From Prevotella illustrans (lineage in GTDB: Bacteria; Bacteroidota; Bacteroidia; Bacteroidales; Bacteroidaceae), in contig NZ_JAERMS010000002.1 in the NCBI RefSeq assembly GCF_017426725.1, forward strand, positions 1 to 64,000: a stretch of DNA of 64,000 nt, given 5' to 3'. The first letter of the stretch is position 1, and the number at the start of each line of letters is the position of its first letter. The translations under genes and the position numbers were made by a program. Positions 1-64,000 of the stretch are shown in pieces. The notes under the pieces are model-generated. The model was not told where the DNA came from, made no database searches, and saw only the letters and a program-made list of their open reading frames with translations.

Positions 1-60
1 AAAGGCAATTCCGAAAGGATATCTATGCTATTTAAGTTTTACCGGACAGCAATAAAAGTA

Positions 61-92
61 AATAAAAAAACCGCTAAGTAAAAACTTAGCGG
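61..92 (-). terminator. Rho-independent terminator after the small lipoprotein gene
   Basis: A perfect 9-bp stem (71-79 with 84-92) closes a 4-base AAAA loop. On the minus strand it is followed by a T-rich tract (complement of 61-70). It lies 30 bases past the stop of the small lipoprotein gene. Bases 1-60 hold nothing I recognise. Confidence 0.85.
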
Positions 93-121
93 TGTTCTCT
101 CATTTTCTTGCTCTAGCAAAA

Positions 122-289
122 TTACATTGCATTCTCAGCAGCAGCTGTATCAACAGCAGCAGAGTCAGCAGCTGAATCAACTACAGCGGTATCAGAGTCA
201 GCGTTAGCAGCTGGAGCCTGAGTTTTGTTACCACAAGATGCAAAAGAGATAGCTGCAATAGCTACGAACATTAAAACTAATTTCTTCAT
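122..289 (-). CDS. Small Ala-rich lipoprotein, 55 aa
   Basis: I do not recognise a named family. The reading frame encodes 55 residues starting MKKLVLMFVAIAAISFASCG: a lipoprotein signal peptide with the lipobox cysteine at residue 19. The mature part is only about 36 residues, almost entirely Ala, Asp, Ser, Thr and Val, with acidic AADS/VDTA-like repeats. It would be a membrane-anchored, unstructured acidic peptide. It has its own promoter-like element (341-348) and its own terminator (61-92), so it is a complete monocistronic unit rather than a chance frame. Small lipoproteins of this composition are common in Bacteroidota, but no function follows from the sequence. Confidence 0.8.
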   Translation of the reverse strand: MKKLVLMFVAIAAISFASCGNKTQAPAANADSDTAVVDSAADSAAVDTAAAENAM

Positions 290-340
290 TTTCTTTGCTT
301 TTTAAATCTGTAAAACAATCATTTGTTTATTAAAACGTTG

Positions 341-348
341 CAAAGGTA
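341..348 (-). promoter_or_regulatory. -7 element for the small lipoprotein
   Basis: On the minus strand this reads TACCTTTG, a match to the Bacteroidota -7 consensus TAnnTTTG, 51 bases before the lipoprotein start. I see no TTG at the usual distance upstream. Confidence 0.6.
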
Positions 349-455
349 AGTATTTTTTTTATATGTTGTCCTTTTTTTTGCCTTTTTTTTTAGCCCAAAC
401 TGTAACATTTTTCTAACTATTTGATTATTAATAGTTTACAAACGTTGAACGAATG

Positions 456-1634
456 TTAAATCTTTTTGTGTGCCTTAACAGCACAGTCTTGGCATAGGAT
501 TTCATTGTAGATGGTTAGATATTTTGACGCGACTTTTATATAGTCGTGATATAGATTAATGTATTCTTTGCTCTCTTTTTTAAATCTTTCCACAAGCCCA
601 CGATTTTGGGCAAGAAATATCACCTTGTCAAATACGCTTTGGTAAGTAGGAAGCACATTGATAATTGGTTTTAGCTCCGTATCTCCAAGTATTTCATAAT
701 TCTCAGGTTCGCCACCACCAATACATATAATTCCATGACTCATTGCTTCTAATGAATTCATGGAAGGAGTGTAGCTGTACAACTGGTCGAGAATTGCGTC
801 TGCAGAAATCATTAGCTGTCGATATTGCTTAAACGGAATACTCTCTACAATTTGTAAATCAATACGATCTGGCATTTTTGCCTGGGCGTCTAAGGCTGCT
901 TGTAACATAATATCGGTACCTTTATATTCATTTCTCTCTTTGTTAATGCCGATGAAGAAGGTGGTTTTCTTTATGGATTCATATTTCGTGGGAGAGGATT
1001 CCAAAGACTTTTGTCGGTTGGAAGATGAAGTGTCGCCCTCAGACAAATCGGGAATGATAGGCAACGGGATAAAGTGTACTTTTTGCGGATAATGATCTTT
1101 GTAAGCAATCCAATATTCATAAAGCCCACAGACTATAGCATCGCAGTCGGAAGCTATCATTTTGTTAAGTCTTTCTTTTGCTGTTCCGACCCAATCCTTT
1201 TGTTCTTTGATGGCGTCTTTGTTCGTTCTGTTTTGATTTCCAATGTTGAAATCACTGTATCGTAATGGTTTATGAATCGTACCGGATTCTACCCAGTAAT
1301 AATCCATGCCGAATGCGCCCAAGATAACATGTTTATTATGCTTCCTAAGAAACTTATAGGCAAAAAATAGTAATTCCGCCTTGAGTTCCAAGAACATGGG
1401 ATTGATAAGTTGTACGATGTCATATCCCATGAAAGCATTTAACTTTCTGATGATTTTTATTATAAGTCGTATTCCCCCAAAATGGGCTGTACTTCGGGCC
1501 AAGTCAATATCCCGATCATAATTTTTCCAAAAGTCGCCATTCGAAGCAACTGTTACCTGGTGGCCTAACTTTCTGAATCCTAATGCTAAGGTAGCATGAA
1601 CATTGCTATATTCACCTAATAAAAGAATCCGCAT
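456..1634 (-). CDS. Glycosyltransferase, GT-B fold (GT4-like), 392 aa
   Basis: This is probably a retaining sugar transferase acting on a surface glycan or lipid-linked precursor in the cytoplasm. The N-terminus (MRILLLGEYSNVHATLALGF) is the first beta-strand and glycine-containing loop of a GT-B Rossmann domain. Near residues 290-315, a segment beginning SLEAMSHG and followed by a GGGEPENYE loop matches the E-x7-E donor-binding region of GT4 enzymes. There is no signal peptide or membrane segment. It is the last gene of a three-gene glycosyltransferase run on the minus strand, 26 bases after the preceding stop. The sugar specificity cannot be read from the sequence. Confidence 0.8.
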   Translation of the reverse strand: MRILLLGEYSNVHATLALGFRKLGHQVTVASNGDFWKNYDRDIDLARSTAHFGGIRLIIKIIRKLNAFMGYDIVQLINPMFLELKAELLFFAYKFLRKHNKHVILGAFGMDYYWVESGTIHKPLRYSDFNIGNQNRTNKDAIKEQKDWVGTAKERLNKMIASDCDAIVCGLYEYWIAYKDHYPQKVHFIPLPIIPDLSEGDTSSSNRQKSLESSPTKYESIKKTTFFIGINKERNEYKGTDIMLQAALDAQAKMPDRIDLQIVESIPFKQYRQLMISADAILDQLYSYTPSMNSLEAMSHGIICIGGGEPENYEILGDTELKPIINVLPTYQSVFDKVIFLAQNRGLVERFKKESKEYINLYHDYIKVASKYLTIYNEILCQDCAVKAHKKI

Positions 1635-1660
1635 CCTTTATTTTCTTTTATCTGTAATGA

Positions 1661-2635
1661 TTATCTGATAGCGGCTAATAATAATGATCTGCCGATTTTA
1701 GTTTTGATTGCTTTTCTGAAAATCACATATTTGTTAGTATAGTTCTTTTCCGGAAGAGGGAAAAGATCGTATTTCTTCAAATTATTTAAAGCTTGATTCA
1801 GATGTTTTCTACTATGGGTAAGTCGTATTACATTATATAAATAGTCCATAGAGAGTTGAGCCACTCTTCTTTGAAGCGCTTCCGATTCCTTGCTTGGATG
1901 AGTTGGAATCATTTGTGACAACCTATGAATTACCTCTACACTATTATTGAGACGCTGGATTTTACTCATTGTATCCGTTTTATGTGTCAATGATCCGCTT
2001 CTTTGTCTATAGAAATACGCCTTGGCTTCTGTATAGAAAACGTTCTTCGTAAGTAGCATCAATTTGGTTGTAAACTCTTCATCTTCTGCATAGGTAAGCT
2101 CCTCAGAGAATGATAATGTCTCGCCTACGGTCTTTCTGAAGCAGCAACACCAAACCGACGATTTCAGATTATGCGTCCGCATATAGTCACTTCCGGTAAC
2201 GGGGCCATTGATATCCATGGCATAATCGCTGTTTTCATTGTCGGTAGCTCCAAACCTAACCATGTCGCCATTGTAGTGTTTGACTATTTGAATACAATGG
2301 TTATAAGCGGCGGGAATCAAGTAGTCGTCTGCGTCAACAAACTGAATATAACTACCTGAAGCCACTTGCATACCGATGTTGCGGGCCGCGGAAGTTCCTT
2401 TATGCCTATACCTTATATATACAAGGTGGTCTTGAAATTCAATTAGATCATCCAATGGCGGAATATCACTTCCGTCATCAACAATAATAATCTCGCGCTC
2501 TTCCGGGGTGAGTTGCAACCTTAGTATGCTTTCAATACATTCTTTTAAGATAATTGTCGGCTCATTAAAGTAGGGTATGATGAAACTTATCTTAAAGTTT
2601 TTATCACTTTGTGATAGAATAGAATCAACTTGCAT
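1661..2635 (-). CDS. Family 2 glycosyltransferase, 324 aa
   Basis: This is a GT-A fold inverting transferase. The GT2 N-terminal domain is clear: ISFIIPYFNE near residue 18, the nucleotide-binding IIIVDDGSD near residue 50, and the DxD-type metal site FVDADDYL near residue 97, followed by an ED-containing acceptor region (TYAEDEEF). No transmembrane segments are evident, so it is a soluble transferase rather than a synthase. The start overlaps the end of the upstream glycosyltransferase by 49 bases, suggesting translational coupling. Together the three genes look like a small surface-polysaccharide or glycoprotein-glycan module. The donor is unknown. Confidence 0.85.
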   Translation of the reverse strand: MQVDSILSQSDKNFKISFIIPYFNEPTIILKECIESILRLQLTPEEREIIIVDDGSDIPPLDDLIEFQDHLVYIRYRHKGTSAARNIGMQVASGSYIQFVDADDYLIPAAYNHCIQIVKHYNGDMVRFGATDNENSDYAMDINGPVTGSDYMRTHNLKSSVWCCCFRKTVGETLSFSEELTYAEDEEFTTKLMLLTKNVFYTEAKAYFYRQRSGSLTHKTDTMSKIQRLNNSVEVIHRLSQMIPTHPSKESEALQRRVAQLSMDYLYNVIRLTHSRKHLNQALNNLKKYDLFPLPEKNYTNKYVIFRKAIKTKIGRSLLLAAIR

Positions 2636-3480
2636 AAGTTTTTAAGACCAAGTAGGTGTAATACATAAAGTTTGATAGTTCCATAATAGGGCATTATGGG
2701 AAGCTCAAGTTGTTTATTACCGAGTCCATAAGCGTCTAATTGTATGTTCAGAATACTTTTATAATATTCTTTGTCAGAGGTTTCTTTCAGGATTTCAATA
2801 TTCGTTTTTAGAAGAAAGGACAAATCGGTCACCGAAGCATTGGCAGTAATTCCGTTCTTATTCCATGTATAATGATAGAAACCGAGATGAGTAGTCAGCA
2901 CTTTCTGACATTGTTTTACGATATCGGGCAGGACTGCCACATCTTCAAAATTCTTTGCAACAGGGAATCTAACTTTGTCAAACAGCCATCTTTTAAATAT
3001 CTTGTTCCACATGTAAGCATGGCGATAAGCTTTGCCTTTCAGCCAGTAATCTCTAAATCCTTCATATTCCAAGTCTTGAAAGCATACCGTTCGTGACAGT
3101 TTATCATGTCCTTCTTTATCGATATACGAAAACTCTACAAGATCAATTTTTGAGTCCTTATCAAATAAAGGAAGTACTGCCGCAAAGGTTCCCGGTTCAA
3201 GATAGTCGTCGGAATCAATAAAGGTAACATAGGTTCCGGTGGCTATCTCCAGCCCATGATTTCTTGCGGCACTTAATCCGGCATGGTTTTGCCTTTGATA
3301 AATCATCTGTGGAATTGTTAGGCATAACTGTTTGCATAACAAGTTGCATTGTGGATCGGTAGAGCCATCATCTATAACGATAATTTCCATATTATCAATA
3401 CCCTGCATCGCTACACTTTTTACACATCTTTCGAGTGTTGGGCCTGTATTGAAAATAGGAATAATGACCGACAGTTTCAT
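2587..3480 (-). CDS. Family 2 glycosyltransferase, 297 aa
   Basis: A GT2 enzyme. I place the start at the MKLSVIIPIFNTG methionine (3480), not at an in-frame methionine 36 bases upstream, for two reasons: the protein then begins directly with the first GT-A strand, and a TATCTTTG -7 element (3486-3493, minus strand) ends only 5 bases before this ATG. Motifs include IIVIDDGSTD near residue 37 and FIDSDDYLE near residue 88. It is the first gene of the three-gene glycosyltransferase run and is divergent from the pseudouridine synthase gene. With this promoter its mRNA would be essentially leaderless. Confidence 0.85.
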   Translation of the reverse strand: MKLSVIIPIFNTGPTLERCVKSVAMQGIDNMEIIVIDDGSTDPQCNLLCKQLCLTIPQMIYQRQNHAGLSAARNHGLEIATGTYVTFIDSDDYLEPGTFAAVLPLFDKDSKIDLVEFSYIDKEGHDKLSRTVCFQDLEYEGFRDYWLKGKAYRHAYMWNKIFKRWLFDKVRFPVAKNFEDVAVLPDIVKQCQKVLTTHLGFYHYTWNKNGITANASVTDLSFLLKTNIEILKETSDKEYYKSILNIQLDAYGLGNKQLELPIMPYYGTIKLYVLHLLGLKNLCKLILFYHKVIKTLR

Positions 3481-3485
3481 ACGGA

Positions 3486-3493
3486 CAAAGATA
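3486..3493 (-). promoter_or_regulatory. -7 element of the glycosyltransferase run
   Basis: On the minus strand this reads TATCTTTG (TAnnTTTG). It sits 5 bases before the chosen ATG at 3480, so transcription would begin at or very near the start codon. No TTG is visible at -33. Confidence 0.55.
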
Positions 3494-3535
3494 ATAAAAA
3501 TACGTGAATCCACCACCTAATCTATATTCTTTTAT

Positions 3536-3543
3536 TACCTTTG
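3536..3543 (+). promoter_or_regulatory. -7 element of the RluA-type gene
   Basis: TACCTTTG matches TAnnTTTG and ends 5 bases before the ATG at 3549. This supports 3549 over an in-frame ATG at 3504, which would lie upstream of the promoter. No TTG at -33. Confidence 0.55.
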
Positions 3544-3548
3544 CACAA

Positions 3549-4439
3549 ATGAAGACAAACAGACCCTCACAGTCCAATGAACATGAGCAATTTATCGTTA
3601 AGCAGCAAGCGCCACTGTTGGAGTGGTTACTTGCTAATGTTCATGAAAGCAAATCCAAAATAAAGGCCACGCTCAAGGGTAAAGGAGTTAAGGTCAACGG
3701 TAAGACCGTTTCCCGTTTTGATCATGTGCTGACCGAAGGCGCAAAAGTGATGGTCAGTAAAAGCAAACGTAACGAAATGTTCAAAAGCCGCTATGTAAAG
3801 ATTGTCTACGAAGATCGCTACCTGCTTGTTGTAGAAAAAAATATCGGTATTCTTTCCATGGCCGGCGGCCACGCCTCCTTGAATGTGAAAGCCGTACTTG
3901 ACGATTATCTCCGCCAGTCTCGTCAGAAGTGTACAGCTCATGTCGTTCATCGTCTTGATCGTGATACGAGCGGTTTGATGATTTATGCCAAGGATATACA
4001 GACGGAGCAATTGCTGGAACATGATTGGCATAATATTGTATACGATCGTCGTTATGTAGCCGTTGTTTCCGGCAAAATGGAGGAAGAGACGGGAACGATT
4101 GCGAATTGGTTGAAAGACAACAGGGCTTATATGACGTATTCTTCTCCCGTTGACAATGGCGGAAAGTATGCCGTAACCCATTTTCATGTTCTCCAAAGGA
4201 CTGCTTATCACAGTTTGGTAGAATATCGTTTGGAAACCGGACGTAAAAATCAGATCCGTGTGCATAGTGCCGATATGGCCCATCCTGTGTGTGGTGACAT
4301 TAAATATGGCAACGGCGACGATCCTTGTGGGCGTCTATGTCTTCATGCCTATGTGTTGTGTTTCTATCATCCTGTGACACATGAACGAATGGAATTTGAA
4401 ACACCGATTCCTTCTATTTTTCAAAAGGTTTTCAAATAA
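3549..4439 (+). CDS. RluA-family pseudouridine synthase, 296 aa
   Basis: It isomerises uridine to pseudouridine in ribosomal or transfer RNA. An S4 RNA-binding domain covers about residues 20-75 (PLLEWLLANV... KGVKVNGKTV). The catalytic domain carries the family signature HRLDRDTSG with the catalytic Asp at about residue 137, and the later GRKNQIRVH motif near residue 235. The start is placed at 3549 (MKTNRPSQ) because a -7 element ends at 3543. This gives a near-leaderless message and removes a proline-rich extension with no domain match. A 50-residue membrane protein gene follows after 15 bases. Which RNA position it modifies (RluA, RluC or RluD type) cannot be told. Confidence 0.9.
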   Translation: MKTNRPSQSNEHEQFIVKQQAPLLEWLLANVHESKSKIKATLKGKGVKVNGKTVSRFDHVLTEGAKVMVSKSKRNEMFKSRYVKIVYEDRYLLVVEKNIGILSMAGGHASLNVKAVLDDYLRQSRQKCTAHVVHRLDRDTSGLMIYAKDIQTEQLLEHDWHNIVYDRRYVAVVSGKMEEETGTIANWLKDNRAYMTYSSPVDNGGKYAVTHFHVLQRTAYHSLVEYRLETGRKNQIRVHSADMAHPVCGDIKYGNGDDPCGRLCLHAYVLCFYHPVTHERMEFETPIPSIFQKVFK

Positions 4440-4454
4440 TATTTTTCCGTATAT

Positions 4455-4607
4455 ATGAATTCAGGCATTACTTATTTCGCCTACCTCCTTGTTGTTATTA
4501 TTGTAGGCTTTTTCGTTGTGAAGAAAGTAACGAGTTGTCTATTCAAAAGCTTAGTAGGCATTTTGTTGTTTCTTCTTTTAGTTATTTTATATTTCCTGAA
4601 ATCTTAG
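4455..4607 (+). CDS. Small membrane protein, 50 aa, two hydrophobic segments
   Basis: I do not recognise a family. The frame begins ATG at 4455, 15 bases after the pseudouridine synthase stop, and encodes MNSGITYFAYLLVVIIVGFF followed by a VKKVTSCLFKS linker and a second Leu/Ile/Val-rich segment ending YFLKS. Two predicted transmembrane helices (about residues 6-22 and 33-48) with a short positively charged turn suggest a helical hairpin in the inner membrane. A T-tailed hairpin downstream (4691-4723) would end a two-gene transcript. The coding call rests on tight spacing and hydrophobic pattern only. Confidence 0.6.
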   Translation: MNSGITYFAYLLVVIIVGFFVVKKVTSCLFKSLVGILLFLLLVILYFLKS

Positions 4608-4687
4608 GTAAATAGGTAAAAGAGTGTAAAGTAAACTATCTTAGACTACAATAACAAAGTAGTTTAACGTATTTTATTTTACACTCT

Positions 4688-4723
4688 TCACATGTCGGCT
4701 TTCTGAGACATGAGCTTTTTTTT
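4688..4723 (+). terminator. Terminator after the rluA-like operon
   Basis: CATGTC (4691-4696) pairs with GACATG (4707-4712), followed by a run of eight T at 4716-4723. Just upstream, 4620-4630 can also pair with 4678-4688 (11 bp), a larger imperfect inverted repeat enclosing the region. Confidence 0.65.
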
Positions 4724-4735
4724 CAAAACGTAAAT

Positions 4736-4867
4736 TTATAAAGACTCATCCTCAGGTTTATCCGACGATAATCTGATCTTGGCAAAACTATATTTTTTCT
4801 TTTTCAACCAACGAGCTTTACGTTTCTCGTATTCTGCCCGGTGTGTTTCTAAGAAATTATCAGCCAT
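4736..4867 (-). CDS. Conserved-looking short basic protein, 43 aa
   Basis: The frame encodes MADNFLETHRAEYEKRKARW followed by LKKKKYSFAKIRL and an acidic tail ending KPEDESL. It starts 5 bases after the stop of the DUF4270 gene, so it is the third gene of that operon. It is strongly amphipathic: a charged helix, a basic middle and an acidic end, with no signal peptide or cysteine. The pattern (MADN-L---...YE-RK--W-KKKK... PEDE-L) resembles very short proteins I recall from Bacteroides and Prevotella genomes, sometimes mislabelled as dehydrogenase. Function unknown. Confidence 0.7.
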   Translation of the reverse strand: MADNFLETHRAEYEKRKARWLKKKKYSFAKIRLSSDKPEDESL

Positions 4868-4872
4868 GAAAG

Positions 4873-6336
4873 TTACTTAAACTTAGAATAAATGACACTT
4901 ATTTTTAAAGGAGCACGTGAATTATTGGCTCCTCCAACCAAGCGTGTACTCGTTAAAGCCATATTATGCCGTACACTCGTAGTATAAGTAACTCTATTAA
5001 TTGTTGCGGTAGTCGTTGTTATCGGAACTATGACAACCTTATTCCAATTAGGCGAAAGATTGCCATTCGCTTTCTTTGCCGCCAAGTTTTTGATTAGTTG
5101 GGAAATATTGCTAAAGGTAAATGTATTCTTATAACTGCTAAATTTATTGTTTGCATCTACCGAATAATCTCTGGAAATAGCATACGAATAGATATTGTCA
5201 CCCACAGAACCCTTTTCAAAAAAAGAAATAAGACTATCTTTCGGCAACATCAATAATTGTGTGGTAACAGGCAGATTATAATCATTTAGCCCATTATCAT
5301 TTATACGCTGCAAAACTATTTTAGCAGAATTTATAGAATCTCGTTCATGTCCTTTAAGAATGTCGTCAACAGGGAGTGTCAATTCTGTAAAAATTCCGGC
5401 AGGAGTCTTTAGGTAAGTGCATGAATTATCATCTACTAACTGCTGCAAACGCAACTTGTCATTATTGATTTTAGATATTTGCAGAATTTCACCTGTACCT
5501 GGAAACGATGCCATATGAACTTGAGCCTTACTCTTATCATTCACTTTGTATGTCAAATAAACATTGAGTTGGACATTAGCAATATACATCATCGCTCCTA
5601 AGCCACTTTGGATTGTAAAGTTGAATCCTGGTACGACATGTGTTCTGAACAATTGGGAATTCTGGAAATACTCTGGGTGTTTGTAGTAAGTCTGGAGGAT
5701 ATATGTACCAAAATTAGAATAAGTCTTTCCACTTTGATCTGTATATGGATCATTCAACGCAAATTTAATGTGCTTCTCATAGTTCGTAGAAGCACGTAAA
5801 GAATCCGGGGCTGTTAAATCAGCAAGGGTACAGACCTTATCTTTATCAATACCATCTTTTCTTAAATACCCATGCTCTTTTATATCAAAATTGGTATAAT
5901 AGTAAGTCGTTTCTGGCAAAACCTTAACAAGTTCTTGCATCTTGATTTTCAGTGGGGCCAAAGAATCGCCATAAAACTCACTGAAAAATAAATTCAGAAC
6001 ACAAGAATCGGCTTGCGCTTCTCCATCGACCTTATTCTGTACAAATTCTTCTTTGGGGAAAGAATAATTCTCAATTGTAGCCACTTGTGTCATAAAACTT
6101 GAACTAACAAAAGCTCCCGTCTCAGGGTCTTTAATTCGTCCCAAATACCCAATATTGCTTTTACCGAACACAGAGTCTACTAAGATAGACTTTGAAGCGA
6201 CTATAAATGAATCTGTAGATACATCTAATAAATCAGAATGCTCAACAAGAGATATACCAATTTCTTCAGTTGATTCGTCGCAGGCTGCGAGAGAAAGAGA
6301 GGCAAGCAAAACACTTACCAAAATTTTAGCTTTCAT
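4873..6336 (-). CDS. DUF4270 lipoprotein, 487 aa
   Basis: A Bacteroidota-specific secreted lipoprotein of unknown function. The signal peptide MKAKILVSVLLASLSLAACD has its lipobox cysteine at residue 19. The rest is a long beta-rich extracytoplasmic domain in the DUF4270 style: an early EIGISLV segment, a SNIGYLGRIKDPETG region, and a C-terminal RVGG/APLKISVIYSKFK end. It lies 27 bases downstream of the GT5-like gene, a pairing I recall from other Bacteroidetes, and 5 bases upstream of the 43-residue protein gene. It is probably anchored in the outer membrane. Confidence 0.85.
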   Translation of the reverse strand: MKAKILVSVLLASLSLAACDESTEEIGISLVEHSDLLDVSTDSFIVASKSILVDSVFGKSNIGYLGRIKDPETGAFVSSSFMTQVATIENYSFPKEEFVQNKVDGEAQADSCVLNLFFSEFYGDSLAPLKIKMQELVKVLPETTYYYTNFDIKEHGYLRKDGIDKDKVCTLADLTAPDSLRASTNYEKHIKFALNDPYTDQSGKTYSNFGTYILQTYYKHPEYFQNSQLFRTHVVPGFNFTIQSGLGAMMYIANVQLNVYLTYKVNDKSKAQVHMASFPGTGEILQISKINNDKLRLQQLVDDNSCTYLKTPAGIFTELTLPVDDILKGHERDSINSAKIVLQRINDNGLNDYNLPVTTQLLMLPKDSLISFFEKGSVGDNIYSYAISRDYSVDANNKFSSYKNTFTFSNISQLIKNLAAKKANGNLSPNWNKVVIVPITTTTATINRVTYTTSVRHNMALTSTRLVGGANNSRAPLKISVIYSKFK

Positions 6337-6363
6337 TTTCAGAAATATTTCTTTGAAAATATT

Positions 6364-7167
6364 TTATTCACAAACTCTATTGATAAAATCTATATATGCC
6401 TGAACATAGTCATTGCCAGGATATTCCATAATGGGCAACTGCTTTTTATGCGCATAATCGAGCAAATCTGCATTAACAGAGTCGCTTGCAACGGCAACAC
6501 CATCACTATAGTCTAAAGCCAGCTTGCCTAATTCAACAAAGTTGAACGTTTCATTATATGGGCTAAGGAGCTCCGCATCTGCCCCTCTAAAGCCTACGCA
6601 TTTTTTAAAATTGCTCCCCAGATCATTTTTCAAATGCTTTTGGAATAATGAAGTAATAATCTTTGTTTTTGCAAAACAAGGCTCATCATTATATGCTTTC
6701 TTGATGTATAAAGGAACCACTGCTCCCATCCATCCTTGACATACGATAAAATCCGGTGTCCAGCGTAGTTTCTTCACTGTTTCCAGCACACCTCGAGCAA
6801 AAAATATAGCGCGTTCGCCATTATCGGGATACTCTTCTCCCTGTTCGTCAACATCCATCTGGCGCTTCATAAAATAGTCATCATTATCTATGAAGTAAAT
6901 CTGTAGACGTGATTGTGGAATTGAAGCAACTTTAATAATCAGTGGATGATCGGTGTCGTCTATGATTAAATTCATACCAGAGAGACGTATCACCTCATGC
7001 AATTGCCCCCTACGCTCATTAATAGTACCCCATTTGGGAGTAAAAGTTCTTATTTCAAAAGCATTCTCTTGTATCTTCTGAGGAAGGTCTCGTCCCATGA
7101 TAGACAATTCTGACTCAGGGACATACGGCGTGATCTCTTGGTTAATAAATAAAACTTTTTTTGGCAT
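6364..7167 (-). CDS. Glycogen/starch synthase-like protein, GT5 N-terminal domain only, 267 aa
   Basis: The protein matches only the N-terminal Rossmann half of GT5 glycogen synthases: it starts MPKKVLFINQEITPYVPESE and has DFIVCQGWMGAVVPLYIKKA near residue 150 (the W-x-G-A-x-x-P region that corresponds to the synthase HDWHTG area). A full synthase is about 470-550 residues with a C-terminal ADP-glucose-binding half, which is absent here. Short forms like this are standard in Bacteroidota, so it is not a recent truncation. The KTGGLGDV donor motif is replaced by the sequence after PESE. It heads a three-gene operon with the DUF4270 gene. Enzymatic activity is doubtful. Confidence 0.8.
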   Translation of the reverse strand: MPKKVLFINQEITPYVPESELSIMGRDLPQKIQENAFEIRTFTPKWGTINERRGQLHEVIRLSGMNLIIDDTDHPLIIKVASIPQSRLQIYFIDNDDYFMKRQMDVDEQGEEYPDNGERAIFFARGVLETVKKLRWTPDFIVCQGWMGAVVPLYIKKAYNDEPCFAKTKIITSLFQKHLKNDLGSNFKKCVGFRGADAELLSPYNETFNFVELGKLALDYSDGVAVASDSVNADLLDYAHKKQLPIMEYPGNDYVQAYIDFINRVCE

Positions 7168-7190
7168 ATATGTTCAAATTTGACATAATG

Positions 7191-7198
7191 CAAAGGTA
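7191..7198 (-). promoter_or_regulatory. -7 element of the GT5-like/DUF4270 operon
   Basis: On the minus strand this reads TACCTTTG, 23 bases before the ATG at 7167. No good TTG at -33. Bases 7199-7387 upstream hold nothing else I recognise. Confidence 0.6.
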
Positions 7199-7387
7199 CG
7201 AAGAATTATTGATATAATCTCGAATTTTAATTATAATCAACAAACAATGGACGAAATTGGCATATTTTAAAGTATAACTATCATAGGGATGTCGCTTGAA
7301 ACAGAGTGCACATAAAAAAGCTATCTCTTTCGGGTTGAATCTAGTTTTTCAAACGTTATCACTTTTACAGAAATAGCGCAAAACCAG

Positions 7388-7591
7388 AGTTTATTTTACC
7401 AATTGCAACGTTGTGGTAAAATTGTCCGAAGTTTATTTTATCAATCATAACGTCTTGGTAAAATTGTCCGAAGTTTATTTTACCAATCGTGACGTCGTGG
7501 TAAAATTGTCCGAAGTTTATTTTACCAATCGTAACGTCGTGGTAAAATTGCCCGAAGTTTATTTTACCAATCGTGACGTCTTGGTAAAAAA
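7388..7591. repeat. Tandem array of five 42-bp palindromic repeats
   Basis: Five head-to-tail copies begin at 7388, 7430, 7472, 7514 and 7556, each exactly 42 bp (the last is truncated at about 7591). Every unit holds an inverted repeat, TTTTACCA paired with TGGTAAAA around an 11-12 base centre that often contains ACGT or GACGTC. The copy at 7430 has TTTTATCA, which still pairs through a G-U wobble. A degenerate continuation exists: TTTTGCCTTCAT occurs at 7601 and again at 7643, also 42 bases apart. The array lies between the BCCP operon terminator and the promoter of the GT5-like operon. It gives an open frame of repeated peptides, which I do not regard as a gene. Confidence 0.95.
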
Positions 7592-7719
7592 TATTTGTGT
7601 TTTTGCCTTCATTTTAGCGATTTGAACAAAAAAAATACATTGTTTTGCCTTCATCTCTTCGATTTTTTGAAGCATAAGGCGTTATAATCATTCCGGAGAG
7701 TTACAGATGATGATCGTTA

Positions 7720-7776
7720 ATAAAATAGAAAAGAGCCATATCCAACTCTTACAGCGAGTTTTGATATGGCTCTTTT
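7720..7776 (-). terminator. Terminator of the acyl-CoA carboxylase operon
   Basis: A 14-bp perfect stem (7729-7742 with 7763-7776) is followed on the minus strand by TTTTCTATTTTATT-like sequence. It lies 24 bases past the BCCP stop. Confidence 0.85.
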
Positions 7777-7800
7777 GGTGCGTTTTGCGAAAAGACTTTC

Positions 7801-8226
7801 TTATTCGATAACAACCAACGCTTCTTCTTCCATTACACTTTGTCCTTGTTTTACCAAAACAGCAGTAACTTTGCCATCGCGTTCTGCTTCTATGTTGTTG
7901 GCCATCTTCATGGCTTCCAATACACATACGGTATCACCGGTCTTGACCGTGTCACCGACAGCTACATTGATATTTATAATTGTTCCCGGAAGAGGGGCCT
8001 TGACGGCATTGGCTGTGTTGACATTTTGTGGTGTTGCAACTTCTTCCGAAGATGTCTCCTGAGTTGGGGCACCCAAAACAACCTTCTTCTTTTCTGGTTC
8101 AGCTTGTTGCTCTAATTCAACTTGGAAATTTTGACCATTGACAGTAACTTCTGCAATATTATTATTGATATCGCCAATCGTTACTTGATATTCTTTTCCG
8201 TCAATTGTATATTTAAACTCTTTCAT
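7801..8226 (-). CDS. Biotin carboxyl carrier protein of acyl-CoA carboxylase/decarboxylase, 141 aa
   Basis: It carries biotin between the carboxyltransferase and its partner subunit. The C-terminal 75 residues form the biotinyl domain with the modified lysine in VLEAMKM, followed by the usual GKV...V--GQ-V hairpin ending ALVVIE. The N-terminal 60 residues (MKEFKYTIDGKEYQVTIGD) are the structured extension typical of the gamma subunits of methylmalonyl-CoA or oxaloacetate decarboxylases, joined by a Glu/Lys/Thr/Pro linker. It is the third gene of the operon after the carboxyltransferase and the OadG-like small protein. A terminator follows, so no decarboxylase beta (OadB) gene is linked here. 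Confidence 0.93.
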   Translation of the reverse strand: MKEFKYTIDGKEYQVTIGDINNNIAEVTVNGQNFQVELEQQAEPEKKKVVLGAPTQETSSEEVATPQNVNTANAVKAPLPGTIININVAVGDTVKTGDTVCVLEAMKMANNIEAERDGKVTAVLVKQGQSVMEEEALVVIE

Positions 8227-8244
8227 TATATATCCTATTTTGTT

Positions 8245-8394
8245 TTATGGTTTCTGAGTCATAGATAAGAATTTCGCATTCCACATTGTTGACTTTGGCT
8301 TGATGGTAATAATTCCAGGTTCTTTGTCGTGAACATTATTTCCTTCAAATTCAAAGATGGCCATTGAAATTGCTGCATAAATATTTTGATCCAT
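8245..8394 (-). CDS. OadG-like short protein, 49 aa, lacking the membrane helix
   Basis: The frame begins MDQNIYAAISMAIFEFEGNN, continues VHDKEPGIITIKPKSTMWNA and ends KFLSMTQKP. The pattern (AAI-MA, then NNVHD-E-----TIK, then W-AK) resembles the C-terminal soluble tail of Bacteroidota OadG/MmdD gamma-delta subunits of sodium-pumping decarboxylases. The usual N-terminal transmembrane helix is absent. It lies between the carboxyltransferase (44 bases upstream) and the BCCP gene (18 bases downstream), exactly where an OadG gene would be. It probably helps assemble the complex, as OadG does. The assignment rests on remembered motif resemblance plus position. Confidence 0.7.
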   Translation of the reverse strand: MDQNIYAAISMAIFEFEGNNVHDKEPGIITIKPKSTMWNAKFLSMTQKP

Positions 8395-8438
8395 AATTAA
8401 CTATTTTACAATTTAACAATCAAATATATGGATTCGGC

Positions 8439-10004
8439 CTACATAGGCATGCAACCATGTTTCTTTGCTGGCAGACTCTGGCGCTTGGTTGCAAGCTGGG
8501 CCAAACCACGACAGATACGGAAGCGGGTATTTCTCGGCTCAATCACGTCATCAATATAACCGAATTGGGCTGCTTGGTAGGGATTGGCAAAAAGATCTGT
8601 ATATTCTTCTTCTTTTTGTGCCAAGAAAGCTTGAACATCTTCACCGGCATCCTTCACTGCTTTTGCTTCCTTGGCCGCCAACACTGCAACGGCTCCGCTT
8701 GCTCCCATAACAGCAATCTCAGAAGAGGGCCAAGCAAAATTAAGGTCAGAGCGCAATTGCTTGCATCCCATCACAATATGTGATCCTCCATAACTCTTTC
8801 TGAGTGTTATGGTAATCTTTGGAACAGTAGCTTCTCCATACGCGTAGAGCAACTGAGCGCCATGCAGAATGACGGCATTATATTCCTGTCCGGTGCCCGG
8901 CAAGAATCCAGGAACGTCAACAAGACTTACGATAGGAATATTGAACGCATCGCAGAAACGAACAAAGCGGGCGCCTTTTCGGCTCGCATTTGTATCAAGC
9001 ACGCCTGCATAAGCAGAAGGCTGGTTAGCTACAATACCCACGCTCTGGCCATTGAAACGAGCAAAGCCTGTGATAATATTCTTGGCGAATTTGGGTTGCA
9101 CTTCAAAGAATTCTCCATCATCGGTAATTGCGGTGATTACCCTATACATATCGTAAGCCTTATTGGGATCATCTGGAATGATTTCATTAAGAATATCTTC
9201 GCAACGATCTATAGGATCCGTGCATTCAATCCGAGGAGCTTCTTCTGTATTGTTAGAAGGAATATATGACAGCAATGTCTTAATAATCTGCATTGCTTCT
9301 TCTTCAGTCTTTGCCGTAAACTGAGTTACACCGCTTTTTGTTGCGTGAACACTGGCACCGCCCAAATGTTCTGCATCGATATCTTCACCCGTAACGGTCT
9401 TTACTACTTTTGGCCCCGTAAGGAACATATAAGATGTATTCTCCATCATCAAGACGAAGTCGGTAAGTGCTGGAGAATAAACGGCTCCTCCGGCACATGG
9501 CCCCATAATTGCAGAGATTTGCGGGATAACACCACTTGCCAAAATATTGCGTTCAAAAATCTCGCCGTAGCCTGCCAATGCAGAAATACCTTCTTGAATA
9601 CGCGCGCCACCAGAATCATTCATGCAAATCACCGGAGCACCATTCTGCATTGCCATATCCATGACTTTGCAAATCTTTTGTGCCATTGTTTCAGAAAGAG
9701 AACCTCCATTGACCGTAAAATCTTGTGCATATACATAGACTAAGCGACCGTCAATCGTGGCACTACCAGTTACAACTCCATCGCCAAGATATTGTTTCTT
9801 TTCCATGCCAAAATTATGGCAGCGGTGTAGTTTAAACATATCATATTCTTCAAAGCTACCCTCATCCACAAGCATTTCAATACGTTCTCTTGCGGTATAT
9901 TTCCCACGGGCGTGCTGTTTGTCAATAGCCTTTTCACCTCCACCCAAGCGAGCTTGCTCTCGCTTGGCTATAAGTTCTTTGATTTTTTCTACTTGCTTGG
10001 TCAT
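8439..10004 (-). CDS. mmdA: Acyl-CoA carboxylase/methylmalonyl-CoA decarboxylase carboxyltransferase subunit, 521 aa
   Basis: It moves a carboxyl group between biotin and propionyl-CoA/methylmalonyl-CoA, the last stage of the succinate-to-propionate route in Bacteroidota. The family length (about 515 residues) and both crotonase-like halves are present. The N-terminal half has RLGGGEKAIDKQHARGK-TARERI and the oxyanion/CoA loops NDSGGARIQEG and GPCAGGAVYSPAL. The C-terminal half has VDVPGFLPGTGQE and RKSYGGSHIVMG. It leads the operon with the OadG-like and BCCP genes, with a -7 element at 10035-10042. Whether it acts as decarboxylase or carboxylase depends on partner subunits not found here. 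Confidence 0.93.
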   Translation of the reverse strand: MTKQVEKIKELIAKREQARLGGGEKAIDKQHARGKYTARERIEMLVDEGSFEEYDMFKLHRCHNFGMEKKQYLGDGVVTGSATIDGRLVYVYAQDFTVNGGSLSETMAQKICKVMDMAMQNGAPVICMNDSGGARIQEGISALAGYGEIFERNILASGVIPQISAIMGPCAGGAVYSPALTDFVLMMENTSYMFLTGPKVVKTVTGEDIDAEHLGGASVHATKSGVTQFTAKTEEEAMQIIKTLLSYIPSNNTEEAPRIECTDPIDRCEDILNEIIPDDPNKAYDMYRVITAITDDGEFFEVQPKFAKNIITGFARFNGQSVGIVANQPSAYAGVLDTNASRKGARFVRFCDAFNIPIVSLVDVPGFLPGTGQEYNAVILHGAQLLYAYGEATVPKITITLRKSYGGSHIVMGCKQLRSDLNFAWPSSEIAVMGASGAVAVLAAKEAKAVKDAGEDVQAFLAQKEEEYTDLFANPYQAAQFGYIDDVIEPRNTRFRICRGLAQLATKRQSLPAKKHGCMPM

Positions 10005-10034
10005 AATAACTTAATATTCTATTCGTATTGCTTG

Positions 10035-10042
10035 CAAAGATA
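10035..10042 (-). promoter_or_regulatory. -7 element of the mmdA operon
   Basis: On the minus strand this reads TATCTTTG, 30 bases before the mmdA ATG. It separates mmdA from the his genes upstream. No TTG at -33. Confidence 0.55.
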
Positions 10043-10105
10043 GTAATAATAATTGAATTGTATCTCTTGTTGATAATTAATTGTAATCGATAATAAATGT
10101 TCCTT

Positions 10106-11146
10106 TTACTTGTAGCACCGCAAAGCAGCGAGTAATTCCTGATTCTCAGATTTCATGCCTATCGTTATTCGTAGACAATCACGACAGAGGGTTACAGAAT
10201 TGCGATTCCTTACCACAATACCTTTATCTATTAAATACTGGTAAATAGCATTTGCGTCGGTCATCTTGGCCAAGAAGAAATTTGCTTCTGTAGGATATGT
10301 CTGTTGGCAGATTGGTAATAGCTTAAACGCGTCTATCATGCGTTCTCGTTCTGCCAAAATAAGATTCACCCATTTCTCTATTTGCACCACATCATTTAGC
10401 ATTTGCAACGCTTCGTTCTGTGTCAACTGATTGACATTATAAGGGTATTTGACCTTATTAAAAAAAGTGATGATTTCTTCCGAAGCAAAAGCCATCCCTA
10501 AACGGATAGCCGCACATCCCCAAGCTTTGCTCATCGTGTTAAGAACAACCAGATTCGGATAGGATGAAAGATGTCTTCTAAAAGGTGTTTCAGAAGAGAA
10601 GTCGCTATAAGCTTCATCTACAACAACGATTCCGCCAAAATTCTCCAACAGATGAATAATAGTTTCGCGATTGATACAATTACCCGTTGGGTTGTTAGGT
10701 GAACAAATCCAAATCAACTTGGTATACTGATTAGTAGCCGCCAACAGTTGTGCCGCGTCTACTTGAAAATGTGAATTCAACGGAACGGGTCTATACTCCA
10801 CATTATTTATATTGGCACAAACCTTATACATGCCGTAGGTCGGCTCTATTGCTATCACGTTGTCAATTCCGGGATTACAAAAGATGCGATAAAGCAAATC
10901 AATAGCCTCATCTGAACCGTTGCCTAAAAACATGCACTCAGGCGCCACCCCTTTTATTTTGCTAAATTCAGCCTTCAGCTTCCTTTGCAAAGGATCGGGG
11001 TATCTGTTAATCGGTGAATTATACGGATTTTCATTAGCGTCGAGAAACACGCGCGCTTCGTGACCGCTATATTCATTCCTGGCACTTGAGTATGGGGTTA
11101 ACTCCAATATATTTTTGCGCGCCAACTTCTGTAATTGTTCCATCAA
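10106..11146 (-). CDS. hisC: Histidinol-phosphate aminotransferase, 346 aa
   Basis: It converts imidazole acetol phosphate and glutamate to histidinol phosphate, with pyridoxal phosphate. Class I/II aminotransferase features appear in order: an N-terminal [11 protein letters not shown] segment, the [11 protein letters not shown] loop near residue 78, the CSPNNPTGN motif near residue 147, VVDEAYSDF near residue 176, the Schiff-base lysine in [14 protein letters not shown] near residue 208, and the C-terminal RITIG arginine. The start is 3 bases after the hisD stop, so translation is probably coupled. It is the last his gene here; hisB, which usually follows in Bacteroidetes, is not present. 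Confidence 0.95.
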
Positions 11147-11149
11147 CTA

Positions 11150-12433
11150 TTATTCTATATCATTTAACCGTATTCGCATCGCGTTGGCATGTGCCTCAAG
11201 CTGTTCGTCAACAGCCATCGTAACGACAGCTTGCCCTATGCTTTTGACTCCTTCTTCCGTAAGATGCTGGAAGGTAATTTTCCTTACATAACTATCAAGA
11301 TTCACACCGCTGTAGGCTACCGCATAACCATGTGTAGGCAATGTATGATTTGTTCCGCTGGCATAGTCGCCCGCACTTTCACAAGCCCACCTTCCAAGGA
11401 AAACACTTCCGGCATTTACGATTTTATCAACCATCAGATTCCACCGGTCAACTTCCAAAATCAGATGTTCAGGCGCGTACATATTACTCAGCTCTATAGC
11501 CTCATCAAGATCTTTTACCAAAATAATTTTCGAATTGTTCAAAGCTTTTGAAGCAATATCTCTTCGGGGTAATACCGCTAATTGGCTTTCTATTTCGCGC
11601 AGCACACGATTAACGATTGATTCTGATATGCAAATTAACAATACCTGAGAGTCTGTTCCATGTTCGGCTTGCGAAAGCAGATCCGCAGCAATGTAGGACG
11701 GCGAACTTGATTGATCTGCCACTATGCAGACTTCCGAAGGTCCTGCAGGCATGTCAATCGCTACGTCGCGGATGCCGACCATTTGCTTTGCGGCCATAAC
11801 ATATTGATTACCAGGGCCAAATATCTTATATACTTTAGGTACACTTTGCGTGCCATAGGCCATGGCGCCTATTGCCTGGATTCCTCCGATTTTGAAAATC
11901 TTGTTAACCCCGGCGATCTTTGCGGCAGCCAAAATTGCAGGATGCACCTTTCCATCATGGTTGGGAGGAGTGCACAGAATAATCTCCTTACATCCTGCGA
12001 TCTTAGCCGGTGTTGCCAACATCAAAACGGTGGAAAACAATGGTGCCGTACCACCGGGGATATATAGTCCCACTTTTTCTATGGCAACGCTTTTTTGCCA
12101 GCATTCTACACCGGGGGCAGTTTCTATATGTTTACTTTCAAACCGTTGATTCTCATGAAATCTTGAAATATTGTGATGGGCGAGAAGCAGTGATTCTTTC
12201 AGGTCTTTTGAGACCATACCGTCAGCTTCTTTTAATTCTTCTTCAGAGACCATCAACGAGCGCAGGGTGGCATGATCAAATTTTGCCTCGTATCTAAAGA
12301 CGGCTTCATCTCCATTCACCCTGACATCGTCCAAGACAGTTTCCACAGTTTTCTTTAACTCCGTAACTTCCAAATGTGGGCGCTGTATAATCTGTGACCA
12401 CTCCGTTTTTGCCGGGTATTTTAAAACATTCAT
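11150..12433 (-). CDS. hisD: Histidinol dehydrogenase, 427 aa
   Basis: A zinc-dependent, NAD-dependent enzyme that oxidises L-histidinol through histidinal to L-histidine. Length (about 430) and signature fit: VGLYIPGGTAPLFSTVLM near residue 120, the IGGIQAIGAMAYGT segment, the DMPAGPSEV-IVAD loop near residue 230, the catalytic SQAEHGTDSQV near residue 260, and TNHTLPT near residue 360. It is the middle gene of hisG-hisD-hisC, 30 bases after hisG and 3 bases before hisC. Nothing is missing. Confidence 0.96.
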   Translation of the reverse strand: MNVLKYPAKTEWSQIIQRPHLEVTELKKTVETVLDDVRVNGDEAVFRYEAKFDHATLRSLMVSEEELKEADGMVSKDLKESLLLAHHNISRFHENQRFESKHIETAPGVECWQKSVAIEKVGLYIPGGTAPLFSTVLMLATPAKIAGCKEIILCTPPNHDGKVHPAILAAAKIAGVNKIFKIGGIQAIGAMAYGTQSVPKVYKIFGPGNQYVMAAKQMVGIRDVAIDMPAGPSEVCIVADQSSSPSYIAADLLSQAEHGTDSQVLLICISESIVNRVLREIESQLAVLPRRDIASKALNNSKIILVKDLDEAIELSNMYAPEHLILEVDRWNLMVDKIVNAGSVFLGRWACESAGDYASGTNHTLPTHGYAVAYSGVNLDSYVRKITFQHLTEEGVKSIGQAVVTMAVDEQLEAHANAMRIRLNDIE

Positions 12434-12463
12434 TGTCTTTTATTTAGCACCTCTTAATTGTCA

Positions 12464-13315
12464 TCACAAAATCATTTTCTCAATAGGAGTGACAAGAATT
12501 CCCTGCGCGCCTAAATCTTTTAATTTTCCAATGATCTCCCAAAACCGCTTCTCGTCTAAAACGGTATGTATTGAGCACCATTCCTCATCGGCCAATGGAA
12601 TAATGGTCGGACTTTTGATACCCGGCAGAACCGCGATAATATCGCTAAGTCTTTGTTTAGGGGCATTCATCATGACATATTTCTTGTCTTGAGCAGATTT
12701 TACAGCCTCAAAGCGGAAGAGCATTTCATTTAAAATTTTATGCTTTTCCTCGTTCATATTCCGATTGCCTATGAGTAGGGCTTCGCTCTTTAGTACGGTC
12801 TCTACTTCACAAAGATTATTGCTTACAAGTGTACTGCCAGAACTAACAATGTCGAATATTGCGTCAGCCAAACCTATCCCCGGACTAATCTCTACGCTCC
12901 CGGTTATCACATGGATTTCTGCATGGATATTGTTTTCGCTAAAAAAGCCCGATAATATATTGGGATAAGATGTCGCAATCTTCTTACCGTCAAACCAATG
13001 TATTCCCGTATAATTTGTATTTTTCGGAATAGCCAAAGACAAACGGCACTTACTGAATCCAAGCCGACTGATAATTTGAGCGTTTTTATTTCTTTCCAAA
13101 TATTCATTTTCTCCGACAATACCGACGTCGGCAATGCCATTGGCAACACTTTGCGGAATATCATCATCTCTAAGAAAGAACACTTCCAATGGGAAGTTGG
13201 AGGATTGTACCAACAGTGTTCTCTTGCTTGAGCAAACCTTTATATCGGCTTCACAGAGAAGCGCCATTGTATCTTCGTGCAGACGTCCTTTTGCTTGTAC
13301 CGCAATGCGTAACAT
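12464..13315 (-). CDS. hisG: ATP phosphoribosyltransferase, long form, 283 aa
   Basis: First step of histidine synthesis: ATP plus PRPP gives phosphoribosyl-ATP. At 283 residues it is the long (HisG-L) form. The N-terminus MLRIAVQAKGRLHEDTMALL and the region DIVSSGSTLVSNNL (PRPP-binding) mark the catalytic domains. The last about 75 residues (ending ILVTPIEKMIL) form the ACT-like regulatory domain, so it should be feedback-inhibited by histidine without HisZ. It heads the his operon with a full promoter (13365-13395). Confidence 0.95.
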   Translation of the reverse strand: MLRIAVQAKGRLHEDTMALLCEADIKVCSSKRTLLVQSSNFPLEVFFLRDDDIPQSVANGIADVGIVGENEYLERNKNAQIISRLGFSKCRLSLAIPKNTNYTGIHWFDGKKIATSYPNILSGFFSENNIHAEIHVITGSVEISPGIGLADAIFDIVSSGSTLVSNNLCEVETVLKSEALLIGNRNMNEEKHKILNEMLFRFEAVKSAQDKKYVMMNAPKQRLSDIIAVLPGIKSPTIIPLADEEWCSIHTVLDEKRFWEIIGKLKDLGAQGILVTPIEKMIL

Positions 13316-13364
13316 ATCGCTTATAATATTTATGTTTTAGAGTTTGGTACCCATTAAATATTTG

Positions 13365-13395
13365 CAAAAATAAGGATTTCCAATAGAAATTCCAA
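13365..13395 (-). promoter_or_regulatory. Full Bacteroidota promoter of hisG
   Basis: On the minus strand TTG (13393-13395), 20 bases, then TATTTTTG (13365-13372). Both elements and the spacing match the phylum consensus. The hisG ATG is 49 bases downstream; no leader-peptide or histidine-rich frame is visible in that leader. Confidence 0.75.
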
Positions 13396-13404
13396 ATAAA
13401 GCAG

Positions 13405-13412
13405 TAACTTTG
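13405..13412 (+). promoter_or_regulatory. -7 element of the mltF-tamL operon
   Basis: TAACTTTG matches TAnnTTTG, 44 bases before the mltF-like ATG at 13457, divergent from the hisG promoter. A -33 TTG is not obvious. Confidence 0.6.
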
Positions 13413-13456
13413 TATTTATCATGTCTGGAGTTAGACATTATTGACAAAGTTATTAC

Positions 13457-14650
13457 ATGCAACATATTTTTCATTTGCTGCTTATATTATTGGCATCTAC
13501 GATTATATCCTGTTCCGGGCAAAAAAAGGAGGAATTGACTCCTTGGGGAACAAGTATTAACGGAGATACCATCTTACCTCAGGCAGATGCGCTCTCAATA
13601 TCTGAAATACAAAATAACGGTGAATTGATCATGCTGACCATGTCGGGGCCCAAGACTTACTATGATTATCATGGGAAAAATCTTGGTCTCCATTATCTGT
13701 TGTGTGAACAGTTCGCTCAAAAGATAGGTGTCTCCTTGAGGGTAGAAGTCTGTAAAGATACAATGGAAATGATCAGGCGACTGACTGATGGTGAAGCTGA
13801 CATCATAGCTTATCCGCTGCCTTCAAGTTTCGCTAAAGAAGTTAGGTTGTGTGGTGTCAGCACCGACTCCTTGAAATACAAATGGGGGGTTAATAAAGAT
13901 AATGAGGAATTAGCGGAAAAACTCAACCAATGGTTTCAGCCCCAAATGGTAAAGCAAATAGAACAAGAAGAAAATTTTCTGTTGTCTGCAAGAAGTGTTG
14001 TCAGGCATGTTTATTCGCCCATGCTCAACAGGGCCAAGGGAACTATATCGCTCTATGATCAATATTTCATGCAGTATGCCCCTTTGGCACGCTGGGACTG
14101 GCGTCTGATGGCCGCACAATGTTACCAGGAATCAACCTTCGACCCCAAAGCGCATTCATGGGCGGGTGCCCGTGGTCTTATGCAGATTATGCCGGAGACC
14201 GCCAAACACTTAGGTCTGCCCATGGGAAATATCTTTGATCCGGAAAGCAATATTGCGGCATCGGCCAAATATCTGGCCGAGCTTAATCAGCATTTCAAAG
14301 ATGTACAACATCCTATTGAAAAGTGTAAATATGTGCTTGCCAGCTATAACGGAGGGGCATTTCATATCCGTGACGCGATGGCGCTTGCCCGCAAGTATGG
14401 CAAAAATCCATACCGATGGGCCGATGTAGCCGAATATGTATTAAAATTACGATCACCGCAGTTCTATAATGATCCCATCGTAAAACACGGTTATATGCGA
14501 GGTAACGAGACTGTTGAGTACGTAGATCGTATCATGGTCCGTTGGGAGCAATATCGAGGTGTAGCCCATCCCGGTTCATTCAAATTCGGAAATCAAGTAC
14601 CCCATAAGGCTTCTCATCGTAACAGATTCAATATTGGTTTTAAAGACTGA
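13457..14650 (+). CDS. mltF: MltF-like membrane-bound lytic transglycosylase, lipoprotein, 397 aa
   Basis: It cleaves peptidoglycan between MurNAc and GlcNAc, forming 1,6-anhydro ends, from the periplasmic face. A lipoprotein signal peptide ends at the cysteine at residue 19 (ASTIISCSG). Residues about 50-165 form a solute-binding-protein type 3 domain, the regulatory half of MltF. Residues about 205-340 form the SLT catalytic domain: the catalytic glutamate is E225 in QCYQESTF, followed by GARGLMQIMPETA, ASAKYLAEL and the CKYVLASYNGGAFHI motif. It is 29 bases upstream of tamL, so the two envelope genes are probably cotranscribed. Confidence 0.92.
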   Translation: MQHIFHLLLILLASTIISCSGQKKEELTPWGTSINGDTILPQADALSISEIQNNGELIMLTMSGPKTYYDYHGKNLGLHYLLCEQFAQKIGVSLRVEVCKDTMEMIRRLTDGEADIIAYPLPSSFAKEVRLCGVSTDSLKYKWGVNKDNEELAEKLNQWFQPQMVKQIEQEENFLLSARSVVRHVYSPMLNRAKGTISLYDQYFMQYAPLARWDWRLMAAQCYQESTFDPKAHSWAGARGLMQIMPETAKHLGLPMGNIFDPESNIAASAKYLAELNQHFKDVQHPIEKCKYVLASYNGGAFHIRDAMALARKYGKNPYRWADVAEYVLKLRSPQFYNDPIVKHGYMRGNETVEYVDRIMVRWEQYRGVAHPGSFKFGNQVPHKASHRNRFNIGFKD

Positions 14651-14679
14651 TTCACTAAGCTGATTATACTTTATTCAAC

Positions 14680-16911
14680 ATGCGTAATTCTTTCAGACTC
14701 TTCATATTTCTTGTATTGGCAGCAGCCGTGACTTCATGTTCTGTCAGTAACAGCATTCCTGGCGGGCAGTTGCTATTACACAAAGTCATGATTCAATCGG
14801 ACAGAAAGGATGTAAATCCATCCAAGTTTAAAGCGTATATTCGTCAACAACCTAATTCTAAATGGCTTTCATTATTCAGAGTACCTCTTGTCGCCCCGGA
14901 AGACACCCTGAACCACGCAACGAAATGGTCCAAATGGCTTCTGAATAAAATAGGAGAGAAGCCCGTGTTGTTCGATTCAACTCAAACCAGACTTACCTCG
15001 AATGACTTTTTACAAATATTGTCTAACATGGGTTATCTGAAAGCCGAAGTAGAAGTGAAACTCAGGCAACACAAAAAAAAGATGGATGTCACCTATTTGC
15101 TTCATCCGGGAGACCCTTATTTCATTGATTCTGTAGCTTATGATATCCGAGACACTGCTATAGCGAATCTGCTGGCCGAAGTTTCGACGCGCTCATCGAC
15201 CGGAGGCGGCACTTTACACACGCAAAACCTGCGGGGCAAACAGTTTTCTGTAGAAGGACTGGACAACGAACGTAATCAGATTACCGCCTACCTTCTTTCA
15301 ACAGGATATTATAAGTTTCATAAAGATTTCATCGCGTTTGATGCGGATTCTTCTGCGAAACCAAACTCGGTATTCCTTAGGATGAAGATACTTCCGTTTC
15401 ATGGAGAAAATGGAAAGGCGATTAACCGGCATCCCTGTTACAGCATAAAGGAAATTAATTACGCTAACATAGATAAATCTCCGATACCCTTGCGTCAAAA
15501 GGTCTTGCAGAATAGTACCCTCATCTCTATAAACAAGCCATTTGATAACGAAGATCTGCAAAAGACATATAGTAAGTTTGCCAAGCTCGGGGCTGTGCGG
15601 TACGCAAATATAACTTTTCGTGAACATCCGGATACTACGTTGCTTGACTGCAATATCCTTCTCCAAATGAATAAAAAGCATTTGCTTTCTTTGCAACCGG
15701 AAGGAACGAATACAGCCGGCGATCTTGGCGCGGCTATGACGCTGGCCTATGAAAATCTGAATCTGTTTAGAGGATCCGAACATCTTACGCTCCAATTTCG
15801 GGGAGCTTATGAAGCGATCAAGGGACTGGAAGGTTACCAGAACCATAAGTACGAAGAATATGGGGTAGAGGCTAATCTGCAGATTCCACGATTTCTGTCA
15901 CCGTTTTTGTCAAAGTCTTTCAAGCGCAGAAGTAACGCGACAAGTGAAATCACACTGAGCTACAATCTGCAAAACAGGCCGGAGTTTCATAGACGCTATT
16001 TTACGACCTCATGGCGTTATCGCTGGTCGGAGCCGCATCACCATATCAGATACAGATTTGATCTGGTAGATCTCAGCTATATTTATATGCCGTGGATCAG
16101 CTCGACTTTCAAGCATGACTATCTTGACAGTGTCAGTAACCGTAACGCAATCCTACGCTACAACTACGAGAATCTGCTCATCATGAAAGTCGGATTCGGC
16201 GTTGCCTATAATAATGGAACGGACGCGATTAAAGGAAATATTGAGACCGCAGGCAATCTGCTGCAGTTGTCATCGCCACTCTTCCGATTTGGCAGCGATA
16301 ATCAGGGGCGCCACATTATCTTTAATACGGCCTATGCCCAATATCTGAAATTAGATCTTGACTATACCAGATTGTTTTTCTTCGATAAACGAAACAATTT
16401 GGCCATACACCTTGGCTTGGGAGTAGCTTGGCCTTACGGTAACAGCAAAGTCCTGCCATTTGAAAAACGTTATTTTGCAGGAGGTCCGAATAGTGTTCGC
16501 GGCTGGAGTGTTCGCGAACTGGGGCCGGGAGGATTCAAAGGAAAAGACCGCAGGATAGATTTTATCAACCAAACAGGCGACATGAAATTAGATGTTAATT
16601 TGGAATATCGCACTTGGCTGTTCTGGAAGTTTGATGGCGCGCTGTTTGTGGATGCAGGTAACATCTGGACGCTCCGAAATTATGCGGATCAGCCTGATGG
16701 TCAGTTCAAACTCGACACATTTTACAAGCAAATTGCCCTGTCGTATGGTTTGGGACTCAGATTAAATTTCAGCTATTTCATTTTGCGATTTGACGCAGGC
16801 ATGAAAGCCATAAACCCGGCATACGACTCGACGAGAAAACATTACGCGATTCTTCATCCTGACTTCAAGCGCGATTTTACTTTCCACTTTGCCGTAGGTC
16901 TTCCATTCTAA
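14680..16911 (+). CDS. tamL: TamL: lipoprotein-type TamA/Omp85 outer membrane assembly protein, 743 aa
   Basis: TamL is the Bacteroidota lipidated relative of TamA, which works with TamB in outer membrane biogenesis. The signal peptide ends at a lipobox cysteine at residue 20 (AAAVTSCSVSNSIPGGQLLL). Three POTRA-like domains occupy about residues 25-330 (for example NDFLQILSNMGYLKAEVEV). The remainder is a 16-strand barrel of the Omp85 superfamily, including the lid-loop signature AGGPNSVRGWSVRELGPG near residue 610 and a terminal aromatic residue (VGLPF). tamB is not in this window. It converges on the YycJ-like gene with 11 bases between stops. Confidence 0.9.
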   Translation: MRNSFRLFIFLVLAAAVTSCSVSNSIPGGQLLLHKVMIQSDRKDVNPSKFKAYIRQQPNSKWLSLFRVPLVAPEDTLNHATKWSKWLLNKIGEKPVLFDSTQTRLTSNDFLQILSNMGYLKAEVEVKLRQHKKKMDVTYLLHPGDPYFIDSVAYDIRDTAIANLLAEVSTRSSTGGGTLHTQNLRGKQFSVEGLDNERNQITAYLLSTGYYKFHKDFIAFDADSSAKPNSVFLRMKILPFHGENGKAINRHPCYSIKEINYANIDKSPIPLRQKVLQNSTLISINKPFDNEDLQKTYSKFAKLGAVRYANITFREHPDTTLLDCNILLQMNKKHLLSLQPEGTNTAGDLGAAMTLAYENLNLFRGSEHLTLQFRGAYEAIKGLEGYQNHKYEEYGVEANLQIPRFLSPFLSKSFKRRSNATSEITLSYNLQNRPEFHRRYFTTSWRYRWSEPHHHIRYRFDLVDLSYIYMPWISSTFKHDYLDSVSNRNAILRYNYENLLIMKVGFGVAYNNGTDAIKGNIETAGNLLQLSSPLFRFGSDNQGRHIIFNTAYAQYLKLDLDYTRLFFFDKRNNLAIHLGLGVAWPYGNSKVLPFEKRYFAGGPNSVRGWSVRELGPGGFKGKDRRIDFINQTGDMKLDVNLEYRTWLFWKFDGALFVDAGNIWTLRNYADQPDGQFKLDTFYKQIALSYGLGLRLNFSYFILRFDAGMKAINPAYDSTRKHYAILHPDFKRDFTFHFAVGLPF

Positions 16912-16922
16912 TCCAAGAAAAC

Positions 16923-17735
16923 TTATTCTTGCACCAATCGATATGGTCCGGAAGGCAACTTGCGCTTCAGCACCTCAAGAACATAGTCGGGCCGAAGGTC
17001 TGCGCCCTGACTTGTCAAAATCTGTTCTATCGTCTTGAATGCCAATATAGGATGGTTGTTTTCTTCACTGAGATGACAAAGCCATATATGCTTGAGCTTA
17101 GAAGTAGCGTTCAAGGCTATGGCCTCACCACATGCTACATTGTTTAAGTGGCCGAAACCACTCGTAATTCGATCTCTCAAATACTGTGGGTAGGGGCCGT
17201 TTTTAAGCATTTCTACATCATGGTTGGCTTCTATGATCAGATAATCGGCACTGGCAATAAATGCTTTCATTTCATCTGTGACGTAGCCAATATCAGTCAT
17301 GATACAAAACTCAACATGATTCTTATATACAATATGATATCCTACATTATCAGAGCTGTCATGTGGTACCGTGAAAGCTGTGATGACAAAATCGCCCAAA
17401 ACGAAAGGAACGTTCGTGTCAATTGAATGGATATTGTGAGAAGGGACTTTTTTCTTAATGCTATAATTACCCTTTATGCCACTATGTACTTTTTTCGTAG
17501 CGTAAACGGGAATGTCGTATTCGGAACTGATATTACCTACACTTTTGATATGATCCGCGTGATCGTGTGTAATTAAAATATGATGAATGGAGCTTAAACT
17601 CAAGCCATAGTTTCTCATGTGTTTTTTAAGAACTCGTACTCCTACGCCCGCATCGATCAACAAACTGTCTGTTTCTGTATATAGTAAGTAGCAATTACCG
17701 CTACTGCCGCTTCCAAACGAAATAAAATTGAGCAT
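16923..17735 (-). CDS. YycJ/WalJ-like metallo-beta-lactamase-fold hydrolase, 270 aa
   Basis: A cytoplasmic metal-dependent hydrolase of the YycJ type. Members bind two metal ions and have been linked to nucleic acid cleavage and, in Firmicutes, to coordination of wall synthesis with replication. The metal motif THDHADH is at residues 56-62. Other ligands are in VPHDSSDNVGY near residue 125, IMTDIGY near residue 150, IIEANHD near residue 175, GHLNN and LCHLSEENN. The length is normal. A complete promoter lies 18 bases upstream. The physiological substrate is unknown. Confidence 0.88.
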   Translation of the reverse strand: MLNFISFGSGSSGNCYLLYTETDSLLIDAGVGVRVLKKHMRNYGLSLSSIHHILITHDHADHIKSVGNISSEYDIPVYATKKVHSGIKGNYSIKKKVPSHNIHSIDTNVPFVLGDFVITAFTVPHDSSDNVGYHIVYKNHVEFCIMTDIGYVTDEMKAFIASADYLIIEANHDVEMLKNGPYPQYLRDRITSGFGHLNNVACGEAIALNATSKLKHIWLCHLSEENNHPILAFKTIEQILTSQGADLRPDYVLEVLKRKLPSGPYRLVQE

Positions 17736-17752
17736 TATATCATTATTTCTTA

Positions 17753-17783
17753 CAAAAGTATAGATATTTCTTTAAATTACCAA
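17753..17783 (-). promoter_or_regulatory. Full promoter of the YycJ-like gene
   Basis: On the minus strand TTG (17781-17783), 20 bases, TACTTTTG (17753-17760). The ATG is 17 bases downstream. Confidence 0.75.
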
Positions 17784-17793
17784 GATTTTTAAA

Positions 17794-17801
17794 TACCTTT
17801 G
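17794..17801 (+). promoter_or_regulatory. -7 element of the lipoprotein-glycosyltransferase pair
   Basis: TACCTTTG, 19 bases before the ATG at 17821; divergent from and interleaved with the YycJ-like promoter. Confidence 0.6.
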
Positions 17802-17820
17802 TTAAGATAAGAATCAAATT

Positions 17821-18270
17821 ATGTTGTACAAGCAAAGTATATTTCTTTTCGCCTTGTTTGTTTTGGCAGTTTCATGCACCCATAGCTTTCACATGGACCA
17901 ACAGATGGAAACGCTGGATGGATTCGCGACATCCTATTTCAACTACGATTTCCGGACTGCGGCTAAGTTCTGTACGCCTGAGTCGGAAAAATGGTTGCGG
18001 TATGAAGCCAGTCAAATGAAAAAATCTGATGTCGAACGCTTGGTTGCAAAAAAATATGGTGCCAGTTATGTTGTCAATAGTATTGAAAAACAATCCGACA
18101 GCTTGTCTATTGCCACATTGGAAGTGTATGATTATTATATCAATGCGACGATAGATAGCATGGGACACGAGGAAAGCAAAATAACATTTATGATTCCGAT
18201 GTGTTATCAGGATAAGCAATGGCTGGTGACATTGAAGCGTCCACTGCGCCCTCGGCGCGTACAACGGTAA
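17821..18270 (+). CDS. Putative lipoprotein with an NTF2-like pattern, 149 aa
   Basis: I do not recognise a precise family. The signal peptide MLYKQSIFLFALFVLAVSCT has its lipobox cysteine at residue 19. The mature part begins with an amphipathic helix (MDQQMETLDGFATSYFNYDF) and then alternates short strands ending in DKQWLVTLKRPL. Its size and helix-then-strand order recall DUF4878/NTF2-like lipoproteins. It lies 8 bases before the glycosyltransferase gene, so the two are cotranscribed. Confidence 0.7.
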   Translation: MLYKQSIFLFALFVLAVSCTHSFHMDQQMETLDGFATSYFNYDFRTAAKFCTPESEKWLRYEASQMKKSDVERLVAKKYGASYVVNSIEKQSDSLSIATLEVYDYYINATIDSMGHEESKITFMIPMCYQDKQWLVTLKRPLRPRRVQR

Positions 18271-18278
18271 ACTGTTAA

Positions 18279-19196
18279 ATGAGATCCGAGCTTTCCATAT
18301 TAATACCTGTATTCAATGCAGCCTGCTTCGATTTGGTACGCACACTGCGTAATCAGTGCGAAGCGCTCTCGTTGCCGCGCTATGAAATTTGGGTGTTGGA
18401 CGATTGTTCAACGAGTACCGAACATATCCGGATTAATCAGTGCGTCAACGATTGGCCCCACTGCCACTTTGTCATGAATGAGCAGAATCTTGGTCGGGCT
18501 GCGACACGTAATAAATTAGCGTCCATGGCCTCTTTCAAGTGGCTGCTGTATATTGATGGCGATATGTCGATAGCCCATTCTGACTATATTCGACAATATA
18601 TGAATCAAGAAGAGAGTTGGACATTTGTATATGGAGGCTATAAGATAGGTGGCGATTTTCGTGAGAATTTGCGATGGAATTATGAAAAAAAATATGTAAG
18701 AGGCCTGCATCGTCTGCAAAAGCAAGGACTTTTTGCTCATAAGCAGTTTTGCTCATGCAATTTTCTGATAGAGAAGGAAATCCTTATTTGTCATCCTTTT
18801 GATGAGCATATTAAACAGTATGGTTATGAAGATTTGCTGTTTGCCGGCAATCTGTATTCAGCAAATATTCCCATATTCCTCTGTGATAATCCCGTCATAT
18901 TTTCTCATTTTGAATCGAATGAAGCCTTTATTCAAAAGACGGAAGAAGCATTGCGCAACTTAAAAACACACGAAAAAGACTTAAAGGATTACTCGTTGCT
19001 ACTAAAGATCGTTTGTCTTTTGGAAAAACTTGGGTTAAATATTCCGTTAGGAAATATGTTTAAAATGGGCCATAAGGCGATACGCCACGCGCTCATTAAC
19101 AAAAAGCCTAACTTATACTTATTGTATTGGTATAAGTTAGGCTATTATTTGTCATACAGTCTTTCGTTGCGGCATAGCAACAGTGTAACTGATTGA
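18279..19196 (+). CDS. Family 2 glycosyltransferase, 305 aa
   Basis: A GT-A transferase: LSILIPVFNAACF at the N-terminus, IWVLDDCSTS near residue 38, LGRAATRNKLA near residue 72, and the DxD site YIDGDMS near residue 92. The CSCNFLIEKE segment and an ED pair (YGYEDLLFAG, near residue 185) form the acceptor/base region seen in galactosyl/glucosaminyl GT2 enzymes. The gene end contains a perfect 14-bp inverted repeat (19105-19118 with 19130-19143). Downstream lies the 22-bp-spaced palindrome array. The donor and acceptor are unknown. Confidence 0.85.
   Translation: MRSELSILIPVFNAACFDLVRTLRNQCEALSLPRYEIWVLDDCSTSTEHIRINQCVNDWPHCHFVMNEQNLGRAATRNKLASMASFKWLLYIDGDMSIAHSDYIRQYMNQEESWTFVYGGYKIGGDFRENLRWNYEKKYVRGLHRLQKQGLFAHKQFCSCNFLIEKEILICHPFDEHIKQYGYEDLLFAGNLYSANIPIFLCDNPVIFSHFESNEAFIQKTEEALRNLKTHEKDLKDYSLLLKIVCLLEKLGLNIPLGNMFKMGHKAIRHALINKKPNLYLLYWYKLGYYLSYSLSLRHSNSVTD
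19105..19143. repeat. 14-bp perfect inverted repeat inside the 3' end of a CDS
   Basis: AGCCTAACTTATAC (19105-19118) and its exact reverse complement (19130-19143) flank an 11-base loop, about 50 bases before the stop of the glycosyltransferase gene. It codes the segment around KPNLYLLYWYKLGY. In RNA it would be a strong hairpin. A T-rich but interrupted stretch (ATTATTTGTC) follows on the plus strand. Confidence 0.8.
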
Positions 19197-19244
19197 TTTC
19201 AAGGAGATTACGTTTGCCTTTCAAAATGCGTGTCAATGGGCTTC

Positions 19245-19327
19245 TAAAAGGGCTGCTTTTAGCTCCTCAAAGCTATGCTTTTAGCCTCTAAAAGGGCTGC
19301 TTTTGGCGTGTAAAAGCATAGCTTTTA
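19245..19327. repeat. Four palindromic units at exact 22-bp spacing
   Basis: Units begin at 19245 (TAAAAGGGCTGCTTTTA), 19267 (TCAAAGCTATGCTTTTA), 19289 (TAAAAGGGCTGCTTTT) and 19311 (TAAAAGCATAGCTTTTA). Each is an imperfect palindrome with AAAAG/CTTTT arms, and the centres alternate between GGGCTGC and GCTATGC/GCATAGC. Spacing is exactly 22 bp. The array fills the gap between the converging glycosyltransferase and uvrA genes. The same unit types recur at 42219-42323. Confidence 0.9.
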
Positions 19328-19337
19328 AAAAGCAAAC

Positions 19338-22196
19338 TCAAAGTTTGGCTTTCAGGAACTTTCCTGTGATACTGTTTGGACATTGAGCAAGTTCTTCCGG
19401 CCGGCCACAAAACACCAGATTTCCTCCCTTATCTCCACCGTCAGGACCTAAATCAATAATCCAGTCCGCACATTTGATAACATCCATATTATGCTCTACG
19501 ATGAGGATGGAATGTCCATGGGCAATTAGCGTATTAAATGCTGCCAGCAGTTTATTGATGTCATGGAAATGCAAGCCGGTTGTTGGTTCATCAAAAATAA
19601 ACCAAGTGGGCTCCTGGCGTTCCTGTCCAATAAAGTAGGCAAGTTTGACACGCTGGTTTTCACCGCCTGACAATGTACTTGAGTTTTGCCCCATTTTGAT
19701 ATATCCAAGTCCGACATCTTGAAGTGGTTTGAGCTTGTTGACAATCGCTTTTTGCTTATGCTGCATAAAAAACTCTATCGCTTCATCGATGGTCATCTCC
19801 AGAATATCAAAGATATTTTTATCATGAAATCTGACGTCTAAGACGTCTTGCTTGAAACGCTGACCGTGACAGGATTCACAAGTGAGAACCAAATCGGCCA
19901 TGAACTGCATCTCGACATTGATTACGCCCGCTCCCTTGCATTCCTCGCAGCGTCCTCCTTCTGCATTGAACGAAAAATATTGTGGCGTGAATCCTAATTG
20001 CTTTGCAAGCGGCTGTTCTGCATAAAGTTGGCGAATCAAGTCGTAGGCTTTCACATAGGTAGCGGGATTGGAACGCGTACTTTTCCCGATCAAATTTTGA
20101 TCTACAAATTCAACATGTTGAATGAGAGACAGGTCGCCCGTAAGTGACACGTATTCCCCAGGCAGTTCGGCTCCCTCGTCAAGATGACGCTTCAAAGCAG
20201 GGTAAAGAATGCCTTTGACCAAGCTCGATTTTCCCGACCCGGAAACTCCGGTAACAACTGTCATCACATTGAGTGGAAAGCTAACGTCAATTCCTTTTAG
20301 ATTATTCATTCGGCAGCCTTTCAATGTGATGGAGTTATTCCATGCACGACGTGATGACGGAAGGGCTATCTGAAGGTTTCCGGCAAGATACTGAATAGTA
20401 TAGCTATCAGGAAATAATGCCGGCAAATCTGTTTTTTCTTTTAAACTGTCAACCAGTCTTCCTGAATAGACCACTTCGCCCCCCAATTTTCCGGCATTAG
20501 GACCTATATCGATAAGATAGTCAGAAGCACGCAAAATCTCTTCATCATGTTCTACGACAATAACGGTATTGCCGATATCTCTCAACTTCCTAAGTACCTG
20601 AATTAACCGCTCGGTATCACGACTATGTAAACCAATACTTGGCTCATCAAGGATATAGAGTGAACCGACCAAAGAACTTCCCAAAGAGGTAGTAAGGTTT
20701 ATGCGCTGGCTTTCGCCACCACTCAATGTACTGCTCAAGCGATTAAGGGTAAGATAACCAAGTCCCACGTCCAAAAGAAAATCAAGACGGCTGTTTATCT
20801 CTGTCAGAAGGCGTTTGCCAATTTCAGAATCACGCTGATCGAGTTCAAGTCTTTTGAACCAGTTATTTAGATTGGCAACAGGCATTTGTACCAAATCAGC
20901 TATGTTCATACCATTGATTTTTACCCAAAGGGCTTCTTTTTTCAACTTTGTGCCATGACAGTCAGGACAGAGCATTTTGCCACGATAACGGCTCATCAGA
21001 ACTCTATACTGAATCTTGTATTGATTTTCTTTCACCATTTGGAAGAAAGAATCAATGCAGATCTTATCGTGTATGTCAGATTTCTGCTCAGAAGGGAGTC
21101 CGTGCCATAACCAGTCCTTATGCGTCTTGGATAATTTATAGTATGGTTCAAAGATCGGGAAGTTGTCGCTGACAGCTCGTCGGCAAAATTCTTCGTTCCA
21201 AACTTTAAGTTTTTCACCATGCCAACACTGTACGCAACCTTCATGGACACTCAAAGATGTATTTGGAATAACTAATCTATCGTCTATACCGATAACATTT
21301 CCAAAGCCTTCACAGGTGGGACAAGCACCGGCAGGACTGTTGAAGGAAAACATATTCTCATTGGGTTCTTCAAAGCGAATTCCGTCTGCTTCAAAACTTG
21401 TTGAAAAGTCATAAGATATTTTTGAAGGTAAGAACATCAGCCTTAATTTTCCATCTCCCTCATAAAAGGCTGTTTCAGCAGAGTCATAGATACGGTTAAG
21501 TGTGTCTTTCTCGTTAGATACACTCAAACGATCGATGACTAAATAGGGGCTGACAGGGTGTTCTGGCAATAAAGTCGCGTTTGAATTCCGTGAAGTTTTA
21601 TCTTCCAACTGAGAGATATAATCATCAATACGAAATATTTCACCGTTAGAAAACAATCTTGTATAACCTTCCTGATAAGACATCTTGAGTTGCTCCGGCA
21701 ATGTTCGTTTTGCGGAAATGCGTAAGGGAGCAAGTATGAGAAATTTAGTACCGACACTATATTGCGAAATAACTTTCAAAACATCTTCGACAGAATGCTT
21801 TTTTACCTCTTCTCCACTAATTGGTGAAAATGTCTTGCCAATACGTGCGAATAGAAGGCGCAAATAGTCATATATCTCAGTTGTAGTACCAACAGTAGAA
21901 CGAGGATTGCGTGAAATAACCTTTTGCTCGATTGCGATTGCCGGAGGTAGACCTGTTATAAAATCACATTCCGGCTTTTTCATTCGTCCCAGAAACTGCC
22001 GAGCGTAAGCAGATAAGCTTTCTACATAACGACGTTGCCCCTCTGAATATAAAGTGTCAAAGGCTAAACTCGACTTGCCGGAGCCTGATACACCAGAAAT
22101 TGTTATGAAATTATTTCGTGGAATTTTAAGTGAAATATTCTTTAAATTATTGACTCGTGCCCCTCTTATATTTATAAAAGACTGATTCTCTGACAT
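19338..22196 (-). CDS. uvrA: UvrA, excinuclease ABC subunit A, 952 aa
   Basis: The damage-recognition ATPase of nucleotide excision repair. I start it at MSENQSFINIRGARVNNLKN (22196), where the family begins; an in-frame ATG at 22253 would add 19 non-conserved residues. The first Walker A GVSGSGKSS is near residue 35, the first zinc module CPTCEGFG and CPDCHGTK follow, then the signature LSGGESQRINL near residue 495. The second half has GVSGSGKSSLVKG near residue 625, the zinc module CEECKGAG/CESCHGQRF and LSGGENQRVKLA. Full length, all motifs intact. No linked uvrB. Confidence 0.97.
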   Translation of the reverse strand: MSENQSFINIRGARVNNLKNISLKIPRNNFITISGVSGSGKSSLAFDTLYSEGQRRYVESLSAYARQFLGRMKKPECDFITGLPPAIAIEQKVISRNPRSTVGTTTEIYDYLRLLFARIGKTFSPISGEEVKKHSVEDVLKVISQYSVGTKFLILAPLRISAKRTLPEQLKMSYQEGYTRLFSNGEIFRIDDYISQLEDKTSRNSNATLLPEHPVSPYLVIDRLSVSNEKDTLNRIYDSAETAFYEGDGKLRLMFLPSKISYDFSTSFEADGIRFEEPNENMFSFNSPAGACPTCEGFGNVIGIDDRLVIPNTSLSVHEGCVQCWHGEKLKVWNEEFCRRAVSDNFPIFEPYYKLSKTHKDWLWHGLPSEQKSDIHDKICIDSFFQMVKENQYKIQYRVLMSRYRGKMLCPDCHGTKLKKEALWVKINGMNIADLVQMPVANLNNWFKRLELDQRDSEIGKRLLTEINSRLDFLLDVGLGYLTLNRLSSTLSGGESQRINLTTSLGSSLVGSLYILDEPSIGLHSRDTERLIQVLRKLRDIGNTVIVVEHDEEILRASDYLIDIGPNAGKLGGEVVYSGRLVDSLKEKTDLPALFPDSYTIQYLAGNLQIALPSSRRAWNNSITLKGCRMNNLKGIDVSFPLNVMTVVTGVSGSGKSSLVKGILYPALKRHLDEGAELPGEYVSLTGDLSLIQHVEFVDQNLIGKSTRSNPATYVKAYDLIRQLYAEQPLAKQLGFTPQYFSFNAEGGRCEECKGAGVINVEMQFMADLVLTCESCHGQRFKQDVLDVRFHDKNIFDILEMTIDEAIEFFMQHKQKAIVNKLKPLQDVGLGYIKMGQNSSTLSGGENQRVKLAYFIGQERQEPTWFIFDEPTTGLHFHDINKLLAAFNTLIAHGHSILIVEHNMDVIKCADWIIDLGPDGGDKGGNLVFCGRPEELAQCPNSITGKFLKAKL

Positions 22197-22298
22197 ACGA
22201 TAATTCCAAGATATATATGAAAATAGTCTGACGCCGGATATTTGAAAGCTCAACGAAGCAGCGATACTCAGACTCTATTTATGCAAATGCAATGAAAT

Positions 22299-22336
22299 GG
22301 GGCACATCAAAAGACAATATATATTTGATGTGCCCC
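22299..22336 (-). terminator. Terminator after rpiB
   Basis: A 13-bp perfect stem (22299-22311 with 22324-22336, GGGGCACATCAAA arms) and 12-base loop, 24 bases after the rpiB stop. The T-tract on the minus strand is weak (ATTTCATT), so it may act partly as an mRNA-stabilising hairpin. Confidence 0.65.
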
Positions 22337-22359
22337 CAATTTATGGTAGGTAAGTAAAA

Positions 22360-22806
22360 CTATTTTGCGGTGAAAGGTATTTTCTTAATACGTCTTTCAT
22401 GACGTCCACCTTCAAAAGTTGCTTTAAAGAATTCGTCCATAATGCCTTCGGCTGTACGATTATCTATAAAGCGCCCGGGCATAACCAAGATATTCGCATC
22501 ATTATGTTGACGAATCAATTCAGCCAAATCCTTGTTCCATACTAATCCCGCACGGACACCTTGATGCTTGTTAAGGGTTATCACCATCCCTTCACCACTT
22601 CCACAAATAGCAATACCGGGGTAGACTTCACCCGACTCAACAGCTTCTGCCAAAGGATGGGCAAAATCCGGATAATCTACACTCTCATCACTATAAGTGC
22701 CAAAATCTTTTATTGGATAACCCTTCTTCTCAAGGTAGTCAAGAACAAATTGTTTCAATGGAAATCCTGCGTGATCGCAGGCAAGTCCAACTGTTTTAAT
22801 TTCCAT
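22360..22806 (-). CDS. rpiB: Ribose-5-phosphate isomerase B, 148 aa
   Basis: It interconverts ribose 5-phosphate and ribulose 5-phosphate. The LacA/RpiB fold is clear: GLACDHAGFPLKQ at residues 7-19 and the active-site cysteine in IAICGSGEGM near residue 70, followed by NKHQGVRAGLVWN and the conserved NANILVMPGR-like stretch (NDANILVMPGR). The length is normal. It follows tkt by 86 bases on the same strand, so the two non-oxidative pentose phosphate genes probably form one unit, ending at the hairpin at 22299-22336. Confidence 0.95.
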   Translation of the reverse strand: MEIKTVGLACDHAGFPLKQFVLDYLEKKGYPIKDFGTYSDESVDYPDFAHPLAEAVESGEVYPGIAICGSGEGMVITLNKHQGVRAGLVWNKDLAELIRQHNDANILVMPGRFIDNRTAEGIMDEFFKATFEGGRHERRIKKIPFTAK

Positions 22807-22892
22807 AGGCTCTTACAAATTTATGGTTAATATTTTTATGTGAATTGTTAACTGCTTGCTTTAATTTATGTTACAAAAGCAATGTCCTGCTA

Positions 22893-24917
22893 TTACAGAC
22901 CTAAGAACGCTTTTACTTGCTTGTAAACATTCTCGCCGGTATAACCCAATTTTTCGTTTAATACTTTAAATGGTGCGGAGAATCCAAATGAAGTTAATCC
23001 GTATATACAAGACTTACTTCCAATGCCGACGAGCCCTTCAAGTGTTACAGGAAGACCTGCTGTCAACCCAAATTTCTTGACGTCTTCGGGAAGTACTTCT
23101 TGTTGATAAGACTTTGGTTGTCTACAGAACAATCCTTCAGAGGGACAACTTACAACACGAACTTTAATTTTATCTTGTCGTAAAAGTTTAGCGCCCGCTT
23201 CAAGAGTTGAGACTTCAGAGCCGCTTGCGACTAAGATAATATCAGGATTATCATCACTGCCGGCGACAATATACGCCCCTCGTGCCACATTGGCATAATC
23301 ATTGCCAACGGGTAATTGGTCAATATTTTGCCGTGACAAAATAAATGCTGTGGGGGTATCTACATTGTTCATTCCAATCTTCCAGCATTCAGTCGTCTCA
23401 TTTGCATCCGCAGGACGGAAAACCCTCACGCTATCCAATCCATGATGATTCTTTAACTTCTCCATTAATCGGATTTGGGCTTCTTGCTCCACGGGTTCAT
23501 GAGTAGGACCGTCTTCTCCAACTCTGAAAGAGTCGTGACTCCAAATAAACTTTACAGGGATTTGCATTAATGCGGCCATTCGGATGGCAGGCTTCATATA
23601 ATCAGAGAAAACAAAGAATGTTCCCATTGCCGCAATGACACCACCATGCAACATCATGCCGATACACATGCAAGCCATTGCCAGTTCTGAGACTCCTGCT
23701 TGGAAGAAAGCTCCGCTAAAATCACCTTTTGTCAAGGATGTTGTTTGCTTTAAGAAACCATCTGTCTTATCAGAATTTGATAAGTCCGCACTGGCACAAA
23801 TCATATTGGGAACTTGCTGTGCCAGCGTTTTCAAGCATTCTGCGCTTGCTGCCCGCGTTGAATCACCGGCTTTTTGCTCCACCTTGCTCCAATCAATGAT
23901 GGGAGCCTTACCAGAAAACCATTGATCTTTCTGTTTTGCCAAGTTCGGATTTGCCTGTGCCCAACTTTCTTCAGCCTTACGTCGTTCTGCAACGATAGCT
24001 TTAAGTTCAGAACGACGTCGTTCATAAAGTTGCTTTACATCCTCAAATATAACAAAAGGATTTGTTGGATCACCTCCAAGATTCTTGATAGTATTGATAT
24101 AGGCTTGACCTCCGAGTGGTGCGCCATGCGTTTTTATACTATGCTCGTAACTTGTTCCGTCCTCTTTTAGTGCGCCTTTACCCATCGTTGTATTTCCAAT
24201 GATGAGCGTTGGTCTGCTTTTTTCTTTTTGAGCAGCGCTGATAGCTTGGCTTATTTCTTCGGGATCATTACCGTTGATGGTAAGGACATTCCAATTCCAA
24301 GCTCGATACTTAGCCGCAGTATCCTCCGTCATGACAACACCACATTCAGTAGACAGCTGAATATCATTTGAATCATAGAACATGATCAGATTATTCAGCC
24401 CGAGCGTACCGGCGAGACGACCTACACCTTGTGATATTTCCTCCTGAATACCTCCATCAGAAATATAGGCGTATATCTTATGTTGCATAACGGTCTTCCC
24501 CAATCTTGCTTCCAAGAATTTCTCCGCAATAGCCGCGCCGGCAGCAAAAGCATGCCCTTGCCCCAAAGGACCGGAAGTGTTTTCTATACCTCTTGCAATG
24601 TCACGCTCAGGATGGCCGGGAGTGGGAGACCCCCATTGTCTAAACTGCTGTAACTCGGCAAGAGAAAATTTACCTTGTAAGGCTAAGGCAGAATATAACA
24701 TTGGCGACATATGCCCGGGATCAAGATAAAAACGATCTCGGCCACTCCATGTTGGATCTTCAGGATCATAAACCAGAAACTTCGCAAATAATATATTTAT
24801 AAAATCAGCACCGCCCATCGCACCTCCAGGATGCCCGGACTTAGCCTTCTCAACCATAGAAGCAGCTAAAATGCGTATGTTATCTGCTGCAAGATTCATT
24901 AGTGTTGTACTTTCCAT
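22893..24917 (-). CDS. tkt: Transketolase, 674 aa
   Basis: A thiamine-diphosphate and Mg-dependent enzyme moving two-carbon units in the pentose phosphate pathway. Full-length family member: KSGHPGGAMGGADF near residue 26, GPLGQGHAFAAG near residue 116, the ThDP motif YISDGGIQEEISQG (GDG variant SDGGxxE) near residue 152, then the pyrimidine domain with SHDSFRVGEDGPTHEPVEQ near residue 465 and the C-terminal transketolase domain (SGSEVSTLEAG, CPSEGLF). A full promoter (24950-24980) lies upstream, and rpiB follows. Confidence 0.96.
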   Translation of the reverse strand: MESTTLMNLAADNIRILAASMVEKAKSGHPGGAMGGADFINILFAKFLVYDPEDPTWSGRDRFYLDPGHMSPMLYSALALQGKFSLAELQQFRQWGSPTPGHPERDIARGIENTSGPLGQGHAFAAGAAIAEKFLEARLGKTVMQHKIYAYISDGGIQEEISQGVGRLAGTLGLNNLIMFYDSNDIQLSTECGVVMTEDTAAKYRAWNWNVLTINGNDPEEISQAISAAQKEKSRPTLIIGNTTMGKGALKEDGTSYEHSIKTHGAPLGGQAYINTIKNLGGDPTNPFVIFEDVKQLYERRRSELKAIVAERRKAEESWAQANPNLAKQKDQWFSGKAPIIDWSKVEQKAGDSTRAASAECLKTLAQQVPNMICASADLSNSDKTDGFLKQTTSLTKGDFSGAFFQAGVSELAMACMCIGMMLHGGVIAAMGTFFVFSDYMKPAIRMAALMQIPVKFIWSHDSFRVGEDGPTHEPVEQEAQIRLMEKLKNHHGLDSVRVFRPADANETTECWKIGMNNVDTPTAFILSRQNIDQLPVGNDYANVARGAYIVAGSDDNPDIILVASGSEVSTLEAGAKLLRQDKIKVRVVSCPSEGLFCRQPKSYQQEVLPEDVKKFGLTAGLPVTLEGLVGIGSKSCIYGLTSFGFSAPFKVLNEKLGYTGENVYKQVKAFLGL

Positions 24918-24949
24918 TGCTATAAAAAAGAGGTTATAACTTAATATTG

Positions 24950-24980
24950 CAAATATACTATTTATTATTTATAAACCCAA
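24950..24980 (-). promoter_or_regulatory. Full promoter of tkt-rpiB
   Basis: On the minus strand TTG (24978-24980), 20 bases, TATATTTG (24950-24957); ATG 32 bases downstream. Between here and 25138 I see no further feature. Confidence 0.75.
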
Positions 24981-25138
24981 CTGATTTCTTTAGTTATTTG
25001 TTGATTAGATAGCAATTTCGTGCATCAAACTCTTGATTCTCTTTAATATTAACATAGATTCACGCTGACGATACCCACAGGAGTACCATTTTGTTCGGTT
25101 CGGAATAAGTATTCTAAAATTAGCCGTGTTTAATGTTC

Positions 25139-25198
25139 GATTGCCAAGGCAGAACGTGATAAATAATGGCTTGCTTATCACGTTCCGCCTTGGCAATC
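25139..25198. repeat. Long hairpin: 24-bp inverted repeat
   Basis: Arms 25139-25162 and 25175-25198 are 24 bases each with a 12-base loop. They differ at one position. In plus-strand RNA this is an A/C mismatch; in minus-strand RNA it is a G-U wobble, so the minus-strand RNA pairs along all 24 positions. It directly precedes the 41-bp repeat array and shares the GCCTTGGC core with it. It could be the end structure of a small non-autonomous element. Confidence 0.9.
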
Positions 25199-25208
25199 AA
25201 GCTTTGGC

Positions 25209-25454
25209 GTTTGCTCGGGTTGAGCAAGTCTGCCGTCATTTGCCTTGGCGTTTGCCGAGCTCCGGCATTTAACACCTGTTATACCTTGGCGTTTGCCGAG
25301 CTCCGGCATTTAACACCTGTTATACCTTGGCGTTTGCCGAGCTCCGGCAAATCTGCCGTCATTTGCCGTGACGGTTGCCGAGCTTCGGCAAGTCTGCCGT
25401 CATTTGCCGTGACGTTTGCCGAGCTTCGGCAAGTCTGCCGTCCATTATCGCGAC
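25209..25454. repeat. Tandem array of six 41-bp palindromic repeats
   Basis: Six head-to-tail units of exactly 41 bp start at 25209, 25250, 25291, 25332, 25373 and 25414. Units 4-6 contain TTGCCGAGCTTCGGCAA or the CTC variant; units 2-3 have TGCCGAGCTCCGGCA; unit 1 has TTGCTCGGGTTGAGCAA. The sequence of the arms changes between units, yet the palindrome is kept in each. The array lies between the galM-gluP terminator and the tkt promoter. Units abut directly, so there are no spacers as in CRISPR. Confidence 0.95.
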
Positions 25455-25462
25455 AGAAGAGC

Positions 25463-25503
25463 ACAAAAAAGCCTCTTGCGCATCATAAATACACAAGAGG
25501 CTT
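25463..25503 (-). terminator. Terminator of galM-gluP
   Basis: GCCTCTTG (25471-25478) pairs with CAAGAGGC (25494-25501) across a 15-base loop, extended by flanking A/T pairs, and is followed on the minus strand by TTTTTTG. It begins about 20 bases past the gluP stop. Confidence 0.85.
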
Positions 25504-25523
25504 CTTGTTTCCTTTATTATATA

Positions 25524-26834
25524 TTATTCAACAGGAATATCTTTGTTCACATTCTTACAACCTGCAACCGCATAGAAGAACATATAGGCGATCGCAATAA
25601 GTGGAACCATGTATGAAATCAGATACCCTGCATGGTCTGCTATAAAACTTTGGAGCAATGGAAGTAGGCCACCGCCAACGACCATCATCATGAAAATACC
25701 TGAAGCTGCTGCAGTATACTTTCCAAGACCTTCTGTAGCCAGGTTAAAGATAGACGTCCACATGATGGAAGTACAGAGACCACAGAGTACTAAAAGAACG
25801 GCTGCAATAGGAACTACTACTGTATCGAAAGAAGAACCGGAGAATACAGGCATAGAAACCGTAACGGTTTTTCCCAAGAAAATTGCCAAGACAATGAATA
25901 CCATTGCTACAGAAGTCGCGATCGTCATCATTGCCTTACTTGAAACTTTGTTTGCGATAAAACTTGAGCAAAAACGGCCAACAAGCATCAGGAACCAATA
26001 AGTAGCAGCTACAGAACCGGCAATGGCTACAGCGTTTCCTGTTAGGTCTGCGCCTGCGTTGGTTTGGTCGCTTAGATAATAAATCAGTGTTCCGGGAATA
26101 CCGACCTCTACGCCCACATAAACAAAGATTGCGATAACACCTAAAACGAAATGGCGGAAAGCCCAAGGACTATGCTCAAACACGGTGTCTTTCGTTACTT
26201 TTCCCTTGTCAGGATCGGAAATAGGAATAAAGCTCAATATTATAAATGCGGCAGCAAATACAGCCATCGCGATATAGAGCACAAGATTTACGTTTACCAT
26301 CTTAGTGGAAGCTGTAACGGTACCGATCAAAGCTCCTACGAAAAGCGGGGTCAGTGTTCCGGAGAGAGAGTTAAGCGTTCCACCTATCATGTTCAACTGG
26401 TTACCTCTGTTTCCACCGCCACCAAGGAGGTTCAGCATTGGATTTACAACCGTATTCAAGATACATACAGAGAAACCTGAAATAAATGCGCCTAATAAAT
26501 ATACGCCAAAGCCTACGGTCTTTGCATCGATAGTTCCTGAGATAAACTGTGTCAATACACCTACGAAACCGACAGCGATACCAATCATTGCGGTTTTCTT
26601 GTAACCGATTTTAGTCAAAAGCTTTCCGGCAGGTATGCCCATGAATAAGTATGCTAAGAAGTTCATAGCATTACCAAGCATGCCTACTGTATTAGCACTC
26701 TCTCCCGCAAAAGCATTTTTCCAAATAACACCAATTGGGGCTGCAAGATTCGTAACGAATGAAATCATAGCATAAAGGAACATCATCGTGATGATAGCAA
26801 TTATGCTTCCATTTTGTTTTGTTTGATTTTCCAT
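25524..26834 (-). CDS. gluP: Glucose/galactose MFS transporter (FHS family, GluP-like), 436 aa
   Basis: A proton-linked sugar permease of the fucose/galactose/glucose-proton symporter group, in the inner membrane. Twelve hydrophobic segments are visible, from IIAIITMMFLYAMISFVTNL at the N-terminus. The family's loop-2/3 region reads MGIPAGKLLTKIGYKKTAMIG near residue 68, and the NPMLNLLGGGGNRGNQLN stretch near residue 135 is typical of Bacteroidota GluP. It follows galM by 57 bases, a pairing usual for galactose/glucose uptake. In many Bacteroidetes galK comes next, but here a terminator and repeat array follow. Confidence 0.9.
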   Translation of the reverse strand: MENQTKQNGSIIAIITMMFLYAMISFVTNLAAPIGVIWKNAFAGESANTVGMLGNAMNFLAYLFMGIPAGKLLTKIGYKKTAMIGIAVGFVGVLTQFISGTIDAKTVGFGVYLLGAFISGFSVCILNTVVNPMLNLLGGGGNRGNQLNMIGGTLNSLSGTLTPLFVGALIGTVTASTKMVNVNLVLYIAMAVFAAAFIILSFIPISDPDKGKVTKDTVFEHSPWAFRHFVLGVIAIFVYVGVEVGIPGTLIYYLSDQTNAGADLTGNAVAIAGSVAATYWFLMLVGRFCSSFIANKVSSKAMMTIATSVAMVFIVLAIFLGKTVTVSMPVFSGSSFDTVVVPIAAVLLVLCGLCTSIMWTSIFNLATEGLGKYTAAASGIFMMMVVGGGLLPLLQSFIADHAGYLISYMVPLIAIAYMFFYAVAGCKNVNKDIPVE

Positions 26835-26891
26835 ATTAGGTTTTAATTATAATTTAATGAAATTCTTTGTAATATGCGCGATTGCGGTTTT

Positions 26892-27986
26892 TTAATCTGC
26901 TACGCTAAACTTATATACCGTTTTTTGCTTGTATTGCATATTAGGTTCCAATACGACAGAGGGGAAATAAGTATGATTGGGAGAGTCCGGGAAATGCTGT
27001 GCTTCAATACAAATGGCACTACGTTTGGGGAATGTTGCCCCAAACTGTCCCTTATAACCGGTCGCCCAATTATCGGTATAAATCTGAACGCCCGGCTCTG
27101 TCGTATAGACTTCCATGACTCTGCCACTTGCAGGATCGGTAATTCTGGCAGCAAAACTTAATTCGTCCTCCTCTTCCTTATTTAATACAAAGCAATGATC
27201 ATAGCCCGCGCCATATTTTATCTGTTCATGATCAGCGCCTATATCCTGACCAATGGTTTTAGGTGTTCGGAAATCGAAAGGAGTATTGTCAACTTTAAGA
27301 ATCTCACCGGTTGGTATACTATTCTCATCAATTGGAATATAGTAATTTGCATTAATCTCACACATCATGTTTTCAATAGATGGAGTAGGGGTACCTATAC
27401 CGGACAAAGAGAAAAAGCCATGATGAGTCAGGTTAATAATTGTCTTTTTATTAGTGGTGGCCAAATACTCTATTACCAATTCATTATCATTGGTAAAAGT
27501 GTACATTACCGTGGTCTTCAGTTCTCCGGAATAGCCTTCCTCTCCATAAGCGCTTACATAGTGGAGAACCAGTGTCTGCTCATTCATCATCTGCGCATCC
27601 CACACCCTGGCATGGAATCCTGTGGGACCACCATGGAGATGGTTAGGGCCGTTATTGATTCCTAATTGATATTCCTTTCCATGTAATTTGAATTTCCCTT
27701 TGCAAATCCTATTTCCATAACGGCCAATTAGAGTTGACAGAAAAGGTTCCGGAGAGGACATTACATCTTGAATGTTATCATGTCCTTGGATAATATTAGC
27801 CTTTACACCATTTCTATCCGGAATCATTAACGCAACAACAGCACCACCATAGTTTGTTATTGCAACTTCATTGCCATGGGTATTACTTAAAATAAAAAGA
27901 TCAGTTTTCTTATGATCAACGGTGGTTTGAAAATCGCTTTGTTTCAAGCCACAGATGTATTTTTTATCCATCGTGTTCACCATCAA
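26892..27986 (-). CDS. galM: Aldose 1-epimerase (galactose mutarotase), 364 aa
   Basis: It interconverts alpha and beta anomers of galactose and glucose. The GalM fold is visible as a long beta-sandwich: VAITNYGGAVVALMIPDR near residue 50, GRYGNRICKGKF near residue 88, NGPNHLHGGPTGFH near residue 113, the catalytic histidine in NLTHHGFFSLSG near residue 185 and the glutamate region near AICIEAQHFPDSPNH near residue 330. Starts at 27986 or 27971 (MDKKYICGL) are both possible; the second begins closer to the family start. It leads the galM-gluP operon. Confidence 0.93.
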   Translation of the reverse strand: MMVNTMDKKYICGLKQSDFQTTVDHKKTDLFILSNTHGNEVAITNYGGAVVALMIPDRNGVKANIIQGHDNIQDVMSSPEPFLSTLIGRYGNRICKGKFKLHGKEYQLGINNGPNHLHGGPTGFHARVWDAQMMNEQTLVLHYVSAYGEEGYSGELKTTVMYTFTNDNELVIEYLATTNKKTIINLTHHGFFSLSGIGTPTPSIENMMCEINANYYIPIDENSIPTGEILKVDNTPFDFRTPKTIGQDIGADHEQIKYGAGYDHCFVLNKEEEDELSFAARITDPASGRVMEVYTTEPGVQIYTDNWATGYKGQFGATFPKRSAICIEAQHFPDSPNHTYFPSVVLEPNMQYKQKTVYKFSVAD

Positions 27987-28026
27987 ATTGTTTAGTACTT
28001 ATTTTTTTAGATTTACGATTTTGTTG

Positions 28027-28057
28027 CAAAGTAACTGAAAAAAAACGGAAACCACAA
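28027..28057 (-). promoter_or_regulatory. Probable promoter of galM-gluP
   Basis: On the minus strand TTG (28055-28057), 20 bases, TTACTTTG (28027-28034), one mismatch to TAnnTTTG. It lies 40 bases before the first possible galM ATG. Confidence 0.55.
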
Positions 28058-28100
28058 ATAAAGAAATAAAAAAAGTAATAATAATTTGACAGCAAAATGG

Positions 28101-29402
28101 TTATTTCGTGTGCAGCAAACCTGACTGCAGATCCGCAACAATGTAACTACTTCCACCTATAAACACAAAATCTTCTGCTTTGGCATCTGAGAGAGCCTGA
28201 TTATAGGCACTCATAACATCATGGAAAATGCTTCCCGTTAATCCATGACGGACACCACAAGCAGCAATCTTTTCTACGGGGAAAGCTCTATGTGTAGAAG
28301 GTTGGGTCCAATAAAAGGTTCCATCTTTAGGAAGCATAGTCATCACAGTATCCAAATCTTTGTCGTCTACCATGCCAAAGACTATACGCTTCGTATTGCC
28401 GGGCTGTTGCGCGATTTGTCGACTTAAATACTTCCAGCCACCTGAATTGTGTCCCGTATCGCAGATAACGTATGGCTTTTTACCAAGACATTGCCAGCGT
28501 CCTAAAAGTCCTGTTTGCTTTACAACGCATCCAATTCCTTTGGTGATTGCTTCTTCATTTTTTATAATGCGTTGACGCTTAAGCTCCTTGGCTGCCACTA
28601 ATACCGTATTCATGTTTTTCTCCTGATAGTCTCCCATCAAGTCTCCCCGTACATATTGTCCATCTGACAAGTGATACATTCGTCCACCTGCCTCCGCCGA
28701 TTTAGAAGAAATAACAATCTTATTTTGTAAATCCTCCGCCAAAACAATTGGGGCATTTAACTCTTTAGCTCTTTGTATAAAGACAGGTTTGCTTTCAGAA
28801 TTGTTTTCACCTATAATCACCGGAACATTCTTTTTTATGATACCGGCTTTCTCTCTGGCAATCTTGCCTAAAGTATTTCCCAGGAATTTGACATGATCAA
28901 GGCTAATATTCGTTATGACAGACAATATCGGCGTGATGATATTGGTACAATCAAGCCGACCGCCAAGTCCTACTTCTATAATCGCGATATCTACCTGACA
29001 ATCTGCAAAATATTTAAATGCCATTGCGGTAGTCAGTTCAAAGAAACTTGGGTGTAAAGGCTCGAAGAAAGAACGATATTTTTCTACAAAATCAACAACA
29101 TAGGATTCGCTGATGCAAACTCCATTTACTTTGATTCTCTCCCTGAAATCAATGAGATGTGGACTTGTGTATAAGCCTACCTTATGGCCGTCGGTCTGCA
29201 AAATAGATGCCAAAGTATGAGAGCAAGAACCTTTTCCATTGGTTCCCGCAACATGAACCGTCTTATACTTTTGGTGTGGATGGCCCAAAAACGCATCCAT
29301 TGCTAAACTGTTATCCAAGCCCTCTTTATAAGCAGAAGCACCCACATGTTCGAAAACAGGGGTGCTTTTAAATAAATACTCAATCGTTTCCTGGTATGAC
29401 AT
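28101..29402 (-). CDS. folC: Folylpolyglutamate synthase/dihydrofolate synthase, 433 aa
   Basis: It adds glutamate to dihydropteroate and extends the polyglutamate tail of folates (Mur ligase-like ATPase). The P-loop VHVAGTNGKGSCSHTLA is near residue 50, and the omega-loop segment YTSPHLIDFRERIKVNG follows near residue 78. IEVGLGGRLDCTNII is near residue 140, SLDHVKFLGNT near residue 168, and the C-terminal ligase domain has DTGHNSGGW near residue 315. It starts 8 bases after the dnaJ stop, so folC is in a grpE-dnaJ-folC unit. Confidence 0.94.
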   Translation of the reverse strand: MSYQETIEYLFKSTPVFEHVGASAYKEGLDNSLAMDAFLGHPHQKYKTVHVAGTNGKGSCSHTLASILQTDGHKVGLYTSPHLIDFRERIKVNGVCISESYVVDFVEKYRSFFEPLHPSFFELTTAMAFKYFADCQVDIAIIEVGLGGRLDCTNIITPILSVITNISLDHVKFLGNTLGKIAREKAGIIKKNVPVIIGENNSESKPVFIQRAKELNAPIVLAEDLQNKIVISSKSAEAGGRMYHLSDGQYVRGDLMGDYQEKNMNTVLVAAKELKRQRIIKNEEAITKGIGCVVKQTGLLGRWQCLGKKPYVICDTGHNSGGWKYLSRQIAQQPGNTKRIVFGMVDDKDLDTVMTMLPKDGTFYWTQPSTHRAFPVEKIAACGVRHGLTGSIFHDVMSAYNQALSDAKAEDFVFIGGSSYIVADLQSGLLHTK

Positions 29403-29410
29403 GATGGGGA

Positions 29411-30565
29411 TTAATTAAAATAATTCTTGAACCTGTTAAAAATAGATTCTTTCGTTACGGAGTCACCTCTAAAATTGTCACTATTTCTAAATCCTTCTAT
29501 CTTTTCTTTCTCATCCTTGGTCAGGGTCTTAGGGATAAATACACTTATGTTGACGACTAAATCTCCTAAGCCCGAGCCATACCCCTGAACAGCGGGCAAG
29601 CCTTTGTGCCGCAAGCGAAGCGTCTTTCCCGGTTGCGTTCCTTGTTCAATCTTTATTTTAACCTTATTGCCCGTAATTGTCGGAATTTCCATATCACCGC
29701 CCAAAGTCGCGGTCGGGAAATCCAACAGTAGATTATAAATAATATCCTGCCCGTCTCTTACAAAGGTATTATTAGGTTCTTCTTCAATGAGAACCTGAAT
29801 ATTGCCACTAACGCCATTGTGAGCTCCAGCATTACCCTTACCGGGCACATTGACTACCATGCCTTCGGCTACACCGGCCGGGATTTTGATTTCAACAACC
29901 TCTTCACCCTTTACTACGCCGGAACCGCCACAATGTTTACACTTATTCTTAATGACAGTTCCTTCACCATGGCAAGTAGGACATTCTGTTTGGGTTTGCA
30001 TCATGCCAAGCATGGTGTGGACAGATCTAACGACAACGCCATGCCCATGACAAGTAGGACAGGTCTCCGTATCACTCCCTGCTTCCGCGCCGCTACCATG
30101 ACAATGATCACAGGTAATATCCTTGCGAACCTTGAACTTCTTAGTAACACCTGTAGATATTTCTTGTAAAGAAAGCTTTACTTTTAAGCGTAAGTCATTG
30201 CCACGATACTGCTGGCGTTGGCTACCGCCACCAAAACCGCCAAAACTTGAGAAACCGCCGCGACCTCCAAAGATATCACCAAACATTGAGAAAATATCGT
30301 CCATATCCATACCGCCGCCAAAACCGCTGAAGCCGCTTCCCTGGGGGCCGTTAAAGCCAAATTGATCATACTGTTGGCGTTTTTGCGGATCGCGAAGAAC
30401 ATCATAGGCTTCTGCCGCCTCTTTGAATCTTTCCTCTGCTCCTTTATTTCCGGGATTGCGATCCGGATGATTTTCAATCGCAATTTTTCTATATGCTTTC
30501 TTTATTTCGTCATCTGACGCTGACTTGTCGACGCCTAAGACTTCGTAATAGTCACGTTTTGCCAT
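29411..30565 (-). CDS. dnaJ: Chaperone DnaJ, 384 aa
   Basis: The J-domain co-chaperone of DnaK. Class A structure in order: J domain at residues 1-70 with the HPD motif ([10 protein letters not shown]), a Gly/Phe-rich linker to about residue 115, the zinc-finger region with four CxxCxGxG repeats ([32 protein letters not shown]) at about 150-215, then the substrate-binding C-terminal domains. All eight zinc cysteines are present. It lies 18 bases after the grpE stop. dnaK is not in the window. No HrcA/CIRCE-like inverted repeat is seen upstream of grpE. Confidence 0.97.
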
Positions 30566-30583
30566 AAACCAACTGAAAAATAT

Positions 30584-31180
30584 TTATTGTCCGACAGCAA
30601 CCTTCGCATGACGAATCACTTTATCATTCATCATATACCCATTTTGAACACAATCAATTACCTTTCCTTTCTTCTCGTCGATAGGACTTGGAACCATGGC
30701 AATGGCCTCATGGAAATCTACGTTGAAATCAACATCATCCGTCTCAATTTTCCTTACGCCCAGTCCCTCAAGAACCTTGATGAATTTGTTATATATCATC
30801 TCTACGCCAGCCCTTATAGCTGCCGGATCCTCACTTTTGTCTTTCAAAGCACGCTCAAAATCATCTAAAACTGGTAATATAGCGTCAACGACTTTTTCAC
30901 CACCATTCTGCCGAAGTTCTTCTTTTTCCTTAATAGTGCGCTTCCGGTAATTGTCAAATTCCGCAACCTTTCTCAGCAACTGGTCTTTTAATTGTGCGTT
31001 TTCCTCCTCCAGTTTCAACACGATATCGTCGGATGATATATCTGACGTTTTGTCACAACGCTCTGATGATTGTGTTTCGACCTCAGTGTCGTTGGAAGTC
31101 TCTTTTTCCTTGGAATCCTTCAACTCTTCTGTTTCTTGCCGGTTGATATTCTCTTTATTCATAGCTTTGTCCTTCATCAT
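30584..31180 (-). CDS. grpE: Nucleotide exchange factor GrpE, 198 aa
   Basis: It releases ADP from DnaK. The first about 60 residues are a low-complexity acidic region (ETEELKDSKEKETSNDTEVE). Then come a long coiled-coil helix (LEEENAQLKDQLLRKVAEFD) and the conserved NYRKRTIKEKEEL, the LPVLDDFERALK segment near residue 110 and the C-terminal beta domain (FHEAIAMVPS). The start could be 31180 or the ATG at 31162 (MNKENINRQE); nothing decides between them. No clear -7 element is visible in the 78-base gap upstream. It heads the grpE-dnaJ-folC unit. Confidence 0.94.
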   Translation of the reverse strand: MMKDKAMNKENINRQETEELKDSKEKETSNDTEVETQSSERCDKTSDISSDDIVLKLEEENAQLKDQLLRKVAEFDNYRKRTIKEKEELRQNGGEKVVDAILPVLDDFERALKDKSEDPAAIRAGVEMIYNKFIKVLEGLGVRKIETDDVDFNVDFHEAIAMVPSPIDEKKGKVIDCVQNGYMMNDKVIRHAKVAVGQ

Positions 31181-31217
31181 AATAATTTTATCAGATTGTA
31201 TTACAAATACTGTGCCA

Positions 31218-31247
31218 TAAAAATCCCCTTCATTGATTGGGAAGGGG
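31218..31247 (-). terminator. Terminator after the ABC-F gene
   Basis: CCCCTTC (31225-31231) pairs with GAAGGGG (31241-31247); on the minus strand the stem is followed by ATTTTT. It starts 12 bases past the ABC-F stop and insulates grpE. Confidence 0.8.
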
Positions 31248-31258
31248 AGTCGCTGTTT

Positions 31259-32887
<1,629 letters not shown>

Positions 32888-32911
32888 TTATAGGAGTTTC
32901 GTTAGCGTCAT
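32888..32911 (-). CDS. Possible seven-residue upstream frame MTLTKLL
   Basis: In the long leader of the ABC-F gene the minus strand reads ATG ACG CTA ACG AAA CTC CTA TAA. The stop is 12 bases before the ABC-F ATG. Some antibiotic-resistance ABC-F genes are controlled by leader peptides, so this is recorded, but a frame this short could easily be chance. Confidence 0.25.
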   Translation of the reverse strand: MTLTKLL

Positions 32912-33026
32912 AAGCCCTCTGATTGCTATTTAGAATATCAAAAGCAACAGATATGGAATAGCTTAAGATTGGGTGAAAAACCACGAAACTATAGTTAATT
33001 ATTTCTTTTATTTTAATTTTCTGCTG

Positions 33027-33057
33027 CAAAAGTACTGCTTTTTTTACTTTTACCCAA
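33027..33057 (-). promoter_or_regulatory. Full promoter of the ABC-F gene
   Basis: On the minus strand TTG (33055-33057), 20 bases, TACTTTTG (33027-33034). The ABC-F ATG is about 151 bases downstream, a long leader for this window. Confidence 0.7.
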
Positions 33058-33058
33058 G

Positions 33059-33967
33059 CTAATTCCTATCTGTATCAGCTTTTTTGTAAAGATGATGATG
33101 AACTCTTACAATCCTGATACCTAACTGTGATGGATGTTGTCCCATATATTGCCGAAGTGTCATCGGCTCTTCAACGACTTTTTTCCGAACCTGACTGGCA
33201 TTCAACATGTGCAAACCATCGGCATGCCAAATGGCGATACCCAAATGACTTGTATCAAGCCCTTTCTTATTCGTAACAATCGCAATGATATCGCCGTCAT
33301 GAATGACCTTACGCAAAAGTTTGGTATTCTTGATTTCCGATTTAGGAATATATCGGCAGACCCTATTACTTAGGCTTTTCTCAATAATCTTGATTCGAGA
33401 GACCCTATCAGCCCGATTCTTCAACATGGGATAGAAGTCCACATGGGTCGACATATAATCCAATTGCAACTGCTGAATGGCAGAGAATGGGGGAGTAGGC
33501 TCGCTGATTTCTGTAACATAACCATTCTCTGAATTAGCGTCTATCCAATCGGTAAAATAATGCTTTCTTGTCACATAATCAACAGTACCGTTATGGTAGC
33601 GAATTGCTTGTAAAGTTTGGCAAAAGTCTTGAAAGCGCGTCATCTTCGCCTTTGCGCACATTACCAATGCTATGACATTCTCTACATACGTAGTGCAATC
33701 CAGCTGACGCAGGTTTATAACCAACCTTTCCCGCTTATTCCTTTCCAAAGTCTTAGCTACATAGGGTAAGTTTCGCAGCTGCCGGGCAAAGTATATGACC
33801 AGTTTCCCTGTAGACAATTCCCTATTCGCTTTACTCAGTAGCTGAACGACTTTCAGGCTGTCGGCTTTCGTATAATCTATTCCACGATAATCCATTGCCG
33901 TTCCGGCCTCAACGCGTAAGGCGGAAAACCACATGACAATCACAAGGGCAAGGATATTCTTCATCAT
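33059..33967 (-). CDS. DUF1460 secreted amidase-like protein, 302 aa
   Basis: DUF1460 proteins have an NlpC/P60-like cysteine hydrolase fold related to N-acetylmuramoyl-L-alanine amidases and are thought to act on peptidoglycan fragments. I place the start at 33967 so that the protein begins with a signal peptide (MMKNILALVIVMWFSALRVEAG); a longer frame to 34012 overlaps the relA stop and puts a polar extension before it. The catalytic cysteine is probably in LRQLDCTTYVENV near residue 90; the histidine is in DTSHLGIAIWH near residue 245. It is the last gene after dedA, DUF4301 and relA. Confidence 0.85.
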   Translation of the reverse strand: MMKNILALVIVMWFSALRVEAGTAMDYRGIDYTKADSLKVVQLLSKANRELSTGKLVIYFARQLRNLPYVAKTLERNKRERLVINLRQLDCTTYVENVIALVMCAKAKMTRFQDFCQTLQAIRYHNGTVDYVTRKHYFTDWIDANSENGYVTEISEPTPPFSAIQQLQLDYMSTHVDFYPMLKNRADRVSRIKIIEKSLSNRVCRYIPKSEIKNTKLLRKVIHDGDIIAIVTNKKGLDTSHLGIAIWHADGLHMLNASQVRKKVVEEPMTLRQYMGQHPSQLGIRIVRVHHHLYKKADTDRN

Positions 33968-33995
33968 TTTATGAAATGGGGTTACGCGGTGAATA

Positions 33996-36212
33996 TTAAT
34001 AGATTCTTTCAACTTGCTTCACTCCCTTTACCGTTCGGATTCTCTTCAATAGAGTCTCAAGTTTACCTTTGTCATCAAGTTGCACGACAAGATTGCCTTT
34101 GAAGATACCATCATTGCTATCGATATTGATACTTCTCATGACAATTTTCTCTTCCTTGGAAATAATATTGGTAATATTACTTACAATACCGATATCGTCA
34201 ACGCCAATTACTCGAATCGCTATGCTGTATTGACCATTTCCCTTGCCGCTCCACTTGGCTTTGACTATGCGATAGCCAAATCGTTTGCGCAGTTCGGGAG
34301 CGTTCGGACAATCCGAACGATGAATCGTGATACCACCGTTTACGGTAACAAACCCAAAGACCTGATCTCCATATATAGGATGGCAGCACTTAGCCAGCTT
34401 GTAGTCTATACCTTTAAGATTGCGGTCGATAATCAAGACGTCATCATTTCCCTGCGCCAGCTCTTCGTGAGGATTCTCGAACTCAAACCGGTCCGCGCTC
34501 GCCGCCGTCCGAGGCGTAGTCGGCAGATTCTGCTGATGGTTATACACCTCCGTATATTGCTCAATGATCAGATTGGAGTCAAGCTTACCATCTGCGACAT
34601 CCTTATAGAAATCCGAATTTTCCTTATAACCCATTTTTTTGATAAGATGGGCCATCGTCGATTCTTGTATCTCTATCTTGCGATTTTTAAACCTTCGTTC
34701 CAGCAGTTCTTTCGCCATCAGCCCTTCCTTGGCCTGAGTTTCTTTCAAAGCGAGCCGTATCTTCGACTTGGCTTTACTACTCTTCACAATATTCAACCAA
34801 TCACGCTTGGGCTTCTGATTGCTTTGCGTAAGAATCTCAACAGTATCGCCGGAATGTAACACGTCTCTGAAAGACACGGCCTTTCCGTTTATCTTGCCGC
34901 CCACACAGGTATTGCCAATATTGGTATGGATATGATATGCGAAATCCAAAATAGTTGCTCCCTTGGGAAATTTGATCAAATCCCCCTTGGGAGTGAATAC
35001 ATAGACTTCATCTTCATATAAATCCATCTTAAATTGGTCCATCAGCTGAAGGTCGTCATTATTCTCCAATGCCGACCTTATACTGCCGAGCCATTCATCG
35101 ATTCCGCCTTCACTCTTGACACCCTTATAACGCCAGTGGGCAGCCAGACCATGTTCGGCCACCTGGTCCATTCGCTCCGTGCGTATTTGGACTTCAACCC
35201 ACTTGTTTTCCGGTCCCAATACCGTGATATGCAAACTCTCATAACCATTGGTCTTAGGAACACTCAACCAGTCGCGGAGTCTTTTGGGATTGGGCTGGTA
35301 CATATCGGTCACAATAGAATAGACTTGCCAGCACAACATCTTTTCACGCTCGATCGGGGAATCTATTATAATGCGTATGGCAAAAAGATCATAAATACCT
35401 TCAAAGCCGCATTTCTGCTTCTTCATCTTTTGCCAAATGGAGTGAATGCTCTTTGTACGCCCTTTCATGTGATAGCGCAAGCCCGCGGCTTTCAGGCGTT
35501 CGTCCAGAGGCTGTACAAATCTTTTGATATATGTGTCTCGTGCCGCCTTTGTAGCGTTCAGCTTCTCCTTAATCAGGTAATACGCGTCATGCTCCAGATA
35601 TTTCAAGCTTAAGTCCTCCAGTTCGCTCTTCAGCTTATAGAGTCCCAGCTTATGCGCTAAAGGAGCATACAAATAACTTGCCTCCTCCGAAATGGCCCGT
35701 TGAGCTTCTTTTTGCGTGGTATCACGGATCTGACGCATCAGATTGACACGGTCTGCAATCATGATCAGGATAACGCGCATGTCTTCAGAGAATGAGACCA
35801 ACAGATTCCTGAAGTTTTCGCTCTCTATGACGGGATTCTTCTTGTATAATTCCTGAACCTTTACCAAGCCATGGATAATGTGGGCCACGTTTTCTCCATA
35901 TTCGGCTTTTATCGTATCTAAAGTAGAGGATTCGGTCACAACACCATAATAGAGTAGAATAGAGAGAACGCTGTCACGCTTCAGGCCTATCTCATCTACG
36001 GCAATTTCCGCCGTGCGCAATCCTTGCAGGATAGGATTCAGGCCAAAAGCGTCCCGCTTTAACCTTCCCTCACGAATCGCCCGGATGATTTGTCGACGGA
36101 GCTTTCTTTCGTCGTCAGCCCACAACGACTCCGAGAGGGTTTTCCTCAAGAGTGACAGCAATCGTATCGTTTCAGACAATTCATCTTGTGTGAACTCAAA
36201 TCTCTCTATCAT
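33996..36212 (-). CDS. relA: RelA/SpoT-family (p)ppGpp synthetase with degenerate hydrolase domain, 738 aa
   Basis: A long RSH protein making the stringent-response alarmone. The N-terminal hydrolase domain has lost its metal-binding motifs: the HD-x-x-ED stretch reads YYGVVTES (residues 88-95) and the later ADRLHNMRT-type motif reads ADRVNLMR (153-160). The synthetase domain is intact (GRTKSIHSIWQKM, YDLFAIRIII, GYESLHITV, EVQIRTERMDQVAEHGLAAHW). TGS (VYVFTPKGDLIKFPKGAT, near residue 395), zinc-finger/helical (KCCHPIYGDQVFG) and ACT domains follow. So it should be a synthetase-only, RelA-like enzyme, and a second RSH with hydrolase would be expected elsewhere. It is 15 bases after the DUF4301 gene. 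Confidence 0.93.
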   Translation of the reverse strand: MIERFEFTQDELSETIRLLSLLRKTLSESLWADDERKLRRQIIRAIREGRLKRDAFGLNPILQGLRTAEIAVDEIGLKRDSVLSILLYYGVVTESSTLDTIKAEYGENVAHIIHGLVKVQELYKKNPVIESENFRNLLVSFSEDMRVILIMIADRVNLMRQIRDTTQKEAQRAISEEASYLYAPLAHKLGLYKLKSELEDLSLKYLEHDAYYLIKEKLNATKAARDTYIKRFVQPLDERLKAAGLRYHMKGRTKSIHSIWQKMKKQKCGFEGIYDLFAIRIIIDSPIEREKMLCWQVYSIVTDMYQPNPKRLRDWLSVPKTNGYESLHITVLGPENKWVEVQIRTERMDQVAEHGLAAHWRYKGVKSEGGIDEWLGSIRSALENNDDLQLMDQFKMDLYEDEVYVFTPKGDLIKFPKGATILDFAYHIHTNIGNTCVGGKINGKAVSFRDVLHSGDTVEILTQSNQKPKRDWLNIVKSSKAKSKIRLALKETQAKEGLMAKELLERRFKNRKIEIQESTMAHLIKKMGYKENSDFYKDVADGKLDSNLIIEQYTEVYNHQQNLPTTPRTAASADRFEFENPHEELAQGNDDVLIIDRNLKGIDYKLAKCCHPIYGDQVFGFVTVNGGITIHRSDCPNAPELRKRFGYRIVKAKWSGKGNGQYSIAIRVIGVDDIGIVSNITNIISKEEKIVMRSINIDSNDGIFKGNLVVQLDDKGKLETLLKRIRTVKGVKQVERIY

Positions 36213-36227
36213 ATCTTATAAACAATA

Positions 36228-37751
36228 TTATTGATGTTGTTCCCTTAGTAAATCATTCACCACCTTAACCGGATTAAAAGTGCTGAGAGGAACTTCAACG
36301 AAAATCGTATTCCAATCGCTCATGGCGCCATTCCAAAGTCCGGGAAGTTCTAATGCCTTCAGTTCTTTTCCATTCTTACTTTTATGGCTGATGAAACCGG
36401 TGCTATGGTCCACGTAATCCGGAAGATTGAATTTCTCGCCCTTATAATTATAGACCGCGCACACCAGATCGACCGGATTAAAATGCGTGCCATTGGTAAA
36501 CATCTTGACAAACTCCTTATTATTGGTGTCGATCTGACTGCTTTCAAGAATTTGGAGGCTTGTCGTTCCGTCCTGATTATAAACAATAAAAGGACCGCCT
36601 CCGGGTTCACCTACATTTTTAACAACGCCACAGACACGCATGGGGCGATTCAACTTTTGCTTCAGATAGCAAGTCAAATCGGCATCTTCCAACTCTTTCA
36701 GGTCATCCTTTCTGCAATACAAGTCTCGTTGTAAAAATCTGACAATTTCTTGCAGTAACTCGTGTGAATATTCTCCGCTATCCAAAACCTTTAAATATTC
36801 AAAAGTCTTGGCCTGCTTCTCTACAAGAACCCCTGCGATAACCTCTTTGTAAGTTATCGTGCCGGTTTTGAATTTGTCAGGAGTTACATTATCGATATTT
36901 TTTACAAAGATAATATCAGCATTGACATCGTTCAAGTTCTCAATCAAGGCGCCATGCCCCCCGGGACGGAAGAGCAGGGAACCGTCTTCATTTCTGAAAG
37001 GGGTATTGTCAGGATTTACCGCGATCGTATCGGTGCTGGCTTTCTGTTCTGAAAAAGAAATATTCAATTTCATCCCATACTTTTTCTCTATGCCGGGCGC
37101 TTTCTTATTTACTTTCTCCTTAAATAATTCCAGGTGCTCGTGACTGACGGTATAATGCACGTTTGCCGTATTGTTGGCATTTGCATACAAGGCTGCTTCC
37201 ACCAAATGCTCTTCCATCGGAGTACGATCCTCATCATGGTAATGGTGAAACAGGATGAGTCCTTTGGGCAGCTGCCCGTAATTCAGGCCGCATGGCAACA
37301 ACAGGTTTTCAACAATGGCTTTGTAATGAGTGGAATCGAGAAGTTCTGTGATTGTCTTGCCTTGATTTTTAAGGCATGCTTCATTCAGTGCATTATAAAA
37401 AGCAAATTTCGTAATGTGTGTAAAGAATTCCTTTTCATAATCGGTTTGCGGTGTATCATAATCCGCGGAAAGAAACGCGAATAAATCCTTAAACATTCTG
37501 CTCGCGGCACCGCTGGCAGGAACGAACTTCAAGATTTGTTTCTTTCCGCCCGCCCGATAATCTCTCCACCTTTTTTGGTATTCTTCCTTTTCTTGTTCGG
37601 AAACTCTCAAAACGCCGGCGTCAATTGTTGCTGCGCCTTTAAGTTTCAAATAAGGGAATCCCTCTGACAGTTGTCTCAGTTGGTTAAAGACTTGGGATTC
37701 GGTCATCCCCCGTTTCTCAATCTGAATTTTATCAATTTCTGTTAGTAGCAT
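36228..37751 (-). CDS. DUF4301 protein, possible nucleotidyltransferase fold, 507 aa
   Basis: A Bacteroidota protein of unknown function (DUF4301). What can be seen: KFVPASGAASRMFKDLFAF near residue 75 is spaced like the N-terminal nucleotide-binding loop of sugar-phosphate pyrophosphorylases (LAGG-GTR). RPGGHGALIENLNDVNADI near residue 263 and VKNIDNV near residue 285 resemble the GHG and NVDN/D motifs of UDP-sugar pyrophosphorylases. I infer a large pyrophosphorylase-like GT-A fold. It lies between dedA (17 bases) and relA (15 bases), so it is cotranscribed with them. No signal peptide. Confidence 0.8.
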   Translation of the reverse strand: MLLTEIDKIQIEKRGMTESQVFNQLRQLSEGFPYLKLKGAATIDAGVLRVSEQEKEEYQKRWRDYRAGGKKQILKFVPASGAASRMFKDLFAFLSADYDTPQTDYEKEFFTHITKFAFYNALNEACLKNQGKTITELLDSTHYKAIVENLLLPCGLNYGQLPKGLILFHHYHDEDRTPMEEHLVEAALYANANNTANVHYTVSHEHLELFKEKVNKKAPGIEKKYGMKLNISFSEQKASTDTIAVNPDNTPFRNEDGSLLFRPGGHGALIENLNDVNADIIFVKNIDNVTPDKFKTGTITYKEVIAGVLVEKQAKTFEYLKVLDSGEYSHELLQEIVRFLQRDLYCRKDDLKELEDADLTCYLKQKLNRPMRVCGVVKNVGEPGGGPFIVYNQDGTTSLQILESSQIDTNNKEFVKMFTNGTHFNPVDLVCAVYNYKGEKFNLPDYVDHSTGFISHKSKNGKELKALELPGLWNGAMSDWNTIFVEVPLSTFNPVKVVNDLLREQHQ

Positions 37752-37768
37752 AAATAATCCTCCGTAAT

Positions 37769-38398
37769 TTATTTCTTGTGTATATATGTTAATAGTTTCT
37801 TGAAGGCAAAATACATGATTGCCAATAAAAGTATACCGATGATTGCATATTTTATATATTCACTATAAGACTCTATGGCTTCGCCAAGTTTATCCTCCGG
37901 AACGATGGAAAACAAATACCAGCCAAGGAAAGCGAGAATACAATTCCAAACACCGGCACCAATCGTGGTATAGAGAATGAATTTGCCATAGTGCATCTTG
38001 GCCAGACCTGCCGGAATAGATATAAGGTGACGAATACCGGGAATCAATCTTCCCGTTATCGTGGCAACCATACCATGATTGTTAAAATAGGATTCGCTTT
38101 TCTCAACTTTCTGCCTGTTGAGCAGACATACCTTTCCCCACTTGCTTTCCGCAAAACGATAGATAATGGGGCGACCTAAATAATAGCCCGCAAGGTAATT
38201 GATTGTCGCGCCGCAATCAGCGCCTAATGTTGCCAAAAGAATGACGAGCCAGATGTTCAAGTTGCCTCCTGCCGCGTGATAGGCAGCCGGAGAAACAACC
38301 AATTCTGAGGGAACAGGTATGACTGTGCTTTCCAACATCATCAGAAACCAGACGGTGAAATAATTGAGATTGCTTAAAAGGTAAGAGAGTACGGACAT
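37769..38398 (-). CDS. DedA family membrane protein, 209 aa
   Basis: DedA/SNARE-associated proteins are inner-membrane proteins with roles in lipid-carrier recycling and envelope homeostasis; some flip undecaprenyl phosphate. Several hydrophobic segments and re-entrant loops are visible. The family marks are ESTVIPVPSELVVSPAAYHA near residue 23 (E and PVPSE), the GADCGATINYLAGYYLGR segment near residue 58 and the FNNHGMVATITGRLIPGIRHLISIPAGLAKM segment (arginine-containing R-PGIR motif) near residue 105. It leads the dedA-DUF4301-relA-DUF1460 run. No clean -7 element is found upstream. Confidence 0.92.
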   Translation of the reverse strand: MSVLSYLLSNLNYFTVWFLMMLESTVIPVPSELVVSPAAYHAAGGNLNIWLVILLATLGADCGATINYLAGYYLGRPIIYRFAESKWGKVCLLNRQKVEKSESYFNNHGMVATITGRLIPGIRHLISIPAGLAKMHYGKFILYTTIGAGVWNCILAFLGWYLFSIVPEDKLGEAIESYSEYIKYAIIGILLLAIMYFAFKKLLTYIHKK

Positions 38399-38453
38399 TT
38401 CTTGATATATAAAATGTTACTTATTATTCTCGCATGACATTTGGAATAGGGGA

Positions 38454-38521
38454 GAGACGCTCATGCGTAGCGTCTTGGGGCGCGAAAACAAATTGAGCCA
38501 TAGGATTCATCCATGGCTCAA
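38454..38521 (-). terminator. Hairpins after glnS
   Basis: TTGAGCCAT (38493-38501) pairs with ATGGCTCAA (38513-38521), followed on the minus strand by TTTGTTTTC, the likely glnS terminator, starting 7 bases past the stop. A second 7-bp hairpin (38455-38461 with 38469-38475, AGACGCT arms) lies just beyond. Confidence 0.7.
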
Positions 38522-38527
38522 CTGTAT

Positions 38528-40240
38528 TTATTTGGTACTAAGTTTTGCCCATGTATCTTTTAGGCCTACTGTCTTATTAAAGACAAGATGGTCGACTACA
38601 GCGTCCGGATCCTTCATGAAATATCCGATCCGTTGGAACTGCAAATACTCGCCGGGCTGCTTTTCGGCCGCCCAGTTTTCTACATAGCAATTATTCCTTA
38701 CGATATAACTGTCTTTATTAAGCAATTCCAAAAACTCGCGCTCATCGGAAGACGGATCTTCCACAGAAAAGAGTCGGTCATATTCACGAACCTCAGCTTT
38801 CTGGCAATCGTCGGCAGATACCCAATGCAGCGTGCCTTTTACTTTTCTGTTAGCACCGCTCTCTCCGCTCTTGCTCGTCGGATCGTACTCTGCCTGAATC
38901 TCTATGACATTGCCGTCCTCATCCTTTGTGCAGCCGGTGCACATAACGATATAGGCGTTTTTCAAGCGAACCTCTTTGCCGGGGGTCATACGGAAGAATT
39001 TCTTCGGCGCTTCTTCCATAAAATCATCACGCTCTATCCATAAATTCTTTGAGAAAGTTATTGTATGAGTACCATCCTGCTCGTTTTCAGGATTGTTTAC
39101 TGCAACCAAATCCTCTTTTAAATCATTGGGATAATTAGTTATAACGAGCTTCACGGGATCGAGTACGGCGCTCACGCGGCAGGCTCTTTTATTTAAGTCT
39201 TCGCGCACGCACGACTCCAATAACGCGATGTCATTCAAGGCGTCAAATTTCGTATAGCCGATAGAATCAATAAAGTTACGAATACTCTGTGGACTGTAGC
39301 CTCTGCGCCGCATTCCACAGAGTGTCGGCATACGTGGGTCGTCCCAACCATTGACCAAATTCATATCCACCAGGGCATGCAACTTACGCTTGCTCATAAC
39401 CGTATAGGTCAGATTAAGACGGTTGAATTCTATCTGCCTGGGTCTGTAATTTGCTTGATTGTCATTTTCTTTTTCCAACAAGAAATCGACAAACTTGTCG
39501 TATAATGGGCGGTGGGGAACAAACTCGAGCGTACAGATACTATGCGTCACGCCTTCAAAGAAATCGCTTTGCCCATGCGCAAAATCATACATGGGATAGG
39601 CGTGCCATTTCGTCCCCGTGCGGTGGTGTGGCGTGTGAATGATTCTGTACATGATAGGATCACGGAAGTGCATGTTCGAGTTCGCCATGTCAAGCTTGGC
39701 ACGAAGCACCATGCTTCCTTCCACGGCTTCGGGGGTATTCATCTGTTCGAACAGACGAAGATTCTCCTCGACAGGTCTGTCTCTGTAGGGACTGGCAGTA
39801 CCGGGACTGGTCGGGGTACCCTTCTGGTCAGCGATTTCCTGCGCAGTCTGTTCATCAACGTAAGCATAACCTTTTTGAATCATCCAAACCGCAAACTCCC
39901 AGAGCTTATCAAAATAATCGGAAGCATAGTAAATATTTTGCCACTTGAAGCCAAGCCACTCTATATCATTTAAGATATTCTCGACATACTCTGTATTTTC
40001 CTTGCTGGGATTCGTATCATCAAATCGCAAATTACAAACGCCATGATATTTTTCTGCTATTCCAAAGTCCATGCAGATAGCCTTTGCGTGCCCTATATGA
40101 AGATAGCCGTTAGGCTCTGGCGGGAAACGAGTTTGGATTCGTCCGTTGTTTTTTCCTTCCTCCAAATCTTTTTCAACAAGTTGTTCTACAAAACTTATTC
40201 CACGTTTATCCTCTTTGGGTAATTCTTCTGTAACTGCCAT
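38528..40240 (-). CDS. glnS: Glutaminyl-tRNA synthetase, 570 aa
   Basis: It charges tRNA-Gln with glutamine (class I). PPEPNGYLHIGHAKAI carries the HIGH motif at residues 48-51, and VMSKRKL near residue 275 is the KMSKS equivalent. The catalytic DDTNPSKE segment is near residue 70 and the GlnRS-typical RFDDTNP and YDFAHG motifs are present. The two C-terminal anticodon-binding beta-barrels are complete, ending NKTVGLKDTWAKLSTK. Length agrees with bacterial GlnRS (about 555-580). Its own full promoter and terminator make it monocistronic. Confidence 0.97.
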   Translation of the reverse strand: MAVTEELPKEDKRGISFVEQLVEKDLEEGKNNGRIQTRFPPEPNGYLHIGHAKAICMDFGIAEKYHGVCNLRFDDTNPSKENTEYVENILNDIEWLGFKWQNIYYASDYFDKLWEFAVWMIQKGYAYVDEQTAQEIADQKGTPTSPGTASPYRDRPVEENLRLFEQMNTPEAVEGSMVLRAKLDMANSNMHFRDPIMYRIIHTPHHRTGTKWHAYPMYDFAHGQSDFFEGVTHSICTLEFVPHRPLYDKFVDFLLEKENDNQANYRPRQIEFNRLNLTYTVMSKRKLHALVDMNLVNGWDDPRMPTLCGMRRRGYSPQSIRNFIDSIGYTKFDALNDIALLESCVREDLNKRACRVSAVLDPVKLVITNYPNDLKEDLVAVNNPENEQDGTHTITFSKNLWIERDDFMEEAPKKFFRMTPGKEVRLKNAYIVMCTGCTKDEDGNVIEIQAEYDPTSKSGESGANRKVKGTLHWVSADDCQKAEVREYDRLFSVEDPSSDEREFLELLNKDSYIVRNNCYVENWAAEKQPGEYLQFQRIGYFMKDPDAVVDHLVFNKTVGLKDTWAKLSTK

Positions 40241-40261
40241 ATTTCATTATAATTAATAATG

Positions 40262-40291
40262 CAAAAGTAATAGAAAAGTATCAATTCACAA
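40262..40291 (-). promoter_or_regulatory. Full promoter of glnS
   Basis: On the minus strand TTG (40289-40291), 19 bases, TACTTTTG (40262-40269); ATG 21 bases downstream. Confidence 0.75.
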
Positions 40292-40319
40292 AATAAAAGC
40301 TCTCCCTATATTTATCATA

Positions 40320-40973
40320 TTACATCATGAGCATGTCTCCAAAGAAATCCGGACGATGGAAATCCGGTTTTTCAATATCGATTTTATTCCATGACAAGAA
40401 ATGGGGTTGGCTCAGTTTGTCGCCGCATTTGTAGACGTTGGCTTTCAGTTTCATACCGTCAAAGCTCCGGATGTTTGATTGAAACCATGCTTCTTTGGGA
40501 ATGACAAGAACCATATTCCATGAGAAATCTCCTTCAACAAGCGCTATATCATCCGAACCTAAAGAACTCCATCTCATCACTTTATCAAGAACAGCCGCTG
40601 GAGCTAATTGTCTGCCTTCGCGCGTAGGGCCACATCCGATGAGCAACCTGCCCGTACAATTACATTCCATATTATAGTAGAAGTTATCGCCGGGGAGCTG
40701 TGAGAAGAATTCACAGCAAGAGTCTTCCCACACCTTACCATTATCACGACCGGCTACCGAAGCGATACTGGTCTCTCTCACACGATATTCTATAATCAGA
40801 CTTTGAGCTGTATGTGCCATGCGAAATGAAAACGCCGGTTTGTAAGGATAATCTGTCGACCAGTTAGCGTTAGTCACATCAGTATATGCCACATGCCGCT
40901 CATCCAGCAATTTGATTGCCGTGCTGAAATCTTGGGGCTGCGTTTCGAGCCTGCTCACTTCTATATTTTCCAT
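40320..40973 (-). CDS. CBM9-like carbohydrate-binding protein, 217 aa
   Basis: A single family-9-like carbohydrate-binding module, cytoplasmic by sequence (no signal peptide). The jelly-roll pattern is recognisable: FSFRMAHTAQSLIIEYRVRE near residue 48, the V-ED-CCEFF motif (KVWEDSCCEFFSQ) near residue 82, YYNMECNCTGRLLIG, and FSWNMVLVIPKEAWF near residue 148, ending in a conserved LKANVYKCGD...FLSW-KID...DFHRP segment. Stand-alone proteins of this kind occur throughout Bacteroidetes without a known role. It has a -7 element at 41002-41009 and appears monocistronic. Confidence 0.82.
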   Translation of the reverse strand: MENIEVSRLETQPQDFSTAIKLLDERHVAYTDVTNANWSTDYPYKPAFSFRMAHTAQSLIIEYRVRETSIASVAGRDNGKVWEDSCCEFFSQLPGDNFYYNMECNCTGRLLIGCGPTREGRQLAPAAVLDKVMRWSSLGSDDIALVEGDFSWNMVLVIPKEAWFQSNIRSFDGMKLKANVYKCGDKLSQPHFLSWNKIDIEKPDFHRPDFFGDMLMM

Positions 40974-41001
40974 AAAACGATATTTGTATGATTATTTCTT
41001 G

Positions 41002-41009
41002 CAAACTTA
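41002..41009 (-). promoter_or_regulatory. -7 element of the CBM9-like gene
   Basis: On the minus strand TAAGTTTG, 28 bases before the ATG. No TTG at the standard distance. Confidence 0.5.
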
Positions 41010-41316
41010 CGAAAAAACAATATAATATTTGAAAGAAATAAGAAGTTTAACGTAAATCGACTTTTCCGCGGTAGTCTATTGATACAGGAGAGTTGGTATA
41101 GGATTTTGTCGGCGGTTTGAGCGCCGGAATCTAGTTAAAACATCTAAAAACTTAAAATATTTTTGTCGATGAATCGTCTATGTCAGTGAAAGGTATTTAG
41201 TACAAACAAGACGAAAAATGAAAATGGCGATGTGTGCTATGCTAATATGAATTTGCTCTGACCGACTATTATCCGCACAATATTTATGATGAACTAATTA
41301 TAAAAAAGAAAACGAT
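41010..41316. other. Intergenic region between divergent genes
   Basis: Just over 300 bases between the CBM9-like and nitroreductase-like genes. TATTTTTG at 41158-41165 (plus strand) fits the -7 consensus but lies 151 bases before the next ATG and has no -33 partner. I see no gene, repeat or strong hairpin otherwise. Confidence 0.5.
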
Positions 41317-41979
41317 ATGGGTATAAAAGAAGCGATAAGCGCGCGTCACATGGTGCGTAAGTATACGGACAGGCCGATACCGGCTGACATCGTTGCAAAA
41401 CTGAATGCAAGAATCGAAGAGATTAACAAGAAGTATGGCGTGAACATAGCCCTCGTGACAAACGTCGAGTTATCACCGATATGGGGAATCATACGACTGT
41501 TCCGCGCCAAAGGAGTGAAGAACTATCTCGTATTATCAGGTCCCGACATTTCTAATATAGAGGAACTGCTGGGTTACACAGGAATAGCTCTCGTGCTCTA
41601 CGCTCAGACAATCGGTTTGAATTCGTGGTGGATAGGCGGAACTTACAGTAAAAGCGCTGCCCGGCGAAATTGTGAAGGTACTGTGCTGAATGGCATAATA
41701 GCCGTTGGCTATGGCGCAAGTCAGGGTGTTCCTCATAAGTCGAAAACACCGGAGGAAGTAAGCCGTTATGATGGCAATGCTCCCGAATGGTTCACGAATG
41801 GAGTAAATGCAACGCTGCTTGCGCCAACTGCTTTGAATAAACAAAACTTCATGATTGTCGGCAAAGGCAATGAGGTGAGCATCACTTGCGACAATGGTCG
41901 TTGGAGCAATACGGATCTTGGAATTGTAAAATATCATTTCGAGGTTGGAGCCGGAAAAGAGAACTTCACGTGGAAGTAA
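41317..41979 (+). CDS. Nitroreductase-like flavoprotein, 220 aa
   Basis: It resembles the putative TM-nitroreductase group (PF14512 type). The N-terminus AISARHMVRKYTDRPIPADI holds the FMN-binding SxRxxRxY pattern, and the central GYTGIALVLYAQTIGLNSWWIGGTY segment near residue 88 matches the A-x-x-G-L-x-x-x-W-I motif of nitroreductases. A second conserved stretch is GIIAVGYGASQGVPHKSKTPEEVSRY near residue 125. The C-terminal 50 residues (ATLLAPTALNKQNFMI) complete the fold. Cytoplasmic FMN-dependent NAD(P)H oxidoreductase is expected, with unknown substrate. It stands alone, upstream of the cassette; no link to it is evident. Confidence 0.87.
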   Translation: MGIKEAISARHMVRKYTDRPIPADIVAKLNARIEEINKKYGVNIALVTNVELSPIWGIIRLFRAKGVKNYLVLSGPDISNIEELLGYTGIALVLYAQTIGLNSWWIGGTYSKSAARRNCEGTVLNGIIAVGYGASQGVPHKSKTPEEVSRYDGNAPEWFTNGVNATLLAPTALNKQNFMIVGKGNEVSITCDNGRWSNTDLGIVKYHFEVGAGKENFTWK

Positions 41980-42190
41980 ACCTTTATCAAAACTTAATGT
42001 GGTAAAGCTATTGATAATTTCCAAAGAGGGAATTATCGTGATAGGATTATCATGTTGTACTATGAATTTATTTGACAAAGAGCAGTAAAAAAGTGGCAAT
42101 ATTTAAATTCAAAAAGGATTTCGGCGAGAAAAACGGCAGGAATTTGAATATTGTGTTAACCATTGATTACCAATAACTTAAATACAAAAT

Positions 42191-42280
42191 AGCTATTGCG
42201 TGGAGGTATATCTCCTTGCAATAGCTATGCTTTTGCAAGCTCAAAGGGCTGCGATTGGAATATAATAGCAGCCCTTTGAG
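42191..42280. repeat. Two adjacent strong hairpins
   Basis: Hairpin 1: AGCTATTGC (42191-42199) with GCAATAGCT (42218-42226), with an inner GGAG/CTCC pair (42202-42205 with 42212-42215). Hairpin 2: a 13-bp perfect stem, 42240-42252 with 42268-42280 (CTCAAAGGGCTGC arms), loop 15. Hairpin 2 is built from two units of the 22-bp-spaced repeat family in opposite orientation. They lie about 210-300 bases past the nitroreductase-like stop. Confidence 0.8.
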
Positions 42281-42323
42281 CACGAGAAAACTGCAAAATA
42301 GGGGAGTGAAAGGGCTGCTTTTA
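42219..42323. repeat. Second array of the 22-bp-spaced repeat family
   Basis: Units lie at 42219 (contains AGCTATGCTTTT), 42241 (TCAAAGGGCTGCGATT), 42263 (TAATAGCAGCCCTTTGA, inverted type) and 42307 (TGAAAGGGCTGCTTTTA). All offsets are multiples of 22 (0, 22, 44, 88); position 42285 is unoccupied or degenerate. The units are the same types as at 19245-19327. The rest of the 590-base gap (41980-42190, 42324-42525) shows nothing clear. Confidence 0.8.
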
Positions 42324-42525
42324 CAATGAGAACCCTTGAACAAGAAGCATAAAAAGTACTAAAATAGGGTATTAAATGGCTATTGGAGAAAAATATTTGC
42401 GCTAATTGACAAAATAAATAAGGTCGTTTTTTATGAGCAAATGTTTACAAAAGGAAAGTTCTCTGAGCAGTAAGCGTGAGAGCTATATCGTACCCGACCG
42501 GTTGCAAAATAATCATTTTTAGGTA

Positions 42526-42556
42526 TTGATAATGATGTTAAATGGCCTTAACTTTG
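42526..42556 (+). promoter_or_regulatory. Full promoter of the TonB receptor cassette
   Basis: TTG (42526-42528), 20 bases, TAACTTTG (42549-42556). The receptor ATG at 42600 is 43 bases downstream. It is the only strong promoter visible for the cassette. Confidence 0.7.
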
Positions 42557-42599
42557 TTTCATAAATACATTGTCTTTAGATGCGCATATCCTTTATCTG

Positions 42600-45395
42600 A
42601 TGGATTTAAGATACATTTTTACCGTTTTGTTTTGTTGGGGTTCGCTGAACTGTGTAGGACAGAAATACGTCAATGTGAGTGGTGTTGTGACTGATGTCGC
42701 GGATAAAAGCACGCTTGCCGCGGCCACCGTTTCTTTTCAAGGCAAGCATTCAAGAGCCACGCTGGCCAATGCCAACGGGCGTTTCTCCATTGATGTGGTG
42801 GCCGGCGAAAGCTACGTGATGAAAGTGAGCTATGTAGGGTATGAACCTTATAGGCGCACGGTGACTTTTACCAAAAGCACGATCTTGAACGTGGGGCTGA
42901 AGGCCAACCTCCGTCTCAGTGAGGTGACGGTCACGGCCAAAGAGGCCCAAGGGCTCGTCACCAAGTCAGTTATCGGGCGGGACGCGATGAACCAGCTACA
43001 GCCCAACAGTCTGGCCGACCTTATGGAGTTGCTGCCGGGAGGTTATTCCAAAGACCCGAACATGGGCGTGGCCAACACGATAGCCTTGCGCGAAACGGGA
43101 AGCCTGACTGCCGGAGGGGCCTTGTCGCATAACAATGCCTTTGCCATATCGTCGCTCGGCACGCAGTTTGTCGTGGACGGCACACCCATCAATACCGATG
43201 CCAACCTGCAATTCTCTCCGCTTTCCGACACGCAACACATCACTTCGGGGGGTGGGGCGGAAAATTATCGCAACATCACCAACAAGGGCGTGGACATGCG
43301 TACGATAGGCACCGACGACATTGAGCGCGTGGAGGTGATACGGGGAATACCCTCGGCGGAATATGGAAACCTGACCAGCGGTATCGTAAACATCAAGAAG
43401 ATACGCCGGAAGATACCGCTCTCGGCTCGTTTTAAAGCCGACGGCTACAGTAAGTTGTTCTCCCTGGGGAAAGGCATCGCCATCGGGAATGGTGACAGGC
43501 GGGTGCTCAATGTAGACCTCGGTTATCTGGATTCGAAGGTAGACCCTACCGACAATCTCGAAAACTACAAGCGGTTGAATGCTTCGCTGCGCTACACATT
43601 CAGGAAGACGACGGCGGGACAAGCGGAATGGAAGTGGGAGTCGGCACTCGATTATTCCGGCTCTTTCGACAACAGTAAGGCTGACCCCGATCTCAACTAC
43701 GGGCGCATCGACGAATACCGATCCAACTACAATCGTATGGTCTTCACCAACAGCTGGTCGCTGAAGCGCGAAAAGGGGCTGCTCCGCGAGATAGAAGTCA
43801 ACAGCTCCGTGGCGCAGCAGCTGGACCGTCTGCGTGAGAGACGTCTCGTGGCCCCGCAACGCTATGGCATCGTGCCCACGGGATGGGAGGAAGGAGAACG
43901 TGAGGCCGCTGCCGTCTATGCCGAATATGTGGCCGATTATCTGTGCGACGGCAAACCCTTCAACGCCTGGCTTAAAGCCAAGGGACTGCTCCGGTTGGAT
44001 GTAGGTAAGGTGGAAAACCGCCTGAAGGTGGGCCTCAACTGGGACTTTTCCAAGAACTACGGCGACGGACAGGTGTACGACATGAGCCATCCGCTCAGTG
44101 TGAACGGCTGGTCGGCCAGGCCGCGGCGCTATAAGGATATTCCCGGACTGCAAAATCTGTCGGCCTTTGGCGAAGAAAACTTCATGGCGAAGATTGGGGG
44201 TAGCGTGCTGGAAGGCATGTTCGGAGTGAGGCTGAACACCATGCCGGGACTTGACAAGCGTTTTGAAATGAGCGGAAAGGTGTATGCCGACCCGCGCGTC
44301 AACCTCAACTGGCGGTTGCCCTATCTCACGGTCGGGGGTAGTCCGCTACGCCTTGCGCTCGCCTCGGGATGGGGGCTGACGACAAAAAATCCCACACTTA
44401 ACTATCTCTATCCTGACAACTACTACAGCGACTTCGTAGAACTGGCCTACTACGACACCCAGAATCCCGAGCGCGACAGCCGCTTTGTGGTGATGAGCTA
44501 CCGACAGGATCCTACGAATTATGCCATCAAGCCGGCCCGTAATCGGAAATGGGAGGTGCGATTGGATGTAGACTGGAAGGAGAACTCGCTGAGCGTGGAC
44601 TATTTTTATGAGCAAATGACCTCGGGCTTCAGATACTCCCGCATCTACGGTGACTATCTATACAAGAAATATGACGCCACGCAGATGTCCGCCGCAACGG
44701 ACTGGCGCACGCTGCCTTTTGAGAATAGACACGTGCTCGACGGCTATCAGCAGGCATCGAACGGCAGCAAGATGGTGAAACAGGGCGTCGAACTGCAATT
44801 CACTTCCGCTCGCGTCCGCGCCCTGCGCACCCGCTTCAATGTCAGTGGAGCATGGTTTCACACCACCTACACCAACAGCCAGCCGATGTTCGACCCCGTG
44901 AGCACCGTGATAGACAACCGCCCCGTGAGCGAGTCATACGTAGGACTCTACGACTGGAACGACGGGAGGGTGAACGATCGGGTGAACACCAACTTTACGC
45001 TCGATACCCAAGTGCCCGAATGGGGATTCATCTTCACCACGTCGGTGCAGTGCATGTGGCTCATCAAGACGAAGCGGCAGGAGAAGAGCGGCTACCCCAT
45101 AGCCTACATTTCGGCGGCCGACGGTAAGGTGCACCCATACACTTCGGAGAGCGAGCAGAATGTCTTCCTGAAGCAGTTGGTGCAGACCTATAAGGAAGAT
45201 ATGTTCCGCCCGTTCACGGTGCCGATGTCGATGATCGTCAACCTCAAGGCTACCAAGCGCATCGGGCGCTACATGCGTTTGTCTTTCTTTGCCAATAAGA
45301 TATTGGATTACCTGCCCGATTATAAGTCTAACGGTAAGGTGATACGCCGTAACGCTTCGCCTTATTTCGGGGTGGAGGCCAATCTTACGATATAA
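42600..45395 (+). CDS. TonB-dependent outer membrane receptor with carboxypeptidase-like N-domain, 931 aa
   Basis: An active outer-membrane importer driven by TonB. The start is placed at MDLRYIFTVLFCWGSLNCVG (42600), giving a signal peptide; an upstream TTG at 42570 is less likely. Residues about 25-105 form a CarboxypepD_reg-like domain (VSGVVTDVADKSTLAAATVS, YVGYEPY). The plug domain follows (VVDGTPINTDANLQ, DDIERVEVIRGIPSAEYGN near residue 245, LTSGIVNIKK), then a 22-strand barrel ending in SPYFGVEANLTI. There is no neighbouring SusD gene, so it is not a glycan-utilisation pair. GC is clearly above the window average (hand-counted lines 53-58%). It leads the five-gene cassette. Confidence 0.93.
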   Translation: MDLRYIFTVLFCWGSLNCVGQKYVNVSGVVTDVADKSTLAAATVSFQGKHSRATLANANGRFSIDVVAGESYVMKVSYVGYEPYRRTVTFTKSTILNVGLKANLRLSEVTVTAKEAQGLVTKSVIGRDAMNQLQPNSLADLMELLPGGYSKDPNMGVANTIALRETGSLTAGGALSHNNAFAISSLGTQFVVDGTPINTDANLQFSPLSDTQHITSGGGAENYRNITNKGVDMRTIGTDDIERVEVIRGIPSAEYGNLTSGIVNIKKIRRKIPLSARFKADGYSKLFSLGKGIAIGNGDRRVLNVDLGYLDSKVDPTDNLENYKRLNASLRYTFRKTTAGQAEWKWESALDYSGSFDNSKADPDLNYGRIDEYRSNYNRMVFTNSWSLKREKGLLREIEVNSSVAQQLDRLRERRLVAPQRYGIVPTGWEEGEREAAAVYAEYVADYLCDGKPFNAWLKAKGLLRLDVGKVENRLKVGLNWDFSKNYGDGQVYDMSHPLSVNGWSARPRRYKDIPGLQNLSAFGEENFMAKIGGSVLEGMFGVRLNTMPGLDKRFEMSGKVYADPRVNLNWRLPYLTVGGSPLRLALASGWGLTTKNPTLNYLYPDNYYSDFVELAYYDTQNPERDSRFVVMSYRQDPTNYAIKPARNRKWEVRLDVDWKENSLSVDYFYEQMTSGFRYSRIYGDYLYKKYDATQMSAATDWRTLPFENRHVLDGYQQASNGSKMVKQGVELQFTSARVRALRTRFNVSGAWFHTTYTNSQPMFDPVSTVIDNRPVSESYVGLYDWNDGRVNDRVNTNFTLDTQVPEWGFIFTTSVQCMWLIKTKRQEKSGYPIAYISAADGKVHPYTSESEQNVFLKQLVQTYKEDMFRPFTVPMSMIVNLKATKRIGRYMRLSFFANKILDYLPDYKSNGKVIRRNASPYFGVEANLTI

Positions 45396-45429
45396 ACACA
45401 ACCTGCTAATGACTGAAAGGAATAAGAAT

Positions 45430-46728
45430 ATGAAAAACGTTATATATACTTTGGCGCTGGTCATGCTTGCCCTGCTGTCGTCGTGTACCGAAGACAAGAC
45501 GCTTGCGGAGGTTTCCCCAAGTCTCATGATAGATTATCCCACGAACGTGAAAAACCTCAAGGTGGTTTCGGAGAAGATCGAATTCACCAACCTTACGTCG
45601 GGCGAGAAGACGAGTGTGGCCCGTTCCGGCAACATTCGGTTGCCGGAAGGACTTTACGACTGTGTGTATTCGGCCGATGTGACCTACGATAACGGTGACG
45701 GAACAGAGGTCGCCACGGCGAAAGGACACCTCACCGGAAAGGCTGAAAACATCACCCTCACGGGAGCGTCGGAAAGTCTTCGGATAGAGACTTTCCTCTC
45801 GGCGGCAAACGAAGACTTCATCTTCGAGGAGATATTCTTTGCCGGCACGTTGCGCGCTTCGGGGTCGCAATATTATGGCGACGGGTACATCAAGATATTC
45901 AATAACACCGACCATGTGCTCTATGCCGATGGCCTGGCCTTCTGTGAGTCGAAGTTTAAGTCGGTGCAATATTTTGAATACTCGCCCGACATTCGCAAAG
46001 ACACGTTCACGGTGTGGTCTGTTTACGTGATTCCCGGTAATGGAACGGAACATCCGGTTATGCCTGGTAAGTCGCTGCTCATCTGCGACACGGGCATCGA
46101 CCATCGGGTGGCCAATCCCAATTCATTCGATTTGAGCAAGGCCGACTTTGAGTGGTATGACATTTCCACATCCCCCTCTCATTTGGATATAGACAGTCCC
46201 ACGGTGCCCAATCTGGACAAGTGGTATTGCTACACGTTGAGTTTCTATGTCCTGCACAACAGAGGCTTCACGTCGTTTGCCCTCGCCCGCATCCCGAAAA
46301 ACGTCACTAAGGAGCAGTATCTCAAAGACTATCTGTACACCTATTATTATACGATGTATCTTCCGCAAGGCACTTTCCCCATGCAACAGACGGCTTATAA
46401 GATTCCCAATGCGTGGATTGTGGACGGGGTGAATTGTAGTGTGCAGAGCAGCCGGCTGTGGAACATCCTCCCGCCGTCGGTGGATGCGGGGTGGACACAC
46501 GTCGGGCATGTGGACCACGACAAGACTCGCTACTTCAAAAGCATCCGCCGCAAGTTGCAGTTTATAGACGGCAAAGGTGTCATACACCTACAAGACACCA
46601 ACAATTCCACCGAAGATTTCAACACAGAGTGCATTCCCTCGGTGATAGAGGAGCAGGGCACGGCCATCAGTGCGGACGGCACGAAGGCTTCGACACATAC
46701 CTACGATGGCGTGACTCCGAAGAAGTAA
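45430..46728 (+). CDS. DUF4876 lipoprotein, 432 aa
   Basis: A Bacteroidota lipoprotein family (DUF4876) usually found beside TonB-dependent receptors; function unknown. The start MKNVIYTLALVMLALLSSCT (45430) gives a lipobox cysteine at residue 19; an ATG at 45409 adds seven residues. An N-terminal Ig-like domain (about 30-125; PEGLYDCVYSADVTYDNGDG) is followed by a lamin-tail-like domain (FEEIFFAGTLRASG-QYYGDGYIKIFNNTD near residue 140) and a long beta-rich end. It lies 34 bases after the receptor stop. By analogy with HmuY or SusD it could be the surface substrate-capturing partner (inference). Confidence 0.85.
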   Translation: MKNVIYTLALVMLALLSSCTEDKTLAEVSPSLMIDYPTNVKNLKVVSEKIEFTNLTSGEKTSVARSGNIRLPEGLYDCVYSADVTYDNGDGTEVATAKGHLTGKAENITLTGASESLRIETFLSAANEDFIFEEIFFAGTLRASGSQYYGDGYIKIFNNTDHVLYADGLAFCESKFKSVQYFEYSPDIRKDTFTVWSVYVIPGNGTEHPVMPGKSLLICDTGIDHRVANPNSFDLSKADFEWYDISTSPSHLDIDSPTVPNLDKWYCYTLSFYVLHNRGFTSFALARIPKNVTKEQYLKDYLYTYYYTMYLPQGTFPMQQTAYKIPNAWIVDGVNCSVQSSRLWNILPPSVDAGWTHVGHVDHDKTRYFKSIRRKLQFIDGKGVIHLQDTNNSTEDFNTECIPSVIEEQGTAISADGTKASTHTYDGVTPKK

Positions 46729-46747
46729 ACGACTAAAAACAAAAAAT

Positions 46748-48283
46748 GTGGATAAGAAGACAGTTCAATTTCTGATAGCGGTTTCGCTTGTTTCCTTTGG
46801 CTGCGTGGCATCGGCAAAGGCTACCGACGATGTGGTGGAACGACAGGTGGAGCACCGGAGCGACACTCGTTCATGGTTTCCGGATATCTATCTCAATCCT
46901 GCCATGCAATGGAATCGTTACCGGTATTCGCTGAATCGCTTGAGCGCGACCTACACCGACAGCCGAGCCACCCTTCCGCAACAGCTGGAATATGGTGATA
47001 AGGTAGCGGCCGCAGGGGGCGATATAGACGCTTTTCTGCGAAAAAAGATGATTTCCCTGTGGGGAACAGCCCACTACGCCAATGGCAAGACCCACCACAT
47101 ACGCTACAACGAAACCACCGATTTCGACCTCCTTTACCCCTATGTCATGGCCGATACCATCGGGGGAGGGGGCTCGCGAAAGGAGACTTACGACTTCATG
47201 GGAGGATTTGCCTATCACAAGAACAGATGGACGGTCGGCGTGGAAGGTCGCTATACGGCCCGGTTGGAATATCGGACGGTGGATCCCCGCCCCAAAAATC
47301 TCACGGGTTATTTGAAAGTGAAGGCGGGAATGGCCTATTCCGGACTGTTCAATGGGACTTATGAAGGCGGGCTGTCGGCAGGTTTCCGACGATACAAGCA
47401 GACGAATACGCTTGAGTTTTATAACGAAACATCGCGACCGGTCGTCTATCAGCTTACCGGACTGGGCATGGATTATTACCGTTTCAGGGGTTCCTACACT
47501 TCCACTTACTATAAAGGGCTGGGGTGGGAGGCCACCATGGAACTACGTCCTGTGATCCCTCGAAATGGCGTATATGTCTCGTTGAGCTACAGTTCTCTAT
47601 CGATAGAGAAAATCATTTCCGACCTCAACGAATTGCCTTTGACGAAGTTGGAATTACGACATCAGGGCTTTGAAGCCGGCTATATGCACAAAGGACAAAC
47701 CTGCACGTGGGGTGTGAGGCTGGCGGAGACCTACGACGGGCGTCGGGGAATAGAAAACATCTTCGGTTCGGCACAAGATAACATCTATCCGCAGATTGCT
47801 TCCGGCCGGCAGTATCAAGAGACCCGATGGAAGCTCTCGGGCGCTCTGTTATGCCAATATCGCCCGTCGGGCATGGCTGTATATGACCTTTCGTTGAGCC
47901 AACACTACCGTCACATCCGCGAAACCTATGCCGAACCGTGGCGGAAGATGGCCTCTTCGGCACAGGTCTCGGCTCTCTCGCTGAAAGGAATGTGGCGGAT
48001 GAAGCAGTGGCTTTTACAAACTTCCGCACATCTGGACTACATTTGGAACAGCCGTTGCAACATGGTGCTGAACGGAAGTGTCAATGAGAATATGATGGTG
48101 CCCGTGTACCATCGTTACGCTTTCTATGGTAACAACCGTTATGATGCCGGTTTACGGGCCGAAGCCAACTATGCCGTGAAACGCGACTACTGCGTGTTTG
48201 TTGTCGCTAATTGGGACTACGCGCACTACATGAAGACAGAACACAACAGCCTCCTGCGCCTCTCATTGGGCCTGGAATTCTGA
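46748..48283 (+). CDS. DUF6850-type outer membrane beta-barrel protein, 511 aa
   Basis: An outer-membrane protein of the DUF6850 family. The start is GTG at 46748; an overlapping ATG at 46746 in another frame stops after nine codons. A signal peptide (VQFLIAVSLVSFGCVASAKA) precedes many amphipathic strands with aromatic girdle residues, such as YKGLGWEATMELRP and GVYVSLSYSSL, ending in SLLRLSLGLEF with a terminal phenylalanine typical of BAM-assembled barrels. It sits 19 bases after the DUF4876 gene. GC is high like its neighbours. Function unknown; perhaps a second channel or a structural partner of the receptor. Confidence 0.82.
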   Translation: MDKKTVQFLIAVSLVSFGCVASAKATDDVVERQVEHRSDTRSWFPDIYLNPAMQWNRYRYSLNRLSATYTDSRATLPQQLEYGDKVAAAGGDIDAFLRKKMISLWGTAHYANGKTHHIRYNETTDFDLLYPYVMADTIGGGGSRKETYDFMGGFAYHKNRWTVGVEGRYTARLEYRTVDPRPKNLTGYLKVKAGMAYSGLFNGTYEGGLSAGFRRYKQTNTLEFYNETSRPVVYQLTGLGMDYYRFRGSYTSTYYKGLGWEATMELRPVIPRNGVYVSLSYSSLSIEKIISDLNELPLTKLELRHQGFEAGYMHKGQTCTWGVRLAETYDGRRGIENIFGSAQDNIYPQIASGRQYQETRWKLSGALLCQYRPSGMAVYDLSLSQHYRHIRETYAEPWRKMASSAQVSALSLKGMWRMKQWLLQTSAHLDYIWNSRCNMVLNGSVNENMMVPVYHRYAFYGNNRYDAGLRAEANYAVKRDYCVFVVANWDYAHYMKTEHNSLLRLSLGLEF

Positions 48284-48325
48284 TTTTAATTTTAAATAAA
48301 TATTCAATTAAAAACTCTAAAGACT

Positions 48326-50104
48326 ATGATGAAAAAATTACTCCTATTGTTTGTAATGTTAACAATCGTGGCTGCTGTCCACGCTGCGGACATCAAGTAT
48401 CAGTGGCACCACACTATTTATGGAAAGACCAAAGCCGGAAACACGCCTGTTTCCATCATCAAGACTACTGATGGTAACTATGTGGCATTTGCCTCTTTCG
48501 GTTCTAACACTCTTACCGGAACCAATGTTTATTTCGACGGGGAACCGTTTAAAGACGCTGAAGGCAAAGCCATTGAGGGATGCCCGTATGCGGGAAATAA
48601 TGACAATGCGGTAAATCATAATCTCTTGTTGCAGAAATACAATCAGCAGACTGGGGAAGTACTTTGGACGGTGTACTCGGATAAAGGTTATCTGTACAAT
48701 AATCAAGCCATTTATCCGACATCAGACGGAGGACTGATTATGATTTCCGATGTGCGCAATCTCGCCAACAAGACAGAAACTACGCTTTTCCGAATGGTCG
48801 GGGCTGACAACAAAAAGACCGAAGTGAGCTACACACCGGCCGGAAACGAAAAGACCTCCACCGTTGAAGGTGTCATCGCCAAGATAGATAAAGACGGGAA
48901 AGTGAAATGGGCAAAGTTGATAGCCACCACCACTCATCCTACCATCGAAGGCAAGGATTACGGTGGATACGCTGCTTATTATCGCGGAGTAGTGGTGGAT
49001 AGTAAAGAAAATATTTATGTCTGTGGTAATTACATGTCTTCTATGACATTTATCAAACGTGATGGGACAGAGGAAACTCATGAGGCAAAGAATACGGCAG
49101 CTTGGGATGGAACCATACAGACCTCTGCCGGCGACCCATTTATTGCCAAACTCGACAAGGATGGCTATCTACTCCAGTTCATGACAGAAGACGAGAGTAG
49201 CATCAAGTTTGCTTCGTTTGATAAGATGGTCATTAAAAACGATATTATCTATGTAAGTGGACGGATCGTGGGAGACGGTACATCTACCATCAAGTTTGGT
49301 GATATTACTTTGAAACCTAATAACTGCTGGAGTATTTATTATGCGTCTTTAAACTGTAACAATTTGAGCATCAATTATATGAAGTCATTCGTGACAGGGA
49401 AATTCAACGGGAAAAACCAAGGGATACAAAATAAAAATCTACAGTATTGTAACGGGAGTCTTTATATCACAGGATTGCTAATAGGAAGCATGGCAGATGA
49501 TGAAGCTTCATCCCCTTTTATCGCAACAACGGATAGATGGTATGAAGCAATGGTTGTGAAAGTGGATGCCCAAAATGGTAAACGTCTTGCCGCAGGCACA
49601 GATGGGAAAGGTATTAGTGGAGCATTTGCCGTTGTCGAAACAAAAGATCCGTCTTCTATATGGCTTTATGGGTATGCTTTGTCGGGAATGTCTAGACTTA
49701 ATAAATATACACTTGAAGGTGATAAATTGGTAAAGGGAACCGAACAGGTGGCACTTAATGAAGCTTCAATTGGTATGGTGTGTGACCCATTGGTAGATGG
49801 TACTGGAATCATCACTATGGGAAGGACACGTAATAACTCTGGTAAAGTTTGGGGAACCTCTGCTGAACCTACAGAATTCTTTAATTGGGGGCTTGTTCTC
49901 TGTAAACATACCTGCGAAGATTTTCTTCCAGCCACGCCTACCGCCATCGATGGTATTATCATGCAAAAAGTTAAGGCAACTGACTATAATGTTTATTCGC
50001 TTGCCGGTATGCTTATTAAGAAAGCCAAGAGTTTGAAGGAGGCTATTAGCGGTTTGCCTTCCGGACTTTACATCATCGGTGGTAAGAAGATTATCGTGAA
50101 GTAA
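48326..50104 (+). CDS. Secreted beta-rich protein with T9SS-like C-terminal tail, 592 aa
   Basis: No specific family recognised. The signal peptide MMKKLLLLFVMLTIVAAVHA is clear (start 48326 or 48329). The body has repeated SBBP/propeller-like strands: TTDGNYVAFASFGS, YPTSDGGLIMISDVRN, VIAKIDKDGKVKWAKLI, VVDSKENIYVCGNY, PFIAKLDKDGYLLQF. The final about 40 residues (YNVYSLAGMLIKKAKSLKEA and then LPSGLYIIGGKKIIVK) match the type IX secretion C-terminal sorting-domain pattern. GC is lower here (hand-counted lines 37-45%) than in the genes on either side. It is the likely exported or surface-attached member of the cassette. Role unknown. Confidence 0.8.
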   Translation: MMKKLLLLFVMLTIVAAVHAADIKYQWHHTIYGKTKAGNTPVSIIKTTDGNYVAFASFGSNTLTGTNVYFDGEPFKDAEGKAIEGCPYAGNNDNAVNHNLLLQKYNQQTGEVLWTVYSDKGYLYNNQAIYPTSDGGLIMISDVRNLANKTETTLFRMVGADNKKTEVSYTPAGNEKTSTVEGVIAKIDKDGKVKWAKLIATTTHPTIEGKDYGGYAAYYRGVVVDSKENIYVCGNYMSSMTFIKRDGTEETHEAKNTAAWDGTIQTSAGDPFIAKLDKDGYLLQFMTEDESSIKFASFDKMVIKNDIIYVSGRIVGDGTSTIKFGDITLKPNNCWSIYYASLNCNNLSINYMKSFVTGKFNGKNQGIQNKNLQYCNGSLYITGLLIGSMADDEASSPFIATTDRWYEAMVVKVDAQNGKRLAAGTDGKGISGAFAVVETKDPSSIWLYGYALSGMSRLNKYTLEGDKLVKGTEQVALNEASIGMVCDPLVDGTGIITMGRTRNNSGKVWGTSAEPTEFFNWGLVLCKHTCEDFLPATPTAIDGIIMQKVKATDYNVYSLAGMLIKKAKSLKEAISGLPSGLYIIGGKKIIVK

Positions 50105-50125
50105 AAACAATGTGATTAATTTTTT

Positions 50126-50173
50126 GCAAGTCTGGCAGAGGCTGTTTTTCCATCGTCTTCTGCCGGACTTCGC
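50126..50173 (+). other. Intercistronic hairpin before the M16 gene
   Basis: GCAAGTCTGGCAGAG (50126-50140) pairs with 50157-50173, with one bulged base and one G-U pair, around a loop of about 16 bases. It ends 21 bases before the M16 ATG. There is no T-tract after it, so processing or mRNA stability is more likely than termination. Confidence 0.65.
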
Positions 50174-50194
50174 AATTTGAAATATCCTCTCTAC

Positions 50195-53017
50195 ATGAAG
50201 AAAAACTATTTTTGGCTGCTGTTCCTGTTTCCGTTTGTGGCTTCCGCCCAACCATTGGAACAGGACGCTTCCTTTCTTACGGGCACACTGAAGAACGGGC
50301 TGACCTACTATATCCGCCACAACGCCAAGGAGCCGGGCATTGCCGACTTCTACATCGCCCAGCGGGTGGGTTCTATTCTCGAAGAACCCCGGCAGCGTGG
50401 ATTGGCCCACTTTCTGGAACACATGGCTTTCAACGGCACAACAAACTTCCGGGGCGAAGGCAAATCGCCGGGCATAGTGCCGTGGTGTGAGAGCGTTGGG
50501 GTGAAGTTCGGGGCCAATCTCAATGCCTATACGAGCGTAGACCAAACGGTGTACAATATCTCGGCCGTGCCTGTGAAGCGTGAAGCCGTGCTCGACTCGG
50601 CCCTGCTCATCCTGCACGACTGGAGCCACGACCTGCTGCTCGCCGACAAGGAGATAGACAAGGAGCGCGGGGTGATACACGAGGAGTGGCGCACGCGCCG
50701 TGCCGGAAAGGCCACACAGCGCATGATGGAGCGGGTGCTGCCGGTGGTCTATCGGGGCACGAAATATGAAGACTGCCTGCCCATCGGCTCGATGGACATC
50801 GTAGATCATTTCCTCTACCAAGACCTGCGCGACTATTACAAGAAATGGTATCGCCCGGACTTGCAGGCCGTCATCGTAGTGGGTGACATCAAGCCGGCCG
50901 AGGTGGAGGCGAAGATCAAGCGTCTGTTCGGTGCTATTCCCCGGCCCAAGCGTGTCGCGGAGCGCATCTATTATCCTGTGACCGACAACGATCGGATGAT
51001 AGTGGCCACCGACCGCGACAGCGAGCAGCCCATCATGCTGGCCAACCTCTACATGAAGCACGATGTTGTGCCCGACGGGAAGAAGACCGACGTTGGCTAT
51101 CTGCGGGACAGTTACATCGAGTCGCTCATCACCTCGATGCTCAACGCCCGTTTGCAGGAACTGCAACAACAGGCTGTTCCGCCCTTCCTCTCGGCTACGG
51201 CTCATGCCGGTCGTTTTCTCGTTTCGCGCACCAAGGATGCTTTCTGGCTTTCTTTCGGCTGTAGGCAGGAGAACGTGAAAGGCTCGTTTGATGCTGTGAT
51301 AGGGGAGAGCGAGCGTGCCCGCCGCTATGGCTTCACCGCGAGCGAACTGCAGCGTGCGCAAGACAGACAGCTGAAGGTGGCCGAGCGTCAATATGCCGAG
51401 CGCGACGATCGGCGCAACCGCTACTTCGTGAATAAGGCTTTGCAGCATTTCCTCTCGGCCGAACCGGTGGTCACGGAGGCTTTTCAGCTTGAACTGATCA
51501 GGGAATTCAACCGTACCGTCACACCGGAGCAGGTGAACAGGGTGGCGAAAGAGCTGATTTCAGACAAGAATCAGGTGCTCGTTGTCTATGCGCCGGACAA
51601 ACCTGAGTTTAAACTGCCGCCGAACGACACGCTTGAGCAGTATGTGCTCGACGCGCAGGCGAAGGCTTATAAGCCTTACAACGAACCGGAACTTGCCGGC
51701 GAACTCATCTCTCGGCTGCCCAAACCGGGAAAAATCATCGGCGAACGAGTAGGCTTGCACGGAACAAAAGTACTGGAACTGAGCAACGGCACCACCGTCT
51801 ACGTCAAGCGAACCGATTTCAGCAAAGACCAGATAGCCATGCGCCTGTGGGGCGAGGGTGGCACTTCGCGCTATCCCGACAGCGATGCGCTCAACTTCCC
51901 GTTTGTCGCAAGTGCCATTACTAATGCCGGTGTGGGGAATTTCGACAAGAACACGTTACGCAAGATGCTCTCGTCGAAGATAGCCGGAGTGACTCCTTCT
52001 CTTAACGACGACACGCAGCAACTCTCCGGAAAGTCGTCGATCAAAGACCTGAAGACGATGCTAGAACTTACCTATCTTTACTTCGCACAGCCCCGACGCG
52101 ACACCGTTGCCTTCAATGGAGAAATAGACCGCATGCGCTCTTTCCTGACCAACAGGGAGGCCAACCCGCAGGTGAGCTACAACGATTCGCTGGTGTCGGT
52201 ACTCTATGGCAACCATCCGCGCATGCAGCCTACCAAGCGAGAGACGCTCGACCGTGTATCCTACGACCGCGTGTGGCAGATATACCGGGAGAGTTTTGCC
52301 GATGCTTCCAAGTTCAAGATGCTGCTGGTGGGCAACATCGACATCGACTCCTTGCGACCTTTGCTTTGCCAATATATCGCCACACTGCCGTCGAGCAAGA
52401 ATCATACGGCGGCGGCCGAACCGGTGGGCGGAAAGAAATATCCTACTCCCAACGTGCGCAAGGCCGACGAGACGCATCTTTTCAGAAAACCGATGAATAC
52501 GCCCTCAGCGCTGGTTAATATCTTCTACACCTTTGAGGAACCTTACACGCCCAAGAGCGACCTTGCCTTAGACGTGCTGCAACGGGTGTTGCAAATGGCT
52601 TATACTGACAGTGTGCGCGAGGAGAAAGGCGGCACGTATGGGGTGAGTGTAGACTATGCGCTCGAGAAAGACAACCATCCCACAGCCATGTTACGCATAT
52701 CCTTCCGCACCGATCCCGCCAAGTACGAGGCACTGATACCGATCGTCTACAGGCAGGTGGCGCACATCGCCAACCGGGGACCTAACCCCATAAGCATGGA
52801 CAAGGTGAAGAAATATCTGTTGAAAACATACGGACAGAACGTTATAGATAACGGCTATTGGGATTATGTTATCTATCATCAGCTACAAGACGGCATCGAT
52901 TTCCACACCGGCTACGAACAACTGGTACGCAACCTCACGGCCGGAGATGTGCAGCAGATGGCGAAAGACCTTCTCGGCAGCCGTCGGCGCATCGAAGTGA
53001 CGATGCTGAGTGAATAG
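50195..53017 (+). CDS. Exported M16 (pitrilysin-type) zinc metallopeptidase, 940 aa
   Basis: A clamshell zinc peptidase expected in the periplasm. The start MKKNYFWLLFLFPFVASAQP (50195) gives a cleavable signal peptide. The zinc motif HFLEH is at residues 72-76 and E153 is 77 residues after H76, exactly the spacing in pitrilysin and insulysin. A second, inactive M16 domain pair fills the C-terminal half (after about residue 500; RKMLSSKIAGVTPSLNDDTQ). Size and layout match PqqL/FusC, the periplasmic M16 peptidases that process substrates brought in by TonB receptors. GC is very high (a counted line 67%). It ends the cassette. Confidence 0.93.
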   Translation: MKKNYFWLLFLFPFVASAQPLEQDASFLTGTLKNGLTYYIRHNAKEPGIADFYIAQRVGSILEEPRQRGLAHFLEHMAFNGTTNFRGEGKSPGIVPWCESVGVKFGANLNAYTSVDQTVYNISAVPVKREAVLDSALLILHDWSHDLLLADKEIDKERGVIHEEWRTRRAGKATQRMMERVLPVVYRGTKYEDCLPIGSMDIVDHFLYQDLRDYYKKWYRPDLQAVIVVGDIKPAEVEAKIKRLFGAIPRPKRVAERIYYPVTDNDRMIVATDRDSEQPIMLANLYMKHDVVPDGKKTDVGYLRDSYIESLITSMLNARLQELQQQAVPPFLSATAHAGRFLVSRTKDAFWLSFGCRQENVKGSFDAVIGESERARRYGFTASELQRAQDRQLKVAERQYAERDDRRNRYFVNKALQHFLSAEPVVTEAFQLELIREFNRTVTPEQVNRVAKELISDKNQVLVVYAPDKPEFKLPPNDTLEQYVLDAQAKAYKPYNEPELAGELISRLPKPGKIIGERVGLHGTKVLELSNGTTVYVKRTDFSKDQIAMRLWGEGGTSRYPDSDALNFPFVASAITNAGVGNFDKNTLRKMLSSKIAGVTPSLNDDTQQLSGKSSIKDLKTMLELTYLYFAQPRRDTVAFNGEIDRMRSFLTNREANPQVSYNDSLVSVLYGNHPRMQPTKRETLDRVSYDRVWQIYRESFADASKFKMLLVGNIDIDSLRPLLCQYIATLPSSKNHTAAAEPVGGKKYPTPNVRKADETHLFRKPMNTPSALVNIFYTFEEPYTPKSDLALDVLQRVLQMAYTDSVREEKGGTYGVSVDYALEKDNHPTAMLRISFRTDPAKYEALIPIVYRQVAHIANRGPNPISMDKVKKYLLKTYGQNVIDNGYWDYVIYHQLQDGIDFHTGYEQLVRNLTAGDVQQMAKDLLGSRRRIEVTMLSE

Positions 53018-53037
53018 TCTAAGACTCTATGTATTAA

Positions 53038-53080
53038 AAAGGCTCGGTATGCAAATATTCACACCGAGCCTTTATTTTTT
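53038..53080 (+). terminator. Bidirectional terminator between the cassette and the permease gene
   Basis: AAAGGCTCGGT (53038-53048) pairs perfectly with ACCGAGCCTTT (53063-53073), followed by TTTTTT at 53075-53080 on the plus strand. On the minus strand it is followed by TTTTTAAT, so it may also terminate the permease transcript. Confidence 0.85.
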
Positions 53081-53092
53081 GCACTTAGCAAT

Positions 53093-54400
53093 TTAACCAA
53101 ATATAAAGTTTACGATAAATAGGAGAGAGAGGATAATCAAAGTCAGATTTAGTTCTTTCCATCGCCCCGTACATGCTTTTAATATTACAAAGCTTAAAAT
53201 ACCCAAGCAGATACCATCGGCGATAGAGTAGCATAATACCATCGTTATCATTGTAATAAAAGCAGGGAATGCTTCACTCACATCTGTCAAATTAATCTTC
53301 TTGACACTATCAATCATTAATACACCCACCAAGACAAGAGCACCACTTGTTGCGGCACTGGGAATCAAAAGGAAAATAGGAGCAAGGAATAGGGATAACA
53401 AGAAAAGCAAACCAACAAAAGCTGAGGTTACGCCGGATTTTCCTCCTTCAGCAATTCCGGACGCACTTTCTACGTAGGTTGTAAGCGTACTGGATCCCAG
53501 GAACGCTCCACAGGTGGTGCCGATCGCGTCACTCATCATGGCTTCTTTAATATGAGGAATCGTACCATCTTCTTTAACGATTTTCGTTTTATAAGCCAAA
53601 CCGACCAGTGTTCCAACAGTATCAAAGATGTTAACGAGAAGCAAAGATATAACAACCAAAACAGATTTAAAATTAAGCAGTCCGTTAAAATCAAACTGCA
53701 TGAATATCGGTTTGAGACTTTGGGGCGTAGAAACAGGCAGCCAATCGTTGGGTATTGCCGTAACTCCCATCGGGATGCCTACGACAGTTGTTATTACAAT
53801 GCTGTAAAAGAGGGCACCTTTAACTTGTTTGGCCATCAATATTCCACTTAAAACAATAGCTATCACGCCCAGTATTGCTGTCGGAGTAAATTTACCCAAT
53901 CCGACAAAGGTAGCTGGATTAGCAACTATAATATCAGCATTCTTTAAACCAATGAATGCTATGAACATACCAATACCTGCTGATATAGCAAATCTAAGGT
54001 TCTCAGGAATAGCGGCAAGAATATGCTCACGGACATTAATAAAAGTAATTAACAAAAAAAGAATCCCTTCAACAAGCATAATTGCTAAGGACTGTTGCCA
54101 GGTATAGCCCATAGCTTGGCATAGCGTATAAGCAAAAAAAGCATTCAATCCCATACTTGGTGCTTGGGCAAATGGTAATTTGGCCATGAATGCTAATAAG
54201 AATGTGGCAATTGCAGAAGCAATTGCTGTTGCTGTAAACAAGGCGGCCTTATCCATTCCCGTAGAACTCAAGATGGCGGGATTGACTGCCAAGATATAGC
54301 TCATTGTCAAAAAAGTTGTTGCACCTGCGACAATCTCAGTTTTAAAACTCGCTTTTTGAGAATCGAATCCCAAAAACTTTTCAAAGATCTTTGTTTGCAT
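53093..54400 (-). CDS. NCS2 (AzgA-type) purine permease, 435 aa
   Basis: An inner-membrane proton symporter for adenine, guanine or hypoxanthine. AzgA-type marks are present: N-terminal FLGFDSQKASFKTEIVAGAT-TFLTMSYIL, PSMGLNAFFAYT near residue 84 (substrate motif), SAGIGMFIAFIGLKNADI near residue 140, and NIFDTVGTLVGLA near residue 265 with the conserved GSSTLTTYVESASGIAEGGKSG segment near residue 305. About 13-14 hydrophobic segments are visible. The length matches. It is a single gene; the tRNA-Ser terminator lies upstream. Which purine it prefers cannot be told. Confidence 0.93.
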   Translation of the reverse strand: MQTKIFEKFLGFDSQKASFKTEIVAGATTFLTMSYILAVNPAILSSTGMDKAALFTATAIASAIATFLLAFMAKLPFAQAPSMGLNAFFAYTLCQAMGYTWQQSLAIMLVEGILFLLITFINVREHILAAIPENLRFAISAGIGMFIAFIGLKNADIIVANPATFVGLGKFTPTAILGVIAIVLSGILMAKQVKGALFYSIVITTVVGIPMGVTAIPNDWLPVSTPQSLKPIFMQFDFNGLLNFKSVLVVISLLLVNIFDTVGTLVGLAYKTKIVKEDGTIPHIKEAMMSDAIGTTCGAFLGSSTLTTYVESASGIAEGGKSGVTSAFVGLLFLLSLFLAPIFLLIPSAATSGALVLVGVLMIDSVKKINLTDVSEAFPAFITMITMVLCYSIADGICLGILSFVILKACTGRWKELNLTLIILSLLFIVNFIFG

Positions 54401-54456
54401 AGTTGATTTATTAACGATTATATGGGTATATATTTATCATAATAGCAATTATATCA

Positions 54457-54511
54457 AAAACTGACAGCAACTAAGACTCTGCTTTAGCGAGATATAGTTG
54501 TTGTCAGTTTT
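54457..54511 (-). terminator. Terminator after tRNA-Ser
   Basis: A 17-bp stem (54457-54473 with 54495-54511, one G-U pair in plus-strand RNA), followed on the minus strand by TTTTTGATAT. A smaller 10-bp hairpin (54546-54555 with 54566-54575) lies between it and the tRNA. It falls in the 198-base gap before the permease start. Confidence 0.7.
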
Positions 54512-54598
54512 CATATATAGTTAACTCTTCTGATTCTAAAAACAAATTGCTGCAAACTCACAGTCTTGCAGCAATCTAAAATGGACTTTATGTCCCTA

Positions 54599-54689
54599 TG
54601 GCGGAAGATGAGGGATTCAAACCCCCGATACCCGTAATGGGTATACCGGATTTCGAGTCCAGCGCATTCGGTCACTCTGCCAATCTTCC
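54599..54689 (-). tRNA. tRNA-Ser, anticodon CGA
   Basis: The minus strand folds as a class II (long variable arm) tRNA of 91 bases with encoded CCA. The acceptor stem GGAAGAT pairs with ATCTTCC, followed by discriminator G. The anticodon stem CTGGA/TCCGG closes the loop CTCGAAA, giving anticodon CGA (reads UCG, Ser). The variable arm (ATACCC/GGGTAT) and the T arm with GGTTTGAATCC are present. The gene stands between the permease and the YigZ gene. Confidence 0.95.
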
Positions 54690-54783
54690 TTGTTAACAAA
54701 AGATGAAATTACAAATACAATGTTTCTACATCTTTTTTTGTTGAATACAAAAGTATAAATATTTAGTGATATGACAAAATTTT

Positions 54784-55368
54784 CTACAAAATTTTCTTGA
54801 TCATCGTTTCCAATAAGACTGCGTCTCGTAGACGGACCGCGACAGTCATAGAGCATTCTTGTTCGAAATTCTGATGAAGAATTTCAGGAGAAATCTCTTT
54901 CAAAATCTTCATTACTTCTTTGGTCTTTTCATAGGGAAAACTGAAGGTGAAGTTTTTCTTTACTTGAAGAACTTCGATAATAGAATTCTCTATTGCTAAT
55001 GCGGCTGCTGTACGATAAGCTACAGTCAATCTACTGGTTCCTAATTTTATTCCTCCATAATAGCGCACAACAACTATTAAAATATCCGTCAATTCTTTAC
55101 TATTGATTTGCCCTAACAATGGTTTCCCGGCAGTATTATTAGGCTCACCATCGTCATTAGCTCTAAATACAATCCGCTCATTCCCCAACATATACGCATA
55201 ACAAATATGTCGAGCATCATAATATGTTTTTTTATATTGATTTAATAATGATTTTATATCATCAATATTATCTACATGGTGTGCAAAGGCGAGGAACCTA
55301 CTTTTGCTTTCAGTATATGATCCCTCGCCTATTTTATCACCAGTTATAGTTTTATATTCGTCTGTCAT
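54784..55368 (-). CDS. yigZ: IMPACT/YigZ family protein, 194 aa
   Basis: A small cytoplasmic protein of the UPF0029/YigZ family; the human relative IMPACT regulates GCN1/GCN2, while the bacterial role is unclear. The YigZ motif set is present: SKSRFLAFAHHVDN near residue 22, KTYYDARHICYAYMLG near residue 46, DDGEPNNTAGKPLLGQI near residue 71 and VVRYYGGIKLGTSRLTVAY near residue 100. The C-terminal about 65 residues form the ferredoxin-like second domain. Its start directly abuts the DUF1015 stop, so it is the last gene of serC-serA-DUF1015-yigZ. Confidence 0.93.
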   Translation of the reverse strand: MTDEYKTITGDKIGEGSYTESKSRFLAFAHHVDNIDDIKSLLNQYKKTYYDARHICYAYMLGNERIVFRANDDGEPNNTAGKPLLGQINSKELTDILIVVVRYYGGIKLGTSRLTVAYRTAAALAIENSIIEVLQVKKNFTFSFPYEKTKEVMKILKEISPEILHQNFEQECSMTVAVRLRDAVLLETMIKKIL

Positions 55369-56616
55369 TTAATCTAACTTGTGAATAACCAAGCCACTGC
55401 GTAGCTTAGGTTCAAACCATGTCGCTTTGGGAGGCATAATTTTCCCGCTATCAGCAATATTCATAATCTGCTCCATCGTAACCGGATATAATGCAAGGGC
55501 CATACGCATTTCTCCACTATCGACTCGCCGTTTGAGTTCTTCAAGCCCTCTCAATCCACCAACAAAGTCAATCCGTTTATCACTTCGTAGATCTTTTATT
55601 CCTAATATTTCATCTAAAATAAGCCGAGAAGAGATATCGACATCCAATACTCCAATGGGATCGGTTTCGTCAAAAGTGCCGGAATGGGCAGTCAGACTAA
55701 ACCAATGATTGTCTAAATAGAGTGAGAATTCGTGTAGACATTGAGGCTTATAGGGAGCTGTTCCCCTATCTATCACATCAAAGTTTTTCTTTAACTTTTC
55801 TAAAAACGCTTCAGACGTAAGTCCATTCAATTCTTTTACAACACGATTATAGTCCAAGATTGTCAACTGGCTCGATGGGAAACAAACAGCCATAAAGTAA
55901 TTATATTCTTCATTACCAGAATGATGAGGATTTTGTTTTGCTCGCTCTGCTCCCACCAATGCTGCTGCAGCTGATCTATGATGACCGTCGGCGATATAGA
56001 GTGATGGCATTTTTTGAAATTCCATAGTAATCACCTTGATATCATCTAAATTGTCAATAATCCAAAAACGATGTCGGAATCCATCTTCTGCCGCAATAAA
56101 ATCATATTCCGGAGTAAGAGTTGCATATCGTCGAATAAGTTCATTAAGTTTGTCATTGTCGGGATATGCGAAAAAAACCGGTTCGATATTAGCATTATTA
56201 ACCCGTACATGCTTCATACGGTCCTCTTCCTTATCTCTTCTGGTCAGTTCGTGTTTTTTGATAACTCCCGTAAGATAGTCATTTACATATGCACCAACAA
56301 CTAAACCATATTGAGTTTTGTTATTCATTGTTTGTGCATAAAGATAATAACAGTCTTTTGTGTCTTGAACGAGCCATCCTTTATTCATAAAGGTTTGAAA
56401 ATGTTCCGCGCCACTTTGATAAACTCTTGGATCATATTCTGAAGTTCCCTCCGGAAAGTTTATTTCCGGCTTGATAATATGGTAAAGACTTTTTTCATTG
56501 TTTCCTGCTTCTTTACGTGCTTCTTCAGAATCTAAAACATCGTATGGTCTGCTTTGGACTTCTTGAACAAATTGCTTGGGAGGACGAATTCCCTTAAAAG
56601 GTTTGATAATTGCCAT
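55369..56616 (-). CDS. DUF1015 protein, 415 aa
   Basis: A widespread uncharacterised family found next to serine biosynthesis genes in many Bacteroidetes. Visible motifs: VQSRPYDVLDSEEARK near residue 20, YDPRVYQSGAEHF near residue 65, KKHELTRRDKEEDRMKH near residue 118, and SLYIADGHHRSAAA near residue 210, all rich in charged and histidine residues likely to bind a phosphate or metal. There is no signal peptide. It is 78 bases after serA and abuts yigZ. The operon position hints at a role tied to serine metabolism (inference). Confidence 0.88.
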   Translation of the reverse strand: MAIIKPFKGIRPPKQFVQEVQSRPYDVLDSEEARKEAGNNEKSLYHIIKPEINFPEGTSEYDPRVYQSGAEHFQTFMNKGWLVQDTKDCYYLYAQTMNNKTQYGLVVGAYVNDYLTGVIKKHELTRRDKEEDRMKHVRVNNANIEPVFFAYPDNDKLNELIRRYATLTPEYDFIAAEDGFRHRFWIIDNLDDIKVITMEFQKMPSLYIADGHHRSAAAALVGAERAKQNPHHSGNEEYNYFMAVCFPSSQLTILDYNRVVKELNGLTSEAFLEKLKKNFDVIDRGTAPYKPQCLHEFSLYLDNHWFSLTAHSGTFDETDPIGVLDVDISSRLILDEILGIKDLRSDKRIDFVGGLRGLEELKRRVDSGEMRMALALYPVTMEQIMNIADSGKIMPPKATWFEPKLRSGLVIHKLD

Positions 56617-56694
56617 GGGTGAATATTGATAGCTTTATAAAGTTTATAAAAAACTCCCCTACCCTCATTAATTTGAGAGTTGGGGAGAAATAGC

Positions 56695-57612
56695 TTATTT
56701 GTTAACTTGAAACTTTTTACATCCATCTGCAAAGAAAGCGTTAATCTGGCGTGTAGCCGCAACACCTGCATTAAGATTTGCCTCAGCTGTTTGAGCTCCC
56801 ATTTTCTTGGGAGTAGAGAAATACTGCCCTTCTAAAGCAGCAAAAGCCTTATCTGCATCGGGTTTAATATCTGTAATATATTTAATGTCGCTTCGTTCTG
56901 TAAGCAATTTCAACAGACCTGCCTCATCAATAATCTCTTTCCGAGCCGTATTAATCAAGATACCACCCTTTCTCATCTTATTGACAAGCTCATAATTAAT
57001 ACTTTGACGCGTCTCGGGAGTTGCGGGAATATGTAATGAAACAATATCACAAGTTGCAAATAATTCATCTTGATTGGCCACGGCATGCACACCCGCCTGC
57101 TCTATTACATCCGCAGGACAAAAGGCATCGTAAGCATAGACCTCCAAACCAAAGCCCTTGGCAATACGTGCAACATTCTTTCCTACGTTTCCAAAAGCCA
57201 ATAACCCAATATTTTTCCCTTGAAGTTCTGTTCCGGATTTGCCGTTATAGAAATTACGTACCGCAAATACCAACAGTCCAAAAACTAATTCGGCAACAGC
57301 ATTGGCATTTTGCCCGGGAGTATTTTCAACTACGACGCCATGCTTGGTAGCTGCTTCTAAATCAATGTTGTCATAACCTGCTCCAGCACGAACAACTATT
57401 TTTAATTGTTTAGCCGCGTCAAAAACTTCTGCGTCAATCTTATCGGAACGTACGATTAATGCGTCAACCGCAGCGACCGCAGACAACAACTCTGACTTAT
57501 CTGTATACTTTTCTAATAACACGATTTCATGTCCCCCCTTCTGAATTTCAGAACGCATACATTCTACTGCAGCAGGTGCAAAGGGTTTTTCGGTTGCTAT
57601 TAATATTTTCAT
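56695..57612 (-). CDS. serA: D-3-phosphoglycerate dehydrogenase-like protein, 305 aa
   Basis: It should oxidise 3-phosphoglycerate to 3-phosphohydroxypyruvate, the first serine step, and lies 17 bases after serC. It has the short form without an ACT domain. The Rossmann motif is GLLAFGNVGKNVA near residue 137, and substrate-side ARG occurs in VRAGAGYDNID near residue 75. The usual catalytic triad is altered: the arginine in NTARKE (residue 224) is kept. The segment normally holding the glutamate reads DIKPDAD (248-254). The usual catalytic histidine (PHxG) is replaced by lysine in TPKKMGAQT (267-275). I believe this pattern recurs in Bacteroidetes SerA, so it is probably functional. Confidence 0.88.
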   Translation of the reverse strand: MKILIATEKPFAPAAVECMRSEIQKGGHEIVLLEKYTDKSELLSAVAAVDALIVRSDKIDAEVFDAAKQLKIVVRAGAGYDNIDLEAATKHGVVVENTPGQNANAVAELVFGLLVFAVRNFYNGKSGTELQGKNIGLLAFGNVGKNVARIAKGFGLEVYAYDAFCPADVIEQAGVHAVANQDELFATCDIVSLHIPATPETRQSINYELVNKMRKGGILINTARKEIIDEAGLLKLLTERSDIKYITDIKPDADKAFAALEGQYFSTPKKMGAQTAEANLNAGVAATRQINAFFADGCKKFQVNK

Positions 57613-57629
57613 AATACAAAAGAATTAGA

Positions 57630-58703
57630 TTAATAACGAGCTTCAAAATCTCTCATTGCGGCAATAAAAGCTTCTACACCTTCTATAGTTTGGGCATTAT
57701 AGCAAGACGCACGGAAGCCACCAACACTTCTGTGTCCTTTAATGCCAACCATTCCGCGCTCTGTAGCAAAATCAAAGAATGTTTTTTCCAGTTCTTTGTA
57801 TTCATCATTCATTACAAAGCAAATATTCATCCATGATCTTGAAGCTTCGTCTACTGTGCCATGGAATAACTTATTTCTGTCTATTTCCGCATAAAGCAGA
57901 TCGGCACGCTCCTGTGCTCTTTGGGCTGCAGCCTCTACTCCACCATTCTTTTTGATCCATCTCAAGTTCTCCAACATAGAATAAATTGGCACAACAGGAG
58001 GAGTATTAAACATAGAGCCCTTTTCCACATGGGTCCTATAGTCTATCATTGTCGGTAAGGTTCGAGGAGCCTTGCCAAGCATGTCGTCTTTTAATATTAC
58101 AACAGTTACGCCAGCCATGGCAATATTCTTTTGCGCGCCACCATAAATTGCTGTATATTTTGAAACATCAACAGGGCGACTCATTATATCAGAACTCATA
58201 TCCGCAATTAAGGGAACAGCCACGCAGGGATCTTTTCGGAGTTGTGTGCCGTAAATCGTATTATTCGTCGTGATATGTAAGTAATCTGCGTCTGCAGGTA
58301 CTAAGGCTTCAAAGCCGGAAGGATAGTAAGTGTAATTTGCTTCAGCGGATGTTGCGACTTCAATAACTTCGCCATACAGCTTAGCTTCTTTGAGAGCTTT
58401 CTTTGCCCAAGTCCCGGAATTTACATAAGCGGCTTTCTTGATCAAGAAGTTTGCAGGAATCTGCATAAACTGCAATGAAGCTCCTCCCCCCAAGAAGATC
58501 ACAGAATATCCGTCAGGAATCTGCAAGAGTTCTTTAAACAGAGCAACACACTCGTCAACAACAGGCTGAAAATCTTTTGCACGATGGCTGATTTCCATTA
58601 AGGAAAGTCCGGAACCATTAAAATCCAAAATCTGTTTAGCCGTATTCTCAATAACCTCGCGAGGAAGCATTGAAGGGCCTGCATTAAAGTTGTACTTTTT
58701 CAT
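57630..58703 (-). CDS. serC: Phosphoserine aminotransferase, 357 aa
   Basis: A PLP enzyme converting phosphohydroxypyruvate and glutamate to phosphoserine; it may also serve pyridoxine synthesis. The family N-terminus [13 protein letters not shown] is present. [15 protein letters not shown] is near residue 34 and [14 protein letters not shown] near residue 72. The PLP lysine is in [12 protein letters not shown] near residue 195, followed by [17 protein letters not shown] near residue 238 and [19 protein letters not shown] near residue 325. It leads serC-serA-DUF1015-yigZ from a promoter 223 bases upstream, leaving a long leader with a 14-residue frame (58721-58765). serB is not linked. Confidence 0.96.
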
Positions 58704-58720
58704 TTAGTTTAAGTTTAATG

Positions 58721-58765
58721 TTAGACGTAAATAGTTAGCAAATAATTCACACGGTGAAAATACAT
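58721..58765 (-). CDS. Possible 14-residue upstream frame in the serC leader
   Basis: Minus strand ATG at 58765 gives MYFHRVNYLLTIYV and a TAA ending 17 bases before the serC ATG. It contains no serine, so it does not look like a serine attenuation peptide. Possibly chance. Confidence 0.2.
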   Translation of the reverse strand: MYFHRVNYLLTIYV

Positions 58766-58925
58766 AATTAATTTGATTCAAGCAAGTATTCGTACTGAAA
58801 TATGAAGTAGTAATACTTTTGCTATAAGAATCAGTTATAAATAGGTATCAGAATTTCAATTCAAGGTAATAAAGCGGTTAAGGTAAATTATAAATTACTG
58901 AAATAACTTCTTTAATCAATCGCTT

Positions 58926-58955
58926 CAAAGGTAAACAACAATTCTCAAATTACAA
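58926..58955 (-). promoter_or_regulatory. Full promoter of the serC operon
   Basis: On the minus strand TTG (58953-58955), 19 bases, TACCTTTG (58926-58933): a consensus match. The serC ATG is 222 bases downstream. Degenerate -7-like TACCTTGA sequence occurs within the leader (about 58861-58868), so a closer start site is possible. Confidence 0.7.
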
Positions 58956-58974
58956 AATAATTTACATAAGAAAA

Positions 58975-60321
58975 TCACTTTTGTTCTATTATTGTCTTAA
59001 TTCCTTTAATTTTCTGTCCCTGGGCTTTCTGTATGATGCCGGAAGCCTCCTTTCTGTTGATTGCAACTAAGGAAAAATACTCGTACACATCAATTCTCCC
59101 AATCTTGTCTGCATGTAGACCACATTGCTTACAAAAGAATCCCACAATGTCACCTTTGCTGATTTTATGCTTTTTCCCCTTGCCGATATATAAAGTAACC
59201 ATCTGAGCTTGGGGAATAGTGTAATCCTCTATTTTGAAATTGTCACCAACCAATTGGCCGGGAAAGACAAATTGCTTTATTTCAGAATTAATAAATGCAG
59301 GAATAGCTTCTTCAGGACCAAGCAACAGAAACCCTCTACCTTCTGCGTCCCATCTGGCCGTACGCCCTATTCTATGGACAAAAGCTTCTGAAGATTCCGG
59401 AAGATGGTAATTTATTATATTTTGAACATTTGGAATATCCAGGCCTCTTGACCCTAAGTCTGTACAAACCAAGATATTGGTGCTTCCATTCATAAACTTA
59501 TAAATAGATTCTTCACGCAGATTCTGATCCAGCCCTCCATGATAAATCGTTGGAGAAAAACCATTCGCATGCAAAAAATCGGCAACCCGAACAACGGAAT
59601 CGCGATAATTTAAGAATATGATAGAACTCTGCTCACCTATATATAATAGAAGTCTTAAAAGACAATCTAATTTATCTTTATCCGGACTATTAACCTGAAA
59701 TAATTCTATTTTTGAGGGTAAGCTATCCGCTTTAGGCAGATAGTCCATTTGCTTGTAATTGGTTAATAGTGGAGAGATGTCCGACTCCCTATAGCGTGTT
59801 GCCGATAATAAAATATGCTTTGCGTTATTGGGCAAGTATGATAATAATGTTACTATCTCTTCACGGAAGCCCATTTCTAAGCACTTGTCATATTCATCTA
59901 AAACAATGTAATGAATATTAGTGGTATCAATATTTTCCTTCACAATATGATCAATCAATCGTCCGGGAGTTCCAAAAACAATAGAAGGTTGTACTTTTCG
60001 AATAACCCTGTGCTCGTCCATGGTAGGACGCCCTCCATAGCAAGCGCAAGATCTATGTCCTGTACCCATCTTTGCAAGAACTTCAGACGACTGGATAGCC
60101 AATTCTCGGCCGGGAACCACAACTATACATTGTACAGAGTCTTTCGTTTGATCTATGCGATTTAAGATTGGGAGAAGATACGCCAATGTCTTTCCTGACC
60201 CTGTTGGTGAAAGCAGGATAAGGTCTTGCCCTCTGTCTTGGTTTAGGAATTTATATACCTCTTCTTGCATCCGATTCAGCTTAATTCCTAACTTGGCTAT
60301 TACAGCTTCTATTTTTATCAT
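58975..60321 (-). CDS. DEAD-box RNA helicase, DbpA-like, 448 aa
   Basis: An ATP-dependent RNA helicase, probably for ribosome assembly. RecA domain 1: Walker A LSPTGSGKTLAYLLP near residue 38, VVVPGRELAIQS, GTPGRLIDHI, the motif II variant VLDEYDKC (DEYD) near residue 142 and SAT near residue 175. RecA domain 2: IIFLNYRDSV, TDLGSRGLDIPNV near residue 287 and HRIGRTARWDAEGRG near residue 315. The C-terminal about 75 residues (VTLYIGKGKKHKISKGDIVG) match the DbpA RNA-binding domain that targets 23S rRNA hairpin 92. The start is 18 bases past the TPR gene stop. Confidence 0.92.
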   Translation of the reverse strand: MIKIEAVIAKLGIKLNRMQEEVYKFLNQDRGQDLILLSPTGSGKTLAYLLPILNRIDQTKDSVQCIVVVPGRELAIQSSEVLAKMGTGHRSCACYGGRPTMDEHRVIRKVQPSIVFGTPGRLIDHIVKENIDTTNIHYIVLDEYDKCLEMGFREEIVTLLSYLPNNAKHILLSATRYRESDISPLLTNYKQMDYLPKADSLPSKIELFQVNSPDKDKLDCLLRLLLYIGEQSSIIFLNYRDSVVRVADFLHANGFSPTIYHGGLDQNLREESIYKFMNGSTNILVCTDLGSRGLDIPNVQNIINYHLPESSEAFVHRIGRTARWDAEGRGFLLLGPEEAIPAFINSEIKQFVFPGQLVGDNFKIEDYTIPQAQMVTLYIGKGKKHKISKGDIVGFFCKQCGLHADKIGRIDVYEYFSLVAINRKEASGIIQKAQGQKIKGIKTIIEQK

Positions 60322-60339
60322 AAAGTGTCAGCTTTATTG

Positions 60340-61545
60340 TTAATTCTTCATTTCGCGTAAGATTTGATTAATGGCATCAAATTCTTTTCCCATGTTTAAG
60401 TTTAAGTAAATTGTATATAATGGCAACGCCCATTTCTTTTTTTGATCAGGAGCTAATATCTTGTATTTCTCAAAATAACTCAAAGCGCATTTATAAAATT
60501 GTATTATTTTCGCGTGTTGTTTTCGAGCTATAGAAAAGTTTTTGTCAATCTCAACAGCTTGATTATAATATGCCAATCCTGCGTTCAGATACGCGTCGGG
60601 AAAACTGTCATTTAACGCAATGAGCCGGTCACACACTTCCAAACACTTATCATAACGCGAAGTATTTAGAAGTATCGTGCTTTTGGCAAAGAGGAAGTTG
60701 ATATTCAAACTATCAGTTGTTAAAGCCTGATCACATACCTCCAAGGCTTTATCAAACAGATTTCTTTTTGAGTAGTAATCAATCAATCTTGGAAAAAAGT
60801 ATGGGAAGGTGGGATATTTTTTAAAGCCTTCGCTTATCGTATTATAATACCGGTTACTATCATTTTCTATTAGATAAGTCTCAGATAAGTATTGAAGCAT
60901 CAGGCAATAATTAGACGAGTCTTTCAAAGCTAAGTATGAATGACGTAGAGTTGCCTTCGGATCATTAAGTTTATAGCCGCAATAAACTGCCCAATAAGCG
61001 GCTTTCGAAATCATCTTGTCATTGTTAAGATAGTGGTATAAAGCAAAGAGGGGCTTGGTAGCGCAATTAATGTATTCGTTAAAAAATTGGAAAGCAACAT
61101 CATACTGCTGCTGTCGGATAAAATAGATGCCACCACTATATAAATTCGGACGGAATTGATTAAGCGTTTCTGCGTGCTTCTTACGAAAAGAAAGCGCTAC
61201 CTTGCCATCCCCGCCGGGAAGTGCGTCGACAGAGTCCAAACTTTCCAAAACGGAGAACATTTTCTTTGTTTGCATGAACAATGCAACCGTGTCATACTTT
61301 TGGTTCAGATATAGCTTCTCGTTTTCTATTTCATACTGTTTATAGATAGATTCATATAGGGTAAGCCAAATCTTCTTATTACCACGATTCAGAGAATCGT
61401 CCAGAAGTTGCCACATCAATTCTTCCGCTTTATGCAGATTCTTACCCGATTTAATATAACCGCGTGCCGTAGAAATATCTTTCTTTTGAGAATAACAAGA
61501 AAGGCTTGAAGTAAGCAATAGTAATACCAAAAATATATTCTTCAT
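60340..61545 (-). CDS. TPR-repeat exported protein, 401 aa
   Basis: An exported protein: signal peptide MKNIFLVLLLLTSSLSCYSQ, possibly lipidated at the cysteine (residue 17), although the -3 residue is Ser, so this is uncertain. TPR-type helical repeats fill the rest: CKYAL-like ALEVCDQALTTDSLNINFLF, SRYDKCLEVCDRLIAL, PDAYLNAGLAYYNQAVEID, YKCALSYFEKYKILAPDQ. No enzymatic domain. Its pairing with the next TPR gene suggests paralogy. Downstream is the DbpA-like helicase. Confidence 0.82.
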   Translation of the reverse strand: MKNIFLVLLLLTSSLSCYSQKKDISTARGYIKSGKNLHKAEELMWQLLDDSLNRGNKKIWLTLYESIYKQYEIENEKLYLNQKYDTVALFMQTKKMFSVLESLDSVDALPGGDGKVALSFRKKHAETLNQFRPNLYSGGIYFIRQQQYDVAFQFFNEYINCATKPLFALYHYLNNDKMISKAAYWAVYCGYKLNDPKATLRHSYLALKDSSNYCLMLQYLSETYLIENDSNRYYNTISEGFKKYPTFPYFFPRLIDYYSKRNLFDKALEVCDQALTTDSLNINFLFAKSTILLNTSRYDKCLEVCDRLIALNDSFPDAYLNAGLAYYNQAVEIDKNFSIARKQHAKIIQFYKCALSYFEKYKILAPDQKKKWALPLYTIYLNLNMGKEFDAINQILREMKN

Positions 61546-61640
61546 CTTGTTGGAAGTTGTACCATTACTATTCTATAAATACTTAAAATATTTAGACAGT
61601 AAGATTAGCTTACCCCTAAGGGTTTTAGAGGAGAGACTGA

Positions 61641-61674
61641 AATAAATAAAGGCAGCAGCCAAACGACTGCTGCC
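61641..61674 (-). terminator. Terminator between the two TPR genes
   Basis: GGCAGCAG (61651-61658) pairs with CTGCTGCC (61667-61674), followed on the minus strand by TTTATTTATTT. It lies 10 bases past the stop of the 406-residue TPR gene. Confidence 0.85.
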
Positions 61675-61683
61675 TACAAAAAA

Positions 61684-62904
61684 TTACTTATTTAAATTTT
61701 CCATTTCTTTTGTACGCTGGTCGTTGGCACCATAGATCGTATAATAGCATTGGTACAAAGGATAACTCCAGTTGGCTTTTTCACGATTTGGATCCAATGA
61801 TTTCGCTTTTTCCAAGATGCCCATAGACTCTTGGTACAACGCCTTCTGCTCAGATGGAGTATTAAGATTAGCAGCTTTTGAGTTTAGACAGAAGCCTAAA
61901 TAAGTCAGAATTACGACATTCTTATCATCAATGGCAGAAGCTTTCTTAAAACTAACGATTGCGTCTTCCATTTTCCCTAAATTCATTTCATTCTGCCCTT
62001 TTAAAGCCCATGCGGAGAAATTATTGGGGGCTTTTGCCAATTTATCATTAATAATCTGATCTTGTTCCGCGTTCATCTTCAGACTACCATACATACCCAC
62101 CAGTGTTGCAAAGATTTGATCATTATTGCTGTCCTGCATGTAAAGTTCTTTCAACTTATTTACATAGCCCAAAGAATCTTCTTTTGTTTTAAGTCCCTGT
62201 TGCATAATGTACAACTTCAAGTTCAGCGCGTCTTTGTAAACAGCCGTATCCTTCATTGCGATGTCAACATATTTGTTAGCATTCTCTATTTGTTTGTTCT
62301 GGAAAGCAAAGACTGCGGCTACACGAGCTACTTCACCAAGATACTGATCCGGAGTTTTGGTTTTATCAATGCCACTAAACAATGGATCTGTAGAAGAATC
62401 TACATACAAAGCATAATTTTTGAATGCCAATGCCGTATTTTCAGCATTACCGGCCTGTTGACCACCATTGATTAAGTGGGTTCTAAGTCCCCACAGCCTG
62501 TCAGCATTAGCCTTTTGGAATTTAGGCTTTACCTTACCTTTTTCATTTGGCTGTTGATCAAAGGTATTGCAGAGGATTGCGTTTTCCATCGCGTTCATGA
62601 CAGCATTGTAGAAGCCCAATGTATCAAATGCCTGTTGTTTACCTTGGCCAAACTGAGCAGCCATCTGATTGGATGTTATAATAGCCTGCTCTTTGTTCAC
62701 CTTGTCCATTGCAAGATCAACTAACTTGTTATATGCTTTGGCTTTCTCTTCCGCATTCGTAAGTTGATTCAAGTTTGATTTCAAAAGAGTCTGTGCCTCG
62801 TCATAAGTTTTCGACTTTAAGATGGCCTTCAAAGGTTCGCTGTCACCGGCAAATACAGTAGATGTACTTAGTAACATCATTGCTGCAAGCATCAATTTTT
62901 TCAT
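61684..62904 (-). CDS. TPR-repeat exported protein, 406 aa
   Basis: A periplasmic or surface TPR protein. The signal peptide MKKLMLAAMMLLSTSTVFAG is cleavable (AFAG-type site, residues 17-20). Helical repeats follow: AEEKAKAYNKLVDLAMDKVN, NAENTALAFKNYALYVDSST, KAPNNFSAWALKGQNEMNLG, KMEDAIVSFKKASAIDDKNV. It is similar in size and layout to the adjacent 401-residue protein. Downstream of gyrA (45 bases past its stop), an arrangement I recall for Bacteroidetes gyrA loci. Function unknown. Confidence 0.85.
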   Translation of the reverse strand: MKKLMLAAMMLLSTSTVFAGDSEPLKAILKSKTYDEAQTLLKSNLNQLTNAEEKAKAYNKLVDLAMDKVNKEQAIITSNQMAAQFGQGKQQAFDTLGFYNAVMNAMENAILCNTFDQQPNEKGKVKPKFQKANADRLWGLRTHLINGGQQAGNAENTALAFKNYALYVDSSTDPLFSGIDKTKTPDQYLGEVARVAAVFAFQNKQIENANKYVDIAMKDTAVYKDALNLKLYIMQQGLKTKEDSLGYVNKLKELYMQDSNNDQIFATLVGMYGSLKMNAEQDQIINDKLAKAPNNFSAWALKGQNEMNLGKMEDAIVSFKKASAIDDKNVVILTYLGFCLNSKAANLNTPSEQKALYQESMGILEKAKSLDPNREKANWSYPLYQCYYTIYGANDQRTKEMENLNK

Positions 62905-62949
62905 AATTGAATTGTTTAAAAGGTTGATATTTCGTAATTAATTTAATTG

Positions 62950-64000
62950 CTAATCGGATACAGATTCGTCTTGAGTCGATTTCGCTGTATCCTCTACTTC
63001 GATTGGATTAGGCGAGAAGTCACTTTGTAAAGTGGCGGTAGAATTAATATCGTTCTGAATTTCTTCATTTTTTCGAGTCCAATTTGAACGGCTTTCCTCT
63101 TCTACAGAAGCCTCTAAATCAGAACACATCACTTTGCAGACGCTGGCGATAACATCATTTTTCTTTTCCAGATTAATAAGTTTCACACCCTGGGTCGCAC
63201 GTCCCATAACGCGGCAGTCGGCAACGGACAAGCGAATTACGATACCACTCTTATTGATGATCATCAAATCATTTTTATCCGTTACATTCTTAATTGCGAC
63301 CAAAAGTCCCGTCTTCTCTGTGATGTTCAAGGTTTTCACACCCTTTCCACCCCGATTCGTGACACGATAATCTTCTACCTGCGAACGTTTACCATACCCG
63401 TTTTCACTAACCACCATGATCGTTTCTTCCTCAGGATTGTTGACAACAACCATTCCAATAACCTGGTCATCACCTCCGTCAAGTCTCATTCCTCGAACTC
63501 CGGTGGCAGTTCTTCCCATGGTACGAACCGTGTTTTCGTCAAAACGGACAGCACGGCCATTTCGGTTGGCCATAATCAATTCATTATGACCATTTGTAAG
63601 GCGAACATCAACAACCTCGTCACCTTCAGCAATATTTATCGCTATCACGCCATTGGTGCGGGGACGTGAATAGGCTTCAAGAGTTGTTTTCTTAACAGTA
63701 CCGTTCTTTGTTGCGAAGATCACATAATGCGAATTGATAAATTCTTCGTCATTCAACCCTTGCAATCGAAGTATTGCGTTAATCGCGTCGTCAGGCTCTA
63801 TATTAAGCATATTCTGGATAGCGCGTCCCTTGGAATCTTTACCTCCTTCCGGAATCTCATAGCATTTCAGCCAATAACATCTACCCTTCTTTGTAAAGAA
63901 CAACATGGTTTGGTGCATTGTGGCAGGATAAATAAACTCTGTGAAATCCTGCTCACGATGACGTGCTCCCTTACTGCCAACACCGCCTCTGGCCTGCTCT
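62950..64000 (-). CDS. gyrA: DNA gyrase subunit A, C-terminal part (gene continues beyond the window)
   Basis: The 3' end of gyrA: only about the last 350 residues lie in the window, and the frame is open to base 64000. The C-terminal six-bladed beta-pinwheel that wraps DNA is visible through repeated strand motifs: ITGVVAIN-like NGVIAINIAEGDEVVDVRLT, GRAVRFDENTVRTMGRTATG, GKGVKTLNITEKTG and IVIRLSVADCRVMGRATQG. The GyrA-box region QARGGVGSKG is just inside the window end. The tail is acidic and Ser/Thr/Asn-rich, ending STQDESVSD, as is common in Bacteroidetes. A spurious internal ATG (MHQTM, 63918) is not the start. Confidence 0.95.
   Translation of the reverse strand, partial: EQARGGVGSKGARHREQDFTEFIYPATMHQTMLFFTKKGRCYWLKCYEIPEGGKDSKGRAIQNMLNIEPDDAINAILRLQGLNDEEFINSHYVIFATKNGTVKKTTLEAYSRPRTNGVIAINIAEGDEVVDVRLTNGHNELIMANRNGRAVRFDENTVRTMGRTATGVRGMRLDGGDDQVIGMVVVNNPEEETIMVVSENGYGKRSQVEDYRVTNRGGKGVKTLNITEKTGLLVAIKNVTDKNDLMIINKSGIVIRLSVADCRVMGRATQGVKLINLEKKNDVIASVCKVMCSDLEASVEEESRSNWTRKNEEIQNDINSTATLQSDFSPNPIEVEDTAKSTQDESVSD

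Follow-up and report, generated by a model that had tools for sequence, protein, structure and literature searches.

We propose that five adjacent genes of Prevotella illustrans form a peptidase-coupled TonB import module for iron or haem borne by a protein or a large peptide, a reading to which we give a probability of roughly 0.55. The genes lie in a window of 64,000 nucleotides, the whole stretch of DNA analysed, in which positions 42526-53080 hold one promoter-like site, five same-strand genes and one strong terminator. In order, the genes encode a TonB-dependent receptor, a DUF4876 lipoprotein, a DUF6850 barrel, a tail-tagged protein and an M16 peptidase (Table 1). The model is based on this gene content, on conserved linkage, on the recurrence of the order in the genome G063 and on a C25-like/HEAT family that occupies the same place in sister modules.

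Table 1. Coordinates of the cassette and its flanking signals in the window.
Feature	Position	Strand	Basis
Promoter-like TTG-N20-TAACTTTG	42526..42556	+	Ahead of receptor gene; sequence and motif count
TonB-dependent receptor, N-terminal CarboxypepD_reg	42603..45395	+	Pfam PF13715 (CarbopepD_reg_2), PF07715 (Plug)
DUF4876 lipoprotein	45409..46728	+	PF16215, 2e-70
DUF6850 outer-membrane beta-barrel, GTG start	46748..48283	+	PF21012, 2.6e-91
Secreted tail-tagged protein	48326..50104	+	T9SS-like C-terminal tail by eye; weak SBBP signal
Exported M16 metallopeptidase, HFLEH	50195..53017 (from ATG)	+	PF00675, PF05193 (M16 and M16_C)
Intrinsic terminator	53038..53080	+	11-bp stem 53038-53048/53063-53073, T run to 53080

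The intergenic gaps from gene 1 to gene 5 are 13, 19, 42 and 90 nt. The promoter-like motif, which follows a Bacteroidota-type consensus, occurs 14 times on the two strands of the window versus 3.7 times in simulated sequence, and its expectation in 600 bp of one strand is 0.018. The terminator is absent from the list of the terminator scanner, probably because its 14-nt loop exceeds the 3-8 nt allowed. Open reading frames, Pfam matches, the motif count and the stem with its T run together bear out the description in the earlier note of five same-strand genes between a promoter and a terminator; the export signals of the encoded proteins were read by eye. The open frame of the receptor begins at TTG 42570, and an in-frame TTG at 50177 opens that of the M16 peptidase. 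The SusD/RagB lipoprotein expected of SusCD-type glycan uptake was not found by Pfam among the five genes. The genome (3.09 Mb in 138 contigs) has three genes of each of the families DUF4876 and DUF6850, which pair up at three loci. The back ends of these loci are the M16 peptidase and tail protein in the window, a C25-like/HEAT protein on contig C51 and an upstream HMA protein on contig C9.

The receptor shares 38-42% identity with receptors of M16 loci of the type I layout described below and 22-29% with most others. The DUF4876 lipoprotein is probably surface-exposed, and its lipobox residue Cys26 is nearly invariant. Its predicted structure (pLDDT 64.8, weaker than that of DUF6850) matches the solved structure of BT_1938 (4q1z) with a Foldseek value of 7.6e-21 and a VIA Z of 23.4 over 345 aligned residues (rmsd 16.0). 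The DUF6850 model (pLDDT 76.5) has 18 predicted strands and resembles porin-like proteins, the best at Z 18.0 over 285 aligned residues (rmsd 5.4), and its profile gave a single match in the PDB (E 0.085). Assigning a function to DUF6850 from its fold was ruled out because the matches scatter over a wide range of porins and further barrel proteins (CymA, PorB, OccK; Z 15-18).

In the M16 peptidase, HFLEH occupies residues 72-76 in ATG numbering and is invariant in 11 aligned sequences, and E153 (E159 counted from the TTG) is invariant in the aligned M16s. Both positions agree with the earlier note, but going by the usual M16 patterns the metal ligand is probably not E153 and rather a Glu of ERGVIHEE, a few residues further on. 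A profile search of the PDB placed 9ldy, an M16 chain, first (934 bits) and PqqL second (341 bits, 1.1e-100), followed by 6b03, which we take to be FusC, at 2.7e-44 together with its kin.

The M16 subfamily of the window is tied to DUF4876, DUF6850 and receptor genes throughout the genus. In 200 same-genus genomes, 70 M16 matches were found at E <= 1e-205, and 55 of these lay within 9 kb of DUF6850. Of the 55, 29 were downstream of it in the same orientation, 25 were divergent and one was upstream. The remaining 15 comprised six that were linked otherwise (G041 beside DUF4876; G030, G055, G147 and G153 at a contig edge next to a receptor; G035 split between contigs), one undecidable case on a cut contig (G176) and eight unlinked matches. 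M16s that are 55-58% identical yet, on the contig seen, are separate from the module occur in G065, G091, G071, G115 and G096, as does one of 52% identity at locus L110, and all six of these genomes carry DUF6850 elsewhere; M16s of 40-44% identity away from the module occur in G180, G159 and G078. Among the first 60 of the 200 genomes, matches of at least 45% identity were present in 19, where the M16 sits beside DUF4876 and/or DUF6850, beside a receptor only (contig edge, G030 and G055) or is split (G035), and the ubiquitous M16s of lower identity lie away from the module. The further 140 genomes gave 41 of 52 matches within 9 kb of DUF6850. At the level of whole genomes, DUF6850 over the cut-off was found in 62 of 68 genomes with an M16 match versus 36 of 132 without one (Fisher p 4e-19, genomes counted as independent of kinship).

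A tree of 108 M16 rows agrees with these counts. One clade of 28 rows (SH-aLRT 100 by a quick method) contains 27 module-linked rows and the unlinked L110, all 80 rows outside it are unlinked, and the linkage label changes twice on the tree versus 24 times in shuffles. Fragmentary M16s (G038 and the C74 piece of G035) were left out, one genome is represented twice (L069/L106), rows L056-L067 were scored unlinked from coordinates, and L082 and the receptor-only loci of G030 and G055 were scored linked. The M16 of the same-genus genome G026 is identical to that of L106 (Prevotella sp.). A scan of GTDB genomes gave at least 80 named M16 loci; among those listed, ten fall in the clade of the window (L104-L111, L116 and L121; 43-60% identity), and nine of the ten have the module, L110 being the exception. 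The DUF4876 of L105 was located by tblastn. The 42-44% identical M16s of Bacteroides, Mediterranea and allies (L112-L115, L117 and L118) fall outside the clade and have no module. The tree and the 55 of 70 matches near DUF6850 rule out chance linkage. Rare adjacency of the M16 gene to the receptor genes in relatives would have made the coupling coincidental; the search of other genomes for co-occurrence, proposed in the earlier note and run here, found it to be regularly adjacent, with the six otherwise linked matches in addition to the 55.

Modules with an M16 gene occur in two layouts. Type I has the receptor, a small lipoprotein, DUF6850, DUF4876 and M16 on the same strand; type II is divergent or has the M16 gene last, and its receptor is followed by DUF4876 and DUF6850, in many cases after a small lipoprotein and a small tailed protein. 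DUF6850 matches over the cut-off were typed, leaving out three weak ones (<30 bits) and those below the cut-off. The exact five-gene order of the window recurs in a second species, G063 (locus L203), where the tail protein shows about 30% identity along the greater part of its sequence.

The tail protein matched no Pfam family over threshold and gave no Por_Secre_tail match; its similarity to the beta-propeller family SBBP (PF06739) is under the cut-off at E 0.014, and a sequence search of the PDB returned ribosomal-protein matches only (E 0.017 and 0.046). SprA of the T9SS is present in the genome (2620 bits). Matches to the tail protein were found in four of 200 same-genus genomes, in three over most of its length and in one over the last 62 residues only, which match a 1223-aa open frame on contig C41 of G033. 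A one-off insertion was first suggested because of the low GC of the gene (about 40-45% versus 51-59% around it). This explanation is countered by homologues in the module loci of G167 and G063 and in five of 40 order-level loci, and the same recurrence favours the original idea of a surface protein added to the import system. At locus L202 of G167 (contig C68, 6984-10222), DUF6850 and one of two copies of the tail protein are each split across two frames.

A peptidase-like family unrelated to M16 takes the same place in some sister modules. In the C51 module of the genome studied here, a 732-aa C25-like/HEAT protein (L007:14234-16432) lies directly behind DUF6850. Eleven matches to this family, representing ten genes of which one is split over two frames, were found in seven of 200 same-genus genomes, and every one either starts 16-126 nt behind DUF6850 or follows, in tandem, a copy that does. 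The motifs HHHG and DAC are invariant in six aligned sequences. The C25 assignment is weak: besides HEAT repeats, Pfam places Peptidase_C25 just over the cut-off in L099 (3.4e-6) and L091 (4e-5), the copy in the genome studied here matches HEAT_2 only, and a profile search of the PDB returned HEAT-type proteins only and no gingipain. In L096, L099 and L224 the C25-like gene is followed by a papain-like gene, recognised from motifs by eye, and by an HmuY-like lipoprotein, whose HmuY domain is found by Pfam in L099 (8e-12) and L224 (9e-13). The papain-like protein of L099 gave no Pfam peptidase match. The iron-responsive locus BT1933-39 is reported, in the excerpted text of PMC10434189, to encode a HEAT-repeat protein besides DUF4876 and a receptor, and this protein may belong to the same family.

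Across the order, DUF6850 was detected at E <= 0.001 in 51 of 247 genomes, 43 of them over the cut-off. From 56 over-cut-off matches outside the genome studied here we picked 40 regions in 36 genomes, mainly well-placed ones. A C25-like, papain-like or M16 gene lies within 3 kb of the core in 11 of these 40 loci, an ABC/PepSY/DUF4857-type set is present in 19, and ten have neither. PF16357 and PF16149 were confirmed in the ABC/PepSY-type set of L217. Peptidase and ABC/PepSY set never occur together (0/40; Fisher p 1.9e-4, loci counted as independent of kinship). With such a peptidase gene absent from 29 of 40 loci, the core does not need one. An M16 from outside the clade of the window, on a long branch, directly adjoins DUF6850 in three of the 40 loci, so that there may have been more than one recruitment of M16. 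M16-like proteins in L222, L223, L240 and L252 (scores 53, 28, 23 and 51) were excluded as low. S46 genes, whose background frequency is unmeasured, were kept out of the peptidase count; they lie within 3 kb of the core in three of 40 loci, all without another peptidase or an ABC/PepSY set. S46-like genes near DUF4876 modules were seen in L222, L233, L236, L243 and L251, with Pfam confirmation in L222 only.

The cassette resembles the Fus (FusA/FusC) and YddB/PqqL systems in placing a TonB receptor beside an exported two-half M16 peptidase with HxxEH, its signal peptide being read by eye. Those systems belong to Proteobacteria, whereas the cassette is from Bacteroidota and adds a DUF4876 lipoprotein, a DUF6850 barrel and a tail protein; unlike Fus, it has no FusB- or FusD-like gene by Pfam among the five genes and three neighbours. 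The parallel drawn at the outset with FusC and PqqL stands for the peptidase, with PqqL as the second-best PDB match, and may or may not extend to the receptor. In a single-sequence phmmer search with E up to 1, the sole match of the receptor was a SusC-homologue domain (E 0.0025), in a PDB set that may or may not include FusA and YddB chains, and it matched no TonB-receptor chain beyond that domain. The best reading, by analogy, is that the cassette would work like Fus and PqqL, with homology based on the receptor, or membership of the Fus family, only conjectural. In the excerpted text of PMC6793856, the Fus system is described as importing an entire protein by way of a TonB receptor and digesting it in the periplasm, and Proteobacteria have related clusters; purified PqqL, the nearest characterised relative, is reported there to cleave neither ferredoxin nor a panel of iron proteins. 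PQQ import was considered and rejected; the main text of the PqqU paper mentions neither PqqL nor M16.

Within Bacteroidota, the cassette shares with the iron-stimulon loci PG1019-22, BT1938-39 and BT3625-33 a DUF4876 gene next to a TonB receptor, and with BT_1938 a common fold. According to excerpts of PMC10434189, low iron raises PG1019-22 by 20.8- to 214.5-fold and BT3625-33 by 36.7- to 128-fold, and BT3625-33, unlike the window, carries an ABC/PepSY/DUF4857 set. The main text of that paper does not mention M16 or insulinase. One DUF4876 gene shifts with hemin supply together with HmuY (LFC -5.42 and -6.11) in the published account as excerpted. XusABC of B. thetaiotaomicron is likewise an iron-regulated receptor with a surface lipoprotein, but in the portion of the literature consulted its lipoprotein is DUF4374, its third gene is PepSY and BT2063-65 includes no peptidase. 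Among open-licence PMC papers we found three that name DUF4876, none that names DUF6850 and none in which DUF4876 or DUF6850 is coupled to a peptidase, and the view that this exact set of five genes is undescribed is compatible with that literature. In P. gingivalis, haem acquisition employs gingipain plus HmuY. Similarly, HmuY-domain proteins accompany C25-like and papain-like proteins in some sister modules, although the C25-like proteins differ from gingipains in carrying HEAT repeats, in lacking a T9SS tail by eye and in their weak C25 kinship; the module of the window has M16 and no HmuY.

In the model that we favour, the DUF4876 lipoprotein on the cell surface, together with the putatively T9SS-secreted tail protein, would capture a protein or a large peptide that bears iron or haem. 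The TonB receptor would then move this cargo, or a large fragment of it, across the outer membrane; the 18-strand DUF6850 barrel would be a constant partner that may serve for docking or as a second pore. The M16 peptidase would digest the carrier in the periplasm and so free the metal or haem. Import of a protein or peptide followed by digestion is suggested because the M16 in relatives usually sits with the same partners; the link of the model to iron and hemin would draw on the published responsiveness of DUF4876 and receptor genes, as excerpted, and digestion on the precedent of FusC and PqqL.

M16 enzymes degrade peptides, and the cassette might instead import haem or a small metal chelate that includes a peptide portion, no whole protein entering and the M16 only clearing peptide fragments or co-imported peptides. 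In 19 of the 40 order-level loci the same core has an ABC/PepSY set and lacks a peptidase, and a Foldseek search with DUF6850 gives the siderophore receptor XusA as a distant match (rank 25), along with many barrels. We consider this account unlikely; a second exported peptidase-like family in the C25-like/HEAT proteins, if active, exceeds what clearance of peptides needs. It is still harder to see the M16 as a peptidase with general housekeeping duties in the periplasm, its gene simply carried along with the operon. Most genomes do have one or more other M16s of about 34-40% identity, and the six of 52-58% identity away from the module would suit such a role, but the linked M16s form a clade apart from the ubiquitous ones and the linkage is maintained through two layouts, with 29 genes downstream and 25 divergent.

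The metal is a further point on which the readings differ. HMA proteins were found among ORF calls in six of 18 regions with a non-M16 module and in three of 41 with the M16 set, a six-frame search adds L076 to these regions, and the protein of L092 matches PF00403 at 8.4e-32, all of which would suit a module that handles copper or another metal in place of iron or haem. Against this, published induction, as excerpted, is by iron limitation, a DUF4876 gene responds to hemin with HmuY, and HmuY (haem) domains lie beside sister modules; we regard a different metal as very improbable.

Beyond the peptidase-coupled import module itself, we tentatively suggest a broader view, which is possible but somewhat less than even in our judgement. 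The TonB receptor, DUF4876 and DUF6850 may constitute a general import chassis of Bacteroidota whose back end can be exchanged: one class would pass its cargo to an ABC/PepSY set, and the other would digest it with a dedicated peptidase recruited on more than one occasion from unrelated families (M16, C25-like/HEAT and perhaps papain-like with HmuY), and the window may represent a second, independently evolved lineage of outer-membrane protein import for iron or haem. If the cassette is indeed a peptidase-coupled import module, protease-associated protein import would extend to gut, rumen and oral Bacteroidales, members of a dominant gut phylum, two DUF families would gain a function, and strongly iron-responsive genes of unknown role would be explained. 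Prevotella disiens JCM 6334 is a cultured member with the M16 module.

Several further genes were seen beside these modules. FMN_bind proteins adjoin the M16 in L069, L078, L080, L085 and L121; counted by genome, FMN_bind lies beside M16 in five of 28 genomes of the clade of the window or its close kin (19 from the genus set and nine named, one genome counted once) and in none of 70 other M16 loci, with a profile built from those same loci, which favours them. A longer FMN_bind membrane protein is additionally present in L078 and L085, with Fer4_5 confirmed in L078, and in L095 an FMN_bind protein accompanies a module that lacks M16. Near M16, FMN_bind proteins would fit reductive iron release. 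Exported HMA-domain (CxxC) proteins lie beside non-M16 DUF4876 modules in L008 (8543-8947), L089, L092, L094, L095 and L102. In a single case, L105, an M43-type lipoprotein metalloprotease is encoded just downstream of the M16 gene (13424-14773).
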